From assembly GCF_023101165.1 (NCBI RefSeq), contig NZ_CP078076.1:2976001-3040000 (forward strand): a DNA stretch of 64,000 bases, written 5' to 3'. This DNA comes from Microbacterium sufflavum (GTDB lineage: Bacteria > Actinomycetota > Actinomycetes > Actinomycetales > Microbacteriaceae). This document shows positions 1 to 64,000 of this stretch, one piece after another. Both the position numbers and the translations under genes were made by a program. How positions within the stretch are numbered: the stretch's first letter is position 1; each line of letters opens with the position of its first letter. The notes beneath the pieces were generated by a model. That model saw only the letters and a program-made list of their open reading frames with translations, did no database searches and had not been told where the DNA came from.

Positions 1-1148
1 GCGGCGGGGTCGCCCGCCTCCGCGACGGGCGGCGTGGGGGCAGCAGACGCGTGCTCGGCTCCTGTCGTCGATGACCCGCCTTTCGCCCGACCATCCGCGG
101 TCGACGTCGGCGTCGGCGCTGTCCCCGCGGCGGTGGAGGCACCTCGGGCGTTGCTCTCGCCGTCGCCGCTCGGCCACATCAGCCCGCCCACGAGCACGAC
201 GGCCGCACCCGCTGCCGCGATCAACAGCAGTCGGCGACGGGGTGCGCGGGGAGCCGCGGCCCGATCCCGCCCCCTACCGCTCGTCGCCCGCCGCACGCGG
301 ACGGCCTCCCTGGCGTCGGCGATCCGCGACGCGATGTCCTCCCGCAGCATCCGCACGGCGCTGCGGACTCTCGCCCGGGTGGTCCGTGGGGTACGAACGG
401 CGGACCTCCGCGTCGCGAGGCTCCTCCGGGTCGGGGCGACGCCGCCCACAGCGGGCTCGACGACGCGGGAGAGGTCTCGCGCCCGCACCGGCTTCGTCGT
501 CTGATGCTCCAGGGGACGTGGGGACACGAGGGCGAGAAGCTCGCACTCCCACTCGTCGAGAAGCCGCCGCGGGACCCGGGGGTGCTCCAGTCGTTCGCGC
601 AGTCCATCCCCCACCCGGTCGAGAACACGCCTCAGCGCTCGATCGGTCTCGCCGTCCCTGAGCGTCTCGACGATCGACGCCGCCGCGGACCGGATCCCAC
701 TCCCCTCACCGATGACGAACAGGGGTCGCCCGCCGTCGGTGAGCCACCACGTACCCTCGACGCCGCTGCCCACGCGCGCCAGTTCACCGATGCCGCGCAG
801 CAGACTCACCGCCACCGTGCACACCTCACCCTGACGCAACCGCTGCCCCGAGGCGGACCGTCGGTCGATGAACGCCTGCAACCGATCGGTGCACCAGGGC
901 AGCAGCACATCGTGGCCGTCCGCACGTCGGACGATGTCCAGCGGTCCGGCGACGTGCTGTGCGCCCGCGAAGTGCCAGCCCGCCCATCCCGCGAGCTCCT
1001 CGCTCGGACACCGCACCGCCACGCCGTCGCCGCTGGTGACGAGCGCCCCCGCGAAGGGGGTGTCCGGTGATGACAGCATCCGCAGCGTGCGGTGCGCTCG
1101 TGCCAGCAGGGGCGGTGGAGCCGTCTCGATCGTCTGGGCGTCGGTCAT
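1..1148 (-). CDS. Partial single-pass membrane protein with a kinase-like N-terminal part (C-terminus beyond window)
   Basis: The frame opens at ATG 1148 (MTDAQTIETAPPPLLARAH) and stays open to base 1, so at least 382 residues are present and the C-terminus lies outside. Residues about 1-215 form a soluble region. Within it, a stretch around residues 110-150 (GEVCTVAVSLLRGIGEL, then WWLTDGGRPLFVIGEG) resembles the catalytic-loop layout of Ser/Thr kinases, but no HRD or DFG is present; calling it a pseudokinase is inference. A basic linker follows, then one membrane segment at about residues 306-325 (LLLIAAAGAAVVLVGGLMW) and a Thr/Ala/Pro-rich tail presumably outside the cell. I recognise no named family. 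Confidence 0.75.
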   Translation of the reverse strand, partial: MTDAQTIETAPPPLLARAHRTLRMLSSPDTPFAGALVTSGDGVAVRCPSEELAGWAGWHFAGAQHVAGPLDIVRRADGHDVLLPWCTDRLQAFIDRRSASGQRLRQGEVCTVAVSLLRGIGELARVGSGVEGTWWLTDGGRPLFVIGEGSGIRSAAASIVETLRDGETDRALRRVLDRVGDGLRERLEHPRVPRRLLDEWECELLALVSPRPLEHQTTKPVRARDLSRVVEPAVGGVAPTRRSLATRRSAVRTPRTTRARVRSAVRMLREDIASRIADAREAVRVRRATSGRGRDRAAAPRAPRRRLLLIAAAGAAVVLVGGLMWPSGDGESNARGASTAAGTAPTPTSTADGRAKGGSSTTGAEHASAAPTPPVAEAGDPA

Positions 1149-1308
1149 GCGCCCATCTCACCCGAGGGACCGTGCGCCCGGAGCCATCCACGGCGTGAGC
1201 GGAAAGGTCCGCAGGCTGCGGCTGGCTGTGCAGAGCGAGTCCTCGTGCTGCTCCGCTCCGCGCGAACGACGACATCGTCAGGGTCTGGGACTCGGTAGGC
1301 TGGATGTC

Positions 1309-2019
1309 ATGGCAAAGCGTGCTCCCGAACCCGAGAAGCGTCCTGGGTTCTTCTCCCAGATCAAGTCCCTCTTCCGGTTCACGCGCGAGGCCTACCCGTG
1401 GCTCCCCTGGGCGCAGGCCGGCATCCTCGTCGGCGGCATCCTGCTCGGCCTCGTCGCCGGCTACCTCATCCCGCCGTTCCAGGTGTGGACCCTCGTGCTC
1501 TGGGGCATCACCGGCCTCATGCTGGGCGTGCTCGGCGCTCTGTTCCTCATGACGCGACTGTCGACCTCGGCGATGTACACCAAGATCGACGGCATGCCCG
1601 GCGCGACCGGTCACGTGCTGAGCACCAGTCTCGGGCGTCGCTGGCAGGCATCGGAGACCCCGGTGGGGATCAACCCGAAGACCCAGGAGGCCGTGTACCG
1701 AACGATCGGTCGCGGCGGCATCGTGGTGGTCGGCGAAGGTGCCCGCGGCCGCCTCACGCGCCTGGTCAACGAGGAGCGGAGCAAGGCGCAGCGCGTCGCG
1801 CACGGTGTCCCCGTGACCGTGCTCTACGTCGGGCACGGCGAGGACGAGGTACCCATCGCCGACCTCGCCAAGACCATCAAGAAGCTTCCCAAGGCCATCG
1901 ACAAGGCCACCATGGCCGCGGTGATCCGTCGCGTCGACTCCGTGTCGCAGTCGCTCTCGTCGCTGCCGATCCCGAAGGGCATCGACCCCACCAAGGTGCG
2001 CCCGCAGCGTCCGCGCTGA
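1309..2019 (+). CDS. DUF4191 family membrane protein
   Basis: A 236-residue protein starting MAKRAPEPEKRPGFF. Two closely spaced hydrophobic segments (about residues 37-60 and 63-85) are followed by a soluble cytoplasmic domain with RGGIVVVGEGARGRL and a basic C-terminus. The pattern matches actinobacterial DUF4191 proteins, which usually lie near lipoate-synthesis and glnA genes; their function is unknown. The ATG at 1309 is chosen because a TAGGCT hexamer (1296-1301) lies 7 nt upstream, which fits a leaderless transcript; no Shine-Dalgarno sequence is present. An earlier in-frame ATG at 868 would run through the oppositely oriented gene and is unlikely. Confidence 0.88.
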   Translation: MAKRAPEPEKRPGFFSQIKSLFRFTREAYPWLPWAQAGILVGGILLGLVAGYLIPPFQVWTLVLWGITGLMLGVLGALFLMTRLSTSAMYTKIDGMPGATGHVLSTSLGRRWQASETPVGINPKTQEAVYRTIGRGGIVVVGEGARGRLTRLVNEERSKAQRVAHGVPVTVLYVGHGEDEVPIADLAKTIKKLPKAIDKATMAAVIRRVDSVSQSLSSLPIPKGIDPTKVRPQRPR

Positions 2020-2037
2020 CCCGCACACCGCACGATC

Positions 2038-2075
2038 GACGCGCGGCCGTCCTCCTCGGAGGGCGGCCGCGCGTC
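2038..2075. terminator. Bidirectional hairpin between convergent genes
   Basis: Perfect 12-bp arms (GACGCGCGGCCG at 2038-2049 and its complement at 2064-2075) enclose a loop that can itself pair. It lies between the stops of the DUF4191 gene and rimK. There is no long T tract, as is common in high-GC actinobacteria. Confidence 0.7.
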
Positions 2076-2076
2076 G

Positions 2077-3264
2077 TCACTCCGACAGCGGCTGCTTCGG
2101 CAGGCGCCGCACCTTCGCCCGGCGACGACGACGCTCCGGGATCATCGAGCGCATCTCTTCGAGCTTGCCGAAGCAGAACAACCGGTCGTCCGCCTCCAGC
2201 ACGACGTGCTTGCGCGGGTTCGGGATCACGCTCACCCCGCGGTGCAGCGTGAGCACGGTGATGTCACGCTCCCACAGTCCGGCGTCACCCAGGGTCTTCC
2301 CCACCAGGTCGGCGGCGCCGTGCACCATCAGCTCCGCCACGCCGTACCCCGTCGACACCGTCAGACGCTGTCGCACGTCGATCTCGGGGAACGCCACCTG
2401 CCCGGCGATGTAGTCGATGATGGCGCCGGCGACGTCGAGCTTCGTGGCCGTCTCGATGCCCTGCAGTCCCGGCGAGGAGTTCACCTCCATGACGAGCGGT
2501 CCCTCGTCGCCCTCGAGCATGTCCACTCCCGCCACCCGCAGCCCCATGATCTGCGCCGAACGGACGGCCGCCCGCTCGTACACCGGGTCGAGCTCGATCG
2601 CCTCCACCGATCCGCCGCGGTGCACGTTCGAGCGGAACTCGTCGCCGGCCGCCGAGCGCCGCATCGCCGCGACGACGCGGTCGCCCACGACCAGCGCACG
2701 GATGTCGCGCCCACGACTCTCGGAGATGAACTTCTGGATCAGCACGTTCTGCTTCGTGGAGTGCAGGGTCTCGATGATCGCCTCGGCGACCTTGACCTGT
2801 GGGGCGAGGATCACGCCGATCCCCTGCGTGCCTTCGAGCAGCTTGATCACGACGGGGGCACCGCCGACGCGCTCGATCGCCGGGCGCACATCGGCGCGGT
2901 TGCGCACGAAAGCGGTGGGCGGCATCGCGATGTTGTGCCGGGAGAGGATCTGGTTGGCGCGGAGCTTGTCGCGCGCGCTCGAGATGCCGTTGGCGGTGTT
3001 CGGGGTGTACACGTCCATCTGCTCGAACTGGCGGACCACCGCCGTACCGAAGTAGGTGATCGAGTTCCCGATGCGCGGCAGGATCGCGTCGTAGTCGCTC
3101 AGCTGGCGTCCCCGGTAGTGCAGGTCGGGTTCATCGGAGGTGAGGTCGATCGCGAAGCGAAGGGTGTTCAGCACCTTGACGTTGTGCCCCCGCTGCAGCG
3201 CGGCGGCCCGGAGGCGCTGGGTGGAGTACGCCTGCGGCGCACGGGACAGCACTGCGATCTTCAC
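2077..3264 (-). CDS. rimK: RimK-family ATP-grasp ligase with C-terminal RCK_C/TrkA-C-like domain
   Basis: A 395-residue protein. Residues 1-295 are an ATP-grasp ligase of the RimK/LysX type: the N-terminal KIAVLSRAPQAYSTQRL, the ATP-binding VVIKLLEGTQGIGV and the metal-binding VMEVNSSPGLQGIE are visible. Such enzymes add glutamate to protein C-termini or build poly-glutamate with ATP. Residues about 318-371 (GKTLGDAGLWERDITVLTL, then DDRLFCFGKLEEM) look like the RCK_C ligand-binding domain of potassium-transport regulators, which E. coli RimK (about 300 residues) lacks. The GTG at 3264 is chosen because AGGA lies 7 nt upstream. The gene is divergent from the protease gene, with 27 bp between starts. 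The modified target is unknown. Confidence 0.88.
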   Translation of the reverse strand: MKIAVLSRAPQAYSTQRLRAAALQRGHNVKVLNTLRFAIDLTSDEPDLHYRGRQLSDYDAILPRIGNSITYFGTAVVRQFEQMDVYTPNTANGISSARDKLRANQILSRHNIAMPPTAFVRNRADVRPAIERVGGAPVVIKLLEGTQGIGVILAPQVKVAEAIIETLHSTKQNVLIQKFISESRGRDIRALVVGDRVVAAMRRSAAGDEFRSNVHRGGSVEAIELDPVYERAAVRSAQIMGLRVAGVDMLEGDEGPLVMEVNSSPGLQGIETATKLDVAGAIIDYIAGQVAFPEIDVRQRLTVSTGYGVAELMVHGAADLVGKTLGDAGLWERDITVLTLHRGVSVIPNPRKHVVLEADDRLFCFGKLEEMRSMIPERRRRRAKVRRLPKQPLSE

Positions 3265-3291
3265 GGGGGATTTCCTGCCAGGATGTATCAG

Positions 3292-3771
3292 GTGAGTAGG
3301 TCTACCCATTCAAACACCCTCACGGGGTGGCGAGAGTGGGTCAGCCTGCCCGATCTCGGCGTCGACTGGATCAAGGCGAAGATCGACACCGGCGCGCGCA
3401 CCTCATCGCTGCACGCGTTCGACGTGCACGAGTTCGAGCGCGAGGGCGAGGCGTGGGTCCGCTTCCGAGTGAACCCGTGGCAGGACAGCCAGGACGACGC
3501 GGTCGTCGTCGAGTGCCCTGTGCACGATCGCCGCGCCGTGCGCAGCTCGTCCGGGCACGCGCAGGAGCGTCTGGTGGTGCAACTGATCATCCGCCTGGTC
3601 GACCGCGAGGTGCTGGCCGAGGTCACCCTCAGCAACCGGGACGAGATGGGGTTCCGCATGCTCATCGGTCGCGAGGCCCTGCGTCACGGCTACGTCGTGG
3701 ACCCCGCGCGCTCGTTCCTCGGTGGAAGGGCACCGCGCGAGGCACGCCGCCGCAACCGGGGACGCGCCTGA
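3292..3771 (+). CDS. Retropepsin-like protease of the RimB / ATP-dependent zinc protease family (COG4067-type)
   Basis: A 159-residue protein with WVSLPDLGVDWIKAKIDTGAR. D32-T-G-A-R is the aspartic-protease-like core of this family, and the partner hydrophobic-hydrophobic-G motif appears as MLIGREAL near residue 125. Family members often sit beside rimK, and in pseudomonads RimB acts with RimK; a role in trimming or controlling glutamylation here is inference. The GTG at 3292 is preferred because AGGA (3280-3283) is 8 nt upstream; ATG 3283 in the same frame lacks such a site. The last 20 residues are strongly basic. Confidence 0.85.
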   Translation: MSRSTHSNTLTGWREWVSLPDLGVDWIKAKIDTGARTSSLHAFDVHEFEREGEAWVRFRVNPWQDSQDDAVVVECPVHDRRAVRSSSGHAQERLVVQLIIRLVDREVLAEVTLSNRDEMGFRMLIGREALRHGYVVDPARSFLGGRAPREARRRNRGRA

Positions 3772-3795
3772 GGGAAGCGGGCGACCCGACGCGGC

Positions 3796-4224
3796 TCAGG
3801 CGCGGATGAGGACGGTGCCGACCGCCTTGTCGTGCAGGCCGCGCTGATCCGCGTCCCAGACGACCGCCGGGATCACGACGAGCAGCAGCAGCGCGCGAAC
3901 GACCGGCCGCCACAGCCCGATCCAGGCGCCGTCGAGACGCACCAGGCGCATGCCGAGGATGCGGTGACCCGGGCTACCCCCCGCGGTGGGGATGAACAGG
4001 ATCTGCAGGACCGCGAACACCAGCAGCGGGGCGAACTGCGTCAGACCCGCCTCGGACGGCAGCGCGAACTGGTCGAAGCCGAGGAAGCCGGTGGCGATGA
4101 TCGTGGCGGCCGCGTAGTCGATCACGAGAGCGCCGATGCGTCGTCCGGGACGGGCGATGCTTCCCGTTCCCGACTCCGGGAGTCCGAGTCGTTCACCGGG
4201 GTACCTGTTCACCGCATCCGTCAC
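3796..4224 (-). CDS. RDD family membrane protein
   Basis: A 142-residue protein. The RDD signature is visible as PGRRIGALVIDYAAATII near residue 27, followed by three hydrophobic segments (about residues 34-52, 65-83 and 108-124) and the family-typical GGSPGHRILGMRLVR loop between the second and third. RDD proteins are poorly characterised; some act in cation exchange. It reads towards the protease gene, away from glnA. GTG 4224 is chosen for its TAGG at 8 nt; GTG 4227 directly before it is an alternative. RDD next to glnA and DUF4191 is a familiar actinobacterial arrangement. Confidence 0.85.
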   Translation of the reverse strand: MTDAVNRYPGERLGLPESGTGSIARPGRRIGALVIDYAAATIIATGFLGFDQFALPSEAGLTQFAPLLVFAVLQILFIPTAGGSPGHRILGMRLVRLDGAWIGLWRPVVRALLLLVVIPAVVWDADQRGLHDKAVGTVLIRA

Positions 4225-4272
4225 CACACCAGCCTACCGAGCCGTCGGAACAGCCCCTTCCGCCCTCACGCT

Positions 4273-4310
4273 GTAACACGCTCGAAACAAAGCGGATACC
4301 GTGGAGAAAT
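4273..4310 (+). promoter_or_regulatory. GlnR box upstream of glnA (four half-sites)
   Basis: Reading downstream, the half-sites are GTAAC (4273-4277), GAAAC (4284-4288), GATAC (4295-4299) and GAAAT (4306-4310), each separated by exactly 6 nt. This reproduces the actinobacterial GlnR pattern gTnAC-n6-GaAAC repeated twice with an 11-bp half-site period. It ends 62 bp before the glnA start. TACCGT at 4297-4302 may be the -10 element, so bound GlnR would overlap the promoter. Confidence 0.85.
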
Positions 4311-4372
4311 CCCCCGTCCGTACTGTGCAGAGTGGCCCCGAAGCCATCGATCCGCATCACAGGAGTCGTTAC

Positions 4373-5797
4373 ATGTTCAAAGATTCGTCCGAGGTACTGG
4401 CCTACATCAAGGAGAACGACGTCAAATTCCTTGACATCCGGTTCACCGATCTCCCTGGCGTGCAGCAGCACTTCAACATCCCTGCGGCGACGGTCGACGA
4501 GGCCTTCTTCACGGACGGGCAGCTGTTCGACGGCTCCTCGATCCGCGGCTTCGCGAGCATCCACGAGTCGGACATGCAGCTCATCCCCGACGTGACGACG
4601 GCCTACATGGACCCGTTCCGCGAGGCGAGCACCCTCGTGATGATCTTCGACATCTACAACCCGCGCACCGGCGAGATCTACTCGAAGGACCCGCGTCAGG
4701 TCGCCAAGAAGGCCGAGAAGTACCTCGCGTCGACCGGCATCGCCGACACCGCGTACTTCGCGCCCGAGGCCGAGTTCTACATCTTCGACGACGTGCGCTA
4801 CTCCGTCACGGCGGGCGAGAGCTTCTACAAGGTCGACTCCGAGGAGGCCGCGTGGAACACCGGTCGCGAGGAGGAGGGCGGCAACCTCGCCAACAAGACC
4901 CCGTACAAGGGCGGCTACTTCCCCGTGAGCCCGGTCGACAAGACGGCCGACCTGCGCGACGACATCACGCTCAAGCTGATCGAGGCCGGCTTCATCCTCG
5001 AGCGCTCGCACCACGAGGTCGGCACGGCGGGCCAGCAGGAGATCAACTACCGCTTCGACACGATGGTGCACTCGGCGGACGACATCCTGAAGTTCAAGTA
5101 CATCGTGAAGAACACGGCCGAGGAGTGGGGCAAGGTCGCCACCTTCATGCCCAAGCCGCTCTACGGTGACAACGGCTCCGGCATGCACACGCACCAGTCG
5201 CTGTGGAACGACGGCAAGCCGCTGTTCTACGACGAGGCCGGCTACGGCCAGCTCAGCGACATCGCCCGCTGGTACATCGGCGGCATCCTGGCGCACGCTC
5301 CCGCGCTGCTCGCCTTCACGAACCCGACGCTGAACAGCTACCACCGTCTGGTGAAGGGCTTCGAGGCTCCGGTCAACCTGGTGTACTCGGCCGGCAACCG
5401 CTCCGCCGCGATCCGCATCCCGATCACGGGCTCCAACCCGAAGGCCAAGCGCATCGAGTTCCGCGCTCCCGACGCCTCCGGCAACCCGTACCTCGCCTTC
5501 GCGGCGCAGCTCATGGCGGGTCTCGACGGCATCAAGAACCGCATCGAGCCGCACGAGCCGGTCGATAAGGACCTCTACGAGCTTCCGCCCGAGGAGGCCA
5601 AGAACATCCCGCAGGTGCCGAACTCGCTGCTCGACTCGCTCGAGGCGCTCCGCAACGACCACCAGTTCCTCCTCGAGGGCGGCGTGTTCACCGAGGAGCT
5701 CATCGAGACCTGGATCTCCTACAAGTACGAGAACGAGATCCTGCCGATCGCGCAGCGTCCGCACCCGTTCGAGTACGAGCTGTACTTCGGGGTCTGA
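4373..5797 (+). CDS. glnA: Type I glutamine synthetase (adenylylation-regulated)
   Basis: A 474-residue cytoplasmic enzyme that makes glutamine from glutamate, ammonia and ATP. Visible family motifs include [16 protein letters not shown], the ATP-site [12 protein letters not shown] and [16 protein letters not shown]. Tyr402 in [10 protein letters not shown] is the expected adenylylation site of the GSI-beta class, and the modifying enzyme GlnE is encoded at 9777-12752. AGGAG (4361-4365) lies 7 nt before the ATG. The upstream GlnR box indicates nitrogen control, and a strong hairpin follows the stop. It is transcribed alone. Confidence 0.97.
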
Positions 5798-5807
5798 CCC
5801 GCACCGC

Positions 5808-5840
5808 GAAGCGCCCGCCGGGATTCCTGGCGGGCGCTTC
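5808..5840 (+). terminator. Intrinsic terminator after glnA
   Basis: Perfect 12-bp stem (GAAGCGCCCGCC at 5808-5819, complement at 5829-5840) with a 9-nt loop, starting 10 bp after the glnA stop. The downstream side is C/G-mixed rather than a pure T run. Confidence 0.85.
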
Positions 5841-5976
5841 CGCGTGTCCGGGGGTCATTCCACACACCCTCTTGCAGGTCCCTGCCCCGGAGTCAAGCCC
5901 GAAGACGGGAATCGTGCAGGGCCCTAGCGTGAGAAAGTCGCCGGGCTACCCGACCCGGCGACGGGGAGGCTGCACC

Positions 5977-7566
5977 ATGTGGACGCAGGAGGCGACGCCG
6001 ACCGAGGCTCTGCTCGACAGCCGATACCGGCTGGGCGATGCCGTGGGCGTCGGCGGCATGGCGACCGTGTACCGCGCCGAGGACATCGCGCTGGAGCGCG
6101 CGGTCGCGGTCAAGATCTTCCGCACCTCGGACGATGCCGTGACCTCGACGGACCGTGCGCACTCCGAGAAGGCGCTGCTCGCCTCCCTCAACCACCCCAA
6201 CCTGGTCACGCTCCTCGACGCCCGCCTCGACCCCGGCCGGGCGATGTACCTGGTGATGGAGTTCGTTCCCGGCCCCACGCTCAGCAGCCGCCTCTCCCGC
6301 TCCGCCGTGACCCCCCAGGAGGTCGCGACCATCGGTGCCGACGTCGCCTCCGCCCTCCATGCCGCTCACGCGGCGGGCATCGTGCACCGTGACGTCAAGC
6401 CCTCCAACGTTCTCCTCACCCCGCCGGCGTCGGGCAGTGACCGGTGGACGGCGAAGCTCGCGGATTTCGGGATCGCGTGCATGATCGACACGTCGCGGGT
6501 CACCGCGCCGGGCATCGTCCTCGGCACCCTCACGTACATGGCGCCCGAGCAGCTGCGCAACGGCGAGGTACGGCCGTCGGTCGACATCTACGCGCTGGGC
6601 CTTGTGCTCCTGGAGGCACTGACCGGCACACCCGGCTTCGCGCCCACCCTGAGCGTCGAGACCGCCCTCGCCCGCCTGCACCTGGCGCCGGACGTTCCCG
6701 CGTCGCTCGGACAGGACTGGGGGCGGCTGCTCACCGCGATGACGAGCATCGATCCGGCCGAACGGCCGCACGCCGCCGAGGTCGCGGTCGAGCTGCGGCG
6801 GTTGAGCGCAGCACTCGCGGAGGCCGACGAGCGCGCCACCGCTCCCCTTCCAGCCGTCGTCGCGCCCGCCGCCACGCGCGTCCTGCCCGTTCCCGGCATC
6901 CCCTCGCCCGCCGCATCCTCGGCGCCCGTGGCCCCGCTGGTCATCCCTCCCGTGCCGCCGCTCCCCGCCCCCGCGGCTCCGGCTCGGCCGCTCACCCGTG
7001 CCCAGGCCCGGCGGCGGCTCGCCGCCCGTGCGGTCGCTGCACCGCGCCGGACACCGCGGCGACGCGACAGTCTGCTCTTCGCCGCCGTCGTCGCCATCGG
7101 AGCCGTCACCACGATCGCGGTGTCGCTGTCGGGCCAGGGCACGCAAGCCGTGGCGAGCTCCGGCGCCGTGCTGCGCGGGGCCTCGTCCTTCGAAGCGCCC
7201 ACCGCGACGGAGAGCACCCCGCCTTCCGTGGTCGAAATGCCCGCCGCTGTCGCCCCGGCCCCCGCCGAGTCCGTCACCGTCGAGTCTGTCGACGACGAGC
7301 ACTCGACCGAGCAAGCGGACAAGGAGACGCAGAACGGGGCGGAGAAGCAGAACAAGGGCAAGGGTAACCAGAACGAGGGCGCGAAGGGCAAGGGCGAGGA
7401 GACGGGCCCGGGTGGAAAGCCGGGCTCCGCAAGCCAGACGAAGGTCGACACGTCGACGGTTGTCGAGCAGCCCGCCTCACCGGCCACGGATGATGGAGCC
7501 GCGGTCGAGACGCCGGGCAAGGGTGACAAGGGCAAGGGCTCGCAGGGCAAGGGCTCGGACGACTAG
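5977..7566 (+). CDS. Transmembrane Ser/Thr protein kinase (PknB-like) with Lys/Gly-rich outer tail
   Basis: A 529-residue protein. Residues 17-275 are a Hanks-type kinase: glycine loop GVGGMATVY (24-32), ATP lysine K46, catalytic H137-R-D139 with KPSN, D163-F-G, and MAPEQ in the activation segment, so it should be active. A proline/alanine-rich juxtamembrane linker leads to one membrane helix at about 365-385. The external part has no PASTA repeats; it is acidic, then ends in a low-complexity tail rich in GKG units (about 440-529). GGGGAGG 7 nt upstream supports ATG 5977. It stands alone with its own promoter region; substrates are unknown. Confidence 0.93.
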   Translation: MWTQEATPTEALLDSRYRLGDAVGVGGMATVYRAEDIALERAVAVKIFRTSDDAVTSTDRAHSEKALLASLNHPNLVTLLDARLDPGRAMYLVMEFVPGPTLSSRLSRSAVTPQEVATIGADVASALHAAHAAGIVHRDVKPSNVLLTPPASGSDRWTAKLADFGIACMIDTSRVTAPGIVLGTLTYMAPEQLRNGEVRPSVDIYALGLVLLEALTGTPGFAPTLSVETALARLHLAPDVPASLGQDWGRLLTAMTSIDPAERPHAAEVAVELRRLSAALAEADERATAPLPAVVAPAATRVLPVPGIPSPAASSAPVAPLVIPPVPPLPAPAAPARPLTRAQARRRLAARAVAAPRRTPRRRDSLLFAAVVAIGAVTTIAVSLSGQGTQAVASSGAVLRGASSFEAPTATESTPPSVVEMPAAVAPAPAESVTVESVDDEHSTEQADKETQNGAEKQNKGKGNQNEGAKGKGEETGPGGKPGSASQTKVDTSTVVEQPASPATDDGAAVETPGKGDKGKGSQGKGSDD

Positions 7567-7662
7567 GCCCGGCGTTCAGCCGCACGCCCTCGGGTGTCGC
7601 TGAGCGCGCCGGGCCCCGGTGTGGAGCAAGATCGAGTGCGAGCACGCACAGTTGGAGGGGAC

Positions 7663-8808
7663 ATGCGCCGCAGGAGAATCATCGCGACCGACGAGGCGCA
7701 GACCGTATCGGCCCAGCGCCGCTCCCCCACCTCGGTGGTCGCAGGGGCGAGAGCGAACCCGTTCATGTTCGGGCTGCTGGGAGCCCTGGGCGTCCTGGTC
7801 GCTCTCGCGATCGGCGGCATCGTCAATCAGCTCGCGACCGTACTGGTCTACATCGGCGTCGCGATCTTCCTCGCGCTCGGACTCGACCCCATCGTCACCA
7901 GCATCGAGCGCAAGCTCCCCCGTCCCGCCGCCGTCGCGATCGTCGTCGCCGGCGTCGTCCTCGCGTTCGCCGGGATCATCCTCGCCATCGTCCCGATCCT
8001 CGTCGAACAGATCACCAACCTGATCAAAGACGGTCCGAAGATGATCGAGGACTTCATGAAGACGGACTGGTACAAGGACATGAGCGCCCAGTTCGGCTCG
8101 ACCATCACCGATGCCGTCAACGGCGTGCTCGGCTTCGTGCAGGACCCCGACAACTTCTTCGACATCGGCGGCGGTGTCTTCGCGGTCGGCGCCGGGATCG
8201 CCGGAGGCATCACCGGCGTCACCATCGTCCTGATCCTGACGCTGTACTTCATGGCGTCGCTGCGCAGCATGAAGCGTGTCGCCGCTCGCTTCGTGCCCGC
8301 CTACCAGCGCGACACGTTCAGCGAACTCCTGGAGGACGTCTCGAGCGCGGTCGGTCGCTACGTGATCGGTCAGGCGAGCCTCGCCCTGACCAACGGCGTG
8401 CTCAGCCTGATCTTCCTCAGCATCATCGGCGCACCGGTGCCGGCGCTGCTGGCCCTCATCGCCTTCATCGGCTCGATGATCCCGCTCGTCGGAACCCTGT
8501 CGGCATCGATCATCATCTCGCTGATCTGCCTGTTCGAGTCGCCCACGACCGCGCTCATCGCGATCATCTACTACCTCGTGTACATGCAGATCGAGGCATA
8601 CGTGCTGTCGCCCCGCATCATGAGCCGCGCGGTCGCCGTTCCGGGGGCTCTCGTGGTGATCGCGGCCGTCGCGGGTGGTGCGCTCGGCGGGATCCTCGGC
8701 GCGCTGGTGGCCATCCCGATCGCGGCGAGCATCATCATCATCATGCAGAAGGTGGTGTTCCCGACACAGGACCGGAAGAAGGCACCACCGGCCGTGACGG
8801 TCGCGTGA
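7663..8808 (+). CDS. AI-2E family (PerM-like) membrane transporter
   Basis: A 381-residue polytopic protein with roughly seven to eight hydrophobic segments, starting after a 25-residue basic N-terminus. The amphipathic middle region (LVEQITNLIKDGPKMIEDF) and the C-terminal block EAYVLSPRIMSRAVAVPG followed by GGALGGILGALVAIPIA are hallmarks of the AI-2E/PerM family. Members are linked to export of signals, sodium/proton exchange or cell-wall processes; the substrate here is unknown. GGAGG lies close to ATG 7663. The stop abuts that of the convergent lipid-kinase-like gene. Confidence 0.92.
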   Translation: MRRRRIIATDEAQTVSAQRRSPTSVVAGARANPFMFGLLGALGVLVALAIGGIVNQLATVLVYIGVAIFLALGLDPIVTSIERKLPRPAAVAIVVAGVVLAFAGIILAIVPILVEQITNLIKDGPKMIEDFMKTDWYKDMSAQFGSTITDAVNGVLGFVQDPDNFFDIGGGVFAVGAGIAGGITGVTIVLILTLYFMASLRSMKRVAARFVPAYQRDTFSELLEDVSSAVGRYVIGQASLALTNGVLSLIFLSIIGAPVPALLALIAFIGSMIPLVGTLSASIIISLICLFESPTTALIAIIYYLVYMQIEAYVLSPRIMSRAVAVPGALVVIAAVAGGALGGILGALVAIPIAASIIIIMQKVVFPTQDRKKAPPAVTVA

Positions 8809-9729
8809 TCAGCGGACGGTGACGGCGCCCGCCTGCACGCGCACCGCGAACGACGAGATCTCCCCGACCTCCTCGCCGTCGATCTCGAACATCTGCGGAG
8901 CCGCAAGGCGCACCTCGATGCGCTCGGCGGAGACGTGCGTGGTGGAGTCCGTGCTCACCGCCTGATCGACACTCCCGAGAATCCGTCGGATGCCGTTGTC
9001 CCACACCACGGAGCGGACGGTGTCGAGCCACTGGAGGGGTCCGTCGGCGCTGATCAGCAGCATGTCGAGGAGCCCGTCGTCGACGAGGGCGTCGGGCAGC
9101 AGCCGGATACCGCCCTGCAACATGCCGCAGTTTCCGATCAGGAGGGTGTGCCCACGCAGCTCCTGCGGCTCACCGTCGTCCAACTGCAGCGTGATGTCGG
9201 TCATCTCCGTGCCGGCGAGTGCCCGGCCCATCGCCTCGACGTACGCGAGCCATCCCGCGCGGTCCTTGAGGTCGTCATTGGTCTCCACCAGCATCTGGGC
9301 ATCGACGCCGAAGCCCACCATGACCGAGAACGCGTGCTCCTCCCCGTCGATCTCGACCCATCCGAGGTCGATGTTCCGCGGCTCGCTGTCGCGGACGTGC
9401 TCCAGCGCGGGAAGGACGCCCTCCAGGGGGATGCCGAGGTTGCGGGCCAGGAGGTTGCCGGTGCCCTGCGGCACGATGCCGAGGGCGACCCCGGTCTCCG
9501 CGAGGGCCTCCGCGACCGCTCGGATGGTCCCGTCTCCGCCCACCGCGATGACCGGGTCACAGCCCTTCGCGACCGCCTCCGCCGCCATGCCACGGCCCGC
9601 GTCCTCCGGGGTGGTCTCCCACCAGCGGACCTCCGCATCATCGCCGAACGCGAGCCGGACGGCCTCCTCGAGAACCGCCCTGTCCGACTTCGTGGGGTTC
9701 CAGATCACTGCCAGAGGAGAAGACGTCAT
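8809..9729 (-). CDS. Diacylglycerol kinase family protein (DagK/YegS-like)
   Basis: A 306-residue protein starting MTSSPLAVIWNPTKS. The nucleotide-binding VGGDGTIRAVAEAL and the following PQGTGNLLARNLGIP are diagnostic for the diacylglycerol kinase catalytic domain; the C-terminal region GFGVDAQML, GNCGMLQGGIRLLPDALVDDG and FEIDGEEVG completes the usual two-domain fold. It should phosphorylate a lipid such as diacylglycerol or sphingoid-like substrates; which one cannot be read here. It lies 47 bp downstream of glnE on the same strand and may be read through from that operon. Confidence 0.93.
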   Translation of the reverse strand: MTSSPLAVIWNPTKSDRAVLEEAVRLAFGDDAEVRWWETTPEDAGRGMAAEAVAKGCDPVIAVGGDGTIRAVAEALAETGVALGIVPQGTGNLLARNLGIPLEGVLPALEHVRDSEPRNIDLGWVEIDGEEHAFSVMVGFGVDAQMLVETNDDLKDRAGWLAYVEAMGRALAGTEMTDITLQLDDGEPQELRGHTLLIGNCGMLQGGIRLLPDALVDDGLLDMLLISADGPLQWLDTVRSVVWDNGIRRILGSVDQAVSTDSTTHVSAERIEVRLAAPQMFEIDGEEVGEISSFAVRVQAGAVTVR

Positions 9730-9776
9730 GCGCTCAGCCTGGGCGACCGGAGCCGTTCCCGCAACTCGGTTGACAG

Positions 9777-12752
9777 TCACCCGTAGAACAGGTGCTCGAA
9801 GGTCCGCCGAGCCCGGCGCGTGACACCCAGGTAGTCCTCCTCGAGCTGCGTGGCCGCGCGGTTCGGGTAGCCCAGCAGCCGCGCCAGCGCGTCGAGCTGC
9901 CGGCGGTCGGCCGGGAGCACGTCGCTGGTCTGTCCGGTGAGCAGGGTGATGGCCGACCGGAGCCGGCTCGACAGCAGCCAGGCGGCGCGCAGACGCTCCG
10001 CGTCCTCCTCCTCCACGAGCCCGGCAGCCACCGCGGCGTCCAGCGCCCGCAGTGTCGAGGTGGTGCGGAGTCCCGGCACCTCCGCCGCATGCTGCAACTG
10101 CAGCAGTTGCACGAGCCACTCCACGTCGCTCAGGGTTCCCGGCCCGAGCTTGAGGTGCCGTCGCGGATCCGTGCCCTGCGGCAGCCGCTCCCCCTCGACC
10201 CGCGCCTTGATGCGCTTGATCTCCCTCAGCCCCTGGAGGTCGACCGTGTCGGGGTAGCGGATCGAATCGGCGAGCTCCGTGAACCGCGCGATCAGCTTGA
10301 CGCTCCCCGCGACGCCCTGCGCGCGCAGCAGCGCCTGCGCCTCCCACGACAGCGACCAGCGACGGTAGTACGCCGTGTACGCGTCGAACGAGCGCACCAG
10401 CGGACCGTTGCGCCCCTCCGGACGCAGTCCGGCGTCGAGCTCCAGCGGCAGCCGGTGGTCGGTGAGGTGCTCGCGCAGACCCGCCACGATCTTCGTGGCG
10501 AGCTTCTCGGCGCGCTGCGGATCCACGCCGTTCGCGTCGTACACGTACAGCACGTCCGCGTCGGAGCCGAACCCGAGCTCGCCACCGCCGAACCGGCCCA
10601 TCGCGATCACGGCGAAGTCGAGCGGCGCGTCCTCCGGCGGCACGACCTCACGCATCACCGCGCGCAGCCCGGCCTGGATCGTCGCGGCGGTGATGTCGGT
10701 GAGGGCCGTCGCCACCTCCTCGATCGTGAGCACGTCGAGCACCGCGCCCATGGCCGTGCGCAGCAGCTCGCGCCGCCGCAGGGCCCTGACCGCCCGCAGC
10801 GCGTCCGCGACCGTCTCGTGCCGCGTCTGGATCGCCCGCGCCTCCTCGTCCAGCGCCTCCGCGCCACGTGGTCGCAGGCGCTCCGTGCTGTCGAGCCAGG
10901 CCACGGACTCCGGGATCCACTCGAGCAGCTCCCCGATGTAGCGCGACGACGACAGCAGCCGCGTGAGACTCTCGGCCGCGCCGGAGGAATCCCGCAGCAT
11001 CCGCAGGAACCACGAGGTGTCGCCCAGCCGCTCGCTGATGCGACGGAACGCCAGGAGCGCGTAGTCCGGGTCGCTGCCGTCGGCGAACCAGCGCACCATG
11101 ATCGGCATCAGGTGCCGCTGGATCGTGGCCTTGCGGCTCAACCCCCGCGTCAGGGCACCGATGTGGCGCAGCGCCCCGGCCGGGTCGCGGAACCCGATCG
11201 CCGCGAGCCGGTCGTGCGCCTGCTCCAGCGACAGCGTGCGCTCCTCCTCCGGCAGACCGGCGACCGCGCTCAGCAGCGGGCGGTAGAACAGGCGCGTGTG
11301 GATCTCGCGCACCTCGCGGCGCACGGCCTCCCAGCGCGCCCAGATGGCGTCGCCGCTGTCGGCCAGTCCGGTCGCGCGGGCGAGGAACCGTCGTCCGGCC
11401 GGCGTGCGGGGCATCAGGTGCGTGCGGGAGAGCTCGCGCAGCTGCAGCCGGTGCTCCATGAGCCGCAGCACGCGGTAGTCGGCGGCGAAGGTCGCCGCGT
11501 CCGCCCGGCCGATGTACCCGCCGTCGACGAGGGCGTCGAGGCTCTCCAGCGTGCCGCGGGTGCGCAGCGTCTCGTCGGTCAGCCCGTGCACGAGCTGCAG
11601 GAGCTGCACCGTGAACTCGATGTCGCGCAGACCGCCCGCGCCGAGCTTGAGCTGGTACGGCGCGTCCTCCGGATCGATGTGCTCCATGACCCGTTCGCGC
11701 ATGCGCTGCACGTTCTCGACGAACTCCTCGCGCGCGGCGCTCGACCACACGAGGGGCTGCACGGCCGCGATGTACTCCGCACCCAGCACGGGGTCGCCCG
11801 CGAGCGGCCGTGCCTTCAGCAGCGCCTGGAACTCCCACCCCTTCGCCCAGCGGTCGTAGTAGGCGGCGTGCGAGGCGAGTGAGCGCACCAGGGCCCCCTG
11901 CTTGCCCTCGGGCCGCAGCGCCGCATCGACCTCCCACAGGGGCGGCTCGACCTCGATCGCGCTGAGGGCACGCATCGTCTCGCGCGCCAGTCGCGTCGCG
12001 ATGTCGATGGCCCGTGCCTCCGACACGACCGCGTCATCGGCGGTTCCCGCGACGAAGATGACGTCGACGTCGCTGACGTAGTTCAGCTCCCGCGCGCCGG
12101 CCTTGCCCATGCCGATGATCGCGAGCCGGGTCGCGGCGAGCTCGTCGTGGCCGGTGCTCGCGCGCAGCCGCGCCCGCGCTACCGCCAGCGCCGCCTCCAG
12201 CGCCGCACCGGCGAGGTCGGCAAGCGCCGCGGCGACCGCGGGCACCGCGTCCTCCGGGCGCTCGTGCGCGAGGTCGAACGCGGCGATCGCGGCGAGCTCA
12301 CGCCGATACGCCACGCGCACCGCCACGACCGCGTCGTCGTCGCCCGCCGCCGCGACACCGTCGCTGGCGTCCACGGCGGCGAGGAGGCGGCTGCGCAGCG
12401 CGTCGGCCGATGACAGCGCCGACACGGGCTCGCTGAGCACGGAGAGCTGTGCGGGGTGGCGCAGGAAGAACTCGGCGAGCCCGGTCGAGGCGCCGAACAC
12501 CCGCCACACCGTGGGGCGGGCCTCCGCATCGTCGACGAGCGGCCGCACCGCCTCCGGGTCACGGCGCGCCACCCGGAGCAGACCGCGCACCGCGGCATCC
12601 GGGTCTGCGGCGCCCATGCCGTCGAGCAGCCCCGCACGGGGTCGGCCCAGCAACGACTCCAGCTCTGCCAGCGACGCGGCGGCCTCGGACAGCTCGGAGA
12701 AACCGATCCGTGCGAGCGCGGAGAGCGAGACGGAGGCGTCGGGTCGGGCCAT
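9777..12752 (-). CDS. glnE: Bifunctional glutamine-synthetase adenylyltransferase / adenylyl-removing enzyme
   Basis: A 991-residue protein that attaches AMP to GlnA Tyr402 and removes it. Two nucleotidyltransferase domains are visible. The N-terminal one has GKAGARELNYVSDVDVIF (deadenylylation half by family analogy). The C-terminal one has GRFGGGELGFGSDADVLYVY (adenylylation half). Each is followed by a helical KLGPGTLSDVEWLVQLLQL-type block (first copy KLGAGGLRDIEFTVQLLQL). GAGG 6 nt before ATG 12752 lies across the glnA2 stop, with only 8 bp between genes, so the genes are probably translated together. No PII gene (glnB/glnK) is in the window. Confidence 0.97.
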   Translation of the reverse strand: MARPDASVSLSALARIGFSELSEAAASLAELESLLGRPRAGLLDGMGAADPDAAVRGLLRVARRDPEAVRPLVDDAEARPTVWRVFGASTGLAEFFLRHPAQLSVLSEPVSALSSADALRSRLLAAVDASDGVAAAGDDDAVVAVRVAYRRELAAIAAFDLAHERPEDAVPAVAAALADLAGAALEAALAVARARLRASTGHDELAATRLAIIGMGKAGARELNYVSDVDVIFVAGTADDAVVSEARAIDIATRLARETMRALSAIEVEPPLWEVDAALRPEGKQGALVRSLASHAAYYDRWAKGWEFQALLKARPLAGDPVLGAEYIAAVQPLVWSSAAREEFVENVQRMRERVMEHIDPEDAPYQLKLGAGGLRDIEFTVQLLQLVHGLTDETLRTRGTLESLDALVDGGYIGRADAATFAADYRVLRLMEHRLQLRELSRTHLMPRTPAGRRFLARATGLADSGDAIWARWEAVRREVREIHTRLFYRPLLSAVAGLPEEERTLSLEQAHDRLAAIGFRDPAGALRHIGALTRGLSRKATIQRHLMPIMVRWFADGSDPDYALLAFRRISERLGDTSWFLRMLRDSSGAAESLTRLLSSSRYIGELLEWIPESVAWLDSTERLRPRGAEALDEEARAIQTRHETVADALRAVRALRRRELLRTAMGAVLDVLTIEEVATALTDITAATIQAGLRAVMREVVPPEDAPLDFAVIAMGRFGGGELGFGSDADVLYVYDANGVDPQRAEKLATKIVAGLREHLTDHRLPLELDAGLRPEGRNGPLVRSFDAYTAYYRRWSLSWEAQALLRAQGVAGSVKLIARFTELADSIRYPDTVDLQGLREIKRIKARVEGERLPQGTDPRRHLKLGPGTLSDVEWLVQLLQLQHAAEVPGLRTTSTLRALDAAVAAGLVEEEDAERLRAAWLLSSRLRSAITLLTGQTSDVLPADRRQLDALARLLGYPNRAATQLEEDYLGVTRRARRTFEHLFYG

Positions 12753-12760
12753 GCCGCGCC

Positions 12761-14098
12761 TCAGAGGAGCTCGAGGTTGTTCTTCAGCTCCAGCGGCGTG
12801 ACCTGCCCGCGGTACGCCTCCCACTCCTTGCGCTTGTTGAGCAGCACGTAGTTGAACACCTGCTCGCCCAGCGTCTCGGCCACGAGCTCGGACTCCTCCA
12901 TGTACTCCAGCGCGTGGTCGAGGCTGGCGGGCAGGGCGGAGTAGCCCAGCGCACGGCGCTCGGCGTCGCTCAGCGCCCACACGTTGTCCTCGGCCTCCGG
13001 CGGCAGCTCGTACCCCTCCTCGATGCCCTTGAGGCCGGCGGCGAGCATGAGCGCGTAAGCCAGGTAGGGGTTCGCGGCCGAGTCGAGCGCGCGGTACTCC
13101 ACGCGCGACGACTGCCCCTTGTTCGGCTTGTACATCGGCACCCGGACGAGCGCCGAACGGTTGTTGTGACCCCACGTGATGAAGCTGGGGGCCTCGTCGC
13201 CGCCCCACAGCCGCTTGTACGAGTTGACGAACTGGTTGGTCACGGCGGAGATCTCGTTCGCGTGCCGCAGGAGCCCGGCGATGAAGTGACGGCCGGTCTT
13301 GGACAGCTGGTACTTCGCCCCCTCCTCGTAGAACGCGTTCTGATCGCCCTCGAACAGCGACATGTGCGTGTGCATGCCGCTGCCGGGCTGACCGCTGAGC
13401 GGCTTCGGCATGAACGTGGCGTACACGCCCTGCTCGATGGCCACCTCCTTGATCACGGTGCGGAACGTCATGACATTGTCGGCCGTGGTGAGGGCGTCGG
13501 CGTAGCGCAGGTCGATCTCGTTCTGACCGGGACCGCCCTCGTGGTGGCTGAACTCCACCGAGATGCCGAGGTCTTCGAGCATGCGCACCGAGCGGCGCCG
13601 GAAGTCATGGGCTGTACCGCCCGGCACGTTGTCGAAGTACCCGGCGGAGTCGACCGGGACCGGACCCTCCGGCCCGAACGACGAGGACTTGAGCAGGTAG
13701 AACTCGATCTCCGGGTGCGTGTAGAACGTGAAGCCCGCGTCAGCGGCCTTCGCGAGCGCGCGCTTGAGCACGTGACGCGGATCCGCCACCGCCGGCTGCC
13801 CGTCCGGGGTGGTGAGGTCGCAGAACATGCGCGCCGTCGGGTCGATCTCCCCGCGCCACGGCAGCGTCTGGAACGTGGTCGGGTCGGGCTGCGCCAGCAG
13901 ATCGGACTCGTACGTGCGGGTGAGGCCCTCGATGGCCGAGCCGTCGAAGCCGATGCCCTCGGCGAACGCCCCCTCGACCTCGGCCGGCGCGATCGCGACC
14001 GACTTCAGCGTGCCGATCACGTCGGTGAACCACAGCCGCACGAACTTGACGCCGCGCTCCTCGATCGTGCGAAGCACGAAGTCCCTCTGCTTGTCCAT
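12761..14098 (-). CDS. glnA2: Glutamine synthetase-like GlnA2 (GSI-alpha-type size)
   Basis: A 445-residue glutamine-synthetase fold: DGSAIEG, EIEFYLLK, GSGMHTHMSLFEG and HNNRSALVRVP are visible. It corresponds to actinobacterial GlnA2 next to glnE. In Streptomyces, GlnA2 acts as a gamma-glutamylpolyamine synthetase, so glutamine synthesis should not be assumed. It is 29 residues shorter than GlnA. A local motif YELPPEAED aligns with the adenylylation segment of GlnA (YELPPEEAK); whether this Tyr is modified is unknown. ATG 14098 follows the small upstream gene by 2 bp, so they form one operon with glnE. Confidence 0.95.
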   Translation of the reverse strand: MDKQRDFVLRTIEERGVKFVRLWFTDVIGTLKSVAIAPAEVEGAFAEGIGFDGSAIEGLTRTYESDLLAQPDPTTFQTLPWRGEIDPTARMFCDLTTPDGQPAVADPRHVLKRALAKAADAGFTFYTHPEIEFYLLKSSSFGPEGPVPVDSAGYFDNVPGGTAHDFRRRSVRMLEDLGISVEFSHHEGGPGQNEIDLRYADALTTADNVMTFRTVIKEVAIEQGVYATFMPKPLSGQPGSGMHTHMSLFEGDQNAFYEEGAKYQLSKTGRHFIAGLLRHANEISAVTNQFVNSYKRLWGGDEAPSFITWGHNNRSALVRVPMYKPNKGQSSRVEYRALDSAANPYLAYALMLAAGLKGIEEGYELPPEAEDNVWALSDAERRALGYSALPASLDHALEYMEESELVAETLGEQVFNYVLLNKRKEWEAYRGQVTPLELKNNLELL

Positions 14099-14100
14099 GG

Positions 14101-14343
14101 CTACTCTGCGCCCTGGCCCTTCGCGTCGGAGCCGAAGCCGCTCGACGGCTTCGCGTCCCAGCCCTGCTCCGCGGCCTCCTCCTCGGCCCAGGCACGCGAC
14201 CGCTCCTGGAGGACCTCGGGAGCACGACGCGCCTCGGCCTCGGTGTCGAAGGGGCCGACGCGGTCGATCGAGGGCGACAGCATGCCGAACTCGACCTCGC
14301 CCGTGGCGGAGTTGTACCAGTACTTGTGATCGCCGTCGGTCAT
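14101..14343 (-). CDS. Small SPOR-domain-like protein
   Basis: An 80-residue acidic protein: YWYNSATGEVEFGMLSPS, then VGPFDTEAEARRAPEVL and a polar C-terminus. The aromatic/Gly start and the GPFDTEAEA helix resemble very short SPOR-like proteins found in this position in Microbacteriaceae. No signal peptide or membrane segment is present, so peptidoglycan binding is doubtful. GGAG lies upstream of ATG 14343. As first gene of the glnA2-glnE unit, it may be functionally tied to nitrogen metabolism, but only position suggests this. Confidence 0.75.
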   Translation of the reverse strand: MTDGDHKYWYNSATGEVEFGMLSPSIDRVGPFDTEAEARRAPEVLQERSRAWAEEEAAEQGWDAKPSSGFGSDAKGQGAE

Positions 14344-14424
14344 GGCTTCTCCTTCTTCCCGCGAGTCGTTCGGGTGATGTCATCGATCCTACTGGCGCAC
14401 ACAGCGGTCGCTAAGCTATCGGCC

Positions 14425-15171
<747 letters not shown>

Positions 15172-15187
15172 CACCAGCGACACGTGG

Positions 15188-15217
15188 AAGGCCCCGCAGA
15201 GCATCTGCGGGGCCTTT
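15188..15217. terminator. Bidirectional terminator of ppgK and rnpB
   Basis: Stem of 13 bp (AAGGCCCCGCAGA at 15188-15200, complement at 15204-15216) with a 3-nt loop and TTTCC on the plus side. It serves ppgK (stop 15171) and the 3' end of rnpB (about 15222) from the other strand. Confidence 0.9.
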
Positions 15218-15221
15218 CCTC

Positions 15222-15604
15222 GTGGGGCGAATGGGCCGGCCTGTACGCCGGGTTCTGTTCCGGGGTTCTTCGCCCCTTCGACGGCCATCTCTCTCGGCGA
15301 CACGTTGCCGTGCCGCTCCAGCGGTCTACCCGAGGACTCGGCGGGCCGCGTCAACATCCTCTGTCTGACCTTGCTCCGGGCGAGGTTTACCTGGCGGGCC
15401 GTGTCACCACGGCCCCCGGTGGTCTCTTACACCACCCTTTCACCCTTACCCGCGATCCGAGGATCACGGGCGGTCTGCTCTCTGTGGCACTTTCTCGCGG
15501 ATCACTCCGGGTGGGTGTTACCCACCGCCCTGCCCTGTGGAGCCCGGACGTTCCTCGGTGCGGTCACCCGCCACGCGACCGTCCAGCCGACCCATTCGCC
15601 CCAC
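15222..15604 (-). ncRNA. rnpB: RNase P RNA, bacterial type A
   Basis: This is the catalytic RNA of RNase P, which matures tRNA 5' ends. On the minus strand it begins GTGGGGCGAATGGGTCGG and ends GCCGGCCCATTCGCCCCAC, which pair as a long P1 helix. The conserved GAGGAACGTCCGGGCTCC follows near the 5' end, and AACAGAACCCGGCGTACAGG near the 3' end. The length, about 383 nt, is normal for actinobacteria. Exact ends are inferred from P1 pairing. The 5' end lies 14 bp from the stop of the polymerase-like gene. Confidence 0.96.
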
Positions 15605-15617
15605 CAGTCTACGGCGC

Positions 15618-17318
15618 TCACTTCTCCGCGGAATCCGCGATGCGCAGGTCGAGCGGCACCTCGATCGGGAACGTGCCGAACAGGCGGGTCGTCGCGACCT
15701 CCGCCGCCTCCCGCACCGCAGCCGCAGCAGCCTCGGCGTGCTCGCGCGGGGTATGCACGATGATCTCGTCGTGCAGGAAGAACGCCAGATGCGGCTCGCG
15801 GGCGAACGGGCCGGAGGCCTCGGCGGCCCCGAACACGGGCGGCAGCTGCTGCAGCCGGTGTCGGATCTCGGCGAGCCAGATGAGCGACCACTCGGCCGCC
15901 GTGCCCTGCACCACGAAGTTGCGGGTGAAGCGTCCCCAGTCCCGGGCTCGCCGACGAGCGAGGGCCACCACGGCGGGATCAGCCTCCGCGGCCGTCGCAT
16001 CCGACTGCAACCGCATCCACTCGTCCGACGGCCGCGGCGAGGACCGGCCCAGCCACGTCGAGACGATCCCGCCGTCCTCGCCCGTGCGCGCCGCCTCGTC
16101 GACGAGGGCCATGGCGCGCGGGTAGACGCGGCGCAACCGTGGCACCAGACGGCCGCTGTCGCCGCTCGTCGCGCCGTACATGGCCCCGAGCACCGCGTAC
16201 TTCGCCTCTTCACGGGTCGCGACCGCGCCCGACGCCACGACACCCGCGTAGAGGTCGCCACCGCGCGCCGCCTCGGCCATCGCTTCATCCGCCGCCATGG
16301 CCGCCAGCATCCGCGGCTCCAGCTGCGCGACATCCGCGACCACCAGCGTCCATCCGGGGTCGGCCCGCACGGCGGGTCGCAGGTTCCGCGGCAGCTGCAG
16401 CGCTCCCCCGCCGGCCGAGGCCCAGCGCCCCGTGACCACGCCACCGGGGATGTAGACCGGACGGAACCGCCCCTCGTGCACCCACTCGGACAGCCACGTC
16501 CACCCGTTCGCGCTCAGCAGCCGGGACAGCTTCTTGTACGCCAGCAGCGGCTCGACGACGGGATGGTCCTGCGTCGACAGCTCCCACTTGCTCGTGGACT
16601 CGACCTGCACTCCGACGCGATGCAGGGCGCGCAGCAGCTTGGGCTGGCTGTCCAGGTGGAGAGTCGCATCGCCGAGGAGCGCTCGCACCTCGTCCGCACG
16701 CTCCACCATGTGCCGGGGAAGACCGCCGCCCGCGGGCCGGGCGCCGAGGGTCTCGGTGAGGATCGCGTCGTGCACCGCCGTGTCCCAGGGCAACCCGGCG
16801 GCGCGCATCTCCTCGGCGATCAGGCCACCTGCGGACTCGGCGGCGCACAGGAGCGTCAGCCGCCCGTCCCGCGCGGCGGCGATCACCCGGCGTTGCGCGC
16901 GGTACTGCTCCAGGGCCGCGACGACCGCGGGCTCCCCCGATTCCTCGTCGAACACGTCGAACAGGGAGGGCGTCGCGTCGGCGGGCTGCCGCGGCTCCCA
17001 GGCGGCAGACGGAGGCAGCGGCGCGGGCACCGTCGCGGTGTCCCGCAAGATCGCATGGCACAGGACCAGGTCGTGACTGCGGCCGATGCGGACTCCCTCC
17101 CGCAGCAGCAGTGCGTACACCTCGGCGGCCGAGCGCAGGATCCACCGGGGGCCGTCCTCCGCCTCCGTCGCGGCGACCCAGGAGGCGAGTTCGCCCGCGG
17201 GCACGAGCGTCCGACCGCTCTCCCGGTCGTGCTCGTCGAGCTCGACCGCCGCGTACTCGGCCGCCCCGAGCGCGATCAGGGCGATGCGGCGCTCCGTGCC
17301 CGACGCCGGCACCGTCAT
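15618..17318 (-). CDS. Short PolA-family DNA polymerase (annotated in relatives as bifunctional 3'-5' exonuclease/DNA polymerase)
   Basis: A 566-residue protein. The C-terminal half carries family A polymerase motifs: motif A as VVADVAQLEPRMLAAMA, motif B as EEAKYAVLGAMYGAT, and motif C as FFLHDEIIVHTP. This is well short of PolA (about 900 residues) and lacks the 5' nuclease domain. I do not see a clean set of DEDD exonuclease residues in the N-terminal 200 residues, so the exonuclease part is probably degenerate. In motif A the usual Ile-Glu-Leu-Arg is Leu-Glu-Pro-Arg. It is a conserved actinobacterial accessory polymerase of unclear role, 22 bp downstream of... the zinc-ribbon gene stop side on the same strand order (zinc-ribbon stop at 17341 precedes this start at 17318). 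Confidence 0.88.
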   Translation of the reverse strand: MTVPASGTERRIALIALGAAEYAAVELDEHDRESGRTLVPAGELASWVAATEAEDGPRWILRSAAEVYALLLREGVRIGRSHDLVLCHAILRDTATVPAPLPPSAAWEPRQPADATPSLFDVFDEESGEPAVVAALEQYRAQRRVIAAARDGRLTLLCAAESAGGLIAEEMRAAGLPWDTAVHDAILTETLGARPAGGGLPRHMVERADEVRALLGDATLHLDSQPKLLRALHRVGVQVESTSKWELSTQDHPVVEPLLAYKKLSRLLSANGWTWLSEWVHEGRFRPVYIPGGVVTGRWASAGGGALQLPRNLRPAVRADPGWTLVVADVAQLEPRMLAAMAADEAMAEAARGGDLYAGVVASGAVATREEAKYAVLGAMYGATSGDSGRLVPRLRRVYPRAMALVDEAARTGEDGGIVSTWLGRSSPRPSDEWMRLQSDATAAEADPAVVALARRRARDWGRFTRNFVVQGTAAEWSLIWLAEIRHRLQQLPPVFGAAEASGPFAREPHLAFFLHDEIIVHTPREHAEAAAAAVREAAEVATTRLFGTFPIEVPLDLRIADSAEK

Positions 17319-17340
17319 CGGCGGTGCACGACGGATGCGC

Positions 17341-18075
17341 TCACGAGAGCCCCGACTCCTCGGTGCGGACGAGGATGCAGCCGCACTCGGGGCAGGAGAC
17401 CACGGCGTCCTCCGGGGCTCGGCGGATCTCGTTGAGGTCGGTGCCAGGGAGCATCATGCGGCAGCCCTCGCAGGTGCCGCGGGTGAGGAGCGCCGCCCCC
17501 GCGCTGTTCTGCGCGCGGCGGTCGTACTCCGCCAGCAGCGGGGCGGGGATCGAGCCGGCGACGGCCTCCCGGTCACGCGTCAGCTGAGCGCCGAGCTCGG
17601 TGGCCGCCGCCACGTCGGCCTTCGCCTGCGCGGTCAGGGCCGTGCCCTCGGTCGTGGTCGTGTCGAGCAGCGCCTGCTGAGCGGCGACGGCGGCATCGGC
17701 CTCTTCCACGCGCCCCATCACGTCGAGCTCCGCGTCTTCCAGATCGCTCAGGCGCTTGGCCAGGCTGGCGAGCTCGTGCTCGAGCGCCTGCGCCTCCTTC
17801 GCGTTGGTCGCCGCCGCCAGACGCGCGGTGTCGCGGTCCCGGCGCTGTTCGGCCAGGGACACGTCGGACTCCAGCCGCGCGAGCTCGGCCCGCGCATCGT
17901 CCCGCGCGCCGGTGAGAACCGTGAGCTCGCGGAGCTGCTCCTGGCGGACGGCGACGAGCTCGGTGATCCGCGCCGCCTGACTCGGCTGGGTGCGGGCGCG
18001 CTCGGCCTGCGCGATGCGCCGGTCGAGGTCCGCGATGTCGAGCAGGGTGCGCTGGTTCTCCGGGGTGGCGTTCAC
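17341..18075 (-). CDS. Coiled-coil C4-type zinc-ribbon protein (CdsZ/zf-RING_7-like)
   Basis: A 244-residue protein. Residues about 10-185 are a long Ala/Glu/Arg-rich coiled coil (for example RRIAQAERARTQPSQAARI and ALEHELASLAKRLSDLEDA). The C-terminus has a zinc ribbon with two CxxC pairs: GTCEGCRMMLPG and VVSCPECGCILV. This architecture matches the widely conserved actinobacterial zf-RING_7 family, often located beside an RNase H or Nif3-like gene; here the partner is the PolA-like gene 22 bp downstream, so they are likely co-transcribed. Confidence 0.9.
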   Translation of the reverse strand: MNATPENQRTLLDIADLDRRIAQAERARTQPSQAARITELVAVRQEQLRELTVLTGARDDARAELARLESDVSLAEQRRDRDTARLAAATNAKEAQALEHELASLAKRLSDLEDAELDVMGRVEEADAAVAAQQALLDTTTTEGTALTAQAKADVAAATELGAQLTRDREAVAGSIPAPLLAEYDRRAQNSAGAALLTRGTCEGCRMMLPGTDLNEIRRAPEDAVVSCPECGCILVRTEESGLS

Positions 18076-18111
18076 GCTCTCAAATCTAGTCGGTCGGCCG
18101 TCGTCCGGGCC

Positions 18112-18492
18112 TCAGCCGATGACGCCGTCGACGTAGAGCCACGTGCGGCCCTCGCGGACGAATCGGCTGCGCTCGCGCAGGGAGCCGCGCTCGGCGCCGT
18201 GCCGCCAGAACGCCTCGAACTCCACGACGCCGTCGCGGTCGAGCGGTCCCCCGGCCACGCGGTCGACGATCAGCAGCCGACGCCACTCCAGACCCCGGTC
18301 GAACTCGACGTCGCGGGGCCGCGTGCTCGGATGCCAGGTGCGCAGCAGGTACGCGGCGTCCTCCCGGGAGAAAGCGGTGTAGCGGGAGCGCATGAGCCGC
18401 TCAGCGGTCGGAGCGGGCGCACCTCCGAGAAGGGGCGCGCAGCACTCGTCGAACGGGTTGCCGGAGCCGCAGGGGCAGCGTGCGGACGACAT
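18112..18492 (-). CDS. YchJ/UPF0225 family protein with SEC-C zinc motif
   Basis: A 126-residue protein starting MSSARCPCGSGNPFDECC. The CxCGSG...CC metal-binding SEC-C motif is followed by the YchJ core: RSRYTAFSREDAAYLLRTW, then the VVEFEAFWRHGA and FVREGRTWLYVDG block. Function is unknown; the fold resembles NTF2-like domains. Its ATG shares bases with the stop of the upstream membrane-protein gene (TGATG), so translation is coupled. An earlier in-frame start at 18627 would overlap that gene. Confidence 0.92.
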   Translation of the reverse strand: MSSARCPCGSGNPFDECCAPLLGGAPAPTAERLMRSRYTAFSREDAAYLLRTWHPSTRPRDVEFDRGLEWRRLLIVDRVAGGPLDRDGVVEFEAFWRHGAERGSLRERSRFVREGRTWLYVDGVIG

Positions 18493-18869
18493 CACGAGAG
18501 CGCGACGATCAGGGTCATGCCTGCCAGCATCACGCACACCGGGGTCATGGTCCACCGTTCCGCGGGACTCCGCGAGATCGCATTGAGCAGGATCCCGATC
18601 ACGAAGTACGCGAACAGCACCCAGCACAACACGACGACGACGGGCAGCTCACCCCCGGCGATGACTCCCGCACGGCTCAGCAGCAGTGCGGCGAACCCGG
18701 CGTAGAGGACGACCGAGACGATGCTGCCGACGCGGAGCCGCACGGGCAGAACGCGGTGCGCACCGCCCCAGGCGAAGCGGCCGAGCGGCGCGCCGAAGAT
18801 GAGGGCGACCTGGAACAGCGTCAGAGCCGCGAGAAGGACGAGGGCGCCCGTCAGAGCGACGGCGAGCAT
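18492..18869 (-). CDS. Small four-helix membrane protein
   Basis: A 125-residue protein with four hydrophobic segments: MLAVALTGALVLLAALTLF, then about 35-55, 60-85 and 100-120. The loop FGAPLGRFAWGG and the C-terminal NAISRSPAERWTMTPV are typical of small actinobacterial membrane proteins of unknown function. GGAGG 7 nt upstream supports ATG 18869; longer in-frame starts cut into the regulator gene. It is translationally coupled to ychJ. Confidence 0.85.
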   Translation of the reverse strand: MLAVALTGALVLLAALTLFQVALIFGAPLGRFAWGGAHRVLPVRLRVGSIVSVVLYAGFAALLLSRAGVIAGGELPVVVVLCWVLFAYFVIGILLNAISRSPAERWTMTPVCVMLAGMTLIVALS

Positions 18870-18894
18870 GCGGAGACCTCCAGGGTGTCGGGAG

Positions 18895-19419
18895 TCATGC
18901 GGACAGGTCGAGATCGTCGAGCCAGGAGAGCGCGAGCCCGTGCGAGCGGAGACCGTAGTCGAGGGTCGCGCGACGGAAGCGGTACAGCTCGCGCACGGCC
19001 TCAGGCACGTCGGTCGCATCGAGCTCCTCCGCCAGGGCGGCGAGCCGGGACTGGTCCTCCGCGATCCGTGTGCGGATGACCTCGACGCACAGCGCACGCT
19101 CCGCGGGCGGAAGGTGTCCCAGGAGGTGGATCCGCGCGAGCATCAGGGGCTCGGGGTCGGATCCGGTGAGCGGCGACGTCATCCACGTGTGCCAGGACCG
19201 ACGCCCCTCCGCCGTCACGCGGTACAGCTTCCTTCCCCGACCGTTCGCGGCCGCCTCGTCCACGCGTGCCCAGCCCTGCGACTCGAGCTGACGGAGGGCG
19301 CGCTGGATGCTTCCGAAGCTCGCGGCGTAGAAGAGCGAGATCCCGGCGCGGAACCGCTTGTGCACGTCGTAGAGCGTGAGCGGAGCGTCCAGAAGGATCC
19401 CGAGGATGAGGAACTGCAT
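18895..19419 (-). CDS. PadR family transcriptional regulator
   Basis: A 174-residue DNA-binding protein. The N-terminal winged helix (MQFLILGILLDAPLTLYDV, then the recognition helix with YAASFGSIQRALRQLESQG and wing NGRGRKLYRVTAEGR) is typical of PadR. The C-terminal helices (LARIHLLGHL, then IAEDQSRLAALAEEL) give dimerisation. It is divergent from an aldo/keto reductase with 71 bp between starts, including an inverted repeat at 19427-19445. PadR proteins usually repress the divergent gene until a ligand binds. Confidence 0.92.
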   Translation of the reverse strand: MQFLILGILLDAPLTLYDVHKRFRAGISLFYAASFGSIQRALRQLESQGWARVDEAAANGRGRKLYRVTAEGRRSWHTWMTSPLTGSDPEPLMLARIHLLGHLPPAERALCVEVIRTRIAEDQSRLAALAEELDATDVPEAVRELYRFRRATLDYGLRSHGLALSWLDDLDLSA

Positions 19420-19426
19420 GCTCCAG

Positions 19427-19445
19427 ATATACCCCTTAGGGATAT
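19427..19445. promoter_or_regulatory. Candidate PadR operator
   Basis: ATATACCCCTTAGGGATAT reads as an imperfect inverted repeat (ATAT-N-CCC against GGG-ATAT). It is the only AT-rich spot between the PadR gene and the aldo/keto reductase gene, and starts 8 bp from the PadR start codon, so binding could repress both. Confidence 0.55.
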
Positions 19446-19490
19446 TGCGGACAAGGCCTACGCTGAACACAAGCCACCGAAGGAGCACCG

Positions 19491-20330
19491 ATGCCCGCCA
19501 TCCCCACCGTCACCGCCCACAACGGCTTCACCCTCCCCGCGATCGGGCTGGGCACCTATCGCCTCGACGGCGATGCGGGAGCCGACGCCGTCGCCGCGGC
19601 CATCGGCGCGGGCTACCGCCTCATCGACACGGCCTTCAACTACGAGAACGAGGGGTCCGTCGGGCGCGGTGTCGCCGCCGCCGACGTCGACCGCGCCGAG
19701 ATCATCGTCACCACCAAGCTGCCCGGCCGACACCACCCCGCCGACCGGGCGCGGATCAGCATCGAGGAGAGCCGCTCCCGGCTCGGGCTCGATGCGACCG
19801 ATCTCCATCTGATCCACTGGCCGAACCCGCACCAGGACGAGTACGTCCCCGCATGGACCGCGCTCGTCGAGGCCCAGTCCCGCGGCGTCGTGCGGCAGAT
19901 CGGCGTGTCGAACTTCCTGCCGGAGCACCTGGAGCGCATCGAGAGGGAGACCGGCGTCCGCCCCGTGGTCAACCAGATCGAGGTGCACCCGTACTTCCCG
20001 CAGGAGGAGCAGCTCGCCCACCACCGCGCCCAGGGGATCATCACCGAGGCGTGGAGTCCGATCGGTCGGGCGAAGGCGCTGCTCGACGAGCCCGTGATCA
20101 GGGAGGTCGCCGCCGCACACGACATCGCACCGGCGCAGGCGGTGCTGGCCTGGCACGTCGCCCGGGGGACCGTGGCGATCCCCAAGGCCTCGTCGCTCGC
20201 TCACCAGCTCGACAACCTCGCCGCGGCGGAGATCGTGCTCGACGACGCCGAGGTGGCCGCGATCACCGCGCTCGGTCGCCCCGACGGACGGCTCTTCGAC
20301 GCGGACCCCGCCGTCCACGAGGAGTCCTGA
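19491..20330 (+). CDS. Aldo/keto reductase (2,5-diketogluconate reductase-like)
   Basis: A 279-residue NADPH-dependent oxidoreductase with a TIM barrel. The catalytic tetrad is complete: D46 in GYRLIDTAFNYENE, Y51, K76 in IVTTKLPG, and H109 in LHLIHWPNP. The cofactor part shows IGVSNF, the NQIEVHPYF motif and IPKASS. GGAG lies 8 nt upstream of the ATG. The physiological carbonyl substrate is not readable. Divergence from the PadR gene suggests induction by a toxic or aromatic aldehyde, which is inference. Confidence 0.93.
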   Translation: MPAIPTVTAHNGFTLPAIGLGTYRLDGDAGADAVAAAIGAGYRLIDTAFNYENEGSVGRGVAAADVDRAEIIVTTKLPGRHHPADRARISIEESRSRLGLDATDLHLIHWPNPHQDEYVPAWTALVEAQSRGVVRQIGVSNFLPEHLERIERETGVRPVVNQIEVHPYFPQEEQLAHHRAQGIITEAWSPIGRAKALLDEPVIREVAAAHDIAPAQAVLAWHVARGTVAIPKASSLAHQLDNLAAAEIVLDDAEVAAITALGRPDGRLFDADPAVHEES

Positions 20331-20342
20331 CCGCGGGAGCGC

Positions 20343-21179
20343 TCAGACGGTCTGCGTCCCCAGCACCCGCAGGAACTCCAGCTTGCCGGCCGCCTCGCTC
20401 CCCCGCGGCGCGGTCAGCACGATCAGCGCCTGCGACTCGTCCTCCGTGAACAGCGCCTGGCAGTCGACCTCGATCTCGCCGAGCTCCGGGTGCACCATCA
20501 CCTTGTGCTGCTCGAAGCGACGGCTCACCTCGTGCGCCTCCCACAACCGCACGAACTCGTCGCTCATGGCCGAGAGGGCCGTGACCATCTCGCAGGCGCG
20601 GGAGCGCGCACCGGGGACCGCGTGCGCGGCCCTGAGCGTCGCCACGAGAGACCGCGACTGCCGCACGTGATCGACCTCCCGATAGCGGAGGCGCTCCGTC
20701 TCCGGGGAGGCGAACCAGCGGTAGATCCCGCTGCGATCCATCCCGGTCAGGCTTCCCGCATCGCCGATCAGCGCCCGGGAGGCGTCGTTCTGCACGAGCA
20801 CCTCGTCGAGCACCGACACCACGAACGCCGGCGTGTCGTGCAGCCGGTCCAGCACCCGGAGGATCCCCGGCCGCACGTAGTCGGTCGCCGTGACGCGATC
20901 CGGGGCGCTGTGGCCGCTCAACCGGAACAGGTAGTCGCGCTCGTCCTCGGTCAGCCGCAGCGCCCTGGCGAGCGAGCCGAGGATCTGCACGCTCGGCTGT
21001 GGTCCCCTCCGCTGCTCCAGGCGTGCGTAGTAGTCCGTCGACATCGTGGCCAGCTGGGCCACCTCCTCGCGCCGCAGACCGGCGGTTCGGCGGCGCGCTC
21101 CCGCGGGCAGCCCCACGTCGGCGGGCGTCAACGCCTCCCGGCGGCGCAGCAGGAAGTCGGCCAGCGCATCACGATCCAT
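20343..21179 (-). CDS. Helix-turn-helix regulator with MmyB-like ligand domain
   Basis: A 278-residue protein. Residues 10-85 form a Xre-type HTH (RRTAGLRREEVAQLATMS, then DYYARLEQRRGPQPS), the pattern of actinobacterial regulators with a C-terminal MmyB-like (PAS-related, lipid-binding) domain, here from about residue 105 (AFVVSVLDEVLVQNDASRAL, then RWFASPETERLRY). Such regulators usually sit divergently from the short-chain dehydrogenase they control, as here. Start 21179 is the first Met before the conserved LADFLLRRREALTP; the much longer upstream frame crosses the dehydrogenase gene. Confidence 0.92.
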   Translation of the reverse strand: MDRDALADFLLRRREALTPADVGLPAGARRRTAGLRREEVAQLATMSTDYYARLEQRRGPQPSVQILGSLARALRLTEDERDYLFRLSGHSAPDRVTATDYVRPGILRVLDRLHDTPAFVVSVLDEVLVQNDASRALIGDAGSLTGMDRSGIYRWFASPETERLRYREVDHVRQSRSLVATLRAAHAVPGARSRACEMVTALSAMSDEFVRLWEAHEVSRRFEQHKVMVHPELGEIEVDCQALFTEDESQALIVLTAPRGSEAAGKLEFLRVLGTQTV

Positions 21180-21211
21180 TCCTGAAGTATCCCCCCGCCG
21201 CGGCACCCGAA

Positions 21212-21256
21212 CCAGGGATCGGCGGTCCCTGGACGATCCCTCTCTGGAGCGTCCAG
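21212..21256. promoter_or_regulatory. Nested inverted repeats, candidate operator
   Basis: Three overlapping perfect 7-bp inverted repeats are visible: CCAGGGA-N7-TCCCTGG (21212-21232), AGGGATC-N14-GATCCCT (21214-21241), and CTGGACG-N14-CGTCCAG (21229-21256). They fill the 100-bp space between the HTH regulator and the dehydrogenase and probably bind the regulator as a dimer. Confidence 0.6.
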
Positions 21257-21279
21257 CCGCCGCCGTCGACGCTGGAACC

Positions 21280-22044
21280 ATGGACATCACCGGAAACACC
21301 ATCTTCATCCCCGGCGCGACCAGCGGCATCGGCCTCGCGCTGGCCCTCCGACTCCACGAACGCGGGAACACCGTGATCGTCGGCGGGCGCCGCGCCGACC
21401 GGCTCACCGCGATCGCCGACGCACACCCCGGCATCCACACCGTGCAGATCGACACCGCGGACGCCGACAGCATCCAGGCAGCCGCCCGCACCGTCCTCGC
21501 CGAGCATCCGGCGCTGAACGTGCTCGTCACCATGGCGGGCATCATGCGCGCCGAGGACTGGCGCTCACCCGACGGCTTCCTCGCGACCGCCGAGGAGATC
21601 GTGACCACCAACGTCCTCGGGCCGATCCGTCTGATCGCCGCGTTCGTCGCGCACCTCCGCGCGCAGCCCGCCGCGACGATCATGACCGTGACGTCCGGGC
21701 TCGCGTTCGTCCCGCTCAAGGCGACGCCGACCTACAACGCCAGCAAGGCTGCGATCCATATGCTCAGCGAATCCCTCCGCCTGCAGTTCGCCGGCACGAG
21801 CATCTCCGTCGTCGAGCTGGAGCCGCCGGCCGTGCGCACCGCTCTCATGCCCGGGCAGGAGCAGGACGAGTCGGCGATGCCTCTCGACGAGTTCGCCGAC
21901 GAGGTCATGGCGCTCATCGAGACCGACCCGGAGGCGCCCGAGGTGCAGGTCGAGCGCGTCAAGTTCCTGCGCCACGCCGAGGCGAGGGGGGACTACGCCC
22001 GCGTCGTCGCCGCGCTCAACAGCACCGATCGTCACGCCCGCTGA
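21280..22044 (+). CDS. Short-chain dehydrogenase/reductase (DltE-like)
   Basis: A 254-residue NAD(P)-dependent oxidoreductase. The cofactor loop is PGATSGIGLALALRL, the structural NAG appears as TMAGIMRAED, and the catalytic Tyr/Lys lie in PTYNASKAAIHML, with the serine in TVTSGLAFVPL. The first glycine of the canonical TGxxxGIG is replaced by proline, as in DltE-type members. ATG 21280 is directly after the operator region; no clear ribosome site is seen. Substrate is unknown. Regulation by the divergent HTH protein is likely. Confidence 0.93.
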   Translation: MDITGNTIFIPGATSGIGLALALRLHERGNTVIVGGRRADRLTAIADAHPGIHTVQIDTADADSIQAAARTVLAEHPALNVLVTMAGIMRAEDWRSPDGFLATAEEIVTTNVLGPIRLIAAFVAHLRAQPAATIMTVTSGLAFVPLKATPTYNASKAAIHMLSESLRLQFAGTSISVVELEPPAVRTALMPGQEQDESAMPLDEFADEVMALIETDPEAPEVQVERVKFLRHAEARGDYARVVAALNSTDRHAR

Positions 22045-22048
22045 GGCC

Positions 22049-22072
22049 GGGGCGGTGCCCGCGCACCGCCCC
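22049..22072. terminator. Bidirectional hairpin
   Basis: 10-bp perfect stem (GGGGCGGTGC at 22049-22058, complement at 22063-22072) with a CCGC loop between the convergent dehydrogenase and ldh stops. Confidence 0.75.
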
Positions 22073-22076
22073 CAGT

Positions 22077-23030
22077 TCACGCCTGCAGGGACCCCGCGAC
22101 CGCGGTGAGAGCATCGGCCGACTGCCGCAGCTGCTCCAGCTCGCGCTCCGAGAAGGAGGTGGCGCGGATCGGCTCGGCCCCGGCGGCGCTCACGATCGAC
22201 GGTACCGACAGGGCGACGCCGTCCAGGCCGTGGAAGTCGCGCAGCACCGTGCTCACCGGCATCACGGCGTGCTCGTCGCGGAGGATGGCCTCCACGATCC
22301 GCGCGCTCGACAGCCCGATCGCGTAGTTGGTCGCCCCCTTGCCGCGGATCACCTTGTACGCGGCGTCGCGCACCTCCACCGCGATCTCGTCCAGCTCCTC
22401 CAGCGTGAACCGCGGGTGTCCTGGCGTCTCCCACTCCAGGATCGGCACCGTGCCGATCGTGGCGCGGGACCACAGGGGGAACTCCGTGTCCCCGTGCTCG
22501 CCGATGATGTGCGCGTGCACGCTCGCAGTCGACACTCCCGCCCGCTCGGCGAGCTTCCATCGCAGACGCGACGTATCGAGCACCGTGCCGGAGGCGAAGA
22601 TCCGCTCCGGCGGCAGCCCCGTCTCCTGCTGAGCGATCACGGTGAGCACGTCGCACGGGTTCGTGACGATGACGTACACCGCGTTCGGTGCGACGGCGAG
22701 CAGGTCGGGCATCATGCGCCGGATGATGCCCGCGTTCACCCCGGCCAGCTCGGTGCGGGTCTGCCCCGGGTTCTGCTTGGCCCCGGCGGTGATGACCACC
22801 ACGTGCGAGCCGGCCGCGACCGAGATGTCGCTGCCGCCGACGATCGCGCTCGACCCGGTGAACTGGGTCCCGTGGGCGAGGTCGAGCACCTCGGCCTCGA
22901 CCTTCTCGGTGGCGATGTCATAGAGCGCGACGTGACGGGCGGAGCCGCGGATCAGTGCGGCGTACGCGACGCTGGAGCCGACGCTCCCCGCACCCACGAC
23001 CGTGAGCTTCGAGTTCTCGATGATCTCCAT
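22077..23030 (-). CDS. ldh: L-lactate dehydrogenase
   Basis: A 317-residue NAD-dependent enzyme interconverting pyruvate and L-lactate. The NAD loop is VVGAGSVGSSVAYA. Q86 in ITAGAKQNPGQTR marks lactate rather than malate specificity, R92 is in the mobile loop, and the active-site H179 lies in IIGEHGDTEFPLW. VTNPCDVLT is also present. It is transcribed singly, with a short gap to the epimerase gene upstream. It should allow fermentative NAD regeneration or lactate use. Confidence 0.95.
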   Translation of the reverse strand: MEIIENSKLTVVGAGSVGSSVAYAALIRGSARHVALYDIATEKVEAEVLDLAHGTQFTGSSAIVGGSDISVAAGSHVVVITAGAKQNPGQTRTELAGVNAGIIRRMMPDLLAVAPNAVYVIVTNPCDVLTVIAQQETGLPPERIFASGTVLDTSRLRWKLAERAGVSTASVHAHIIGEHGDTEFPLWSRATIGTVPILEWETPGHPRFTLEELDEIAVEVRDAAYKVIRGKGATNYAIGLSSARIVEAILRDEHAVMPVSTVLRDFHGLDGVALSVPSIVSAAGAEPIRATSFSERELEQLRQSADALTAVAGSLQA

Positions 23031-23093
23031 GCGCCCATACTGACAGCGGGCTCGTCGCTCCGGGAGGGGGCGAGCCGTGCGAAAGCGCGCAGG

Positions 23094-23981
23094 TCAGACC
23101 GCCGCGGCCACCGCATCCGCCGCGGTCCGGTGGGTGAACCGGAACCCCGAGCGCTCGAGCACCTCCGGGCGCACATCGGCATCCGGCAGCAGGAGCGAGT
23201 CGGCCGCGTCCCCGAGCGCCAGGCGCAGCGCCCACCGGGGAGCGCGGAGCCAGTACGGGCGATGCATCCGCGCGGCGAGGGCGCGTCCGATGTCATTCAT
23301 GGTTGCGGGCGTCGGACCCGCGAGGTTCACCGGACCGGTGAGCTTCGCGTCGAGCGTGTGCCGGATCGCCCGCACCTCGTCCTCGAGCGAGATCCAGGGC
23401 CACATCTGCGTGCCAGGGCCCAGCGGTCCCGCGACCCCGAGCCGGGTGAGCAGCACCAGCGGCCGCAGGACGCCGCGGCGATGGATCACGGGGGCCGTGC
23501 GCAGCAGCGCGACCCGGGTGAGGTCCTCCACCCGTCTGGCCTCGGCCTCCCATCGCACGCAGAGGTCGGCGAGGAACGTGTCGCCCGGCCGCGAGTCCTC
23601 CGTGAGGGTCTCCCCCGGCGCGGAGCCGTAGTAGCCCACGGCCGACGCGGAGACCAGCGCCGGAGCGTCGGAGCCGAGCGAGCGCAGCGCCGTCGTGAGG
23701 GTGTGCGTCGCATCGAGCCGGGACTCCACCAGCTCCCGGCGGTACCGCAGCGTCCACGGGAGCCGGCCGACGCTGGCACCGCCCAGGGCCACGACCGCCT
23801 CCGCACCCGCGAGCACGTCGGGGTTGAGGGAGCTCACACCGGGCATCCACTGATGCTCGCCGTCCTCCCGGGGCGGGTGACGCACGAGCGTGTCGACCTC
23901 GATCCCGTCGCCTCGCAGCGAGGCCGCGAGGGCGGAGCCGATCAGGCCGGATGCCCCGCTGATGACGATGCGTCGCGCCAT
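23094..23981 (-). CDS. TIGR01777 family (SDR39U1-like) epimerase
   Basis: A 295-residue atypical extended short-chain dehydrogenase. The NAD(P) loop is VISGASGLIGSALAASL, followed by VVALGGASVGRLPW, the SASAVGYYG active-site segment with Tyr, and the C-terminal DUF1731-like block (MHRPYWLRAPRWALRLALGD, then LPDADVRPEVLERSGFRF). Function of the family is unknown; relatives are linked to cell division phenotypes or nucleotide-sugar chemistry. It lies 27 bp beyond the tRNA-Val gene, same strand. Confidence 0.93.
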   Translation of the reverse strand: MARRIVISGASGLIGSALAASLRGDGIEVDTLVRHPPREDGEHQWMPGVSSLNPDVLAGAEAVVALGGASVGRLPWTLRYRRELVESRLDATHTLTTALRSLGSDAPALVSASAVGYYGSAPGETLTEDSRPGDTFLADLCVRWEAEARRVEDLTRVALLRTAPVIHRRGVLRPLVLLTRLGVAGPLGPGTQMWPWISLEDEVRAIRHTLDAKLTGPVNLAGPTPATMNDIGRALAARMHRPYWLRAPRWALRLALGDAADSLLLPDADVRPEVLERSGFRFTHRTAADAVAAAV

Positions 23982-24009
23982 GGTCGCTCCCCCGGTCTCC
24001 TCGAGACGG

Positions 24010-24082
24010 TGGGCCCTGCCGGGATCGAACCGACGACATCCACGGTGTAAACGTGGCGCTCTACCAGCTGAGCTAAAGGCCC
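24010..24082 (-). tRNA. tRNA-Val (anticodon TAC)
   Basis: The minus strand reads GGGCCTTTAGCTCAGC at the 5' end, an anticodon arm CCACG-TTTACAC-CGTGG giving anticodon TAC (valine, GTA codons), and a T arm with GGTTCGATCC. The 7-bp acceptor stem (GGGCCTT/AGGGCCC, one G-T pair) ends in discriminator A. CCA is not encoded: the next bases read CCG. Confidence 0.97.
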
Positions 24083-24136
24083 TGGTGCGCTCAGTCTATC
24101 CGGCGGCGCATGCGCACCCACGTCGTGGAAGAGGGA

Positions 24137-24171
24137 TAGGCTGAGGTCGGCGCGCGTTGTGCACGGCCGAC
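24137..24171 (+). promoter_or_regulatory. aceE promoter element and leader hairpin
   Basis: TAGGCT at 24137-24142 matches the -10 hexamers used elsewhere in the window. A GTCGGC/GCCGAC stem (24146-24151 with 24166-24171) begins just after the expected transcription start, and the aceE start follows 64 bp later, so the mRNA probably has a structured leader of about 85-90 nt. Confidence 0.45.
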
Positions 24172-24235
24172 AAGGCTGCCCGTGTCGCTTCCCGTTTCCT
24201 TGGCATGACCTGCCAGCTTGACGAAAGGTTCCCCC

Positions 24236-26962
24236 GTGACCGTCCACGACCAGGATCCGTACTCTCAGGGCCCCCTCGACAGCGATCCGGAGGAGACCGG
24301 CGAGTGGCAGCAGTCGCTCGATGAGCTGGTGGATGCCAAGGGACACGGCCGCGGCCGTGAGATCATGCTCAGCCTGCTCAAGCGCTCCAAGGAGCTGCAC
24401 CTGAACGTGCCGATGGTCCCCACCACGGACTACATCAACACGATCGCTCCGGAGAACGAGCCGGAGTTCCCCGGCGACGAGGAGATCGAGCGCCGCTACC
24501 GCGCCTGGATCCGCTGGAACGCGGCCATCACGGTGCACCGGGCGCAGCGTCCCGGCATCGGTGTCGGCGGTCACATCTCCACCTACGCCTCCTCCGCCGC
24601 CCTGTACGAGGTGGGCTTCAACCACTTCTTCAAGGGTGCAGACCACCCCGGCGGTGCCGACCAGATCTTCATCCAGGGTCACGCCTCCCCCGGCACCTAC
24701 GCCCGCTCGTTCCTCGAGGGTCGTCTGACCGAGGACCAGCTCGACGGCTTCCGCCAGGAGAAGTCGCACGCCCCGAACGGCATCCCCTCCTACCCGCACC
24801 CGCGGTTGATGCCCGAGTACTGGCAGTTCCCCACCGTGTCGATGGGACTCGGCCCGATCAACGCGATCTACCAGGCGATGTCGAACAAGTACCTGGAGAA
24901 CCGGGGCATCAAGGACACCTCGCAGTCGCACGTCTGGGCCTTCCTGGGCGACGGCGAGATGGACGAGGTCGAGAGCCGCGGTCAGCTGCAGGTCGCGGCG
25001 AACGAGGGCCTCGACAACCTGACCTTCGTCGTCAACTGCAACCTGCAGCGTCTCGACGGCCCGGTGCGCGGCAACGGCAAGATCGTGCAGGAGCTGGAGT
25101 CGTTCTTCCGCGGTGCCGGCTGGAACGTCATCAAGGTCGTCTGGGGCCGCGAGTGGGACGACCTGCTCGCCCGCGACACCGACGGCGCGCTACTGAACCT
25201 GATGAACGTCACGCCCGACGGCGACTACCAGACCTACAAGGCGGAGTCGGGCGCATACATCCGCGAGCACTTCTTCGGGCGCGACGAGCGCACCGCCGCC
25301 CTCGTCAAGGACTACTCCGACGACGACATCTGGAACCTCAAGCGCGGCGGCCATGACTACCGCAAGGTCTACGCCGCGTTCAAGGCCGCGACCGAGCACA
25401 AGGGCAAGCCGACCGTCATCCTCGCGAAGACCGTCAAGGGCTACGGGCTCGGCCCGCAGTTCGAGGGCCGCAACGCGACCCACCAGATGAAGAAGATGAC
25501 GCTGGACAACCTCAAGACGTTCCGCGACGCGATGCACATCCCCATCACGGACGCGCAGCTCGAGGAGAACCCGTACCTTCCCCCGTACTACAACCCGGGA
25601 CCGCAGGACGAGACGATCCAGTACATGCTGGAGCGCCGTCGCGCGCTGGGCGGCTTCCTGCCGGAGCGCCGCTCGACCCACGTGGGGCTCTCGCTCCCCG
25701 AGGAGAACGCGTACGCGCTGCCGAAGAAGGGCTCGGGCACGCAGGAGATCGCCACCACCATGGCCTTCGTCCGCCTGCTGAAGGACCTGCTGCGCTCGAA
25801 GGAGTTCGGTCACCGCATCGTGCCGATCATCCCCGACGAGGCGCGCACGTTCGGCATGGACGCCTACTTCCCGACCGCGAAGATCTACAACCCGAACGGT
25901 CAGCACTACACGTCGGTCGACCGGGAGCTGCTGCTCGCCTACAAGGAGAGCCCGCAGGGCCAAATCGTCCACGTCGGCATCAACGAGGCGGGCGCCCTCG
26001 CGGCCTTCACCGCGGCCGGCACGTCGTACGCCACGCACGGCGAGCCGCTGATCCCGATCTACATCTTCTACTCGATGTTCGGCTTCCAGCGCACGGGCGA
26101 CGCCCAGTGGGCGGCGGGCGACCAGATGGCACGCGGCTTCATCATCGGCGCGACCGCCGGACGCACCACCCTGACCGGTGAGGGCCTCCAGCACGCCGAC
26201 GGCCACTCGCACCTGCTGGCCGCGACCAACCCGGCCACCGTGTCTTACGACCCGGCCTACGGCTACGAGATCGCGCACATCGTCCGCTCCGGTCTGGAGC
26301 GCATGTACGGCGGCGAGCACGAAGACCCGAACGTCATGTACTACCTCACGGTGTACAACGAGCCGATGGTGCAGCCCGCCGAGCCGGCGGACGTGGACGT
26401 CGACGGCATCGTCCGCGGCATCCACCGCGTCTCGGTCGGCGAGGGCGACGGGCCTCGCGCCCAGCTGTTCGCGTCGGGCGTGGGACTGCCGTGGGCGATG
26501 GAGGCGCAGGAGCTGCTCAAGAACGACTGGGGCGTGATCGCCGACGTGTGGTCGGTCACCTCCTGGACGGAGCTGCGCCGCGACGGTCTCGCCGCCGACG
26601 AGCACAACTTCCTCCACCCCGAGCAGGAGCCGCGCACGGCGTACCTCACGCAGAAGCTGCAGGGCGTCGAGGGTCCGGTCGTGGCGGTGAGCGACTTCAT
26701 GCACGCCGTCCAGGACCAGATCCGTCCGTGGGTGCCGAACCGCTTCGCCACGCTCGGCGCCGACGGTTTCGGCTTCTCCGACACGCGTGCCGCTGCTCGT
26801 CGCTTCTTCAAGATCGACGGTCCGTCGATCGTGGTGCGCACGCTGCAGTCGCTCGCGGAGGAGGGCACGGTCGACCGTTCGCTCGCCGCGCAGGCCATCG
26901 AGAAGTACCGTCTGCACGATGTGAACGCCGGCACCAGCGGTAACGCAGGCGGGGAAAGCTGA
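24236..26962 (+). CDS. aceE: Pyruvate dehydrogenase E1 component, homodimeric type
   Basis: A 908-residue thiamine-diphosphate enzyme that decarboxylates pyruvate and passes the acetyl group to E2, feeding acetyl-CoA. Visible features: [15 protein letters not shown] near residue 115, the thiamine-binding [16 protein letters not shown] ending in [16 protein letters not shown], and the ITSWTELR-like [11 protein letters not shown] in the C-terminal third. Length fits the E. coli type (887). GTG 24236 is chosen with GAAAGG 8 nt upstream; the TTG at 24218 is unlikely. The other subunits are not in the window. The regulator gene follows after 7 bp. Confidence 0.97.
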
Positions 26963-26969
26963 GCCTTCG

Positions 26970-28190
26970 GTGACACCGTCGTCTGCCGCCGGCATGGACA
27001 AGGCCGCGACACTCACCTGGCTGCGCCGGATCTCCGGTGACATCGCCTCGGTGACGATCAAGCGGCTGGAGGACACGCTCCCGTGGTACGCCGACATGCC
27101 ACCGGCCCGCCGTTCTGCGGTCGGGCTGGTGGCGCAGGCGGGCATCACCTCGTTCATCCAGTGGTACGACGACCCCACCTCGACCCCGTGGATCGCGGCG
27201 GACATCTTCGCCGCCGCGCCACGGGAGCTCCTGCGCAGCGTGAGCCTGCAGCAGACGCTCCAGCTGATCCGCGTGACGGTGGAGGTGACCGAGGAGCGCG
27301 TCGCCGGCAAGGGTGAGCATCTCCGCGAGGCCATCCTGCTGTACTCGCGCGACGTCGCGTTCGCCGCGGCCGACGTGTACGCCCGCGCCGCAGAGGCCCG
27401 CGGCCTGTGGGATGCGCGCCTCGAGGCACTCGTGGTGGACTCGATCCTCACGGGAGAGGCCGACGAGGAGCTGCCGAGCCGCATCGCCGCCCTGGGCTGG
27501 CACGGACACGGCGAGGTCGCGGTGCTGGTCGGCACGACGCCTCCGCAGTTCGATGTGGACCTCGTGCGTCGGACGGCGCGGAAGCTCGCGGTCGACGTGC
27601 TGATCGGCGTTCAGGGCTCACGGCTCGTCCTGGTGCTCGGCCGTGCCCGCGTGGCCGGACAGGAGGGCGAGGACGAGGAGCTGGGCTTCCAGGAGATCGC
27701 CGCCCGGCTCGAGCCGTCGTTCGGGCCCGGCTTCGTCGTGCTCGGACCCGCGGTCGCCGCCCTCGTCGATGCGAGCCAGAGCGCCAGGGCGGCCCTCGCC
27801 GGCTTCGCGGTGGCTCGCGCCTGGCGGAGCGCACCGCGACCGGTGGAAGCCGACGACCTGCTCCCCGAGCGCGCTCTGGCGGGCGACCCCCTCGCGAAGC
27901 AGACGCTGGTCGAACGCATCTTCCGCCCACTGCAGGCCCATTCGACCGATCTGGTGACGACGCTGTGGAGCTACCTCGACAACGGCCGCTCGCTGGAGGC
28001 GACCGCGCGCGAGCTGTTCGTGCATCCGAACACCGTGCGCTACCGCCTCAAGCGCGTGAGCGAGGTGATCGGGTGGGACGCCACGGGCCCGCGCGAGGCC
28101 CTCATCCTGCAGACGGCCCTCATCCTCGGGTCCATCGGTGCCGCGGAGCAGGTGCGTCGCCGCCCGTCCGCACGGCGCCCGCCGCGGTGA
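26970..28190 (+). CDS. fasR: PucR/CdaR-type regulator, probable FasR of fatty-acid synthesis
   Basis: A 406-residue protein. The C-terminal HTH_30 domain is clear (LWSYLDNGRSLEATARELF, then VHPNTVRYRLKRVSEVIGW). Residues 160-330 form the preceding GGDEF-like/PucR middle region (AVLVGTTPPQFDVDLVRR, then GPAVAALVDASQSARAALAG). In Streptomyces, FasR has this architecture, sits directly before fabD-fabH-acpP-fabF and activates that operon; gene order here is identical. It starts 7 bp after aceE, so both probably share a transcript. GTG 26970 is taken; ATG 26994 is a shorter option without a ribosome site. Confidence 0.88.
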   Translation: MTPSSAAGMDKAATLTWLRRISGDIASVTIKRLEDTLPWYADMPPARRSAVGLVAQAGITSFIQWYDDPTSTPWIAADIFAAAPRELLRSVSLQQTLQLIRVTVEVTEERVAGKGEHLREAILLYSRDVAFAAADVYARAAEARGLWDARLEALVVDSILTGEADEELPSRIAALGWHGHGEVAVLVGTTPPQFDVDLVRRTARKLAVDVLIGVQGSRLVLVLGRARVAGQEGEDEELGFQEIAARLEPSFGPGFVVLGPAVAALVDASQSARAALAGFAVARAWRSAPRPVEADDLLPERALAGDPLAKQTLVERIFRPLQAHSTDLVTTLWSYLDNGRSLEATARELFVHPNTVRYRLKRVSEVIGWDATGPREALILQTALILGSIGAAEQVRRRPSARRPPR

Positions 28191-28214
28191 CGCCGCCGGG
28201 CCCTGTGCGCCACA

Positions 28215-28239
28215 CACAAGGGATCCTCGCAATCTTGTG
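28215..28239. promoter_or_regulatory. Candidate FasR operator upstream of fabD
   Basis: CACAAG (28215-28220) and its complement CTTGTG (28234-28239) form a perfect inverted repeat with 13 nt between arms, about two helical turns centre to centre. It begins 70 bp before the fabD start and is the clearest repeat between fasR and fabD. Confidence 0.5.
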
Positions 28240-28284
28240 ATGGATCATCCACCGCTCGTCGGCAATCGTTGGCAGACTGGGTGG

Positions 28285-29205
28285 GTGATTGTCGTCGTCT
28301 GCCCTGGACAGGGCTCGCAGACCCCCGGTTTCCTCGCCCCCTGGCTCGACCTCGACGGCGCCGAGGAGCGTCTCGCCTCCTTCTCCGAGGCGGCCGAGGT
28401 CGACCTCGGCACCCACGGCACCGAGTCCGACGCCGACACCATCCGTGACACGCGCATCGCGCAGCCGCTGATCGTCGCCGCGTCGCTCCTCGCCGGAGAC
28501 GCCCTCGTGCAGCGGTCCGGCCGCCGTGCGGACGGCATCGCCGGTCACTCGGTCGGCGAGGTCGCCGCCCTCGTGGGCAGCGGGGTGATCGACGAGACGA
28601 CCGGCATGCGTCTGGTGGGGATCCGCGGCCGCGCGATGGCCGATGCCGCCGCGCAGACCCCCACGGGCATGAGCGCGGTGCTGGGCGGCGACGAAGACGC
28701 GCTGCTCGCCCGCCTGGCCGAGCTCGGCCTGTCCCCCGCCAACTACAACGGCGGCGGCCAGATCGTCGTCGCCGGACCGCTGCCGGCACTGGCCGCCCTG
28801 GCCGAGGAGCCGGTGAAGGGCACGCGCGTGGTGCCGCTGCAGGTCGCCGGCGCGTTCCACACCTCGTACATGGGCTCGGCGGTCGCCGCGCTCCGCGACG
28901 CGGTGGCCGACGTGTCCCCCGTCGACCCCGACATCACGCTCTGGACCAACCGCGACGGCTCCGTGGTCTCCGACGGCGCGCAGGCGCTCTCGTATCTCGT
29001 CGACCAGGTGTCGTCGCCGGTGCGCTGGGACCTCTGCATGGCGTCGTTCGCCGAGGCGGGCGTCACCGGGGTCATCGAGCTCGCCCCCGCCGGCGCCCTC
29101 GTCGGCCTCGCCAAGCGCGGGCTCCGTGGTGTGCCGACCGTCGCCGTCAAGACCCCCGAAGACCTCGACGCAGCCGTCGCGCTGCTGAACGGAGACGCCG
29201 CATGA
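28285..29205 (+). CDS. fabD: Malonyl-CoA:ACP transacylase
   Basis: A 306-residue cytoplasmic enzyme that moves malonyl from CoA to ACP for type II fatty-acid synthesis. The family shows VCPGQGSQTPGF at the N-terminus, nucleophile S89 in AGHSVGEVAAL, and the catalytic His in VAGAFHTSYM. GTG 28285 has no ribosome site; CAGACT (28273-28278) 6 nt before it fits a leaderless message. It overlaps fabH by 4 bp (ATGA). Confidence 0.96.
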   Translation: MIVVVCPGQGSQTPGFLAPWLDLDGAEERLASFSEAAEVDLGTHGTESDADTIRDTRIAQPLIVAASLLAGDALVQRSGRRADGIAGHSVGEVAALVGSGVIDETTGMRLVGIRGRAMADAAAQTPTGMSAVLGGDEDALLARLAELGLSPANYNGGGQIVVAGPLPALAALAEEPVKGTRVVPLQVAGAFHTSYMGSAVAALRDAVADVSPVDPDITLWTNRDGSVVSDGAQALSYLVDQVSSPVRWDLCMASFAEAGVTGVIELAPAGALVGLAKRGLRGVPTVAVKTPEDLDAAVALLNGDAA

Positions 29206-30203
29206 GCGCCACGCTCGCCCAGCTCACCGGCCCCGCGTACACCCGCATCTACTCGTACGGTGCCGCGCGCGGCGAGAACGCCGTCCCGAACGACGACCTG
29301 ATCGGTCCGATCGACTCGAGCGACGAGTGGATCCGCCAGCGCACCGGCATCGTGACTCGCGTGCGCGCCGACAAGGGAACGGATGCGATCGACCTGGCCA
29401 CCGCCGCGGCCGCCGAGGCCATCGAGAAGTCGGGCGTCCCCGCCGACCAGGTCGACCTCGTGATCGTCGCGACGATCAGCAACCCGAAGCAGACGCCCTC
29501 GGTCTCGGCGATCGTCGCCGACCGCGTCGGTGCGAACCCGGCGGCCGCCTACGACATCAACGCCGCCTGTGCGGGGTATGCGTACGCGATCGCGCAGGCC
29601 GACGCGCTCATCAAGGCCGGTACGGCACGCCACGCTCTCGTGATCGGCACCGAGAAGCTGTCCGACGTGGTCGACCCCACCGACCGCAGCATCTCGTTCC
29701 TGCTCGGCGACGGTGCCGGCGCTGCACTGATCGGCCCCAGCGAGACGCCGGGCATCTCCCCCGCCGTGTGGGGTTCGGACGGCTCCAAGGCCGACGCCGT
29801 GGGCATGAACGCCACCCTCACCGAGTTCCGCGACGGCGAGGTGCCGTGGCCCACGCTGCGCCAGGAGGGCCCGACCGTCTTCCGCTGGGCGGTGTGGGAG
29901 ATGGTGAAGGTCGCCCGTGAGGCACTGGACAAGGCGGGCGTGACCGCGGAGGACCTCGCCGCGTTCATCCCTCACCAGGCGAACATGCGCATCATCGACG
30001 AGTTCGCCAAGCAGCTCGGTCTGCCGGAGACCACGGCGATCGCCCGCGACATCGAGACGACGGGCAACACCTCGGCCGCCTCCATCCCGCTCGCGAGCCA
30101 CCGCCTCCTCGCTGAACACCCCGAGCTTTCGGGTGGGCTGGCGCTGCAGATCGGCTTCGGCGCCGGTCTCGTGTTCGCCGCACAGGTCGTCGTCCTCCCC
30201 TGA
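29202..30203 (+). CDS. fabH: 3-oxoacyl-ACP synthase III
   Basis: A 333-residue enzyme that starts fatty-acid chains by condensing acyl-CoA with malonyl-ACP. The triad is complete: C123 in INAACAGYAYA, H258 in IPHQANMRI, N289 in ETTGNTSAASIP. In actinobacteria FabH often prefers branched short acyl-CoA primers; this cannot be read directly. The ATG overlaps the fabD stop, so translation is coupled. A 69-bp gap to acpP contains TAGACT (30222-30227), which could be an extra promoter. Confidence 0.97.
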   Translation: MSATLAQLTGPAYTRIYSYGAARGENAVPNDDLIGPIDSSDEWIRQRTGIVTRVRADKGTDAIDLATAAAAEAIEKSGVPADQVDLVIVATISNPKQTPSVSAIVADRVGANPAAAYDINAACAGYAYAIAQADALIKAGTARHALVIGTEKLSDVVDPTDRSISFLLGDGAGAALIGPSETPGISPAVWGSDGSKADAVGMNATLTEFRDGEVPWPTLRQEGPTVFRWAVWEMVKVAREALDKAGVTAEDLAAFIPHQANMRIIDEFAKQLGLPETTAIARDIETTGNTSAASIPLASHRLLAEHPELSGGLALQIGFGAGLVFAAQVVVLP

Positions 30204-30272
30204 GTCCGCGCCGACCTTCCCTAGACTGTTCCACGGTTCCTAATACACCCCGTAAGAAAGAGGAAGACCACC

Positions 30273-30521
30273 ATGGCTTTCACCAACGATGAGGTCCTCT
30301 CCGGCCTCGCAGAGCTCATCACCGACGAGACCGGCATCAACGCCTCCGAGGTCGCCCTGGAGAAGTCGTTCACCGACGACCTCGACATCGACTCGATCTC
30401 GATGATGACGATCGTCGTCAATGCCGAGGAGAAGTTCGGCGTGACCATTCCCGACGACGAGGTCAAGAACCTCAAGACGGTCGGCGACGCGGTCAACTTC
30501 ATCGTCGCGGGCCAGGAGTAA
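30273..30521 (+). CDS. acpP: Acyl carrier protein
   Basis: An 82-residue acidic carrier for growing acyl chains. S41 in DLDIDSISMM is the phosphopantetheine attachment site. The four-helix pattern, with EEKFGVTIPDDEVKNLKTV as helices III-IV, is normal. A strong GAGGAAG ribosome site precedes ATG 30273 by 7-8 nt, as expected for a very abundant protein. A large hairpin begins 8 bp after the stop. Confidence 0.97.
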   Translation: MAFTNDEVLSGLAELITDETGINASEVALEKSFTDDLDIDSISMMTIVVNAEEKFGVTIPDDEVKNLKTVGDAVNFIVAGQE

Positions 30522-30528
30522 CACGGCA

Positions 30529-30563
30529 GGATGCCACCCCCGCTGCGGCGGGGCGTGGCATCC
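30529..30563 (+). terminator. Intergenic hairpin between acpP and fabF (possible attenuator)
   Basis: GGATGCCAC (30529-30537) pairs perfectly with GTGGCATCC (30555-30563), and inside it CCCCGC pairs with GCGGGG, giving about 15 bp in all with a TGCG loop. No T run follows and fabF starts 51 bp later, so it may be a partial terminator or an mRNA stabiliser that keeps acpP expression above fabF. Confidence 0.6.
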
Positions 30564-30614
30564 TCCGCTCTGCCCATCTCCCGCACGACTCCCGTTCGAC
30601 AAGGAACCACCTTC

Positions 30615-31853
30615 ATGACCAAGCGCATCGTCGTCACCGGCATCGGCGCCACGTCCGCCATCGGCGGGACGGCTCCCGAGAACTGGACCAACCTCCTCGC
30701 CGGGGTGTCCGGCACCCGCACGATCGAGCACGACTGGGTGCAGCAGTACGAGCTGCCCGTCACGTTCGCCGCCTCGGCGATCGTCCGCCCCGAAGAGGTG
30801 CTGCCGCGCCACGAGGCCAAGCGTCTGGACCCGTCTTCGCAGTTCGCGTTGATCGCGGCACGCGAGGCCTGGGCCGACGCCGGTTTCCCCGAGGTCGCCC
30901 CCGAGCGCCTCGGCGTCGACTTCGCGACCGGCATCGGCGGCCTGTGGACCCTGCTGGACGCGTGGGACACGCTGCGCGAGAAGGGACCGCGCCGCGTCAT
31001 GCCGCTGACGGTCCCGATGCTCATGCCCAACGCTGCCGCGGGCAACCTCTCGCTGCAGTTCGAGGCCCGCGCCTACGCGCAGACCGTGGTGAGCGCCTGT
31101 GCCTCGAGCACCGAGTCCCTCATCCACGCCTTCCACCACCTGCAGGAGGGTCTCGCCGACGTCGTGATCGCCGGCGGCACCGAGTCCGCGATCCACCCCA
31201 TCACGATGGCGGCGTTCGCCTCCGCGCAGGCCCTCTCCCGCCGCAACGACGACCCGGCCCACGCATCGCGTCCGGGCGCGATCGACCGCGACGGCTTCGT
31301 GATGGGCGAGGGAGCGGCCGCGCTGATCCTCGAGACCGAGGAGCACGCCAAGGCTCGCGGCGCCAAGATCTACGGCTACATCCTGGGCGGCGGTGTCACG
31401 GCCGACGCCTACCACATCACGGGCAACGACCCGGAGGGCAACGGCGCGGCCCGTGCGGTCACGCAGGCTCTCGAGGAGGCCGGCATCACGGCCGACCAGG
31501 TCACGCACATCAATGCCCACGCCACCTCGACGCCGGTGGGCGACCCGAACGAGTACACAGCGCTCAAGAAGGTCTTCGGCGACCGGATCGATGAGATCCC
31601 GGTGTCGGCCACCAAGGCGTCGACCGGGCACCTGCTCGGCGGCACCGGCGCGCTGGAGGCGATCTTCTCGATCCTCGCGTTGCGCGATCGGGTCGCCCCT
31701 CCGACGATCAACATGACGGAGCCCGACCCCGAGGTCCCGTTCCGCCTGTCCGGAGAGCCGATGCCCCTGGGCGACGGACCGCAGATCGCGATCAGCAACT
31801 CCTTCGGCTTCGGCGGACACAACGCGGTGCTCGTGGTGGGCAGCGCCGACTGA
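30615..31853 (+). CDS. fabF: 3-oxoacyl-ACP synthase II
   Basis: A 412-residue elongating condensing enzyme. C162 in TVVSACASSTESL is the acyl-binding nucleophile; the two catalytic histidines lie in HINAHATSTPVGDPNE and KASTGHLLGGTGALE. MGEGAAALILE and SNSFGFGGHNAVLV are typical C-terminal motifs. AAGGA lies about 9 nt before ATG 30615. The last gene of the operon; a strong hairpin follows. No fabG is in this operon; one lies at 44595-45305. Confidence 0.97.
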   Translation: MTKRIVVTGIGATSAIGGTAPENWTNLLAGVSGTRTIEHDWVQQYELPVTFAASAIVRPEEVLPRHEAKRLDPSSQFALIAAREAWADAGFPEVAPERLGVDFATGIGGLWTLLDAWDTLREKGPRRVMPLTVPMLMPNAAAGNLSLQFEARAYAQTVVSACASSTESLIHAFHHLQEGLADVVIAGGTESAIHPITMAAFASAQALSRRNDDPAHASRPGAIDRDGFVMGEGAAALILETEEHAKARGAKIYGYILGGGVTADAYHITGNDPEGNGAARAVTQALEEAGITADQVTHINAHATSTPVGDPNEYTALKKVFGDRIDEIPVSATKASTGHLLGGTGALEAIFSILALRDRVAPPTINMTEPDPEVPFRLSGEPMPLGDGPQIAISNSFGFGGHNAVLVVGSAD

Positions 31854-31869
31854 CGACCCCGTACGACAC

Positions 31870-31903
31870 GACGAGGCCCCCGGGACGTCCCGGGGGCCTC
31901 GTC
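31870..31903. terminator. Bidirectional terminator between fabF and yczE
   Basis: Perfect 15-bp stem (GACGAGGCCCCCGGG at 31870-31884, complement at 31889-31903) with a 4-nt loop, placed between convergent stops. Confidence 0.9.
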
Positions 31904-31922
31904 CTGTCTCGACGGACCCGGC

Positions 31923-32585
31923 TCAGCCGTTCGAGACGGCGAGCCGCTGCGACCGGGCCCTGCGGCGCCGCTCGATGCGGGGAAGGAACCAGCCGATGAG
32001 CGGACCGACGCCGAACGCGAAGAGCACGGTCCCCACACCCACCGGGCCGCCCAGCAGGAATCCGATGAGGAGCACCGAACCCTCGATCACGGTCCTGGCG
32101 AGCCAGACCGGCCATCCGGTGGTGCGGACGAGACCCGTCATCAGTCCGTCCCGCGGGCCGGGACCGAAGTCGGCGGCGATGTAGAGCCCGGTGGCGAACG
32201 CCAGCAGCACGAGTCCGAACACGAACATGGGCGCGCCGATCCACACGTTCGGCGGGGAGGGCAGTGCCAGCAGCGCGAGGTCGGCGCTGGGACCGATCAG
32301 GAGGGCGTTGAGCAAGGTGCCGAGACCGACGCGCTGGCGCAGGGGGATCCACAGCAGCAAGACCACCATCGACACCAGCACGGTGACGGCGCCGTAGCCG
32401 AGGCCGCTCCGTCCCGCGACACCGAGCGCGAGCACGTCCCACGGCGCCACACCGATGCCCCCGCGGACCATGAACGCCAGCGCGATGCCGTAGAGCATCA
32501 GTCCGATGACGAGCTGGAGCAGGCGCTCCGCGAGGTCGCGAGGGCTCGTGGCGCGGACGGGCAGGAGGATGGAGCGCAGGAGCAT
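31923..32585 (-). CDS. yczE: YczE/YitT-like membrane protein
   Basis: A 220-residue protein with five hydrophobic segments; the motif MVRGGIGVAPWDVLALGVA in the first loop and DFGPGPRDGLMTGLVRTTGWP later identify the YczE/YyaS family. Transport function is suspected but unproven. It is divergent from a MocR-type regulator gene, the pairing described for YczR-YczE in firmicutes and actinobacteria. ATG 32585 is chosen at the start of the conserved region; ATG 32636 would add 17 residues but would lie over the shared operator. Confidence 0.85.
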   Translation of the reverse strand: MLLRSILLPVRATSPRDLAERLLQLVIGLMLYGIALAFMVRGGIGVAPWDVLALGVAGRSGLGYGAVTVLVSMVVLLLWIPLRQRVGLGTLLNALLIGPSADLALLALPSPPNVWIGAPMFVFGLVLLAFATGLYIAADFGPGPRDGLMTGLVRTTGWPVWLARTVIEGSVLLIGFLLGGPVGVGTVLFAFGVGPLIGWFLPRIERRRRARSQRLAVSNG

Positions 32586-32635
32586 CTCTCCATCGTGGAA
32601 CGACGGGAGCCGCGGTCGCCGAGACCACTGCGACA

Positions 32636-32664
32636 AAAGTGGCCTGCGTATAGCAGTCCACTTT
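32636..32664. promoter_or_regulatory. Candidate operator of the YczE/MocR pair
   Basis: AAAGTGG (32636-32642) and CCACTTT (32658-32664) are a perfect 7-bp inverted repeat with a 15-nt spacer carrying GTATAG, a possible -10. It lies between the two divergent starts (32585 and 32681), so one bound regulator could control both genes. Confidence 0.7.
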
Positions 32665-32680
32665 GCGGCAAGCTGGAGTC

Positions 32681-34084
32681 ATGTCCTCACGACTCGTGGA
32701 ACAGCTCGGAGCGCGCAGCGTCGCCGGTGCCTCGGCCACCGCCCTGGCCCGCCAGATCACCGCGCTCATCCTCGACGGCCGGCTCACGGTGGGTGAACGA
32801 CTGCCCAGCGAGCGTGCTCTCGCGGTCGAGCTGCGCCGCTCCCGCTCGACCATCACGCGCGTGTACGGCCTGCTGGAGGCGGACGGCTACGTCACGCGCC
32901 ACCACGGCGGCAGCACCCGGGTCGCACTCCCTCACGGCCCCGCGCTGCCGGGACAGGACGGCGACGGCGACGCGATCGACCTCTCCATCGCCTCGATGGA
33001 CTCCACCCCCGGGCTGTACGACGCGACCGTGCGCTCGCTCCCGCGACTCGCGGCGCTGCGCGGCACGAGCGGCTACTCGCTGCAGGGGCTTCCGGAGCTG
33101 CGCGAGGCGCTCGCGCAGCGCTTCACGGAACGCGGGGCCGACACCACCGCGGACGAGATCATCGTGACGTCCGGAGCGCTCAACGCCGTGAACCTGATCC
33201 TCACCGCGATCGGGCGTCGGGGCGAACGCGCACTCGTGGAACAGCCGACCTTCCCCCACGCGCTCGAAGCCCTCCATCGGCACGGCTACCGCCTGGTGCC
33301 CACGCCGGTCGATACGGACGGCTGGGACACCCGCCACGTCACGGACACGCTGCTGAGCGCGAGGCCTCACGTCGCCTATCTCATCTCCGACTTCCACAAC
33401 CCGACCGGTGCCACCCTTCCGCAGGAGGAGCGCTCCCGCATCGCCGCCACCGCGCGCCACGTGGGAACCCATCTGATCGTCGACGAGACCACAGCCGAGC
33501 TCGACATCGATCGCGGCTGGGCTCCTGTCCCCCTCGCCGCGGAGGGACCGCACGTCATCACCGTCGGTTCGATGTCGAAGATCGCGTGGGGCGGGATGCG
33601 CATCGGGTGGATCCGGGCCGAGCGTTCCGTGATCGCGCGCCTGCTCGCCGTCCGCCCCTCGTTCGAGCTGGGCACCGCGCTGCTCGAGCAGTGCATCGCG
33701 GTCGAGCTGCTGCGCGACATGCCTGCACTCGGCGCGCACGTGCGCAGCCGGCTCACGGCGGGACGCGCTGCCGTCGCCGAGGGCCTCACGCACCTGCCCG
33801 GCGTGCGGATGCCGCGCACCCCGGGGGGCCTGTCGGCCTGGATCGATCTGGGCGCGCCGGTCTCGACGGCGTTGTCGCTCGCCGCCCGCGAGCAGGGCCT
33901 GATCCTGCCCCCAGGGCCGCGCTTCACGACGGGCGGGGTGCTGGAGCGCCGGCTCCGCATCCCGATCACCCTTCCGCCGGAGCGCACGGCGGAGGCGATG
34001 GCCCGTCTCGCCCTGGCGTGGGGCGACCTCGTGGGAGGCGGCCGTCAGCCCGCGGCGGAGATGCGCCACGCGGCTGTCATCTGA
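32681..34084 (+). CDS. MocR/YczR-type regulator (GntR HTH fused to class I aminotransferase domain)
   Basis: A 467-residue protein. Residues about 15-85 are a GntR winged helix (LILDGRLTVGERLPSERAL, then RRSRSTITRVYGLLEADGY). Residues 105-455 are an aminotransferase fold: SDFHNPTGATLPQ binds pyridoxal phosphate, and K in GSMSKIAWGGMRIGW is the internal aldimine lysine. MocR proteins sense PLP-amino acid adducts. Divergence from yczE points to the YczR subgroup, of unknown ligand. A strong terminator follows. Confidence 0.92.
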   Translation: MSSRLVEQLGARSVAGASATALARQITALILDGRLTVGERLPSERALAVELRRSRSTITRVYGLLEADGYVTRHHGGSTRVALPHGPALPGQDGDGDAIDLSIASMDSTPGLYDATVRSLPRLAALRGTSGYSLQGLPELREALAQRFTERGADTTADEIIVTSGALNAVNLILTAIGRRGERALVEQPTFPHALEALHRHGYRLVPTPVDTDGWDTRHVTDTLLSARPHVAYLISDFHNPTGATLPQEERSRIAATARHVGTHLIVDETTAELDIDRGWAPVPLAAEGPHVITVGSMSKIAWGGMRIGWIRAERSVIARLLAVRPSFELGTALLEQCIAVELLRDMPALGAHVRSRLTAGRAAVAEGLTHLPGVRMPRTPGGLSAWIDLGAPVSTALSLAAREQGLILPPGPRFTTGGVLERRLRIPITLPPERTAEAMARLALAWGDLVGGGRQPAAEMRHAAVI

Positions 34085-34085
34085 C

Positions 34086-34126
34086 GACGAAGACCCCGCC
34101 GCGGCATCCGTGGCGGGGTCTTCGTC
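34086..34126 (+). terminator. Intrinsic terminator after the MocR gene
   Basis: 15-bp perfect stem (GACGAAGACCCCGCC at 34086-34100, complement at 34112-34126) directly after the stop; it may also serve the convergent DUF3145 gene. Confidence 0.9.
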
Positions 34127-34216
34127 GAGCGGGGCGAGGATACGTCTTCTCAGCGTCCGGGATCACTCACCGGAATCCGATACTCACGCCTCCCGCGCCC
34201 CCGGTCTGCGGGCCGG

Positions 34217-34720
34217 TCAACCGACCTTGTGGAGCCAGACGACGCGCGCATCGTCACTGGCGTGGCGGAACGGTTCGAGCTCCTCGTCCCAGGCGGAGCC
34301 GAGCGCGATGTCCAGCTCGCGCTGCAGCTCGACGGCGTTTCCTGCGGCGATCTCCATCGCGTAGCGGATGCGGTCCTCGCCGATCACGATGTTGCCGGCG
34401 GCGTCGGTCTGCGCGTAGTGGATGCCGAGATCCGGAGTGTGCAGCCAGCGTCCGCCGTCACTGCGGGGCGTCGGGTCTTCCGTGACCTCGAAGCGCAGGT
34501 GCTCCCAGCCGCGGATCGCGGTCGCGAGCGCAGCACCCGTGCCGACGGGGCCGTCCCAGTAGAACTCGGCGCGCCGGGCGCCGTCGAGGACCGGCTGCTC
34601 CGTCCAGTCGAAGTTCACCGCACGCCCGATAGCGCGACCGACCGCCCATTCCAGGTGCGGGCAGAGCGCGCGAGGCGCCGAGTGGATGAACACCACTCCG
34701 CGTGCGTAAGCCGTCGCCAT
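34217..34720 (-). CDS. DUF3145 family protein
   Basis: A 167-residue soluble protein: RGVVFIHSAPRALCPHLEW, then GRAVNFDWTEQPV, FYWDGPVGTGAALATAIRG and IHYAQTDAAGNIVIGEDRI. This is the actinobacteria-wide DUF3145 family, of unknown function. No signal peptide, membrane segment or obvious catalytic motif is present, although one Cys and several His are conserved-looking. GGAGA lies upstream of ATG 34720. It is monocistronic. Confidence 0.93.
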   Translation of the reverse strand: MATAYARGVVFIHSAPRALCPHLEWAVGRAIGRAVNFDWTEQPVLDGARRAEFYWDGPVGTGAALATAIRGWEHLRFEVTEDPTPRSDGGRWLHTPDLGIHYAQTDAAGNIVIGEDRIRYAMEIAAGNAVELQRELDIALGSAWDEELEPFRHASDDARVVWLHKVG

Positions 34721-34818
34721 GATCTCTCCGTTTCATCAGGTGCGTCTTCCCCTACGACCTGACCCACGAAGTGGCGAGAGTATGCGGTTGTGCGCCCATT
34801 CTCGCGGAGTTCCGCATA

Positions 34819-34836
34819 AATCACAAGCGTGTGATT
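34819..34836. promoter_or_regulatory. 18-bp palindrome upstream of DUF3145 gene
   Basis: AATCAC (34819-34824) and GTGATT (34831-34836) form a perfect inverted repeat with a 6-nt spacer, in an AT-rich patch about 100 bp before the DUF3145 start. A GCGGA/TCCGC repeat lies next to it (34804-34815). It could be an operator; no regulator is adjacent. Confidence 0.35.
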
Positions 34837-34838
34837 CC

Positions 34839-34878
34839 ATGACGAAGGCCCCGGTCGAGCGACCGGGGCCTTCGTCAT
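34839..34878. terminator. Terminator of the oxygenase-like gene
   Basis: 18-bp perfect stem (ATGACGAAGGCCCCGGTC at 34839-34856, complement at 34861-34878) with a GAGC loop, 12 bp beyond the stop of the minus-strand gene at 34891. Confidence 0.9.
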
Positions 34879-34890
34879 ATCAGTGGAGGA

Positions 34891-35664
34891 TCACGCCTCG
34901 CTCATGGCCTGCTTGACCTGCTGGCCCTTGGCGGCGTAGTACGCGGCGCGCGCCGCGTCCTTGCGCGCCTGCTCGGCGTAGCCGAACTCCAGCACGTCCT
35001 GCGGGACCTCGACGTTCGGGACGTCGTCGGTGCCGTGGTACTTCTCGATGTAGGCGTCGAGCTCGGGGCCCGAGGTCCACGACGTGATCAGGCAGTAGCG
35101 CGGGTCGGTGCCGTTGTGGGTGGCGGCATGCCACAGGCGCTGTGTGTCCACGATCAGCTGCGCGCCGGCCGGCAGTGCGATGCGGTACTCGATGCTCGGG
35201 TCGGTGCGGTTCTCGCGCAGGACGAAGTAGCTGTCCTTGTCGTCGGTGAGGTTGAAGAAGCCGCGGACGACCCAGCCGGTCCCGTCCGGGTTCAGGCGGT
35301 TGTTGTCGTCCTGGTGCAGGTTGTACAGGCAGTCGCCGTACGGGGTGGGCTGCAGCTCGATGATGCGGCACCGACCGACGTTGGCACCCGGCTCCTGCGC
35401 GCGACGCGTCAGGTTCGGTGCCTTCGCGACCTGGGAGTCGATCCAGACGCCGTCCTTGTCGGTGCGCGGCGGCTTGTGGTTCCAGAAGCCGTTGCACTCG
35501 ATGTCGCCGAAGGCGCTGGCGAGGGGCGCGAACCGGGTGTCGCCCGAGGACTTCCAGTCGTTGTACTCGACGTCCAGCCACTCCTTGGGGTCGGCCTCCT
35601 GGTCGTAGCTGTCGAGGACGACGAAGCCCTTCTCCTCCAGCGCTGCGGACTTGATGTATCCCAT
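34891..35664 (-). CDS. Putative Fe(II)/2-oxoglutarate-dependent oxygenase, uncharacterised
   Basis: A 257-residue soluble protein with no named family that I recognise. The segment YNLHQDDNNRLNP gives H117-x-D119, and TQRLWHAATHNGTDPRYCL gives H179 with R189 exactly 10 residues later. This is the 2-His-1-carboxylate facial triad plus the 2-oxoglutarate-binding arginine spacing of Fe(II)/2OG dioxygenases; the fold assignment is inference from these residues. The last 40 residues are a Lys/Ala/Gln-rich helix. Start 35664 is the first Met before GYIKSAALEEKGF; AGGA is 13 nt away, longer than usual. An iron-box-like palindrome lies 53 bp upstream, suggesting iron-regulated expression. Confidence 0.8.
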   Translation of the reverse strand: MGYIKSAALEEKGFVVLDSYDQEADPKEWLDVEYNDWKSSGDTRFAPLASAFGDIECNGFWNHKPPRTDKDGVWIDSQVAKAPNLTRRAQEPGANVGRCRIIELQPTPYGDCLYNLHQDDNNRLNPDGTGWVVRGFFNLTDDKDSYFVLRENRTDPSIEYRIALPAGAQLIVDTQRLWHAATHNGTDPRYCLITSWTSGPELDAYIEKYHGTDDVPNVEVPQDVLEFGYAEQARKDAARAAYYAAKGQQVKQAMSEA

Positions 35665-35716
35665 GATCGAGTCATGTTCCTTTCATCGGGGGCCAGCACG
35701 TTTTAACAGGCCCTGA

Positions 35717-35735
35717 TAAGGCAAGCCTAACAGCG
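35717..35735. promoter_or_regulatory. DtxR/IdeR-type iron box (candidate)
   Basis: TAAGGCAAGCCTAA (35717-35730) is a palindrome-like core, TWAGGC-W2-GCCTWA, and aligned with the consensus TTAGGTTAGSCTAACCTAA the first 15 bases match at 12. It sits 53 bp before the start of the oxygenase-like gene, and TTAAAA (possible -10 on the minus strand) lies just downstream. The assignment to DtxR/IdeR is inference; the regulator gene is not in the window. Confidence 0.6.
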
Positions 35736-35841
35736 GGGCTCGCCGCCTCCCCGGAGGGCGGCCGTGCATAACCCGAATAGACTGGGCGGGGCGTCGAGCG
35801 CGTTCTCGGCGCCCGTCGCAACGGGAGGATCAGACACCAGC

Positions 35842-37845
35842 ATGAGCACCGCGACCAACGTCGAGGCGACAGCAGTCAACACGATCGAATGGCTCGCGGC
35901 GGGACGCACGACCATCGTCGTCCCCGTGTATCAGCGGCAGTACCGGTGGGACATCGGCGGCTGCGAACGGCTCCTGTCCGACGTCCGCGCGGTCGCGGCG
36001 GAAGACGACGCCCACCGTCACTTCCTCGGCTCCATCCTCTCCGCGCAGGACGGCAGCGGCGAGGACGCCGACCTCATCCTGATCGACGGACAGCAGCGGA
36101 TCACCACGCTCATGCTCCTCGTCGCCGCCCTGCATCACGCGGTCCGCGACACCGATCCGGCCCTCGCCGCCGAGCTCTCCCGCGTGCTCGTCCTGGCGGA
36201 CGCTCCCGGACGCACCAAGCTCCGACCCCACGACGCATGGGCCGAGCTGTACGAGTCCGTCGTCCTCGACCGCCGCGACGACCTCGACCGCGAGTCGCGG
36301 TTCGACGACAACTACGCGTTCTTCCGCAGCCAGATCCACGTCGACGAAGTGCCGCTGATCTGGCGGGGGCTGCAGCGCCTGGAGCACGTGTCGATCACAC
36401 TGGGCGCCCGTGCCAACGCGCAGCAGATCTTCGAGAGCCTCAACTCCACCGGCGAGCCGCTGCGCGACCACGAGCTCATCCACAACTACATCCTGATGGG
36501 CCTGAGCCACGCCGAACAGCTCGACGTCGAGTCGCGCTTCTGGCTGCCCATCGAACAGCACACCGGCGAGGCGATCGGCGCGTTCTGGCGCCACTACCTC
36601 GTCATGGTCACCGGCCGAGAGGTCGCGGCGAACGGCGAGCACGGCGTGTACAGCGCGTTCCGCCAGTCGTTCCCGCGCGTCGACGTCGCGCACCTCCAGG
36701 CCGATGCCGCGAACTGGCGGCACTTCGCGGAGCTCTACGGCATCCTGCTCGACCCGTCACGGGAGCCCGACCTCGAGATCGCGCGGCAGCTGCGGGCCGT
36801 CAACACGTTCGGACGCTCGTCGTATCCGCTGGTGCTCAACGCCTACAGCGACCACGTCCGCGGACGCATCGACCGAGCCGAGTTCCTGCAGACGCTCGAG
36901 TGGCTGCAGGCCATGTACCTCCGCCGCGTGCTGGTGAATCTGCCGACCGAGCGCCTGATCGCGCGGCTCTGCCGGGCGCGCGCGAACGGTCAGGAGGCGC
37001 TTGCCCGCGCGATCGCCCGCATCACGCCGTCGGACGAGCGTGTGAGCGCCGTCCTGAAGTACAGCGAGCTGCCCTACCCCGCCTATGTGCTCGGGCGACT
37101 CGAAGGCGTCGACGAGGTCGAGGGCTTCGATGTCGAGCACATCGTCCCGGCCGTCCCCGGTGACGCGTGGTCGGGCGACGGCGTGCGTCCGTGGAGCGAG
37201 TACAGCGAGGACGAGCAGAACAGCCACCGCGCGCTCGCTCCCACGCTCGGCAACCTCACGCTGCTCGAGCAGGGGCTGACCGAGCGCGTGTTCGGAGCAT
37301 CGTTCCCGGCCAAGCGCGACGAGGCCTACGCGCGCAGCACCGTGCCGGCCACGCGAGAGCTGACCGCCGCTGCGGCATGGGGCACCGCCGCCATCACGGC
37401 CCGCACGGTCGCGCTGACGACCGAGCTGCTGCGGATCTGGGCCCGCCCTGCCCTGCCGGAGATCGACGACGACGGCCTCACGCCGATCCTCGACGCCGTC
37501 CGCCGGCGCGGCTGGCCGGCCGGCTGGGAGCGCGAGTTCGACTACGTCGAGTACCGCGGAGAGCGCTGGGAGGTCTACGACGTCAAGCACCTCTTCAACC
37601 GCGTGTTCCGGCGTGCGTGGACCGACACCCGTGAGGCGGCCGTCGCGTACTGCGCCGCGCACGGCGGCCCCATCTACGACGCCCAGGCGTGGAAGGGCCA
37701 GTGGGACCGGCTCGACGACGAGCACTCGCTGTACATGGGGTGGGACTCGAACTACATGATGACCGCGGTGCAGGGCGTGCTGGAGGAGTCCGGGCTCGCC
37801 TCCGAGGTCTTCGTCAAGTACTCCTACATCGGGAACGTGATGTGA
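35842..37845 (+). CDS. GmrSD-type nuclease (DUF262 + DUF1524) with extra C-terminal domain
   Basis: A 667-residue protein. Residues 10-240 are DUF262/GmrS-like: VPVYQRQYRWDI and LILIDGQQRITTLMLL (D82-G-Q-Q-R86 nucleotide motif). Residues about 300-520 carry DUF1524/GmrD with an HNH-like site GFDVEHIVPA (H433) and HRALAPTLGNLTLLEQGL. GmrSD proteins are type IV restriction enzymes against modified phage DNA; here no methylase or other defence gene is nearby. The last 130 residues (RRGWPAGWEREFDYVEYRG, then VYDVKHLFNRVFRRAW) are an additional domain. ATG 35842 is preferred; TAGACT at 35778-35783 may be the promoter. Confidence 0.88.
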   Translation: MSTATNVEATAVNTIEWLAAGRTTIVVPVYQRQYRWDIGGCERLLSDVRAVAAEDDAHRHFLGSILSAQDGSGEDADLILIDGQQRITTLMLLVAALHHAVRDTDPALAAELSRVLVLADAPGRTKLRPHDAWAELYESVVLDRRDDLDRESRFDDNYAFFRSQIHVDEVPLIWRGLQRLEHVSITLGARANAQQIFESLNSTGEPLRDHELIHNYILMGLSHAEQLDVESRFWLPIEQHTGEAIGAFWRHYLVMVTGREVAANGEHGVYSAFRQSFPRVDVAHLQADAANWRHFAELYGILLDPSREPDLEIARQLRAVNTFGRSSYPLVLNAYSDHVRGRIDRAEFLQTLEWLQAMYLRRVLVNLPTERLIARLCRARANGQEALARAIARITPSDERVSAVLKYSELPYPAYVLGRLEGVDEVEGFDVEHIVPAVPGDAWSGDGVRPWSEYSEDEQNSHRALAPTLGNLTLLEQGLTERVFGASFPAKRDEAYARSTVPATRELTAAAAWGTAAITARTVALTTELLRIWARPALPEIDDDGLTPILDAVRRRGWPAGWEREFDYVEYRGERWEVYDVKHLFNRVFRRAWTDTREAAVAYCAAHGGPIYDAQAWKGQWDRLDDEHSLYMGWDSNYMMTAVQGVLEESGLASEVFVKYSYIGNVM

Positions 37846-37846
37846 C

Positions 37847-39097
37847 ATGACCACCACCGTCCGCCGCCGCCTGCTCGACCTGACGATCGACGAGCACACC
37901 CTGACCGTTCCGCTCGTGTGGGACGACCCCGCCGACCCGCGCACCATCGACGTGTTCGCCGCGGTGGTCGCGCGCGAGGGCGGAGAGCAGCTGCCGTACC
38001 TGGTCTTCCTGCAGGGCGGCCCGGGGCACGAGGCGCCGCGGCCGTTCCACTCCTCCACCGCCCCGGCGTGGCTCGACCAGGCGCTCGCGCACTACCGGGT
38101 CGTGCTGCTCGACCAGCGGGGCACCGGTCGTTCCACCCCCGTCGGCGACGACGACCTCGCTCAGGGAGCCGACGCGGTGGCCGAGCACCTGACCCACCTG
38201 CGCGCCGATGCGATCGTGCGCGACGCCGAGGCGATGCGCGAGCACCTCGGTGCCACCACCTGGAGCGTGCTGGGTCAGTCGTTCGGCGGGTTCACCACAC
38301 TCGCCTACCTGTCGACCGATGCCGGGTCGCTGCGCGACGTGTTCATCACCGGCGGCCTCAGCACCGTCGAGCGGCACCCCGACGAGGTCTACGCGCTGTG
38401 CTACGACAAGATGCGCATGGCCTCCGAGCGCTACTACCGCCGGTTCCCCGAGCACCGCGACACCATGCGCCGACTGATCGACCTCGCCGACGAGGGCCGC
38501 ATCGTCCTGCCGGACGGCGAGGTCGTCTCGCGCTCGCGCCTGCGCTCGGTCGGCTCCGCGCTCGGCACCGACGACGGATGGCAGACGGTGTGGTCGCTCC
38601 TGGAGCGCGACCCCTCGTCGAACGCCTTCCGGTACGACCTGATGCACGCCATGCCCTTCGGCGGCCGCAATCCGCTGTACTACGTGTTCCATGAGTCGAG
38701 CTATGCGAGCGGCCATGCGACCCGGTGGTCGGCCGAGCGCGTCGAACCCGCCGACTTCCAGGACGATCCCACGCTGTTCACGGGCGAGCACATCCGCCGC
38801 GAGTGGACCGACACGGTTCCGGCGCTGCGGCCGTGGCGCGAGGTCACTCTGGCCCTGGCCGAGCATGCCTGGCCGCAGATCTACGACCCCGCGGCGATCA
38901 CCGCCTCGGGTGCGACGGGAGCCGCCGCCGTGTACGTGGATGACGTGTACGTGCCGCTCGAGTTCTCACTCGAGACCGCGCGACTGCTCCCCGGGGTATC
39001 CCTGTGGGTGACCAGCGAACACGAGCACAACGGCTTGCGGACGGGCCAGGTGCTCTCCCGCCTGATCGACCTCGCCGCGGGTCGACGCCTGCGCTGA
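37847..39097 (+). CDS. Alpha/beta hydrolase, prolyl aminopeptidase-like (S33 family)
   Basis: A 416-residue cytoplasmic hydrolase. YLVFLQGGPGHEAPRP provides the HGGPG-like oxyanion loop of proline iminopeptidases, LLDQRGTGRS is the family signature, and nucleophile S145 lies in VLGQSFGGFTTL. The catalytic His is probably H in SEHEHNGLR near the C-terminus. A lid domain of about 150 residues is inserted. It removes N-terminal proline or hydrolyses small amides by family. The ATG follows the nuclease stop by one base, so the two are an operon with coupled translation. Confidence 0.92.
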   Translation: MTTTVRRRLLDLTIDEHTLTVPLVWDDPADPRTIDVFAAVVAREGGEQLPYLVFLQGGPGHEAPRPFHSSTAPAWLDQALAHYRVVLLDQRGTGRSTPVGDDDLAQGADAVAEHLTHLRADAIVRDAEAMREHLGATTWSVLGQSFGGFTTLAYLSTDAGSLRDVFITGGLSTVERHPDEVYALCYDKMRMASERYYRRFPEHRDTMRRLIDLADEGRIVLPDGEVVSRSRLRSVGSALGTDDGWQTVWSLLERDPSSNAFRYDLMHAMPFGGRNPLYYVFHESSYASGHATRWSAERVEPADFQDDPTLFTGEHIRREWTDTVPALRPWREVTLALAEHAWPQIYDPAAITASGATGAAAVYVDDVYVPLEFSLETARLLPGVSLWVTSEHEHNGLRTGQVLSRLIDLAAGRRLR

Positions 39098-39135
39098 CGC
39101 CCCACGGCGACACTGCAGCCGCCTATCCTGAGGGC

Positions 39136-39420
39136 ATGCGAGACGTCATGGCGTGGGCGACGGTCGCGCTGGTCCTGGTCACGGGTCCCGCGCTGCTGAT
39201 CGCCGGGATGCGGCACACGTTCTCGCGCAAGCCTGTCGAGGAGAAGTACGAGCACGCGACCGGCGGCGGGCTCGTCGGCGCATTCGACAGCGTGTGGTCC
39301 CCCTCTGCTCACGAAGCCGGCCAGGAGCGCGATCGGCAGACACGGCGCACCGCCCCCGCCCCCTCCCCGGGCGACCCGCCCGACCGCATCCGCGGCACCA
39401 GGATCATCATCGACCTGTGA
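39136..39420 (+). CDS. Small single-span membrane protein
   Basis: A 94-residue protein: one N-terminal hydrophobic helix (MAWATVALVLVTGPALLIAGM) followed by a short basic stretch and a soluble, proline-rich tail ending RGTRIIIDL. It resembles small hypothetical proteins common in Microbacteriaceae; no function can be given. TATCCT (39124-39129) 6 nt before the ATG fits leaderless expression. A strong terminator follows. Confidence 0.75.
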   Translation: MRDVMAWATVALVLVTGPALLIAGMRHTFSRKPVEEKYEHATGGGLVGAFDSVWSPSAHEAGQERDRQTRRTAPAPSPGDPPDRIRGTRIIIDL

Positions 39421-39434
39421 CGGGCGCCGGGCAT

Positions 39435-39474
39435 GACGAAGGCCCCGCGTTCCGAGGGACGCGGGGCCTTCGTC
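39435..39474. terminator. Bidirectional terminator before rpmE2
   Basis: 16-bp perfect stem (GACGAAGGCCCCGCGT at 39435-39450, complement at 39459-39474) with an 8-nt loop, between convergent stops at 39420 and 39483. Confidence 0.9.
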
Positions 39475-39482
39475 GGGGGCCC

Positions 39483-39740
39483 TTACTTGGAGGAGCCGCC
39501 GAAGCCCTTGAAGCGCTGGTTGAACTTCTCGACGCGACCGGCCGAGTCCATGATGCGCTGCTTGCCCGTGTAGAAGGGGTGCGAAGCCGAGGAGATCTCG
39601 ACGTCGATCACCGGGTACTCCACGCCGTCCAGCTCGATGGTCTTGTCGCTGGTGACGGTGGAACGGGTGAGGAAGGTCTCGCCCGAGCCGAGGTCGCGGA
39701 ACACGACGGCCTGGTAGTCGGGGTGAATGTCAGTCTTCAT
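39483..39740 (-). CDS. rpmE2: Type B 50S ribosomal protein L31
   Basis: An 85-residue protein of the large ribosomal subunit: [20 protein letters not shown], then [15 protein letters not shown] and [19 protein letters not shown]. It lacks the CxxC zinc ligands of type A L31, so it is the zinc-free form, which many bacteria express under zinc limitation through Zur. No Zur-like box is evident in the 92 bp to the next gene, so constitutive use is possible. Confidence 0.97.
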
Positions 39741-39832
39741 GGGATTCCTTAGTTGCTGCCCTGGATTGTGCCAGGGACGAGGGAAGTCTGCGGTGCAGAG
39801 AGCACCAAGGGTCGATTCTATCAGATGCCGCG

Positions 39833-40618
39833 TCAGGACGCGGCGCGGGCGGCGTAGCGGCCACCCTCCTGAGACAGCGTGATCGGCATCCCGAACGCGG
39901 CCGTCAGCGACTCGCTCGTGAGCGACTCCTCGATCGGCCCCGCCGCGACGACGACGCCGTCACGCAGCAGCAGCACGTGCGTGAAACCGACCGGGATCTC
40001 CTCCACGTGGTGCGTCACCATCAGCATCGCGGGCGTCGACGGCGCCGAGGCGTACCCGCCGAGCAGGGCGAGCAGCTCCTCGCGCGAGCCGAGGTCGAGC
40101 GAGGCCGTCGGCTCGTCGAGCAGCAGCAGCTCCGGGTCGGTCATGACGGCGCGCGCGATCTGGACACGCTTCTGCTCGCCGTCGCTGAGCGTGCCGAACG
40201 TGCGGTCGGCGAGGTGATCCAGACGCCAGTCGCGCAACACGCGGAGGGCGCGGCGCTCATCGATGTCCTCATAGCTCTCGTTCCACCGGCCGAGCACCGA
40301 GTACGCGGCCGTGAGCACCGTGTTGAGCACGGTCTCGTCACGCGGAACCCGCTTGGCCATCGCGGAGGAGGCGAACCCGATCCGGGGGCGGATCTCGAAC
40401 ACGTCGGTGCGACCGAGCGTCTCGCCCAGCACGGTGACCGTGCCGGCCGTCGGGTGCATGAGCGTGTCGGCCAGCTGCAGCAGCGTGGTCTTGCCCGCGC
40501 CGTTCGGCCCGAGGATCACCCATCGCTGATCGTCGGCGACCTGCCAGGTCACGTGATCGATGATGTTGCGCCCCTCTCGGCGCACGACGACGTCAGCGAA
40601 ATCCAGAGCGATCGGCAT
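39833..40618 (-). CDS. ABC transporter ATP-binding protein, orphan
   Basis: A 261-residue ATPase. Walker A is [17 protein letters not shown] near residue 38, the signature is [16 protein letters not shown] (LSDGE rather than LSGGQ), Walker B is [12 protein letters not shown], and the switch His lies in VTHHVEEIP. No permease or binding protein is adjacent: glgA is upstream and rpmE2 downstream. The family (YlmA/ModF-like soluble ATPases) may not be a transporter. Confidence 0.93.
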
Positions 40619-40635
40619 GCGGCCAGCCTATCGGC

Positions 40636-41820
40636 TCAACGGATCAGCTCCGCGTAGAGCGCGCGGGTCGCTTCCGCGATCGCGGTCCAGCTGAACTGGG
40701 TCCGCGCCCGCTCCCGTCCGGCTTCACCGTATGCGCGGGCGCGCTCCGGATCCGTCGCGACCTCGGTCAGCACGGCGGCCAGGTCGGCGACGAAGCGCTC
40801 CGGGTCGATCGGGGTGCCCGTGCCGTCCTGCACCTGCTCGATCGGCACCAGGCGGCCGGTCACGCCGTCGTCGACCACCTCCGGGATCCCACCCGTGGCC
40901 GTGCCGACGACCGCGGCGCCGCACGCCATCGCCTCCAGGTTCACGATGCCCAGCGGCTCGTACACCGAGGGGCACACGAACGTGGTCGCTGCGGCGAGGA
41001 TGGCCGACAGCTCGTCGCGGGGGAGCATGCGCTCGATCCAGATGACGCCCTCGCGAGTCTGCTGCAAAAGCCGCACCCCCTCCTGCACCTCGGCCATGAT
41101 CTCCGGGGTGTCCGGGGCGCCGGCGCACAGCACCAGCTGCACCTCCGGCGGCAGGAGCCGGGCCGCCTGGAGCAGGTACGGCAGTCCCTTCTGCCGGGTG
41201 ATCCGCCCGACGAACACCACGGACGGGCGAGCGGGGTCCATGCCGATCGACTCCAGGAACGCGGCGTCCTCGACCGGCCGCCAGCGCTCCACATCGATGC
41301 CGTTGTGGATCACCCGGACACGCGCGGGGTCCACCCCGGGATAGCTGCGCAGGATGTCGGCGCGCATCCCCGCGCTCACCGCGACGACGGCGGCCGCGTT
41401 CTCGTACGCCAGCCTCTCGATCCCGCTCGACACCGCGTAGCCGCCGCCGAGCTGCTCCGCCTTCCACGGTCGCAGCGGCTCCAGGCTGTGCGCGGTCAGC
41501 ACGTGCGGGATGCCGTGCAGCTGCGACGCGAGGTGACCGGCGAAGTTCGCGTACCAGGTGTGGCTGTGCACGAGGTCGGCCCCGCCGATCGCGGCGACGA
41601 TCTCGAGGTCGGTGCCCAGCGTCTGCAGCGCCGGGTTCGCGCCGGCCAGTCCGGTCGGCGTGCGGTACGCGAACGTGCCCTCCTCCTCGCGCGGCGCACC
41701 GAAGGCGCGGACCGTCACATCGATGCTCTCGCGCAGGGCGGCGACCAGCTCAGCCACGTGCACTCCGGCGCCGCCGTAGATCTCCGGCGGGTACTCCTTG
41801 CTGATCATCTCGACTCGCAT
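40636..41820 (-). CDS. glgA: Glycogen synthase / glycosyltransferase family 4 (actinobacterial GlgA)
   Basis: A 394-residue cytoplasmic glycosyltransferase. It starts MRVEMISKEYPPEIYGGAG with the GGAGVHV donor loop, has VVFVGRITRQKGLPYLL in the middle and the GT4 EX7E-like CPSVYEPLGIVNLEAMACG. It extends or primes alpha-glucans; in actinobacteria of this type GlgA with GlgC makes ADP-glucose-derived glycogen or maltose-1-phosphate (GlgM), and the sequence does not separate these. TAGCGT (41832-41827 on the minus strand) 6 nt before the ATG indicates leaderless expression. It is divergent from glgC. Confidence 0.94.
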   Translation of the reverse strand: MRVEMISKEYPPEIYGGAGVHVAELVAALRESIDVTVRAFGAPREEEGTFAYRTPTGLAGANPALQTLGTDLEIVAAIGGADLVHSHTWYANFAGHLASQLHGIPHVLTAHSLEPLRPWKAEQLGGGYAVSSGIERLAYENAAAVVAVSAGMRADILRSYPGVDPARVRVIHNGIDVERWRPVEDAAFLESIGMDPARPSVVFVGRITRQKGLPYLLQAARLLPPEVQLVLCAGAPDTPEIMAEVQEGVRLLQQTREGVIWIERMLPRDELSAILAAATTFVCPSVYEPLGIVNLEAMACGAAVVGTATGGIPEVVDDGVTGRLVPIEQVQDGTGTPIDPERFVADLAAVLTEVATDPERARAYGEAGRERARTQFSWTAIAEATRALYAELIR

Positions 41821-41889
41821 GCCTAGACGCTAGCGACCGGCTTGTCCAGACGCTAGTTTCCCCGGCGCGGCGGCATCTATGGTGGAGCC
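41821..41889. promoter_or_regulatory. Divergent glgA/glgC promoter region
   Basis: This 69-bp region carries a -10 for each gene (TAGCGT for glgA, TATGGT at 41878-41883 for glgC), each 6 nt from its start codon. A direct repeat AGACGCTAG occurs at 41825-41833 and 41848-41856, 23 bp apart; the first copy overlaps the glgA -10, so it could bind a shared regulator. Confidence 0.65.
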
Positions 41890-43131
41890 ATGTCCGCTCC
41901 AAAGAAGGTCTTCGGGATCATCCTCGCCGGCGGCGAGGGCAAGCGACTCATGCCGCTGACAGGGGATCGTGCGAAGCCTGCCGTGCCGTTCGGCGGCCAG
42001 TACCGCCTGATCGATTTCGCCATCTCCAACCTGATCAACTCGGGCCTGCGTCAGATCGTGGTGCTCACCCAGTACAAGTCCCATAGCCTGGACCGGCACA
42101 TCTCGCAGACCTGGCGGATGTCGGCACTGCTCGACTCGTACGTCGCCTCCGTCCCCGCGCAGCAGCGACTGGGCAAGCGCTGGTTCTCCGGCTCGGCCGA
42201 CGCGATCCTGCAGAGCATGAACCTGATCAACGACGAGAAGCCGGACATCGTCGTGGTGATCGGCGCCGACCACGTCTACCGCATGGACTTCCGCCAGATG
42301 CTCGAGGCGCACATCGAGTCGGGCGCCAAGGCCACCGTGGCCGGCATCCGGCAGCCGCTCGCCCTCGCCTCGCAGTTCGGCGTGATCGACGCGGACCCGG
42401 AGTCCGGACGCATCCGGCAGTTCCTCGAGAAGCCGACCGACGCCACCGGTCTCGCGGACTCCCCCCACGAGGTCCTGGCCTCGATGGGCAACTACATCTT
42501 CGACGCGGACGCCCTGATCGCCGCCGTCGAGGCGGACGGCGAGTCCCCGACGTCGAGCCACGACATGGGTGGCGACATCGTGCCGTACTTCGTCGACCGC
42601 GGCGAGGCCGGCTACTACGACATGAAGCAGAACGACGTCCCCGGCTCGTCGCCGCGCGACCGCTCCTACTGGCGGGATGTGGGGACGATCGACTCGTTCT
42701 TCGACGCGCACCGTGATCTGATCTCGACACTGCCCGTGTTCAACCTCTACAACATGGAGTGGCCGATCCACTCGCAGGCGGTGAACTCGCCGCCTGCGAA
42801 GTTCGTGCGCGATTCCGTCGGCCGCATCGGCAACGCGATCGACTCGATCGTGTCCCTCGGCTCCGTCCTGTCCGGCACGCACCTCGAGCGGAGCGTGGTG
42901 GGACCGTGGACCCTGGCCGGTGGCGGTTCGACCATCACCGACTCCGTCGTGTTCGATCATGTGCACGTCGGGCAGGGCGCTCGCGTGCACCGGGCGATCC
43001 TCGACAAGAACGTCGTCCTCGCGGACGGCGCGACGGTCGGTGTGGACCGTGAGCGAGACCTCGCGCGCGGCTTCACCGTGACGGAGTCGGGCATCACCGT
43101 GGTCGGCAAGGGCGTCTTCATCGAGCGCTGA
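41890..43131 (+). CDS. glgC: Glucose-1-phosphate adenylyltransferase
   Basis: A 413-residue enzyme making ADP-glucose for glycogen. The nucleotidyltransferase signature is [29 protein letters not shown] (two halves, residues 8-36), with the later [12 protein letters not shown] and the catalytic [15 protein letters not shown] left-handed beta-helix C-terminus follows, ending [18 protein letters not shown]. The enzyme is usually allosteric. TATGGT 6 nt before the ATG fits leaderless expression. Confidence 0.97.
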
Positions 43132-43179
43132 GCCGTCACGCCGTCCGGGCCCGTGCGCCCGCATCGCTAGGCTCGGAGG

Positions 43180-43815
43180 GTGACCTCCGCGCGCTTCCTC
43201 GTCGTCCTCGATGCCGATTCCACGCTCATCCGCAACGAGGTGATCGAACTCCTCGCCGACGAGGCCGGCCGCCGCGCGGAGGTGCAGGCCGCCACCGAGG
43301 CCGCGATGCGGGGCGAGATCGACTTCGCATCCAGCCTCCGCTCCCGCGTCGCCGCACTGGAGGGGGTGCCGGTGTCGGCGTTCGAGCGCGTCCGCGCCCG
43401 CATCGAGCCGACCCCGGGCGTCCGCGAGCTCACCGCCGCCGTGCACGCGCGCGGTGGCGTGGTGGGCGTCGTGTCCGGCGGGTTCCACGAGATCCTCGAC
43501 CACATCGCTCCCGAGCTCGGCGTCGACCGGTGGCGTGCCAACGGCCTCGAGGTCGCGGACGGCAGGCTGACCGGTCATGTCGACGGCGACATCGTCGACG
43601 GCAAGGCCAAGGCGTCCTGGCTGCGGACCTGGGCGGACGACCTCGGGGTGCCGGCGCACGCCACCATCGCCATCGGTGACGGGGCGAACGATCTGCCCAT
43701 GATGGCCGTCGCCGGACTCGGACTCGCGTTCAACGCGAAGCCGGCCGTCCGGGAGGCCGCGAGCCTCGTCGTCGCCACGCAGGATCTCGCCGAGGTCATC
43801 CCTCTCCTGCCGTGA
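43180..43815 (+). CDS. serB: Phosphoserine phosphatase
   Basis: A 211-residue HAD-family phosphatase for the last step of serine synthesis. The catalytic D11-A-D13-S-T replaces the usual DxDGT with DADST, which is standard in this subfamily. VVSGGFHEIL and AIGDGANDLPMM complete motifs II and IV. GTG 43180 has TAGGCT (43168-43173) 6 nt upstream, and a GGAGG in the intervening bases, so it may be leaderless. Length is short because it lacks an N-terminal ACT domain. Confidence 0.95.
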   Translation: MTSARFLVVLDADSTLIRNEVIELLADEAGRRAEVQAATEAAMRGEIDFASSLRSRVAALEGVPVSAFERVRARIEPTPGVRELTAAVHARGGVVGVVSGGFHEILDHIAPELGVDRWRANGLEVADGRLTGHVDGDIVDGKAKASWLRTWADDLGVPAHATIAIGDGANDLPMMAVAGLGLAFNAKPAVREAASLVVATQDLAEVIPLLP

Positions 43816-43856
43816 GGGCGGTGGTGGATGTCGGCGGCCAGCGCTAGCGTCGCCGC

Positions 43857-44552
43857 ATGGACATCATCCTCATCCCCGGACTCTGGCTCGACGCGCGCAG
43901 CTGGGACGACGTGATACCGGCGCTGGAGCAGGCAGGACACCGCACCCATCCGCTCACCCTTCCCGGTCTCGGGGCTTCCGGTCCGGCCGCCTCCGACATC
44001 GGCATGGCGGAGTGGGTGGCCGCGGGCGTGGCCGCCGTCGATGAGGTCGAGGGCGACGTGGTCGTCGTCGGTCACAGCGGAGGCGGCAATGTGACCTGGG
44101 GAGTCGCCGACGCGAGGCCCGAGCGCGTGCGGCGCGTGATCTTCGTCGACACGGTGCCGCCGCCGCCCGGTTCGGGCATCAATGAGTTCGAGGTCGTCGA
44201 CGGTGCCGTCCCGTTCCCCGGGTGGGACTTCTTCCCCGACGAGGATGTGCACGACCTCGACGACGCGACACGGGCCCGCACGGTCGGGCTGACGCAGAGC
44301 GTGCCGGGACGCGTGCCCGCGGACGAGATCCAGCTCGAGAACCCCGCGCGCCACTCCGTGCCGGTGACGCTGCTCATGGGCGGGCTCGACGAGGAGGCGT
44401 TCGAGGCGACGATCGCACAGTGGGGTGCATACGCGGAGGAATTCCACGCCATCGCCGACGCCGAGGTCGTGCGCATCGGGTCCGGCCACTGGCCGCAGTT
44501 CTCGGTTCCGCAGCGCCTGGGTGAGCTGCTGGTCGCCGCCGTCGCCCGGTGA
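43857..44552 (+). CDS. Alpha/beta hydrolase
   Basis: A 231-residue protein. IILIPGLWLDARSW is the oxyanion loop, VVVVGHSGGGNVTWG has the nucleophile Ser, and the C-terminal GSGHWPQFSVPQRL carries the catalytic His. An acid residue is probable in MGGLDEEAFEA. No lid is obvious. Substrate is unknown; relatives are annotated as esterases or peroxidases. TAGCGT (43845-43850) 6 nt before the ATG suggests leaderless expression. Confidence 0.88.
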   Translation: MDIILIPGLWLDARSWDDVIPALEQAGHRTHPLTLPGLGASGPAASDIGMAEWVAAGVAAVDEVEGDVVVVGHSGGGNVTWGVADARPERVRRVIFVDTVPPPPGSGINEFEVVDGAVPFPGWDFFPDEDVHDLDDATRARTVGLTQSVPGRVPADEIQLENPARHSVPVTLLMGGLDEEAFEATIAQWGAYAEEFHAIADAEVVRIGSGHWPQFSVPQRLGELLVAAVAR

Positions 44553-44594
44553 GTCGGACGTGCGGACGGGTCGGAGCCCGGGCCTCTCAGCGCG

Positions 44595-45305
44595 TCAGTG
44601 GCCCATCCCGAGGCCGCCGTCGACGGGAATGACGGCACCCGAGATGTAGGCGGCATCATCGCTCGCGAGCCAGGTGACCACACCCGCGACCTCATCCGCC
44701 GTCGCGAACCTTCCGGCGGGAATGCTGGCCTGGTACTGCTTCTGCGTCTCCTCCGGGAGCTCCGCGGTCATGTCGGTCTCGATGAACCCGGGCGCGACGA
44801 CGTTGGCGGTGATGCCGCGGGCCCCGAGCTCGCGCGTGATCGACCGGGCGAAGCCGACCAGGGCGCTCTTCGACGCTGCGTAGTTGACCTGACCGGCGGA
44901 GCCGTAGAGCCCGACGACGCTGGAGATGAGGATGATGCGTCCGAACCGTGCGCGCAGCATGCCCTTCGACGCACGCTTGACGACGCGGAAGGTGCCGCCG
45001 AGGTTGGTGGCGACCACGCTGTCGAAGTCGTCCTCGCTCATGCGCAGCAGGAGGGTGTCCTTCGTGATCCCGGCGTTGGCCACCACGACCTCGACCGGGC
45101 CGAGCTGCTGCTCGACCTCGGTGAACGCGGCATCGAGGGACGCGGCATCGGTGACATCGGCGCGCACCGTGAGCGTGCCCTCCGGACCCTCGCCGCTGCG
45201 GGCGGTGACGGCCACGCGGTGCCCCTCTCGCACGAAGCGCTCGGCGATGGCGCGGCCGATGCCGCGGTTGCCTCCGGTGACGAGGACGACGCGGTCAGCA
45301 CTCAT
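44595..45305 (-). CDS. fabG: 3-oxoacyl-ACP reductase
   Basis: A 236-residue NADPH-dependent reductase of fatty-acid elongation. TGGNRGIGRAIAERF is the cofactor loop, VVVANAGITKDTLL contains the NAG motif, SSVVGLYGSAGQVNYAASK has the catalytic Ser, Tyr and Lys, and VAPGFIETDMT is diagnostic of FabG. It is isolated from fabDHF (13 kb away). GGAG is present upstream. Actinobacteria have several FabG-like genes, so the main fatty-acid role is likely but not certain. Confidence 0.93.
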   Translation of the reverse strand: MSADRVVLVTGGNRGIGRAIAERFVREGHRVAVTARSGEGPEGTLTVRADVTDAASLDAAFTEVEQQLGPVEVVVANAGITKDTLLLRMSEDDFDSVVATNLGGTFRVVKRASKGMLRARFGRIILISSVVGLYGSAGQVNYAASKSALVGFARSITRELGARGITANVVAPGFIETDMTAELPEETQKQYQASIPAGRFATADEVAGVVTWLASDDAAYISGAVIPVDGGLGMGH

Positions 45306-45432
45306 GGGGGCACTCCTGCTCTGGTCGGGGGTCGGGTTTCCGAGCCGTGAACGATCCTAGCGACTGCAGCGAGCGTGCCCCGGGCGGAATCGGGGCGCCG
45401 CCGAGCCCGCACCGGCGTAGGCTGGAAGCATC

Positions 45433-45777
45433 GTGAAGAACGCACGTCGAGTCCCGGCCGTCACCTCTCTCCCCCAGTCTCCCGGGGACGAGAGCGACCA
45501 CCGCGTGCGCCGCTACGCGCTCACGATGACGATCCGCATCGTGTGCTTCGGCCTGATGTTCTTCGTGCAGCCGTTCGGGTGGTACACGTGGGTGTTCGCC
45601 CTGGCCGCCGCTGTGCTGCCCTACATCGCCGTGGTGTTCGCCAATGCGGGAAGCGACAGCACGGAGACCTCCGCCGAGTCGCCGTTGCAGGAGCTCGATG
45701 CGGCTCCCGGTCCTCCGCCTGTGCAGGAGGCGAACCTCGGCGTCTTCACGATCCGCGAAGGCCGCGCGGAGCAATGA
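45433..45777 (+). CDS. DUF3099 family membrane protein
   Basis: A 114-residue protein: basic N-terminus (RVRRYALTMTIRIVCFGLM), two hydrophobic helices (about residues 31-48 and 51-69) and an acidic soluble tail. The HRVRRYALTMTIRI...WYTWVFALAAAVLPYIAV pattern is DUF3099. GTG 45433 has GGAAG just upstream and TAGGCT (45418-45423). It overlaps the next gene by 4 bp and with SURF1 forms a tightly coupled trio. Confidence 0.9.
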   Translation: MKNARRVPAVTSLPQSPGDESDHRVRRYALTMTIRIVCFGLMFFVQPFGWYTWVFALAAAVLPYIAVVFANAGSDSTETSAESPLQELDAAPGPPPVQEANLGVFTIREGRAEQ

Positions 45778-45968
45778 CCGATCTGATCTGCTCGCGCGCC
45801 GGATGCCGGAGCGCGGCGACCAGCCAGGTCGTGTGGCGCAATCCCCGCATCCACGCCCCCGACCGCGAGAAGATCTGGCTGGCGTGCCCCGAGCACGTGG
45901 ACTTCCTCCGCGACTATCTGGCCGCCCGTGACTTCCCCGTGACCGTGAGAGACGGTGTGCCCTCGTGA
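45774..45968 (+). CDS. Small zinc-finger protein
   Basis: A 64-residue protein. C6, C11, C38 and H41 (ICSRAGCRSAA, then WLACPEHVDFL) give a plausible zinc site of type C-x4-C...C-x2-H. The rest is a short helix (FLRDYLAARDFPV). The ATG overlaps the DUF3099 stop (ATGA), and its own stop overlaps the SURF1 start (GTGA). Small acetone-like zinc-finger proteins beside SURF1 are common in Microbacteriaceae; role unknown. Confidence 0.85.
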   Translation: MTDLICSRAGCRSAATSQVVWRNPRIHAPDREKIWLACPEHVDFLRDYLAARDFPVTVRDGVPS

Positions 45969-46777
45969 ACAACCGCCTGACCCGCTGGGGCGTCTACACC
46001 CTGATCGCGATCGGGTTCGCGATCGCCTGCGCCTTCCTGTCGCACTGGCAGTTCGAGCGCAACGAATCGCGGGCCGAGCAGATCGCGCTGGTCGAGCAGA
46101 ACTACGACGCCCCCGCGGTGCCCCTCACCGAGGTGCTGGGCGACGACGACGTGCTCGATCCCGACGACGAGTGGCGGCCGGTCACCCTGCAGGGCGAGTA
46201 CCTCGCCGACGAACAGCTGCTCGTGCGCAACCGCCCGCACGGGGGCACGAGCGCCTTCGAGGTGCTGGTGCCGTTCCGCGATGTCGACGGTCGCGTGCTG
46301 ATCGTCGACCGGGGGTGGGTTCCGCCGGGCGAGGGTGACGTGCCGGACGCCATCCCCGCCCCACCGTCCGGCGAGGTCACGGTCACCGTGCGCCTTCGAC
46401 CCGGCGAGCCGCTTCCCGCCTCCGGTCGCGGCGCGCCGGAAGGCCAGGTGCCCACGATCCATCTGCCGTCGATCTCCGAGACCATCGACGGTGGCGCCCT
46501 CACCGGCGCTTACGGGCGACTGGTGTCGGAGGACCCGGCGGGCTCGGGAACCCTCGGCGGCTTCGAGTCGCCCACCGACGATCCCGGTCCGCACCTGTCG
46601 TACGCGATCCAGTGGATCCTGTTCGCGATCATGGGGTTCATCTTCATCGGCTACATCATCCGCACCGAGATCGTGAAGCACCGCGAGGAGCTCGAGGGGA
46701 AGCCGGCACCCGTGAAGGCGCCGCGCCGGCGCGACCGCGACGCCGACGTCGAGGACGAGCTGCTCGACGCCCGCTGA
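45965..46777 (+). CDS. SURF1 family cytochrome oxidase assembly protein
   Basis: A 270-residue membrane protein for heme a insertion or cytochrome c oxidase assembly. Two helices flank an external domain: residues 8-26 (GVYTLIAIGFAIACAFLSHW) and about 215-236 (YAIQWILFAIMGFIFIGYI). WQFERNESRAEQ after helix 1, VDRGWVPPG and HLSYAIQW before helix 2 are SURF1 hallmarks. The C-terminus is charged. GTG start overlaps the zinc-finger gene. Confidence 0.94.
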   Translation: MNNRLTRWGVYTLIAIGFAIACAFLSHWQFERNESRAEQIALVEQNYDAPAVPLTEVLGDDDVLDPDDEWRPVTLQGEYLADEQLLVRNRPHGGTSAFEVLVPFRDVDGRVLIVDRGWVPPGEGDVPDAIPAPPSGEVTVTVRLRPGEPLPASGRGAPEGQVPTIHLPSISETIDGGALTGAYGRLVSEDPAGSGTLGGFESPTDDPGPHLSYAIQWILFAIMGFIFIGYIIRTEIVKHREELEGKPAPVKAPRRRDRDADVEDELLDAR

Positions 46778-46795
46778 GCCCGAGTGCCGCGCCGC

Positions 46796-47386
46796 TCAGG
46801 TGTCGGTCGTACCGCTCACGTGCCGTCCCCAGCCGCCGCGTGCCACCTCGTACACGATCCGAGTGTGCCGTCGATCGGTCGCCCCCTGCCAGAACTCCAC
46901 CCGCGAGGGCTGCAGGCGCCACAGCACCCAGTCCCCGGCGGCGACCCCGTACCGCGCGGCCGGAGACCGTGCGGCCAGGTCGACCGCGCTCTCCGCGGGC
47001 GTCGCCTCCCGCACCGGCCCGCGGAGCCGCACCGCCCGGGCGAGCGGCTGCCACCAGAAGTTCAGTGCCGCCACGGCGTGCACGGCGAGCTGGACGCCCT
47101 TGCCCGACGAACGAGGCCCCGCGAACGCCCATCCGCGGGCGTCCGCATCCTTGAGGAGGAGCGTGCGCGCATCCGGCATGCCGTCGCGATCGACCGTCGC
47201 CAGGGTGGCGGCGTGCGGCTCCGGCACCCCCTGATCGGCAGCGAGCCGGATCCACGAGAGGAACAGCGGCAGGGGCTCCGCCGGGAGCGCGGCGACGTCG
47301 ACCGATCGCCCGCGACCGGTGAGCGCCGGCCGGCTCCGCAGCCATGCGCGCATGTCGGACGGATGGTTCGGCGCGGGCGTGCTCAT
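46796..47386 (-). CDS. pdxH: Pyridoxamine/pyridoxine 5'-phosphate oxidase family
   Basis: A 196-residue FMN-binding oxidoreductase. ATLATVDRDGMPDARTLLLKD, ALNFWWQPLARAVRLRGPV and the C-terminal VEFWQGATDRRHTRIVYE match the PdxH pattern, including the basic residues that hold FMN and phosphate. It is shorter than E. coli PdxH (218) mainly at the N-terminus. It should make pyridoxal 5'-phosphate. ATG 47386 fits the family start; a 43-bp gap separates it from the ABC-F gene upstream. Confidence 0.88.
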   Translation of the reverse strand: MSTPAPNHPSDMRAWLRSRPALTGRGRSVDVAALPAEPLPLFLSWIRLAADQGVPEPHAATLATVDRDGMPDARTLLLKDADARGWAFAGPRSSGKGVQLAVHAVAALNFWWQPLARAVRLRGPVREATPAESAVDLAARSPAARYGVAAGDWVLWRLQPSRVEFWQGATDRRHTRIVYEVARGGWGRHVSGTTDT

Positions 47387-47429
47387 GCTCCCGATGATGT
47401 CACGCCGCCGTCGCTCGGGCCGCGCCGGG

Positions 47430-49028
47430 TCAGGCGAGCTCGATGAGCTCCTGGTACTCCTGGTTCCAGATGTCCTCGACGCCGTCCGGGAGGATGAGCA
47501 CCCGCTCCGGGTTGAGCGACTGCACCGCTCCGGGGTCGTGCGACACGAGCACCACGGCGCCCTCGTAGTGCGCGAGCGCCCCGAGGATCTCCTCGCGCGA
47601 CGCCGGGTCGAGGTTGTTGGTCGGCTCGTCGAGCAGCAGCAGGTTGGCCGACGAGACCACGAGCGTGGCGAGCGAGAGGCGGGTCTTCTCCCCACCGGAA
47701 AGCACCCCGGCGGGCTTCAGGACGTCGTCGCCGGTGAACAGGAACGAGCCGAGCACCTTGCGCGCCTCCGTCTCGGTGATGTGCGGAGCGGCGGAGACCA
47801 TGTTCTCCAGCACCGAGCGGGAGACGTCGAGGTTCTCGTGCTCCTGCGCGTAGTAGCCCACCTTGAGGCCGTGCCCCGGCTCGAGCTGGCCCGTGTCGGG
47901 CTGGTCGACCCCGGCGAGCATCCGCAGCAGCGTCGTCTTCCCTGCGCCGTTGAGTCCGAGGACGACCACCTTCGAGCCGCGGTCGATCGCGAGGTCGACA
48001 TCGGTGAAGATCTCCAGCGAGCCGTAGGACTTCGACAGCCCGGACGCCATGAGCGGGGTCTTGCCGCAGGGGGCCGGCTTCGGGAACCGCAGCTTCGCGA
48101 CCCGGTCCTCCTGCCGCACCTCGTCGAGTCCGGCGAGCAGCTTCTCGGCGCGCGCGATCATCTGGTGCGCGGCCGCGGCCTTCGACGCCTTGGCGCCGAA
48201 GCGCGCGGCCTGCTGCTGCAGCGTCGTCGCCTTCTTCTCCGCGTTCGCGCGCTCCTTCTTCCGGCGCTCCTCGTCGGCGGCACGCTGGCGCAGGTAGTTC
48301 TTCCAGTTCATGTTGTAGATGTCGATGACCTGGCGGTTCGCGTCGAGATAGAACACGCGGTTCACGGTCTCCCCCACGAGCTCGACGTCGTGGCTGATGA
48401 CGATCAGGCCACCCTTGTAGTTCTTCAGGAACTCACGAAGCCACACGACGCTGTCGGCGTCGAGGTGGTTGGTCGGCTCGTCGAGGATCATCGTGTCGGC
48501 GTCGGAGAACAGGATGCGCGCCAGCTCGATGCGCCGACGCTGACCGCCCGACAGCGTCGAGAGCGGCTGGTCGAGGATGCGGTCCGGCAGCGAGAGGTTG
48601 TGTGCGATGGACGCGGCCTCCGCCTCCGCGGCGTACCCGCCCTGCGCCTCGAACCGCTCCGTGAGCGTGGCGTAGCGCTTCATGGCCTTCGCCGCGACCG
48701 CCGGGTCGTCCGAGCCCATCGCGAGCGATGCCTCCGTCATGCCGAGGTTCAGCTGACCGAGGCCGCGCGCGTCGAGGATGCGCGTGCGCGCGAGGTCTTC
48801 GGGGTTCCCGGAACGCGGGTCCTGCGGCAGGTAGCCGAGCTCACCCGATCGGGTGACCGAGCCGCCGGAGGGCAGCACATCCCCCGCGAGCACCTTGGTG
48901 AGAGTGGTCTTGCCGGCGCCGTTGCGCCCGACCAATCCGATCTTGTCTCCGTCGCCCACGCGGAACGACACGTTCTCCATCAGCAGGCGCGCGCCAACGC
49001 GGATCTCGAGGTCGTGCACGGCAAGCAC
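47430..49028 (-). CDS. ABC-F family ATPase
   Basis: A 532-residue soluble protein with two ABC domains. First: [45 protein letters not shown]. Second: [49 protein letters not shown] charged linker of about 70 residues (RQRAADEERRKKERANAEK) joins them, as in ribosome-acting ABC-F proteins such as EttA-like or resistance factors. No membrane domain is present. GTG 49028 fits the conserved VLAVHDLEIRVGARLL start. A role in translation is expected, exact function unknown. Confidence 0.93.
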   Translation of the reverse strand: MLAVHDLEIRVGARLLMENVSFRVGDGDKIGLVGRNGAGKTTLTKVLAGDVLPSGGSVTRSGELGYLPQDPRSGNPEDLARTRILDARGLGQLNLGMTEASLAMGSDDPAVAAKAMKRYATLTERFEAQGGYAAEAEAASIAHNLSLPDRILDQPLSTLSGGQRRRIELARILFSDADTMILDEPTNHLDADSVVWLREFLKNYKGGLIVISHDVELVGETVNRVFYLDANRQVIDIYNMNWKNYLRQRAADEERRKKERANAEKKATTLQQQAARFGAKASKAAAAHQMIARAEKLLAGLDEVRQEDRVAKLRFPKPAPCGKTPLMASGLSKSYGSLEIFTDVDLAIDRGSKVVVLGLNGAGKTTLLRMLAGVDQPDTGQLEPGHGLKVGYYAQEHENLDVSRSVLENMVSAAPHITETEARKVLGSFLFTGDDVLKPAGVLSGGEKTRLSLATLVVSSANLLLLDEPTNNLDPASREEILGALAHYEGAVVLVSHDPGAVQSLNPERVLILPDGVEDIWNQEYQELIELA

Positions 49029-49191
49029 AGCGGACGTCCGTTCCTTCGGGGCGGGTGAGCGGCCGATCGGCCAGCCTCCCAGTATATGCCGCCCGGAGAG
49101 CCTCACCGCCCGGCAAGATCCCTCCCGAGAGTGAGAGCCGGAATACCGCAGAGGGATGCCCGCTGCGCGACCGCCCGCCTACCGTGCAGGA

Positions 49192-49809
49192 GTGGACATC
49201 CTCAACGAGCTCATCATGCAGGCGATCGCCTCCCCCTGGCTGTACCTGGTGTTGTTCGCCGTCACGGTGATCGACGGGTTCTTCCCGCCCGTGCCGAGCG
49301 AGACCGTGCTCGTCGCCGCGGCCGCCGTCGCCGCATCCACCGGCGACGGAGACCTGCTTCTCCTGGGGCTCGTCGCGGCGGTCGGCGCCGCCATCGGCGA
49401 CAACCTCGCCTTCCTGATCGGACGCCGGCTGGGCACCTCACGATTCGCCTGGATGCGGCGGCCGAGGGTGGTCACGGCCTTCGCATACGCCCAGCGCGCG
49501 CTCGCTCGACGCAGCGCCACGCTCATCCTCGGCGCGCGGTACATCCCCGTCGGTCGCGTCGCGGTGAACATGTCCGCGGGTGCGCTGGGCTTCCCCTGGC
49601 GCCGGTTCCTGCCCCTGAGCCTCATCGCGGGCGCGAGCTGGAGCGTCTTCAGCCTCGCGATCGGGCTGCTCGCCGGTGCATGGATCAAGGACCAGCCCCT
49701 GCTCAGCGCTCTGCTCGGCATCGGCGTGGCCCTGGTGATCGGTGTCGTGATCGACCGGATCGCCGCCGCCCGTCGTCGCCGTGCGCCCGTGGCCCACCTG
49801 GCAGGATGA
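49192..49809 (+). CDS. DedA family membrane protein
   Basis: A 205-residue protein with several hydrophobic segments. FFPPVPSETVLVAAA is the re-entrant loop motif, and GARYIPVGRVAVNMSAG fits the DedA [F/Y]xxxR...G signature. DedA proteins flip phosphatidyl lipids or undecaprenyl phosphate across the membrane. GTG 49192 has TACCGT (49180-49185) 6 nt upstream; a longer in-frame start at 49156 lacks support. Its stop overlaps the histidine kinase ATG region. Confidence 0.9.
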   Translation: MDILNELIMQAIASPWLYLVLFAVTVIDGFFPPVPSETVLVAAAAVAASTGDGDLLLLGLVAAVGAAIGDNLAFLIGRRLGTSRFAWMRRPRVVTAFAYAQRALARRSATLILGARYIPVGRVAVNMSAGALGFPWRRFLPLSLIAGASWSVFSLAIGLLAGAWIKDQPLLSALLGIGVALVIGVVIDRIAAARRRRAPVAHLAG

Positions 49810-49814
49810 GAGTC

Positions 49815-51104
49815 ATGGCACGCCGCCGAGCCCGACCCCCGCGCGCGCCGCGGATGAACCGCCGCACCACCGCCCTCGCGGCGCTGTATGCGGCGGTCGT
49901 CGTGCTGTACGCGCTGCTCGTGCCCCTGCAGACCGTGCTCTCCGGCACCCCCCTGCCGCTGACGTTCCTCGTCGGCGCGGCGCTGTGCGGAGCGCCGCTC
50001 GTCGCCCTCGCCCGACCGCGCACCGCCATCGCGCTGTTCACCGCCGCGACCTTCACCCTGCCGCTCCTCGTGGTCCCCGCGCAGGCCATCCAGTCGCCGT
50101 GGCCCTGGTCGGTGCCGGCACTGCTCACCTTCGTCCTGTTCGTGGGGGTCGTGACCTTCGTGCACGGCCCCCGCCTCGGAGCCGTCGCCCTCGTGCTCGG
50201 GGCCCTCACGTCGCTCACCGCTCCGCTGCTGCGAGCCGACATGGTCGCCAGCGACGCGTCCGCCGGGAGTGCGACCGCCGACCTCATCGTGACGTCGTCG
50301 CTCGCCGCGGCCATGTACCTCATCGCGGTGCTCGTCGCCGGACGTGTCCGCGTGGCCCAGGAGCTCACGCGTGAGCGGGAGCACAGCGCGCTGGAGGAGT
50401 CGCGCCGCGCCCTCGTCGAGGAGCGCACACGGATCGCGCGCGAGCTGCACGACGTGGTGGCGCACAGCATGTCGGTCATCCAGGTGCAGGCGTCCACCGC
50501 GCGATACCGGATCCCCGGTCTCGACGACACCGCGACGGCCGAGTTCGAGGACATCGCCGCGACCGCCCGCACCTCGCTCACCGAGATGCGGCGCATGCTG
50601 GGGGTGCTGCGCACGGAGGACCAGCACGCCGAGCTCGCCCCGCAGCAGGGCCTGGACGACGTCCCCGCGCTCGTCGACAGCATCCGCCGCGCCGGCGTCG
50701 AGGTGGGGCTCGTGATGGAGGGCACGGATGCCGCGTCTGGCGCGGAGCCCACCGTGCAGATCGCCGCGTTCCGCATCGTGCAGGAGGCGCTGAGCAACGC
50801 CGTGCGCCATGCTCCGGGGGCCCGTGTCACGGTGCGCGTGCACGCGGACCCGGCGGCGCTGCGGCTCGTCGTGCAGAACGCCGCGCCGCCGCGACCGCCG
50901 GAAGCCCACCCCGGGGGCTACGGGCTGCGGGGAATGCGCGAGCGCGCGGAGATCCTCGGCGGCAGCCTCTCCGCCGGCCCCACGGACGACGGCGGGTGGC
51001 GCGTCGAGGCGACCCTCCCCCTGGCCAACGGCTCGACCCCGACCACCGCCGACCACGGCATGACGGCAGCCCCGCCGGCCGCAGCAGACGAGGAGACCCC
51101 GTGA
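49815..51104 (+). CDS. NarL-type sensor histidine kinase
   Basis: A 429-residue membrane kinase. Six hydrophobic segments occupy about residues 15-190 without a sizeable external loop, so the input signal is probably in the membrane. Then follow a helical region, the HisKA_3 box RIARELHDVVAHSMSVIQV with H212, the ATPase N box FRIVQEALSNAVRHA and the G box GGYGLRGMRERAEILGG. AGGA 8 nt upstream supports ATG 49815; ATG 49806 is an alternative overlapping the DedA stop. It overlaps the response regulator by 4 bp. Confidence 0.93.
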   Translation: MARRRARPPRAPRMNRRTTALAALYAAVVVLYALLVPLQTVLSGTPLPLTFLVGAALCGAPLVALARPRTAIALFTAATFTLPLLVVPAQAIQSPWPWSVPALLTFVLFVGVVTFVHGPRLGAVALVLGALTSLTAPLLRADMVASDASAGSATADLIVTSSLAAAMYLIAVLVAGRVRVAQELTREREHSALEESRRALVEERTRIARELHDVVAHSMSVIQVQASTARYRIPGLDDTATAEFEDIAATARTSLTEMRRMLGVLRTEDQHAELAPQQGLDDVPALVDSIRRAGVEVGLVMEGTDAASGAEPTVQIAAFRIVQEALSNAVRHAPGARVTVRVHADPAALRLVVQNAAPPRPPEAHPGGYGLRGMRERAEILGGSLSAGPTDDGGWRVEATLPLANGSTPTTADHGMTAAPPAAADEETP

Positions 51105-51772
51105 CGATCAGCGTGCTCATCGCCGACGACCAGGCGATGGTCCGTGCGGGTTTCGCCGCCCTTCTCGACGCCCACGACGGGATCCGCGTGGCCGGACAGG
51201 CCGCGAACGGCGCCGAGGCCGTGGCGCTGTCCGCCCGGCTCGATCCGGACGTGATCCTGATGGACGTGCGGATGCCGGAGCTCGACGGCATCGAGGCCAC
51301 GCGCCGCATCCTCGGCACGTCGTATCCCGCCGCTCACGTGCCGCGCATCCTGATGCTCACGACGTTCGACATCGACGACTACGTCTACGACGCGCTGGAG
51401 GCGGGCGCGAGCGGCTTCCTGCTCAAGGACGCCCTGCCCGAGGAGCTCGTGCACGCGGTGCGGGTGGTCGCGGGCGGCGACGCCCTGCTGGCTCCGAGCG
51501 TCACCCGCCGCATGATCGAGCAGTTCGCCGGACGACGCCCGCGCGCCCCCCGCTCCGCGACCGTGCTGGCGGAGCTGACCGATCGCGAGCGCGAGGTGCT
51601 GGTGCTGATCGGTCGCGGACGGTCGAACTCCGAGATCGCCACGGACCTCTTCATCGCGGAGCAGACCGTGAAGACGCACGTGGGCAAGGTGCTGTCCAAG
51701 CTCGGCCTGCGCGACCGGGTTCATGCGGTGATCCTCGCTTACGACACCGGGCTGGTCGAGCCCTCGTCCTGA
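51101..51772 (+). CDS. LuxR/NarL-family response regulator
   Basis: A 223-residue regulator paired with the kinase upstream (GTGA overlap). The receiver has D8/D9 (LIADDQAMVRAGF), phosphorylation site D55 in VILMDVRMPELDG, and switch T and K in TTFDIDDY and FLLKDALPEE. The C-terminal HTH is LTDREREVLVLIGRGRSNSE, then IAEQTVKTHVGKVLSKLGL. The acyltransferase gene 96 bp downstream is a possible target. Confidence 0.95.
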   Translation: MTISVLIADDQAMVRAGFAALLDAHDGIRVAGQAANGAEAVALSARLDPDVILMDVRMPELDGIEATRRILGTSYPAAHVPRILMLTTFDIDDYVYDALEAGASGFLLKDALPEELVHAVRVVAGGDALLAPSVTRRMIEQFAGRRPRAPRSATVLAELTDREREVLVLIGRGRSNSEIATDLFIAEQTVKTHVGKVLSKLGLRDRVHAVILAYDTGLVEPSS

Positions 51773-51868
51773 CTCGCCCCACGGTAGGGGTCTGATCGAC
51801 ACCGCAGGGTGATGCCGCCGCGGACACCCCGTCCCTAGCCTCCGAGGACACCGTTCCGAGGAGGACCC

Positions 51869-53164
51869 ATGGCCATCGTCCAGGCGCTGCCCGCCGCCGC
51901 TCCCCCGCCCGCGCCGTCCGCACGACGCGACACCGGCATCGACTTCATCCGCGCGCTCTGCGTGCTCGGCGTGGTGGTGCTGCACGCCATCATGGTGGGC
52001 GTCACAGTGGCCGACGGCGCCCCGGTGTTCGAGAACGCGAGCGACGGCACGGGATGGATCGCACCGCTCAGCTGGGTGCTGCAGGTCATGCCGCTGTTCT
52101 TCGTGATCGGAGGGTTCTCCGGGCTGCTCGCCTCCCGTCGGCTGCGGGCGAGGGGCGCGAGCACCCTCGACTTCCTGACCGCACGGGTACACCGGCTGCT
52201 GCGTCCCACAGTCATCACGATCGCCGCGGTCGGCGTGGCGCTGGCCGTCCTGACGCTCCTCGGCGTGCCGGCCGAGCTGATCGCGGTCGCGGGCTTCCGC
52301 TACGGGCAGCCCCTCTGGTTCCTCGGGGTCTTCCTGCTGTGCCAGCTGCTGCTGCCCGCCCTGGCGGCCCTCCACGAGCGTGCTCCGCTGCGCACGATCG
52401 GCGCGCTCGCGGCCACCTCGGTCGCGGTGGATGCGCTACGCGGCGTGACCGGCGTGGCAGGACTGGGGTTCCTCAACCTCGCCTTCGTCTGGCTCACGCT
52501 GCAGCAGCTCGGATTCTTCCTCGCCGACGGGCGCATCGACGCCCTCGCCCGCCGCACCCGGGTCGCCGTCACCGCGGGCGCCGGAGTGCTCCTCACCGTG
52601 CTCTTCGTCGCCGGCGTGTACTCCCCCGACCTCATCGCCAACATCAACCCGCCCACCGCCGCGCTCCTGCTGGTCGGCGTCGTCCACACGGGCCTGCTGT
52701 CCCTGCACCGCGAGCGGATCGCCCGGGCGAGCAGCACCGTCGCGGCGGCGGCGTTCACGCGATTCGTCACCCGCCGCACGATGACGATCTACCTGTGGCA
52801 CATGCCCGTGCTGCTGGCGATGGCCGGCGTGACCGCGGTCGTCGCCCTCGGCACCGGTGCCGCTCTCCCGGCGCTCGACGGCCCGGAGTGGTGGCTGACA
52901 CGCCCGCTGTGGCTGCTGTCGGCGCTGGCCCTGACCGCCGGGGTGGCCGTCGCCGTCGACCGCTTCGAACGACAGCCGGCACCGACGGGCACCCGATCGT
53001 CCGGGCGGCTGGTCTCGGCCGGGCTGCTCGGGCTCGGCGGCGTGGTGCTGCTGCTGGTCGTGGGCACGTCCGTCACGACCGCGATCGTGGCCGTGGCCCT
53101 GCTGATGACCGCGCTGCGCCTCGCCAGGGCGGCCGAACCGGTGCCAGCGCTCGCGATCGGGTGA
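51869..53164 (+). CDS. Membrane acyltransferase (acyltransferase 3 family)
   Basis: A 431-residue protein with about ten hydrophobic segments. GIDFIRALCVLGVVVLHAI near the N-terminus contains the R and H typical of acyltransferase 3 proteins, which modify sugars or cell-envelope polymers with acetyl or acyl groups. RTMTIYLWHMPVLL near residue 310 carries a second conserved H. GGAGG and TAGCCT (possible -10) lie upstream. Whether it is regulated by the neighbouring two-component system is inference. Confidence 0.88.
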   Translation: MAIVQALPAAAPPPAPSARRDTGIDFIRALCVLGVVVLHAIMVGVTVADGAPVFENASDGTGWIAPLSWVLQVMPLFFVIGGFSGLLASRRLRARGASTLDFLTARVHRLLRPTVITIAAVGVALAVLTLLGVPAELIAVAGFRYGQPLWFLGVFLLCQLLLPALAALHERAPLRTIGALAATSVAVDALRGVTGVAGLGFLNLAFVWLTLQQLGFFLADGRIDALARRTRVAVTAGAGVLLTVLFVAGVYSPDLIANINPPTAALLLVGVVHTGLLSLHRERIARASSTVAAAAFTRFVTRRTMTIYLWHMPVLLAMAGVTAVVALGTGAALPALDGPEWWLTRPLWLLSALALTAGVAVAVDRFERQPAPTGTRSSGRLVSAGLLGLGGVVLLLVVGTSVTTAIVAVALLMTALRLARAAEPVPALAIG

Positions 53165-53167
53165 GGC

Positions 53168-53761
53168 TCAGGCCACCCCGCGCGCGGCGAGGGCGTCGCC
53201 CACCCGGTCGGCGTGCCGGAGGGTGAGCACGAGGAGCGGCACCGCCGCGCGCGGCCCCAGGCGCACCCCTCGAGCGCGCTCGGCCTCACGGAGCCGGTGG
53301 ACGAACGCCGCGACCACCGGCACCATCGTGAGCGTGAGCGACAGCGTCAGCGCGACGACCTCCGGATCGACACCCCAGCGACGCAGCGGCCGCAGCACCG
53401 TCTGCAGCACATCGAGCAGGTCGGACATCCGCGTGGTCATCGTCACCAGTGCGGCGACGAGCAGCAGCGCCGCGACCCGACCGGCACCGACCCACGCGGC
53501 GATCGGCGAGACGAACACCGCCAGCATCACCCCCAGCACGAGGAGGATCCATCGCAACCGCCACAGTTCGACGAGCAGCGTGCGCGGACTCTGCCCTCCG
53601 AGCGGATAGAGCACGACCGTGGCGGCGAGGGCCACGCTCACGACGACGGGCTGCGGCGGAAGCAGGGTCAGGCCGAGGGCGCAGAGCACGAGCCCCGCGA
53701 GCTTCATCCCCGCGGGGAGGCGATGCAGCACGCTCGTGCCGGGGCGGTAGAGCGAGATCAC
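53168..53761 (-). CDS. bioN: Energy-coupling factor transmembrane protein (EcfT/BioN-like)
   Basis: A 197-residue membrane protein with four to five hydrophobic segments. YRPGTSVLHRLPAGMKL at the N-terminus and MTTRMSDLLDVLQTVLRPL with the cytoplasmic coupling motif RRWGVDPEVVALTL and AERARGVRLGP (A-R-G) are EcfT features. Its GTG overlaps the ATPase stop (4 bp). The dedicated short size and the BioQ-like operator suggest biotin uptake, but no S component (bioY) is adjacent, so the symbol is tentative. Confidence 0.85.
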   Translation of the reverse strand: MISLYRPGTSVLHRLPAGMKLAGLVLCALGLTLLPPQPVVVSVALAATVVLYPLGGQSPRTLLVELWRLRWILLVLGVMLAVFVSPIAAWVGAGRVAALLLVAALVTMTTRMSDLLDVLQTVLRPLRRWGVDPEVVALTLSLTLTMVPVVAAFVHRLREAERARGVRLGPRAAVPLLVLTLRHADRVGDALAARGVA

Positions 53762-54462
53762 GCGGACACCCGGCAGTACTCGTCGATCACCGCATCCGGG
53801 TGGCCCACGGCCACGGCTCGCCCGCCCTCGAACAGCACGGCCAGGTCGCAGCGCGCGGCCAGGTCGAGGTCGTGCGTGGCCACCACGACCTGCGCCTCCT
53901 GCGCCATCAGCAGCTCCGCGATGCGCCGGGCGTTGCGGCGGTCGAGGAGCGTGGTCGGCTCGTCGGCCACGAGCAGCCGCGGCTCGGTCACGAGCACGGC
54001 CGCCAGCGCGAGCAGTTGCTTCTGCCCGCCGGACAGCGACGACGCCGGCACGTCCGCGTGCGCCTCGAGCCTGTGCACCGCGAGGGTCTCGCGCACGCGT
54101 CGGTCGACCTCCGCGCGCGGGAGGCCTCGCAGCGACAGGGCGAGATCTTCCGCGGGCGTCGGCATGAGGATCTGCGCGTCGGGATCCGTGAACACGAAGC
54201 CGACGCGGCGTCGGAGCTCCCGCGTGTCGCGCACCACGTCGAGCCCGTGCACGACCGCGGTGCCCGCCGTCGGCACGACCAGGCCGTCCAGCACACGCGC
54301 GAACGTCGACTTTCCCGAGCCGTTCGCTCCGATCACGGCGATGCGTCGTGCCGTGAGGTCGAGGCTCACGTCATCGAGGATCGCCCGGCCGTCGACCTCC
54401 ACCCGCACGTGCTCCAGCACGATCGATGCGGCGGCTTCCTCGGCCCGACGCTGCTCGCGCAC
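53758..54462 (-). CDS. bioM: Energy-coupling factor ATPase (EcfA/BioM-like)
   Basis: A 234-residue ABC ATPase. Walker A is GANGSGKSTFARVLDGL, the ECF-typical Q loop is VGFVFTDPDAQILMPT, the signature ASSLSGGQKQLLALA, Walker B LLVADEPTTLLD, and the switch H in VATHDLDLAA. GTG 54462 is chosen with AGGAGG 5 nt upstream; GTG 54468 is an alternative. The start lies 10 bp from the nearest operator palindrome, so repression would be direct. Symbol is tentative, as no bioY is adjacent. Confidence 0.85.
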   Translation of the reverse strand: MREQRRAEEAAASIVLEHVRVEVDGRAILDDVSLDLTARRIAVIGANGSGKSTFARVLDGLVVPTAGTAVVHGLDVVRDTRELRRRVGFVFTDPDAQILMPTPAEDLALSLRGLPRAEVDRRVRETLAVHRLEAHADVPASSLSGGQKQLLALAAVLVTEPRLLVADEPTTLLDRRNARRIAELLMAQEAQVVVATHDLDLAARCDLAVLFEGGRAVAVGHPDAVIDEYCRVSA

Positions 54463-54472
54463 TCCCACCTCC

Positions 54473-54500
54473 TGAACACCGTTCACCTGAACGCCGTTCA
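54473..54500. promoter_or_regulatory. Tandem BioQ-like operators
   Basis: TGAAC-acc-GTTCA (54473-54485) and TGAAC-gcc-GTTCA (54488-54500) are two perfect 13-bp palindromes, 15 bp centre to centre, between the bioM and TetR starts. The C. glutamicum BioQ motif is TGAAC-N3-GTTAC. The second site ends one base before the TATAGT of the TetR gene, so autoregulation is likely. Confidence 0.8.
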
Positions 54501-54513
54501 CTATAGTGGGGTC

Positions 54514-55098
54514 ATGACCCCCGAGCCCAATCCGGCCCGACACGACCGCGACAGCGTCGCCCGCAGCGCTCTCGCCCTGCTCGACGAGGTCGGTCTGGCC
54601 GACCTCTCGATGCGGCGCATCGCCGCGCGGCTCGACGTGCAGCCCAGTGCTCTCTACTGGCACTTCGCGAGCAAGCAGGAGCTGCTCGCCGATCTCGCCG
54701 ACCGCATCACCGCGAGCCTCCCCCGCGGAACCACCGGCGTCCTCGCCACCGCCCGCGGCCTGCGAGATGCTCTGTTCGCCCACCGCGACGGCGCCGAGCT
54801 CGTGCTGAGCACCTACGCGCTCCAGCTCGGCTCGGCGCACGCGCTCGACGCGCTCATCGCCGCGCTGCGGAGCGACGGCGCCGACGATCCCGAAACCCGC
54901 GCGACCGCGATCCTTCACTTCGTCCTCGGCCACGCGACGCTCGTGCAGCAGCGCATGCACGCCGACAGCCACGGCGCCCTGCCACCCTCGGACGAGATCG
55001 ACGTGACGGCGGGTCTCGACCGCGCGTTCGACCTGGGCGTGCGGGCGCTCGCGGGCGAGGTCAGCGCACCGCGGGCTCCGCGGCGTGCCCGAGCCTGA
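54514..55098 (+). CDS. bioQ: TetR family regulator, probable BioQ-like biotin repressor
   Basis: A 194-residue regulator. The HTH is VARSALALLDEVGLADLSM, then RRIAARLDVQPSALYWHF with the TetR recognition helix, and a helical ligand domain follows. TATAGT (54502-54507) 6 nt before ATG 54514 makes it leaderless. The adjacent tandem operators match the BioQ motif and divide it from bioM. In Corynebacterium, BioQ represses biotin genes. Its 3' end overlaps the convergent transporter gene by 38 bp. Confidence 0.82.
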   Translation: MTPEPNPARHDRDSVARSALALLDEVGLADLSMRRIAARLDVQPSALYWHFASKQELLADLADRITASLPRGTTGVLATARGLRDALFAHRDGAELVLSTYALQLGSAHALDALIAALRSDGADDPETRATAILHFVLGHATLVQQRMHADSHGALPPSDEIDVTAGLDRAFDLGVRALAGEVSAPRAPRRARA

Positions 55099-56431
55099 GA
55101 CCCGGCACGAGCGCCAGCAGCACGAGACCGAGACCGAACGCGAACACCACGCCGAAGGCGCCAGGACCGCCGCCGAGGGTGGCCACGGCGAGCCCCGCGA
55201 CCGCGATCGCGACCGCGGACCCCGTCGCGTCGGAGATCGACAGCGCCGAGGAGTTGAACCCCTGGTTCGATTCGTCCGAGTAGGCCAGCGTGAGCACCGT
55301 CAGGCGCGGATACAGCAGCCCCATGCCGCCACCCGCGAACGCCCACCCGAGGATCACCACGACGGGCGACACCGGGAACACGGCCGCCGCGAGCACCGCC
55401 AGCATCGCCACCAGGAGGGCTCCGAGGCTCAGCAGCGTGATGCGGCGGTTGCCCAGCCGCTCGCCGTAGCGCCCCTGCAGCGCCGAGGCTCCAGCCCACG
55501 CGAACGCCGCGAGCATGAGCGCCACCCCCGCCCACGTGGCGGTGAAGTCGTACTTCCGGATGAGCAGGTAGGGGATGTAGGCCTCCGCCGCGAAGAACGC
55601 GCCGGCGGCCACGCCGCGCATCAGCACGACGCTGGGCAGCCCGGCTCCCGCGCGGAGGGTACGGGCGGGGAGCAGCGGCAGCACCGCGACGCCGATCCCG
55701 AGGATCGCGGCCACGGCGACCGGCCAGCGCACCCCGTCGTCGAGCTCGGCCGAGACGCCGATCACCACCGCCAGCGCCGCCACCACGACGGCCAGCAGCA
55801 GGCGGAGGCGCAGCGCACGCCGGTCCTGGGGTTCGCCGCCGCCCAGGTCGACACCACGCAGCCGGACCGCGATCATCAGGAAGGCGATCGCGGTGAGCAC
55901 CGCGACGCCCAGGAACGCCCAGCGCCAGTGCAGGTACTCCGCGACCGCTCCCGCGAGGAACGGCCCCACCATCGACGGGACGACCCAGGCGGCCGCGAAC
56001 GCCGCGAACACGCGCCCGTGCAGCTCCGGCGGGTAGAGCCGCGCGACCACGACGTACAGCGCGACCGTCTGACCGCCGGTGCCGAGCCCCTGCACGAGCC
56101 GACCGATCAGGAACTGCGGCATCGAGGTCGCGAAGCCCGAGATCAGCAGGCCGACGATGAACAGCGCCACCGCCACGTACAGCGCGCCGCGCGGCCCGCG
56201 CGCGTCGGACCAGGCACCGGTCGCGACCATCCCGATCACGCTCGTCGCAAGGGTGCCGGCGAACGCGACGGCGAACAGCGCCTCGCCGTCGAGCGCCGCA
56301 CTCACGATCGGCATGACCGTGGTGACCGCGAGCGCCTCGATCGCGGCGAGGAAGATGAGCGCGACCGCGCCCACCGTCACCCAGATTCGGCCGCGATCCC
56401 AGATCGATGCGACGGGCTGCGGCGCGGTCAT
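55061..56431 (-). CDS. Major facilitator superfamily transporter
   Basis: A 456-residue protein with 12-14 hydrophobic segments. GAWSDARGPRGALYVAVALF is the loop 2-3 motif (G-x3-D-x-R/G-x-R) of drug:proton antiporters, and RLVQGLGTGGQTVALYVV is motif C-like in helix 5. Substrate unknown; it resembles efflux pumps. The stop lies inside the end of the TetR gene. It is translationally coupled (ATGA) to the upstream C-S lyase gene. Confidence 0.9.
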   Translation of the reverse strand: MTAPQPVASIWDRGRIWVTVGAVALIFLAAIEALAVTTVMPIVSAALDGEALFAVAFAGTLATSVIGMVATGAWSDARGPRGALYVAVALFIVGLLISGFATSMPQFLIGRLVQGLGTGGQTVALYVVVARLYPPELHGRVFAAFAAAWVVPSMVGPFLAGAVAEYLHWRWAFLGVAVLTAIAFLMIAVRLRGVDLGGGEPQDRRALRLRLLLAVVVAALAVVIGVSAELDDGVRWPVAVAAILGIGVAVLPLLPARTLRAGAGLPSVVLMRGVAAGAFFAAEAYIPYLLIRKYDFTATWAGVALMLAAFAWAGASALQGRYGERLGNRRITLLSLGALLVAMLAVLAAAVFPVSPVVVILGWAFAGGGMGLLYPRLTVLTLAYSDESNQGFNSSALSISDATGSAVAIAVAGLAVATLGGGPGAFGVVFAFGLGLVLLALVPGLRLGHAAEPAVR

Positions 56432-57582
56432 CGCTCCACGAGCGCGGCGATCCGATCGACGGCCTCCGTCAGGATCTCCGGGCTCGTCCCGAAGTTCAGT
56501 CGCACGTGGCCCGCTCCCTCGGTGCCGAACGCCGGGCCGAAGTGCAGGGCGACCTTCGCATCCCGCAGGATCCGCCGGGCCGGGTTGTCGCCCCAGCCCA
56601 GAGCCGACAGGTCGATCCAGGCCAGGTAGCCCGCGTCCGGGATCCGGTAGCGGGCACCGGGAAGATGCCGCGCCAGCAGGTCCTCCAGGAGCACGCGGTT
56701 CTGGTCGAGCGTGTCGAGCAGCCCGTCCAGCCACGCATCGCTCTCCTCCGCGAACGCTGCGACCGAGGCGAGCAGACCGAACTGACCGGTGCGCCACTCG
56801 ACCTCCACGGGGAGCCCGCGCACCACGGCGCTGGTGTCGTCGTCGGCCGTGACCATCAGCGCACACTTCAGGCCGGCGAGGTTGAACGCCTTGCTGGCGC
56901 TCACGACCGCATAGCCGACGCGTGCGGCCGTCTCGCTCGCCGCGAGGAAGGGCGTGAACCCGGTCCCCGGCTGGGCGAGCGGCGCGTGGATCTCGTCGGA
57001 CACGACGGCGGCGCCGTACTCGGCAGCGATCTCCGCCAGCGCGGCGAGGGCGTCTCGGTCGTGCACCGTGCCGGTCGGGTTGTGCGGGTTGCACAGCAGG
57101 ATCGCGGTCGCACCGTCGTCGAACGCCCCGCGGATCCCGTCGAGGTCGAGCTCCCACCCCGTGCCCGTGTCGCGCAGCGGCACCCGCAGCACCTCCGCAC
57201 CGGCCTCCTCCACGAGGTCGTAGAACGGCGGGTACACGGGCGGGGTGACGACGACCCGCTCCCCCGGCTGCGTCACGCGGCGCAGGATCTCCACGATGCC
57301 CATGCTCACGTCGGCCGTGCTGCGAGTGCGAGCGGGATCCACCGCCCAGTCGTAACGGCGGCGCGCGAAGCCCGCGAACGCCTCGGCCAGCGGCGTCTTC
57401 GAGGCGATGTACCCCGTGTCGCCACGCTCGACCGCACGGTGCAGGGCCGCGGTGATCGCGGGGGCGAGGGGGAAGTCGGTCTCGGCGACGAAGAGCGGAA
57501 GCACATCGGCGGGGTACTCGCGCCACTTCTCGCTGCTGCGCTCACGGAGCTCCGCCAGGGACAGGGCCTGAACATGCAACAT
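56428..57582 (-). CDS. MalY/PatB-like pyridoxal-phosphate C-S lyase/aminotransferase
   Basis: A 384-residue PLP enzyme. K231 in VVSASKAFNLAGLKCALM is the aldimine lysine, CNPHNPTGTVHDRD binds the cofactor, and SDEIHAPLAQPG is typical. The PatB/MalY subgroup usually cleaves cystathionine or cysteine to release sulfide, pyruvate and ammonia. It is next to the suf operon, which lacks its own desulfurase, but a role in cluster assembly is not implied by the family. It is coupled to the downstream exporter gene. Confidence 0.92.
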   Translation of the reverse strand: MLHVQALSLAELRERSSEKWREYPADVLPLFVAETDFPLAPAITAALHRAVERGDTGYIASKTPLAEAFAGFARRRYDWAVDPARTRSTADVSMGIVEILRRVTQPGERVVVTPPVYPPFYDLVEEAGAEVLRVPLRDTGTGWELDLDGIRGAFDDGATAILLCNPHNPTGTVHDRDALAALAEIAAEYGAAVVSDEIHAPLAQPGTGFTPFLAASETAARVGYAVVSASKAFNLAGLKCALMVTADDDTSAVVRGLPVEVEWRTGQFGLLASVAAFAEESDAWLDGLLDTLDQNRVLLEDLLARHLPGARYRIPDAGYLAWIDLSALGWGDNPARRILRDAKVALHFGPAFGTEGAGHVRLNFGTSPEILTEAVDRIAALVER

Positions 57583-57627
57583 TCGATCTCCCGAGTTCTC
57601 GTCCCCGCCTCACCGCGGAGTCAGCGA

Positions 57628-57651
57628 AGCGGGCGCGTCTCCGCGCCCGCT
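57628..57651. terminator. Hairpin after the suf operon
   Basis: 10-bp perfect stem (AGCGGGCGCG at 57628-57637, complement at 57642-57651) with a 4-nt loop, 26 bp beyond the sufT stop on the minus strand. Confidence 0.75.
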
Positions 57652-57676
57652 CCGTCGTGCATCACTGTCTTCAGCG

Positions 57677-58006
57677 TCAGATTGCGAATCCCAGCGCGCG
57701 CATCATGTCGCGCCCGTCGTCCGTGATCCGCTCCGGACCCCACGGCGGCATCCACACCCAGTTGATGCGGAACCGGTCCACGACGTTGTCGAGAGCCTGC
57801 GCGGTCTGGTCTTCGAGGACGTCGGTCAGCGGGCAGCCCGCGCTGGTCAACGTCATGTGGATGACGAGAGCATCGTTCTCGTCATCCCAGGCGAGGTCGT
57901 AGATGAGGCCGAGGTCGACGACGTTGATCCCGAGCTCCGGGTCCATGACGTCCTTGAGCGCCTCGGTGACCGCGTCGTACTTCTCATCCGTGAGGGTCGC
58001 TGTCAT
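57677..58006 (-). CDS. sufT: SufT-like iron-sulfur assembly factor (DUF59)
   Basis: A 109-residue protein. VMDPELGINVVDLGLIYDL and MTLTSAGCPLTDVLEDQT (with the reactive Cys) are the MIP18/DUF59 signature; WMPPWGPERITDDGRDMMRALGF closes it. It helps maturation of Fe-S proteins. It starts 10 bp after the sufC stop and is the last gene of the operon. Confidence 0.93.
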   Translation of the reverse strand: MTATLTDEKYDAVTEALKDVMDPELGINVVDLGLIYDLAWDDENDALVIHMTLTSAGCPLTDVLEDQTAQALDNVVDRFRINWVWMPPWGPERITDDGRDMMRALGFAI

Positions 58007-58016
58007 ACGGCTCAGC

Positions 58017-58787
<771 letters not shown>

Positions 58788-58790
58788 TCT

Positions 58791-59117
58791 TCAGACTTCC
58801 TTCGTCACAGCAGGATCGATGAGCACGTCGTCGCCGTCGATCTCGACGACATAGACCGGGACGGGCTCGTAAGCGGGGAGGTTCTGGGGCTTGCCGGTGA
58901 TCAGGGAGAAGGCCGAGCCGTGAGCCCAGCACTCCACCGTGTCGCCTTCCACGAAGCCCTCGGACAGCGAGATGTCGCCGTGCGTGCAGGTGTCGCCGAT
59001 GGCGTGGATCACGCCATCGCCGTCCTTGATCACCGTGATGGGCACGCCGCCCGGCTCGACGCGGAGCGGGGTGTCCTGCTCCAGGTCGGAGACCGCGCAG
59101 ACGCGCTCGGCGGTCAC
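58791..59117 (-). CDS. Rieske [2Fe-2S] ferredoxin-like protein in the suf operon
   Basis: A 108-residue protein with ligands C44-x-H46 and C63-x2-H66 (GDTCTHGDISLSEG, then VECWAHGSAFSLITG). It matches the small Rieske ferredoxin of non-heme oxygenases, which in actinobacteria is often inserted between sufD and sufC. GTG start overlaps the sufD stop (GTGA). It probably supplies electrons or is assembled by the operon; unproven. Confidence 0.93.
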   Translation of the reverse strand: MTAERVCAVSDLEQDTPLRVEPGGVPITVIKDGDGVIHAIGDTCTHGDISLSEGFVEGDTVECWAHGSAFSLITGKPQNLPAYEPVPVYVVEIDGDDVLIDPAVTKEV

Positions 59118-60319
59118 GCGTCCACCTCGGCGAGCTCGGCCTCGATGGCGGCGAGCAGCTCCGCCTCGAGCGTCGGGATACCGAGGCGCAGCACGATGTC
59201 GGTGAGGAAGCCGAGCACGACGAGACGCCGCGCCTCCTCCTCCGGGATGCCGCGGGCCTGCAGGTAGAAGAGCTGCTCGTCGTCGAAGCGACCGGTCGCA
59301 CTCGCGTGGCCCGCGCCGACGATGTCGCCCGTCTCGATCTCGAGGTTCGGGATCGAGTCGGCGCGCGCCCCCTCGGTGAGCACCAGGTTGCGGTTCGCCT
59401 CGTACGAGTCGGTGCCCGTGGCGTCGGCGCCGATCAGCACGTCGCCGATCCACACACTGTGCGCGCTCGCGCCCTGGAGGGCACCCTTGTAGAGCACGTC
59501 GCCCGTGGTGTGCGGACCCTTGTGGTGCAGGTAGACCTGGCTCTCCAGGTGCTGCCCGGCGTCCGCGTACGACAGCCCGTAGAGGTAGCCCTCGGAACCC
59601 GCGCCCGCGAGCTCCACGCTCGGGTTCACGCGCACGAGGCCGCCGCCGAAGCTCACCACGAAGTGCTTGAGCGTGGCGTCGGAGCCGACGCGGGCCTGGT
59701 GCGCGGCCGCGTGCACCGCGTCGTCCTCCCACTGCTGCACCGTGACCACGGTGAGCTTCGCGCCATCGCGGACGATGATCTCCACGTTCTGCGCGTACTG
59801 CGCGGAACCCTTGTGCTGCAGCACCACGGTCGCGACGCTGTGCTCCAGCGCCTCGATCACGATGTGGGCGTCGGCGCGGCGGTCGGCACCCGTACCCGTG
59901 ACGGAGATGAAGATCGGCTCGGCGACCTCCTCCTCACGCGGGATGCGCACGTGCACCGCCTCGCTCGCACCCTGCCAGGCGACGGCGGCCGTGATGTCCT
60001 CGGGGAGGAAGACCTCGCCGCGCGGAGCGGCGCCGATGGCGAGCGGTCCTGCCACGTACTGCTCGCCGGAGCTGAAGGCGTACGCGACGCCGTCGTTCGC
60101 CTCTGCCGTCTGGAACAGCGGCGTCAGCTGCGCGACCGGCGTGTGCTTCCAGTTGACCTCACGGCCGCTGGGGGCGCCGAAGTCGTCCGGGTCGTACGAG
60201 TGCGGGCGCTCGGAGCGCGTCTGCACCGGGACGAATCCGGCGTCGGCGACCTGGGCGGCCGGGTCGATGTGCGCGTTCGTGTGCTGCGCCTCCGTGGGCG
60301 CTGTCGTCGAGGCCGCCAT
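59114..60319 (-). CDS. sufD: Fe-S cluster assembly protein SufD
   Basis: A 401-residue scaffold subunit that pairs with SufB and SufC. A beta-helix with VTVVTVQQWEDDAVHAAA and VGAGHASATGRFDDEQLFYLQ (the SufBD-conserved His and the LxSRGIPxxEA-type LQARGIPEEEARRLVV) is visible. Its ATG directly follows the sufB stop (bases 60319/60320). Confidence 0.96.
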   Translation of the reverse strand: MAASTTAPTEAQHTNAHIDPAAQVADAGFVPVQTRSERPHSYDPDDFGAPSGREVNWKHTPVAQLTPLFQTAEANDGVAYAFSSGEQYVAGPLAIGAAPRGEVFLPEDITAAVAWQGASEAVHVRIPREEEVAEPIFISVTGTGADRRADAHIVIEALEHSVATVVLQHKGSAQYAQNVEIIVRDGAKLTVVTVQQWEDDAVHAAAHQARVGSDATLKHFVVSFGGGLVRVNPSVELAGAGSEGYLYGLSYADAGQHLESQVYLHHKGPHTTGDVLYKGALQGASAHSVWIGDVLIGADATGTDSYEANRNLVLTEGARADSIPNLEIETGDIVGAGHASATGRFDDEQLFYLQARGIPEEEARRLVVLGFLTDIVLRLGIPTLEAELLAAIEAELAEVDA

Positions 60320-61738
60320 TTAGCCGACCGATCCTTCCATGCCCATCTCGATGAGCTTGTTCAGTTCCATCGCGTACTCCATCGGCAGCTCGCGCGCGAT
60401 CGGCTCGATGAAGCCGCGCACGATCATCGCCATCGCCTCGTCCTCGGGCATGCCGCGGGACTGGAGGTAGAAGAGCTGCTCCTCGCTGACCTTCGAGACC
60501 GTGGCCTCGTGGCCGAGCTGCACGTCGTCGACGCGGATGTCGATCGCCGGGTAGGTGTCGGAGCGCGACTTCGTGTCCACGAGCAGCGCGTCGCAACGCA
60601 CGGTGTTCGCCGAGTGGTGGGCGTTGGCGTCGACGCGGACCTCACCGCGGTAGCCGGCGCGACCGCCGCCGCGGGCGATCGACTTCGAGACGATCGATGA
60701 CTGCGTGTACGGCGCCATGTGGATCATCTTGGCGCCCGCGTCCTGGTGCTGACCGGGACCGGCGAAGGCGACCGAGAGGGTCTCGCCCTTGGCGTGCTCG
60801 CCCATCAGGTAGATCGACGGGTACTTCATCGTCACCTTGGAGCCGATGTTGCCGTCGACCCACTCCATGGTCGCGCCCTCGTGTGCCACGGCGCGCTTGG
60901 TGACCAGGTTGTAGACGTTGTTCGACCAGTTCTGGATCGTCGTGTAGCGCACGCGGGCGTTCTTCTTCACGATGATCTCGACCACGGCCGAGTGCAGCGA
61001 GTCGGACTTGTAGATCGGAGCCGTGCAGCCCTCGATGTAGTGGACGTAGCTGTCCTCGTCGGCGATGATCAGGGTCCGCTCGAACTGACCCATGTTCTCG
61101 GTGTTGATGCGGAAGTACGCCTGCAGCGGGATCTCGACGTGCACGCCCTTCGGGACGTAGACGAACGAGCCGCCCGACCACACGGCCGTGTTGAGTGCGG
61201 CGAACTTGTTGTCGCCCGCCGGGATGACCGTGCCGAAGTACTCCTCGAAGAACTCGGGGTGCTCGCGCAGCGCCGTGTCGGTGTCCATGAAGATGACGCC
61301 CTGGGCCTCGAGGTCCTCGCGGATCTGGTGGTACACGACCTCGGATTCGTACTGAGCGGCGACGCCGGCCACGAGGCGCTGGCGCTCTGCCTCGGGGATG
61401 CCCAGGCGCTCGTACGTCTCGCGGATCTCCTCGGGGAGGTCCTCCCAGCTCTGCGCCTGCTTCTCGGTGGAGCGGACGAAGTACTTGATGTTGTCGAAGT
61501 CGATGTCGCTGAGGTCGGCGCCCCACGTCGGCATCGGCTTGCGACCGAAGAGCTGATACCCCTTCAGACGGGTCTTCAGCATCCACTCGGGTTCGTTCTT
61601 GAGGGCAGAGATCCCGCGGACCACCTCTTCGGAGATGCCGCGTTTCGCCACGGCACCCGCGGCGTCTTCATCGTGCCAGCCGAACTCGTACACCCCCAGA
61701 CCGTCAAGCTCCGGGCGGTCGATCAGCACATCCGACAT
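60320..61738 (-). CDS. sufB: Fe-S cluster assembly protein SufB
   Basis: A 472-residue core scaffold protein. [38 protein letters not shown] (with the cluster-site Cys), and [20 protein letters not shown] identify SufB. GGAG precedes ATG 61738. It is the first gene; its promoter lies in the 231-bp divergent region facing ctaA. Upstream sufR and the downstream sufS/sufU of many actinobacteria are absent here. Confidence 0.97.
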
Positions 61739-61969
61739 GCAACACTCTCCTCACAGGTCCCAAACGGTGTCATCCGCCCCGACACACCTGATCCCCGTCG
61801 AGTTTGCGGGAGCGGGTGCCGTTGGTGGGCCCTCATCATCGGCGCTTCCATCGCGCCTAAACTGTTGACGATGCTTCAGCGCGGTCAGCGCTCATCGCAA
61901 CAATCCGATTCTACAGGTTCCGCCTGGCGGACGGGCCGCGCGCCACGTCGCCGACGAGCCGGAGGACTC
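61739..61969. promoter_or_regulatory. Divergent sufB/ctaA regulatory region
   Basis: Contains TAAACT (61858-61863), a likely -10 for ctaA, and a repeat GTGTC-N9-GACAC (61767-61771 with 61781-61785) about 30 bp before sufB, which could be an operator for the suf genes. No open reading frame of note apart from the upstream alternative ctaA start at 61871. Confidence 0.5.
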
Positions 61970-63115
61970 ATGCCCGAGACGACCATCACCACCCCTCCGA
62001 CGACTCGGACGACCCCCGTTCCGCGATCCCGCGGGTGGGCGAAGGCGCTGACCGTCTTCGCGTGGCTCTCGTTCGTCAGCGAGACGATCATCATCGGCAC
62101 CGGCGGCGCGGTGCGTCTGACCGGCTCCGGCCTCGGCTGTTCCGACTGGCCGCTGTGCACGCCCGAGTCGCTCGTGCCCATCCTCGAAGTGCAGGGGGTG
62201 CACGGCATCATCGAGTTCGGCAACCGCCTGATGACGGGCGTCGTCGGCATCATCGCGCTCACCGTCGTGCTGCTCGTCCTGTACACGGTGAACGGGCGTC
62301 GCGCGGTCACGAAGGCGCTGTGGTTCGCGCTCGGCGGCATCGTCGCGGCCGGCATCGCCTTCGCGATCGCCTTCCCCTTCCACTTCCCCGCCTCGCCGAT
62401 CGCGTCCGGCGTGCTGCTGCTCGCCGTCATCGCGGCCGCCGTCCACTCCGTCCGCACCACGGCCACGCGTCGCGACCTCGTGCTCCTGGCGTGGCTCGTG
62501 CTGATCGGTGTGGTGGCGCAGGCCCTCGTCGGAGGCATCACGGTCCTGACCGGGCTGAACCCCTTCATCGTGGGCTTCCACTACACCTCGTCGCTGCTTC
62601 TCGTGTGCGTCACGGCCGCGTTCCTCGTGCGCCTCAAGACCGCACCGGGGCCCCGCGAACGCGCCGTGCCGAGCTGGTTCGCGATCGTCACGCATGTGAC
62701 AGGACTCGCGCTCGCGGTGACGATCCTGTTCGGCGTCCTCACCACCGGCTCCGGGCCGCACTCGGGTGATGCGGACGTGCTGCGCCACGGCTTCGACGCG
62801 ACCGTCCTCGCGCACGTGCACTCCTGGCCCGGCTACGTGCTGGCCGCCCTGGTGCTGTTCCTCACGATCACCGCCTGGGCACTCCGCCTGGAGCCCCGCC
62901 GCTGGCTGCTCGTGCTCGTGCTCGCGATCCTGGTGCAGGTCGGCGTCGGGGTGTGGCAGGCGCGCGAGGGGCTGCCGCCGATCCTGGTCGGCATCCACAT
63001 GGTGCTCGCCTCGCTGTCGGCCGCGACGTACACCGTGGTCGTGCTGCACCTGAAGCGCCCGGTGCGGACGGACGTCGCGGCCGAGGAACCCGCCCCGGCG
63101 CTCACCGGGCGCTGA
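61970..63115 (+). CDS. ctaA: Heme A synthase, CtaA/COX15 family
   Basis: A 381-residue membrane protein that converts heme O to heme A. GTGGAVRLTGSGLGCSDWPLC holds the conserved loop Cys pair; heme-ligand histidines lie in VQGVHGIIEFGNRL, GFHYTSSLLLV, HVHSWPGYV and VGIHMVLASL. Eight hydrophobic segments are present. GGAGG 4-5 nt before ATG 61970 supports this start, while ATG 61871, 7 nt after TAAACT, would add 33 residues. It works with SURF1 and CtaB in the window. Confidence 0.94.
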   Translation: MPETTITTPPTTRTTPVPRSRGWAKALTVFAWLSFVSETIIIGTGGAVRLTGSGLGCSDWPLCTPESLVPILEVQGVHGIIEFGNRLMTGVVGIIALTVVLLVLYTVNGRRAVTKALWFALGGIVAAGIAFAIAFPFHFPASPIASGVLLLAVIAAAVHSVRTTATRRDLVLLAWLVLIGVVAQALVGGITVLTGLNPFIVGFHYTSSLLLVCVTAAFLVRLKTAPGPRERAVPSWFAIVTHVTGLALAVTILFGVLTTGSGPHSGDADVLRHGFDATVLAHVHSWPGYVLAALVLFLTITAWALRLEPRRWLLVLVLAILVQVGVGVWQAREGLPPILVGIHMVLASLSAATYTVVVLHLKRPVRTDVAAEEPAPALTGR

Positions 63116-63180
63116 GCCGCACAGACGATCCATAGCGTGCGCACCGGGGCCTCATCAGGGCATCGGTCAGCCTGGTCGGC

Positions 63181-63663
63181 ATGCACAGAACACTGACCAG
63201 AAGCATCGGATTCTGGATTCTCCTCATCGTGTCCCTCGCCGCGATCGGCGTCGGCGGATGGCTCGTCGCCGGCCAGATCGGCACCATGACGAGCACCCTG
63301 CTCGATGGCACGGCCACGGGGGTGGAGGTCTACGTCGGCCAGTCGCTCGTGGTGGTCGGAGCCGCGGTGCTCGGCGCCGGCCTGATCGGCCTGCTCCTCG
63401 CCCTCGGCCTCGTGGCGGCGCGGGCACTCGTCCCGGCCGTGCCCGCCGTGCCCGTCGCGCTCGACGCCGGAATGGATGAGCCGTCCCCCAACGAGGCCAT
63501 CGCCGCGACCGGGTCCGCGACCGATCAGGATGCGACGGCGACCACGGACGCCGCCAGCACGCCGGCGGACGACGCGTCAGCGTCCGCGGCGTCGGAGGAC
63601 GCTGCGGATCAGAACGGCAGCAGCGGGTCGACCGCGACGGCCACGAAGATCAGCGTCAAGTAG
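63181..63663 (+). CDS. Two-helix membrane protein, uncharacterised
   Basis: A 160-residue protein: helix 1 at about residues 10-31 ([21 protein letters not shown]), helix 2 at about 53-83 ([19 protein letters not shown]), then a soluble tail rich in Ala, Asp, Ser and Thr. It is similar to short Microbacterium proteins without assigned function. Its last 55 bp overlap the convergent ctaB gene. CAGCCT (63168-63173) 7 nt before the ATG may be a leaderless -10. Confidence 0.75.
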
Positions 63664-64000
63664 GTGATCGAGGCGTGGAAGACTCGCATCGGCCGCGCCT
63701 CGGTCCCCCGCACCGCCTGGTTGTACAGGCGGTGCGACTCGTAGATGAACCAGCCGCCGAAGACCAGCGCGGACACCGTGTAGACGAGACCCATGTTCGC
63801 GATCGGCACCAGCAGCAGCGAGCACGCGACGGTCGCCCACGCGTAGAGGATCACCTGGAGGCCGACCTGCGAGGCGTTGCGCGTGACGCCGAGCATCGGG
63901 ACGTCGACGTCCTCGTAGTCGTCCTTGTACTTCATCGACAGCGGCCAGTAGTGCGGCGGCGTCCACAGGAAGACCAGCAGGAACAGGATGAACGCCGGCC
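63609..64000 (-). CDS. ctaB: Protoheme IX farnesyltransferase (heme O synthase), partial
   Basis: Only the C-terminal 130 residues are in the window; the 5' part lies beyond base 64000. Reading in from the edge: [19 protein letters not shown], then [19 protein letters not shown], which is the conserved UbiA/CtaB loop. Three further helices follow. CtaB attaches farnesyl to heme b before CtaA acts. The internal ATG at 63935 is not a start. Confidence 0.95.

Follow-up and report, generated by a model that had tools for sequence, protein, structure and literature searches.

A RimK-family ligase with a fused RCK_C domain, its divergent RimB-like protease and a predicted DUF3027 target in Microbacterium

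The ligase, its RCK_C domain and the divergent protease

Two genes that face away from each other lie near the start of the window (the whole stretch of 64,000 nucleotides that was analysed). The window belongs to a genome of 3.57 Mb in one contig, whose nearest named relatives are mostly Microbacterium; on these names we take its genus to be Microbacterium and its family Microbacteriaceae. The first gene, at 2077..3264 on the minus strand, encodes a RimK-family alpha-L-glutamate ligase of 395 amino acids with a C-terminal RCK_C domain. An in-frame ATG at 3309 would extend the protein to 410 amino acids; we prefer the GTG at 3264 because the Rimk_N profile begins at the first residue of the protein that starts there. 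The Rimk_N pre-ATP-grasp domain (Pfam PF18030, 7.6e-37) covers residues 1-94 (2983..3264, minus strand) and the RimK ATP-grasp domain (PF08443, 4.2e-57) covers residues 97-286 (2407..2976, minus strand). Residues D248, E260 and N262, which we take to be the metal ligands, are the same in E. coli RimK in an alignment of the two proteins. The ATP-grasp region is kept relative to E. coli; ATP-dependent glutamate ligation is the predicted activity.

The second gene, at 3292..3771 on the plus strand, encodes a RimB-like retropepsin that matches PF05618 with 1.4e-39 and 135.6 bits, against a cut-off of 27. Its favoured start is GTG 3292, with ATG 3283 as the alternative, and the protease fold begins about 11 residues past the favoured start. 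The active-site motif DTGA lies at 3385..3396 (plus strand), with the Asp codon at 3385-3387; it is the counterpart of the DTG motif in PMC11957791. The protein is a putative poly-glutamate protease, as judged from its sequence family.

How closely do the two proteins resemble their namesakes? The ligase passes the model of RimK family alpha-L-glutamate ligases (TIGR00768; 245.5 bits, cut-off 143.4). Its best NCBIfam match, the equivalog model of the S6--L-glutamate ligase (NF007764), gives 324.4 bits and stops short of the cut-off of 331. Among four related models the protease scores highest with RimB, and here too the equivalog cut-off is not reached (NF052261; 122.9 bits, cut-off 200). We write 'RimK-family ligase' and 'RimB-like protease' because both proteins score under these equivalog cut-offs.

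Counted from GTG 3292, 27 bp separate the divergent start codons (3265..3291); with ATG 3283 the gap would shrink to 18 bp. In 76 of 80 relatives the possible starts allow a gap of 24-30 bp from start to start, and we regard 27 bp as right because conservation favours GTG 3292 as the protease start. The first-pass annotation had described the ligase as standing back to back, at 27 bp, with a protease resembling the RimB family, and both the distance and the likeness to RimB hold. A conserved DNA box, GGTGTTTGAATG, lies at 3307..3318 on the minus strand, about 50 bases ahead of the rimK start. Its opposite strand spells the protease codons His-Ser-Asn-Thr (residues 6-9 from GTG 3292). We considered the box as the site of a regulon and rejected this, as the genome contains one exact copy.

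The C-terminal segment of the ligase is a genuine RCK_C (TrkA_C) domain. The first-pass annotation had placed such a domain at about residues 318-371 and had named a lack of profile similarity as grounds for giving the idea up. The profile search finds TrkA_C (PF02080) at residues 318-373 (2146..2313, minus strand) with 1.1e-8 and 35.3 bits, against a cut-off of 27, and this is the single match above cut-off in the genome. A model of the full-length ligase was too poor to use (pLDDT 46.6) and was set aside. When the tail was modelled alone, as a construct of 111 residues with an alignment of 30 relatives, the block-mean pLDDT was 77-94 across construct residues 21-90. The modelled fold begins upstream of the Pfam boundary, at about residue 305. 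It superimposes on 2bko with Z 12.0 (1.5 A over 72 residues), on MthK with Z 11.9, on KtrA with c-di-AMP with Z 11.2 and on KhtT with Z 11.1. By sequence, the matches to solved RCK_C chains are weak, the best at E 0.0035.

Behind the RCK_C domain lies a basic tail, residues 376-389 (PERRRRRAKVRRLP; 2098..2139, minus strand), delimited by alignment and charge count. The 12 residues past an M(I/V)P motif carry a net charge of +6 to +8 in all 130 tails of a set in which some genomes are repeated; 131 loci were examined and one yielded no tail. The extension is absent from the ordinary RimK proteins that we examined, namely those of E. coli, of one actinomycete described below (G410) and of the plasmid matches. 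In the literature searched we found no description of RCK_C or TrkA_C on RimK or on an ATP-grasp ligase. Among papers that name both RimK and Microbacterium, one concerns a mutation of E. coli RimK in a strain resistant to Cs+ and does not bear on this locus.

Constancy of the gene pair and possible ligands of RCK_C

A search of 394 genomes of the class gave a match at 1e-20 in 49 of them. Full-length proteins with the tail account for 29 of these, from nine genera in four families; one match (G410) is a classical RimK without a tail, and the other 19 match partially, within the ATP-grasp region. The survey of rimK neighbours that the first-pass annotation had called for finds the protease next to the tailed rimK at every locus read. 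It is divergent at 80 of 80 named loci, which occupy varying genomic sites in Microbacterium, Agromyces, Leucobacter, Leifsonia, Terrabacter, Nocardioides and other genera. The same arrangement holds at 52 of 52 loci in a second genome set and in 12 of 12 further stretches, the three sets repeating some genomes. Because the pairing is constant while the flanks vary, we regard ligase and protease as a two-gene module. Such constancy is as expected if the two enzymes form the reversible switch, one adding and one trimming, that had been proposed from the sequence of this locus.

The genes for DUF4191, an RDD protein and glnA flank the module only in the main Microbacterium group, so the glnA neighbourhood was dropped as a functional clue of general value. 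In a plasmid collection, 109 records have a RimK-like match and one, from Leisingera, covers at least 80% of the query. That match runs to residue 335 and overruns the annotated RimK gene (906 bases), which is itself tail-less. Within these 109 plasmid records, a RimK-RCK_C fusion in other phyla finds no support.

What might the RCK_C domain sense? One proposal is that it is a receptor for c-di-AMP and links glutamylation to osmotic signalling. The nearest solved structures include KtrA, BusR and KhtT, a likeness of fold that goes with the weak sequence matches given above. A diadenylate cyclase (DAC) domain is present in all 14 RimK-positive genomes outside the window's family; it is missing, however, in all 17 within that family (the window's own genome and 16 others), and yet the tail is conserved there. 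A c-di-AMP enzyme without this domain is conceivable, because an S. venezuelae disA mutant retained some c-di-AMP (PMC10117811). The same paper gives a signature for RCK_C domains that bind c-di-AMP, (I/L)(I/L)X2DX1RX5N(I/L)(I/L), and none of the 130 tails contains it in strict or relaxed form. The strict form is found in S. aureus KtrA, and the relaxed form alone in KhtT; since KhtT is a known binder, the signature is not decisive by itself. On the missing cyclase domain and the missing signature together, we disfavour c-di-AMP. It is unlikely to be a general ligand of this domain, and we give very little credence to the reading that makes the domain its osmotic receptor.

A stronger contender, though one that we still hold to be somewhat unlikely, is that RCK_C and the basic tail form an inert or purely structural extension, perhaps for dimerisation, that senses nothing. 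In BusR the RCK_C domain forms a dimer in solution even when no ligand is present (PMC8517857), and no ligand-site signature is recognisable in the 130 tails. The extension is nevertheless strongly conserved (mean column identity 84% over 30 rows) and is kept across genera, a degree of constraint that a structural role would fit equally. We describe the domain as a regulatory or oligomerising addition that may regulate the ligase.

DUF3027 C-termini and rimK in Microbacterium

Which protein would such a ligase modify? Ribosomal protein S6 was tested first and was rejected on its C-terminus. S6 is the protein target of RimK described in the papers cited here, and E. coli S6, our control, ends ...AGDSEE. 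The S6 of the window's own organism ends ...RKAAKAAKA and offers no acidic or glutamate C-terminus as acceptor. Among 20 RimK-positive genomes whose S6 was read (our own and 19 others, G120 included), none has an S6 ending in Glu, and the last residues are the same in a RimK-positive genome (G045) and a RimK-negative one (G019). In Pseudomonas an acidic end is required: RpsF is no longer glutamylated once Lys replaces its penultimate Asp (PMC4741518). The idea that S6 is the glutamylated protein here too, like that of E. coli and Pseudomonas, and RCK_C an extra regulator, can point to the 48% identity between this ligase and E. coli RimK, to the S6 ligase model as best family match and to a RimB-like partner as in Pseudomonas. 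Set against these S6 ends, it seems to us very improbable. The mass spectrometry of S6 that was suggested earlier would probably be negative.

A candidate came from scanning the same genome for three Glu codons ahead of a stop codon. The scan gave five matches and a control pattern nine, so -EEE ends are not enriched genome-wide. Three of the five have a true stop: DUF3027, a protein that by eye resembles an exported solute-binding protein, and an open frame of 47 amino acids. DUF3027 is a signature protein of actinobacteria, known as SCO4330 or ML2142 (PMC4255298). The copy in this genome (G000:C1, from about 25,332, minus strand) has a long acidic tail and ends AGEVDEEE.

In the first 24 Microbacterium genomes, DUF3027 ends in Glu in 9 of 10 with RimK and in 2 of 14 without it. 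We extended the set to 149 Microbacterium genomes with rimK status, 59 of them positive; 147 have DUF3027, the first 24 included. Left out were two RimK-positive genomes with no DUF3027 match (G039 and G517, 44% and 79% complete). The last residue is Glu in 52 of 57 RimK-positive genomes and in 5 of 90 RimK-negative ones, and the last two are both Glu in 44 of 57 and 2 of 90. Removal of genomes less than 90% complete leaves Glu ends in 49/54 and 5/82. In RimK-negative genomes the protein has ends such as RSY, REY, ER or D.

This difference is confined to the last three residues and lies chiefly in the last. Over the remaining tail the Glu content is 0.189 with RimK and 0.176 without. From tail composition one would expect 10.8 Glu ends in the RimK-positive genomes and 15.8 in the RimK-negative; 52 and 5 are observed. 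At position -4, Glu is rarer with RimK (1/57) than without it (18/90). Proteins encoded nearby served as controls. A cold-shock gene, its domain confirmed by Pfam, lies on the strand of DUF3027 in all 147 genomes, and a Glu end occurs in none of the CspA proteins (0/57 with RimK, 0/90 without) and in none of the SerC proteins (0/55 and 0/65).

The five RimK-positive genomes without a Glu end are two isolated ones (G503, ...DED; G013, ...RGR) and three of the main clade (G004, G501 and G481). Outside Microbacterium, DUF3027 of a genome from another genus of the same family (G168) ends ...SGD, and none of five RimK-positive genomes of other families has the Glu end; four of these five lack the long acidic tail, and the fifth (G059) has a tail rich in Ala, Pro and Glu that ends TPTD. 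On account of these six genomes we limit the DUF3027 claim to Microbacterium. RimK-positive lineages elsewhere must have another target or make free poly-glutamate.

Could shared ancestry, or a further gene that moves together with rimK, produce the association as a by-product? As many as 49 of the 57 RimK-positive rows form one supported group of the tree, and the question bears directly on the counts above. The tree was built by a quick search from SerC, the cold-shock protein and the N-domain of DUF3027 without its tail, in 147 rows; 44 of its 144 inner branches are weak and several rows are less than half filled. The rimK status changes nine times on it. Of eight independent pairs, an average of 5.9 show the Glu end following rimK and none shows the opposite (median p 0.031, range 0.016-0.25). 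When two terminal Glu are required, 3.7 pairs are for and none against, and the result is not significant (median p 0.125). In tests of correlated evolution, a model that makes the Glu end dependent on rimK fits better than independence (LR 30.7, p 2.2e-7), as does the fully dependent two-trait model (p 1.9e-6); such tests can overstate the case where one group dominates, as the group of 49 does here. The estimated rate of gain of the Glu end is 9.7 with RimK and 0.5 without, and that of loss 0 with RimK and 10.2 without.

The eight isolated RimK-positive rows speak most directly against a by-product. Within the 13 kb read, their module stands without DUF4191, RDD and glnA, unlike that of four main-group genomes, and we take these rows to be probable separate acquisitions. 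The Glu end recurs in six of them (G472, G498, G468, G507, G045 and G011). The association between rimK and the end of DUF3027 withstands phylogenetic control. Given the six recurrences, the absence of any opposing pair and the different genomic sites, we think a by-product of ancestry or of a co-travelling gene unlikely.

A predicted glutamate-tailing module and its known relatives

The proposal that follows builds on what was computed here, namely the domain assignments, the constant pairing, the lack of both c-di-AMP signature and cyclase domain, the S6 ends and the coupling of the DUF3027 terminus to rimK. The RimK-family ligase would extend a protein C-terminus with glutamates, which the RimB-like retropepsin would trim, giving a reversible tailing module. 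Its main target in Microbacterium would be the acidic C-terminal tail of DUF3027 rather than S6, the -EEE end of DUF3027 being comparable to the -EE end of E. coli S6. RCK_C would probably adjust the ligase in response to some ligand, though not c-di-AMP, and the basic tail that follows would probably assist in docking the polyacidic substrate. Both the choice of DUF3027 as substrate and the role of the basic tail are our inferences. We favour, at somewhat better than even chances, a RimK/RimB-like glutamylation switch with a fused RCK_C domain that acts on the DUF3027 tail in Microbacterium. A fuller account is more tentative, and we would put it a little short of even: a mobile module, consisting of a RimK-RCK_C sensor and a RimB-like protease, attaches glutamate tails to DUF3027 and takes them off again in response to a signal other than c-di-AMP, and the end of DUF3027 adapts with each acquisition. 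The first-pass annotation had called the substrate unknown. To this we add that S6 is unlikely, and we replace the blank with a specific prediction, the DUF3027 C-terminus, on the strength of the terminal counts and the tree tests.

The ligase might instead mainly make free poly-alpha-glutamate, as an osmolyte or counter-ion, with the protease trimming it and RCK_C sensing a turgor-linked ion or nucleotide. RimK enzymes need no protein acceptor to make poly-alpha-glutamate (PMC4741518), RimB stimulates this synthesis (PMC11957791), RCK_C domains are typical of regulators of K+ transport, and the main Microbacterium group has glnA close by. This account leaves unexplained why DUF3027 ends track rimK, and the glnA linkage is absent in other genera and in the eight isolated lineages. 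We judge it improbable.

If the DUF3027 reading is true, glutamate tailing is a reusable modification, and a second, lineage-specific target has been found by its evolutionary footprint. It would also offer a first way into the function of DUF3027, which is uncharacterised, and would amount to sensor-controlled tail modification of a non-ribosomal protein. For RCK_C it would mean a new output, an enzyme rather than a transporter or repressor.

The closest known relatives are the RimABK and RimBK systems of Pseudomonas and Desulfotalea (PMC11957791, PMC7343187), which likewise combine RimK with a retropepsin-like poly-glutamate protease. RimB removes the glutamates that RimK adds, a RimBK fusion exists, the RimBK pair is scattered over the bacteria, and in 44% of 2,226 accessions with rim genes, rimB and rimK are separate (PMC11957791). 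In those systems the genes are co-transcribed (rimABK) or fused (RimBK), the target is an S6 with an acidic end, and regulation is through c-di-GMP and RimA; the module described here, in contrast, has divergent genes, RCK_C and a basic tail, a non-acidic S6 end and DUF3027 as predicted target. E. coli RimK shares the pre-ATP-grasp and ATP-grasp region, but at 300 amino acids it ends about where the RCK_C linker starts, and no protease is found among its annotated neighbours. The actinomycete G410 (locus L136) also has a RimB-like protease with its RimK; there, however, the genes are on the same strand and the RimK lacks the RCK_C tail. The RCK_C domains of KtrA/KtrC, KhtT, BusR and MthK share the fold, at Z of about 10-12, but act on K+ transport or transcription. 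RloABC of P. aeruginosa, which cleaves poly-glutamate, also pairs a PF05618-type retropepsin with an ATP-grasp protein; its RloA, unlike the protease here, has a signal peptide and is accompanied by an inactive transglutaminase (PMC12239564). The protease of the window fits the RimB model, at the score given above, better than RloA (71.8-88.8 bits).

The space between the divergent genes

The start codons of rimK and of the retropepsin-like protease gene face away from each other across a gap at window positions 3265-3291. They lie 24-30 bp apart in 76 of the 80 related loci compared (L027-L106), in which the protease usually begins with GTG. Because so little sequence separates the two starts, the promoters probably lie within the partner gene or are common to both genes.

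A DNA box, GTGYTTGAAT, occurs on the reverse strand at window positions 3307-3318 and recurs in the relatives L027-L106. It sits about 50 bases upstream of rimK, inside the first codons of the protease, and may belong to a promoter or serve a regulator; in most loci of family f45 it is absent. At the 72 of 80 loci where this position could be read, the serine codon at the box is without exception the rare TCA (72/72). Elsewhere in the rimK and protease genes, TCA accounts for 65 of 2,172 serine codons.

The predicted target and c-di-AMP signalling

In many Microbacterium genomes without rimK, DUF3027, the predicted RimK target, carries an acidic tail capped by RSY, REY or ER. Among the DUF3027 proteins of the genomes without rimK as a whole, 5 end in glutamate, compared with 15.8 expected from composition, as if a terminal glutamate were avoided. 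In one rimK-bearing genome, G042, rimK appears as two matches separated by a gap (G042:C10:2957-4119; L025, L026 and L343), and DUF3027 still ends in EEE despite the split. Either recent decay or an assembly error would account for the broken gene.

The diadenylate cyclase domain, which makes c-di-AMP, an unlikely ligand of the RCK_C, is absent from all 17 rimK-bearing genomes of family f1 (taken as Microbacteriaceae) and present in all 14 from other families. Judged from rimK-bearing genomes only, c-di-AMP signalling may have been lost in family f1.

A second rimB-rimK arrangement

The actinomycete G410 has a classical same-strand rimB-rimK pair lacking RCK_C (L136). By eye, the open frame following it looks like an aspartoacylase/desuccinylase relative. 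The G410 pair is a second, separate type.
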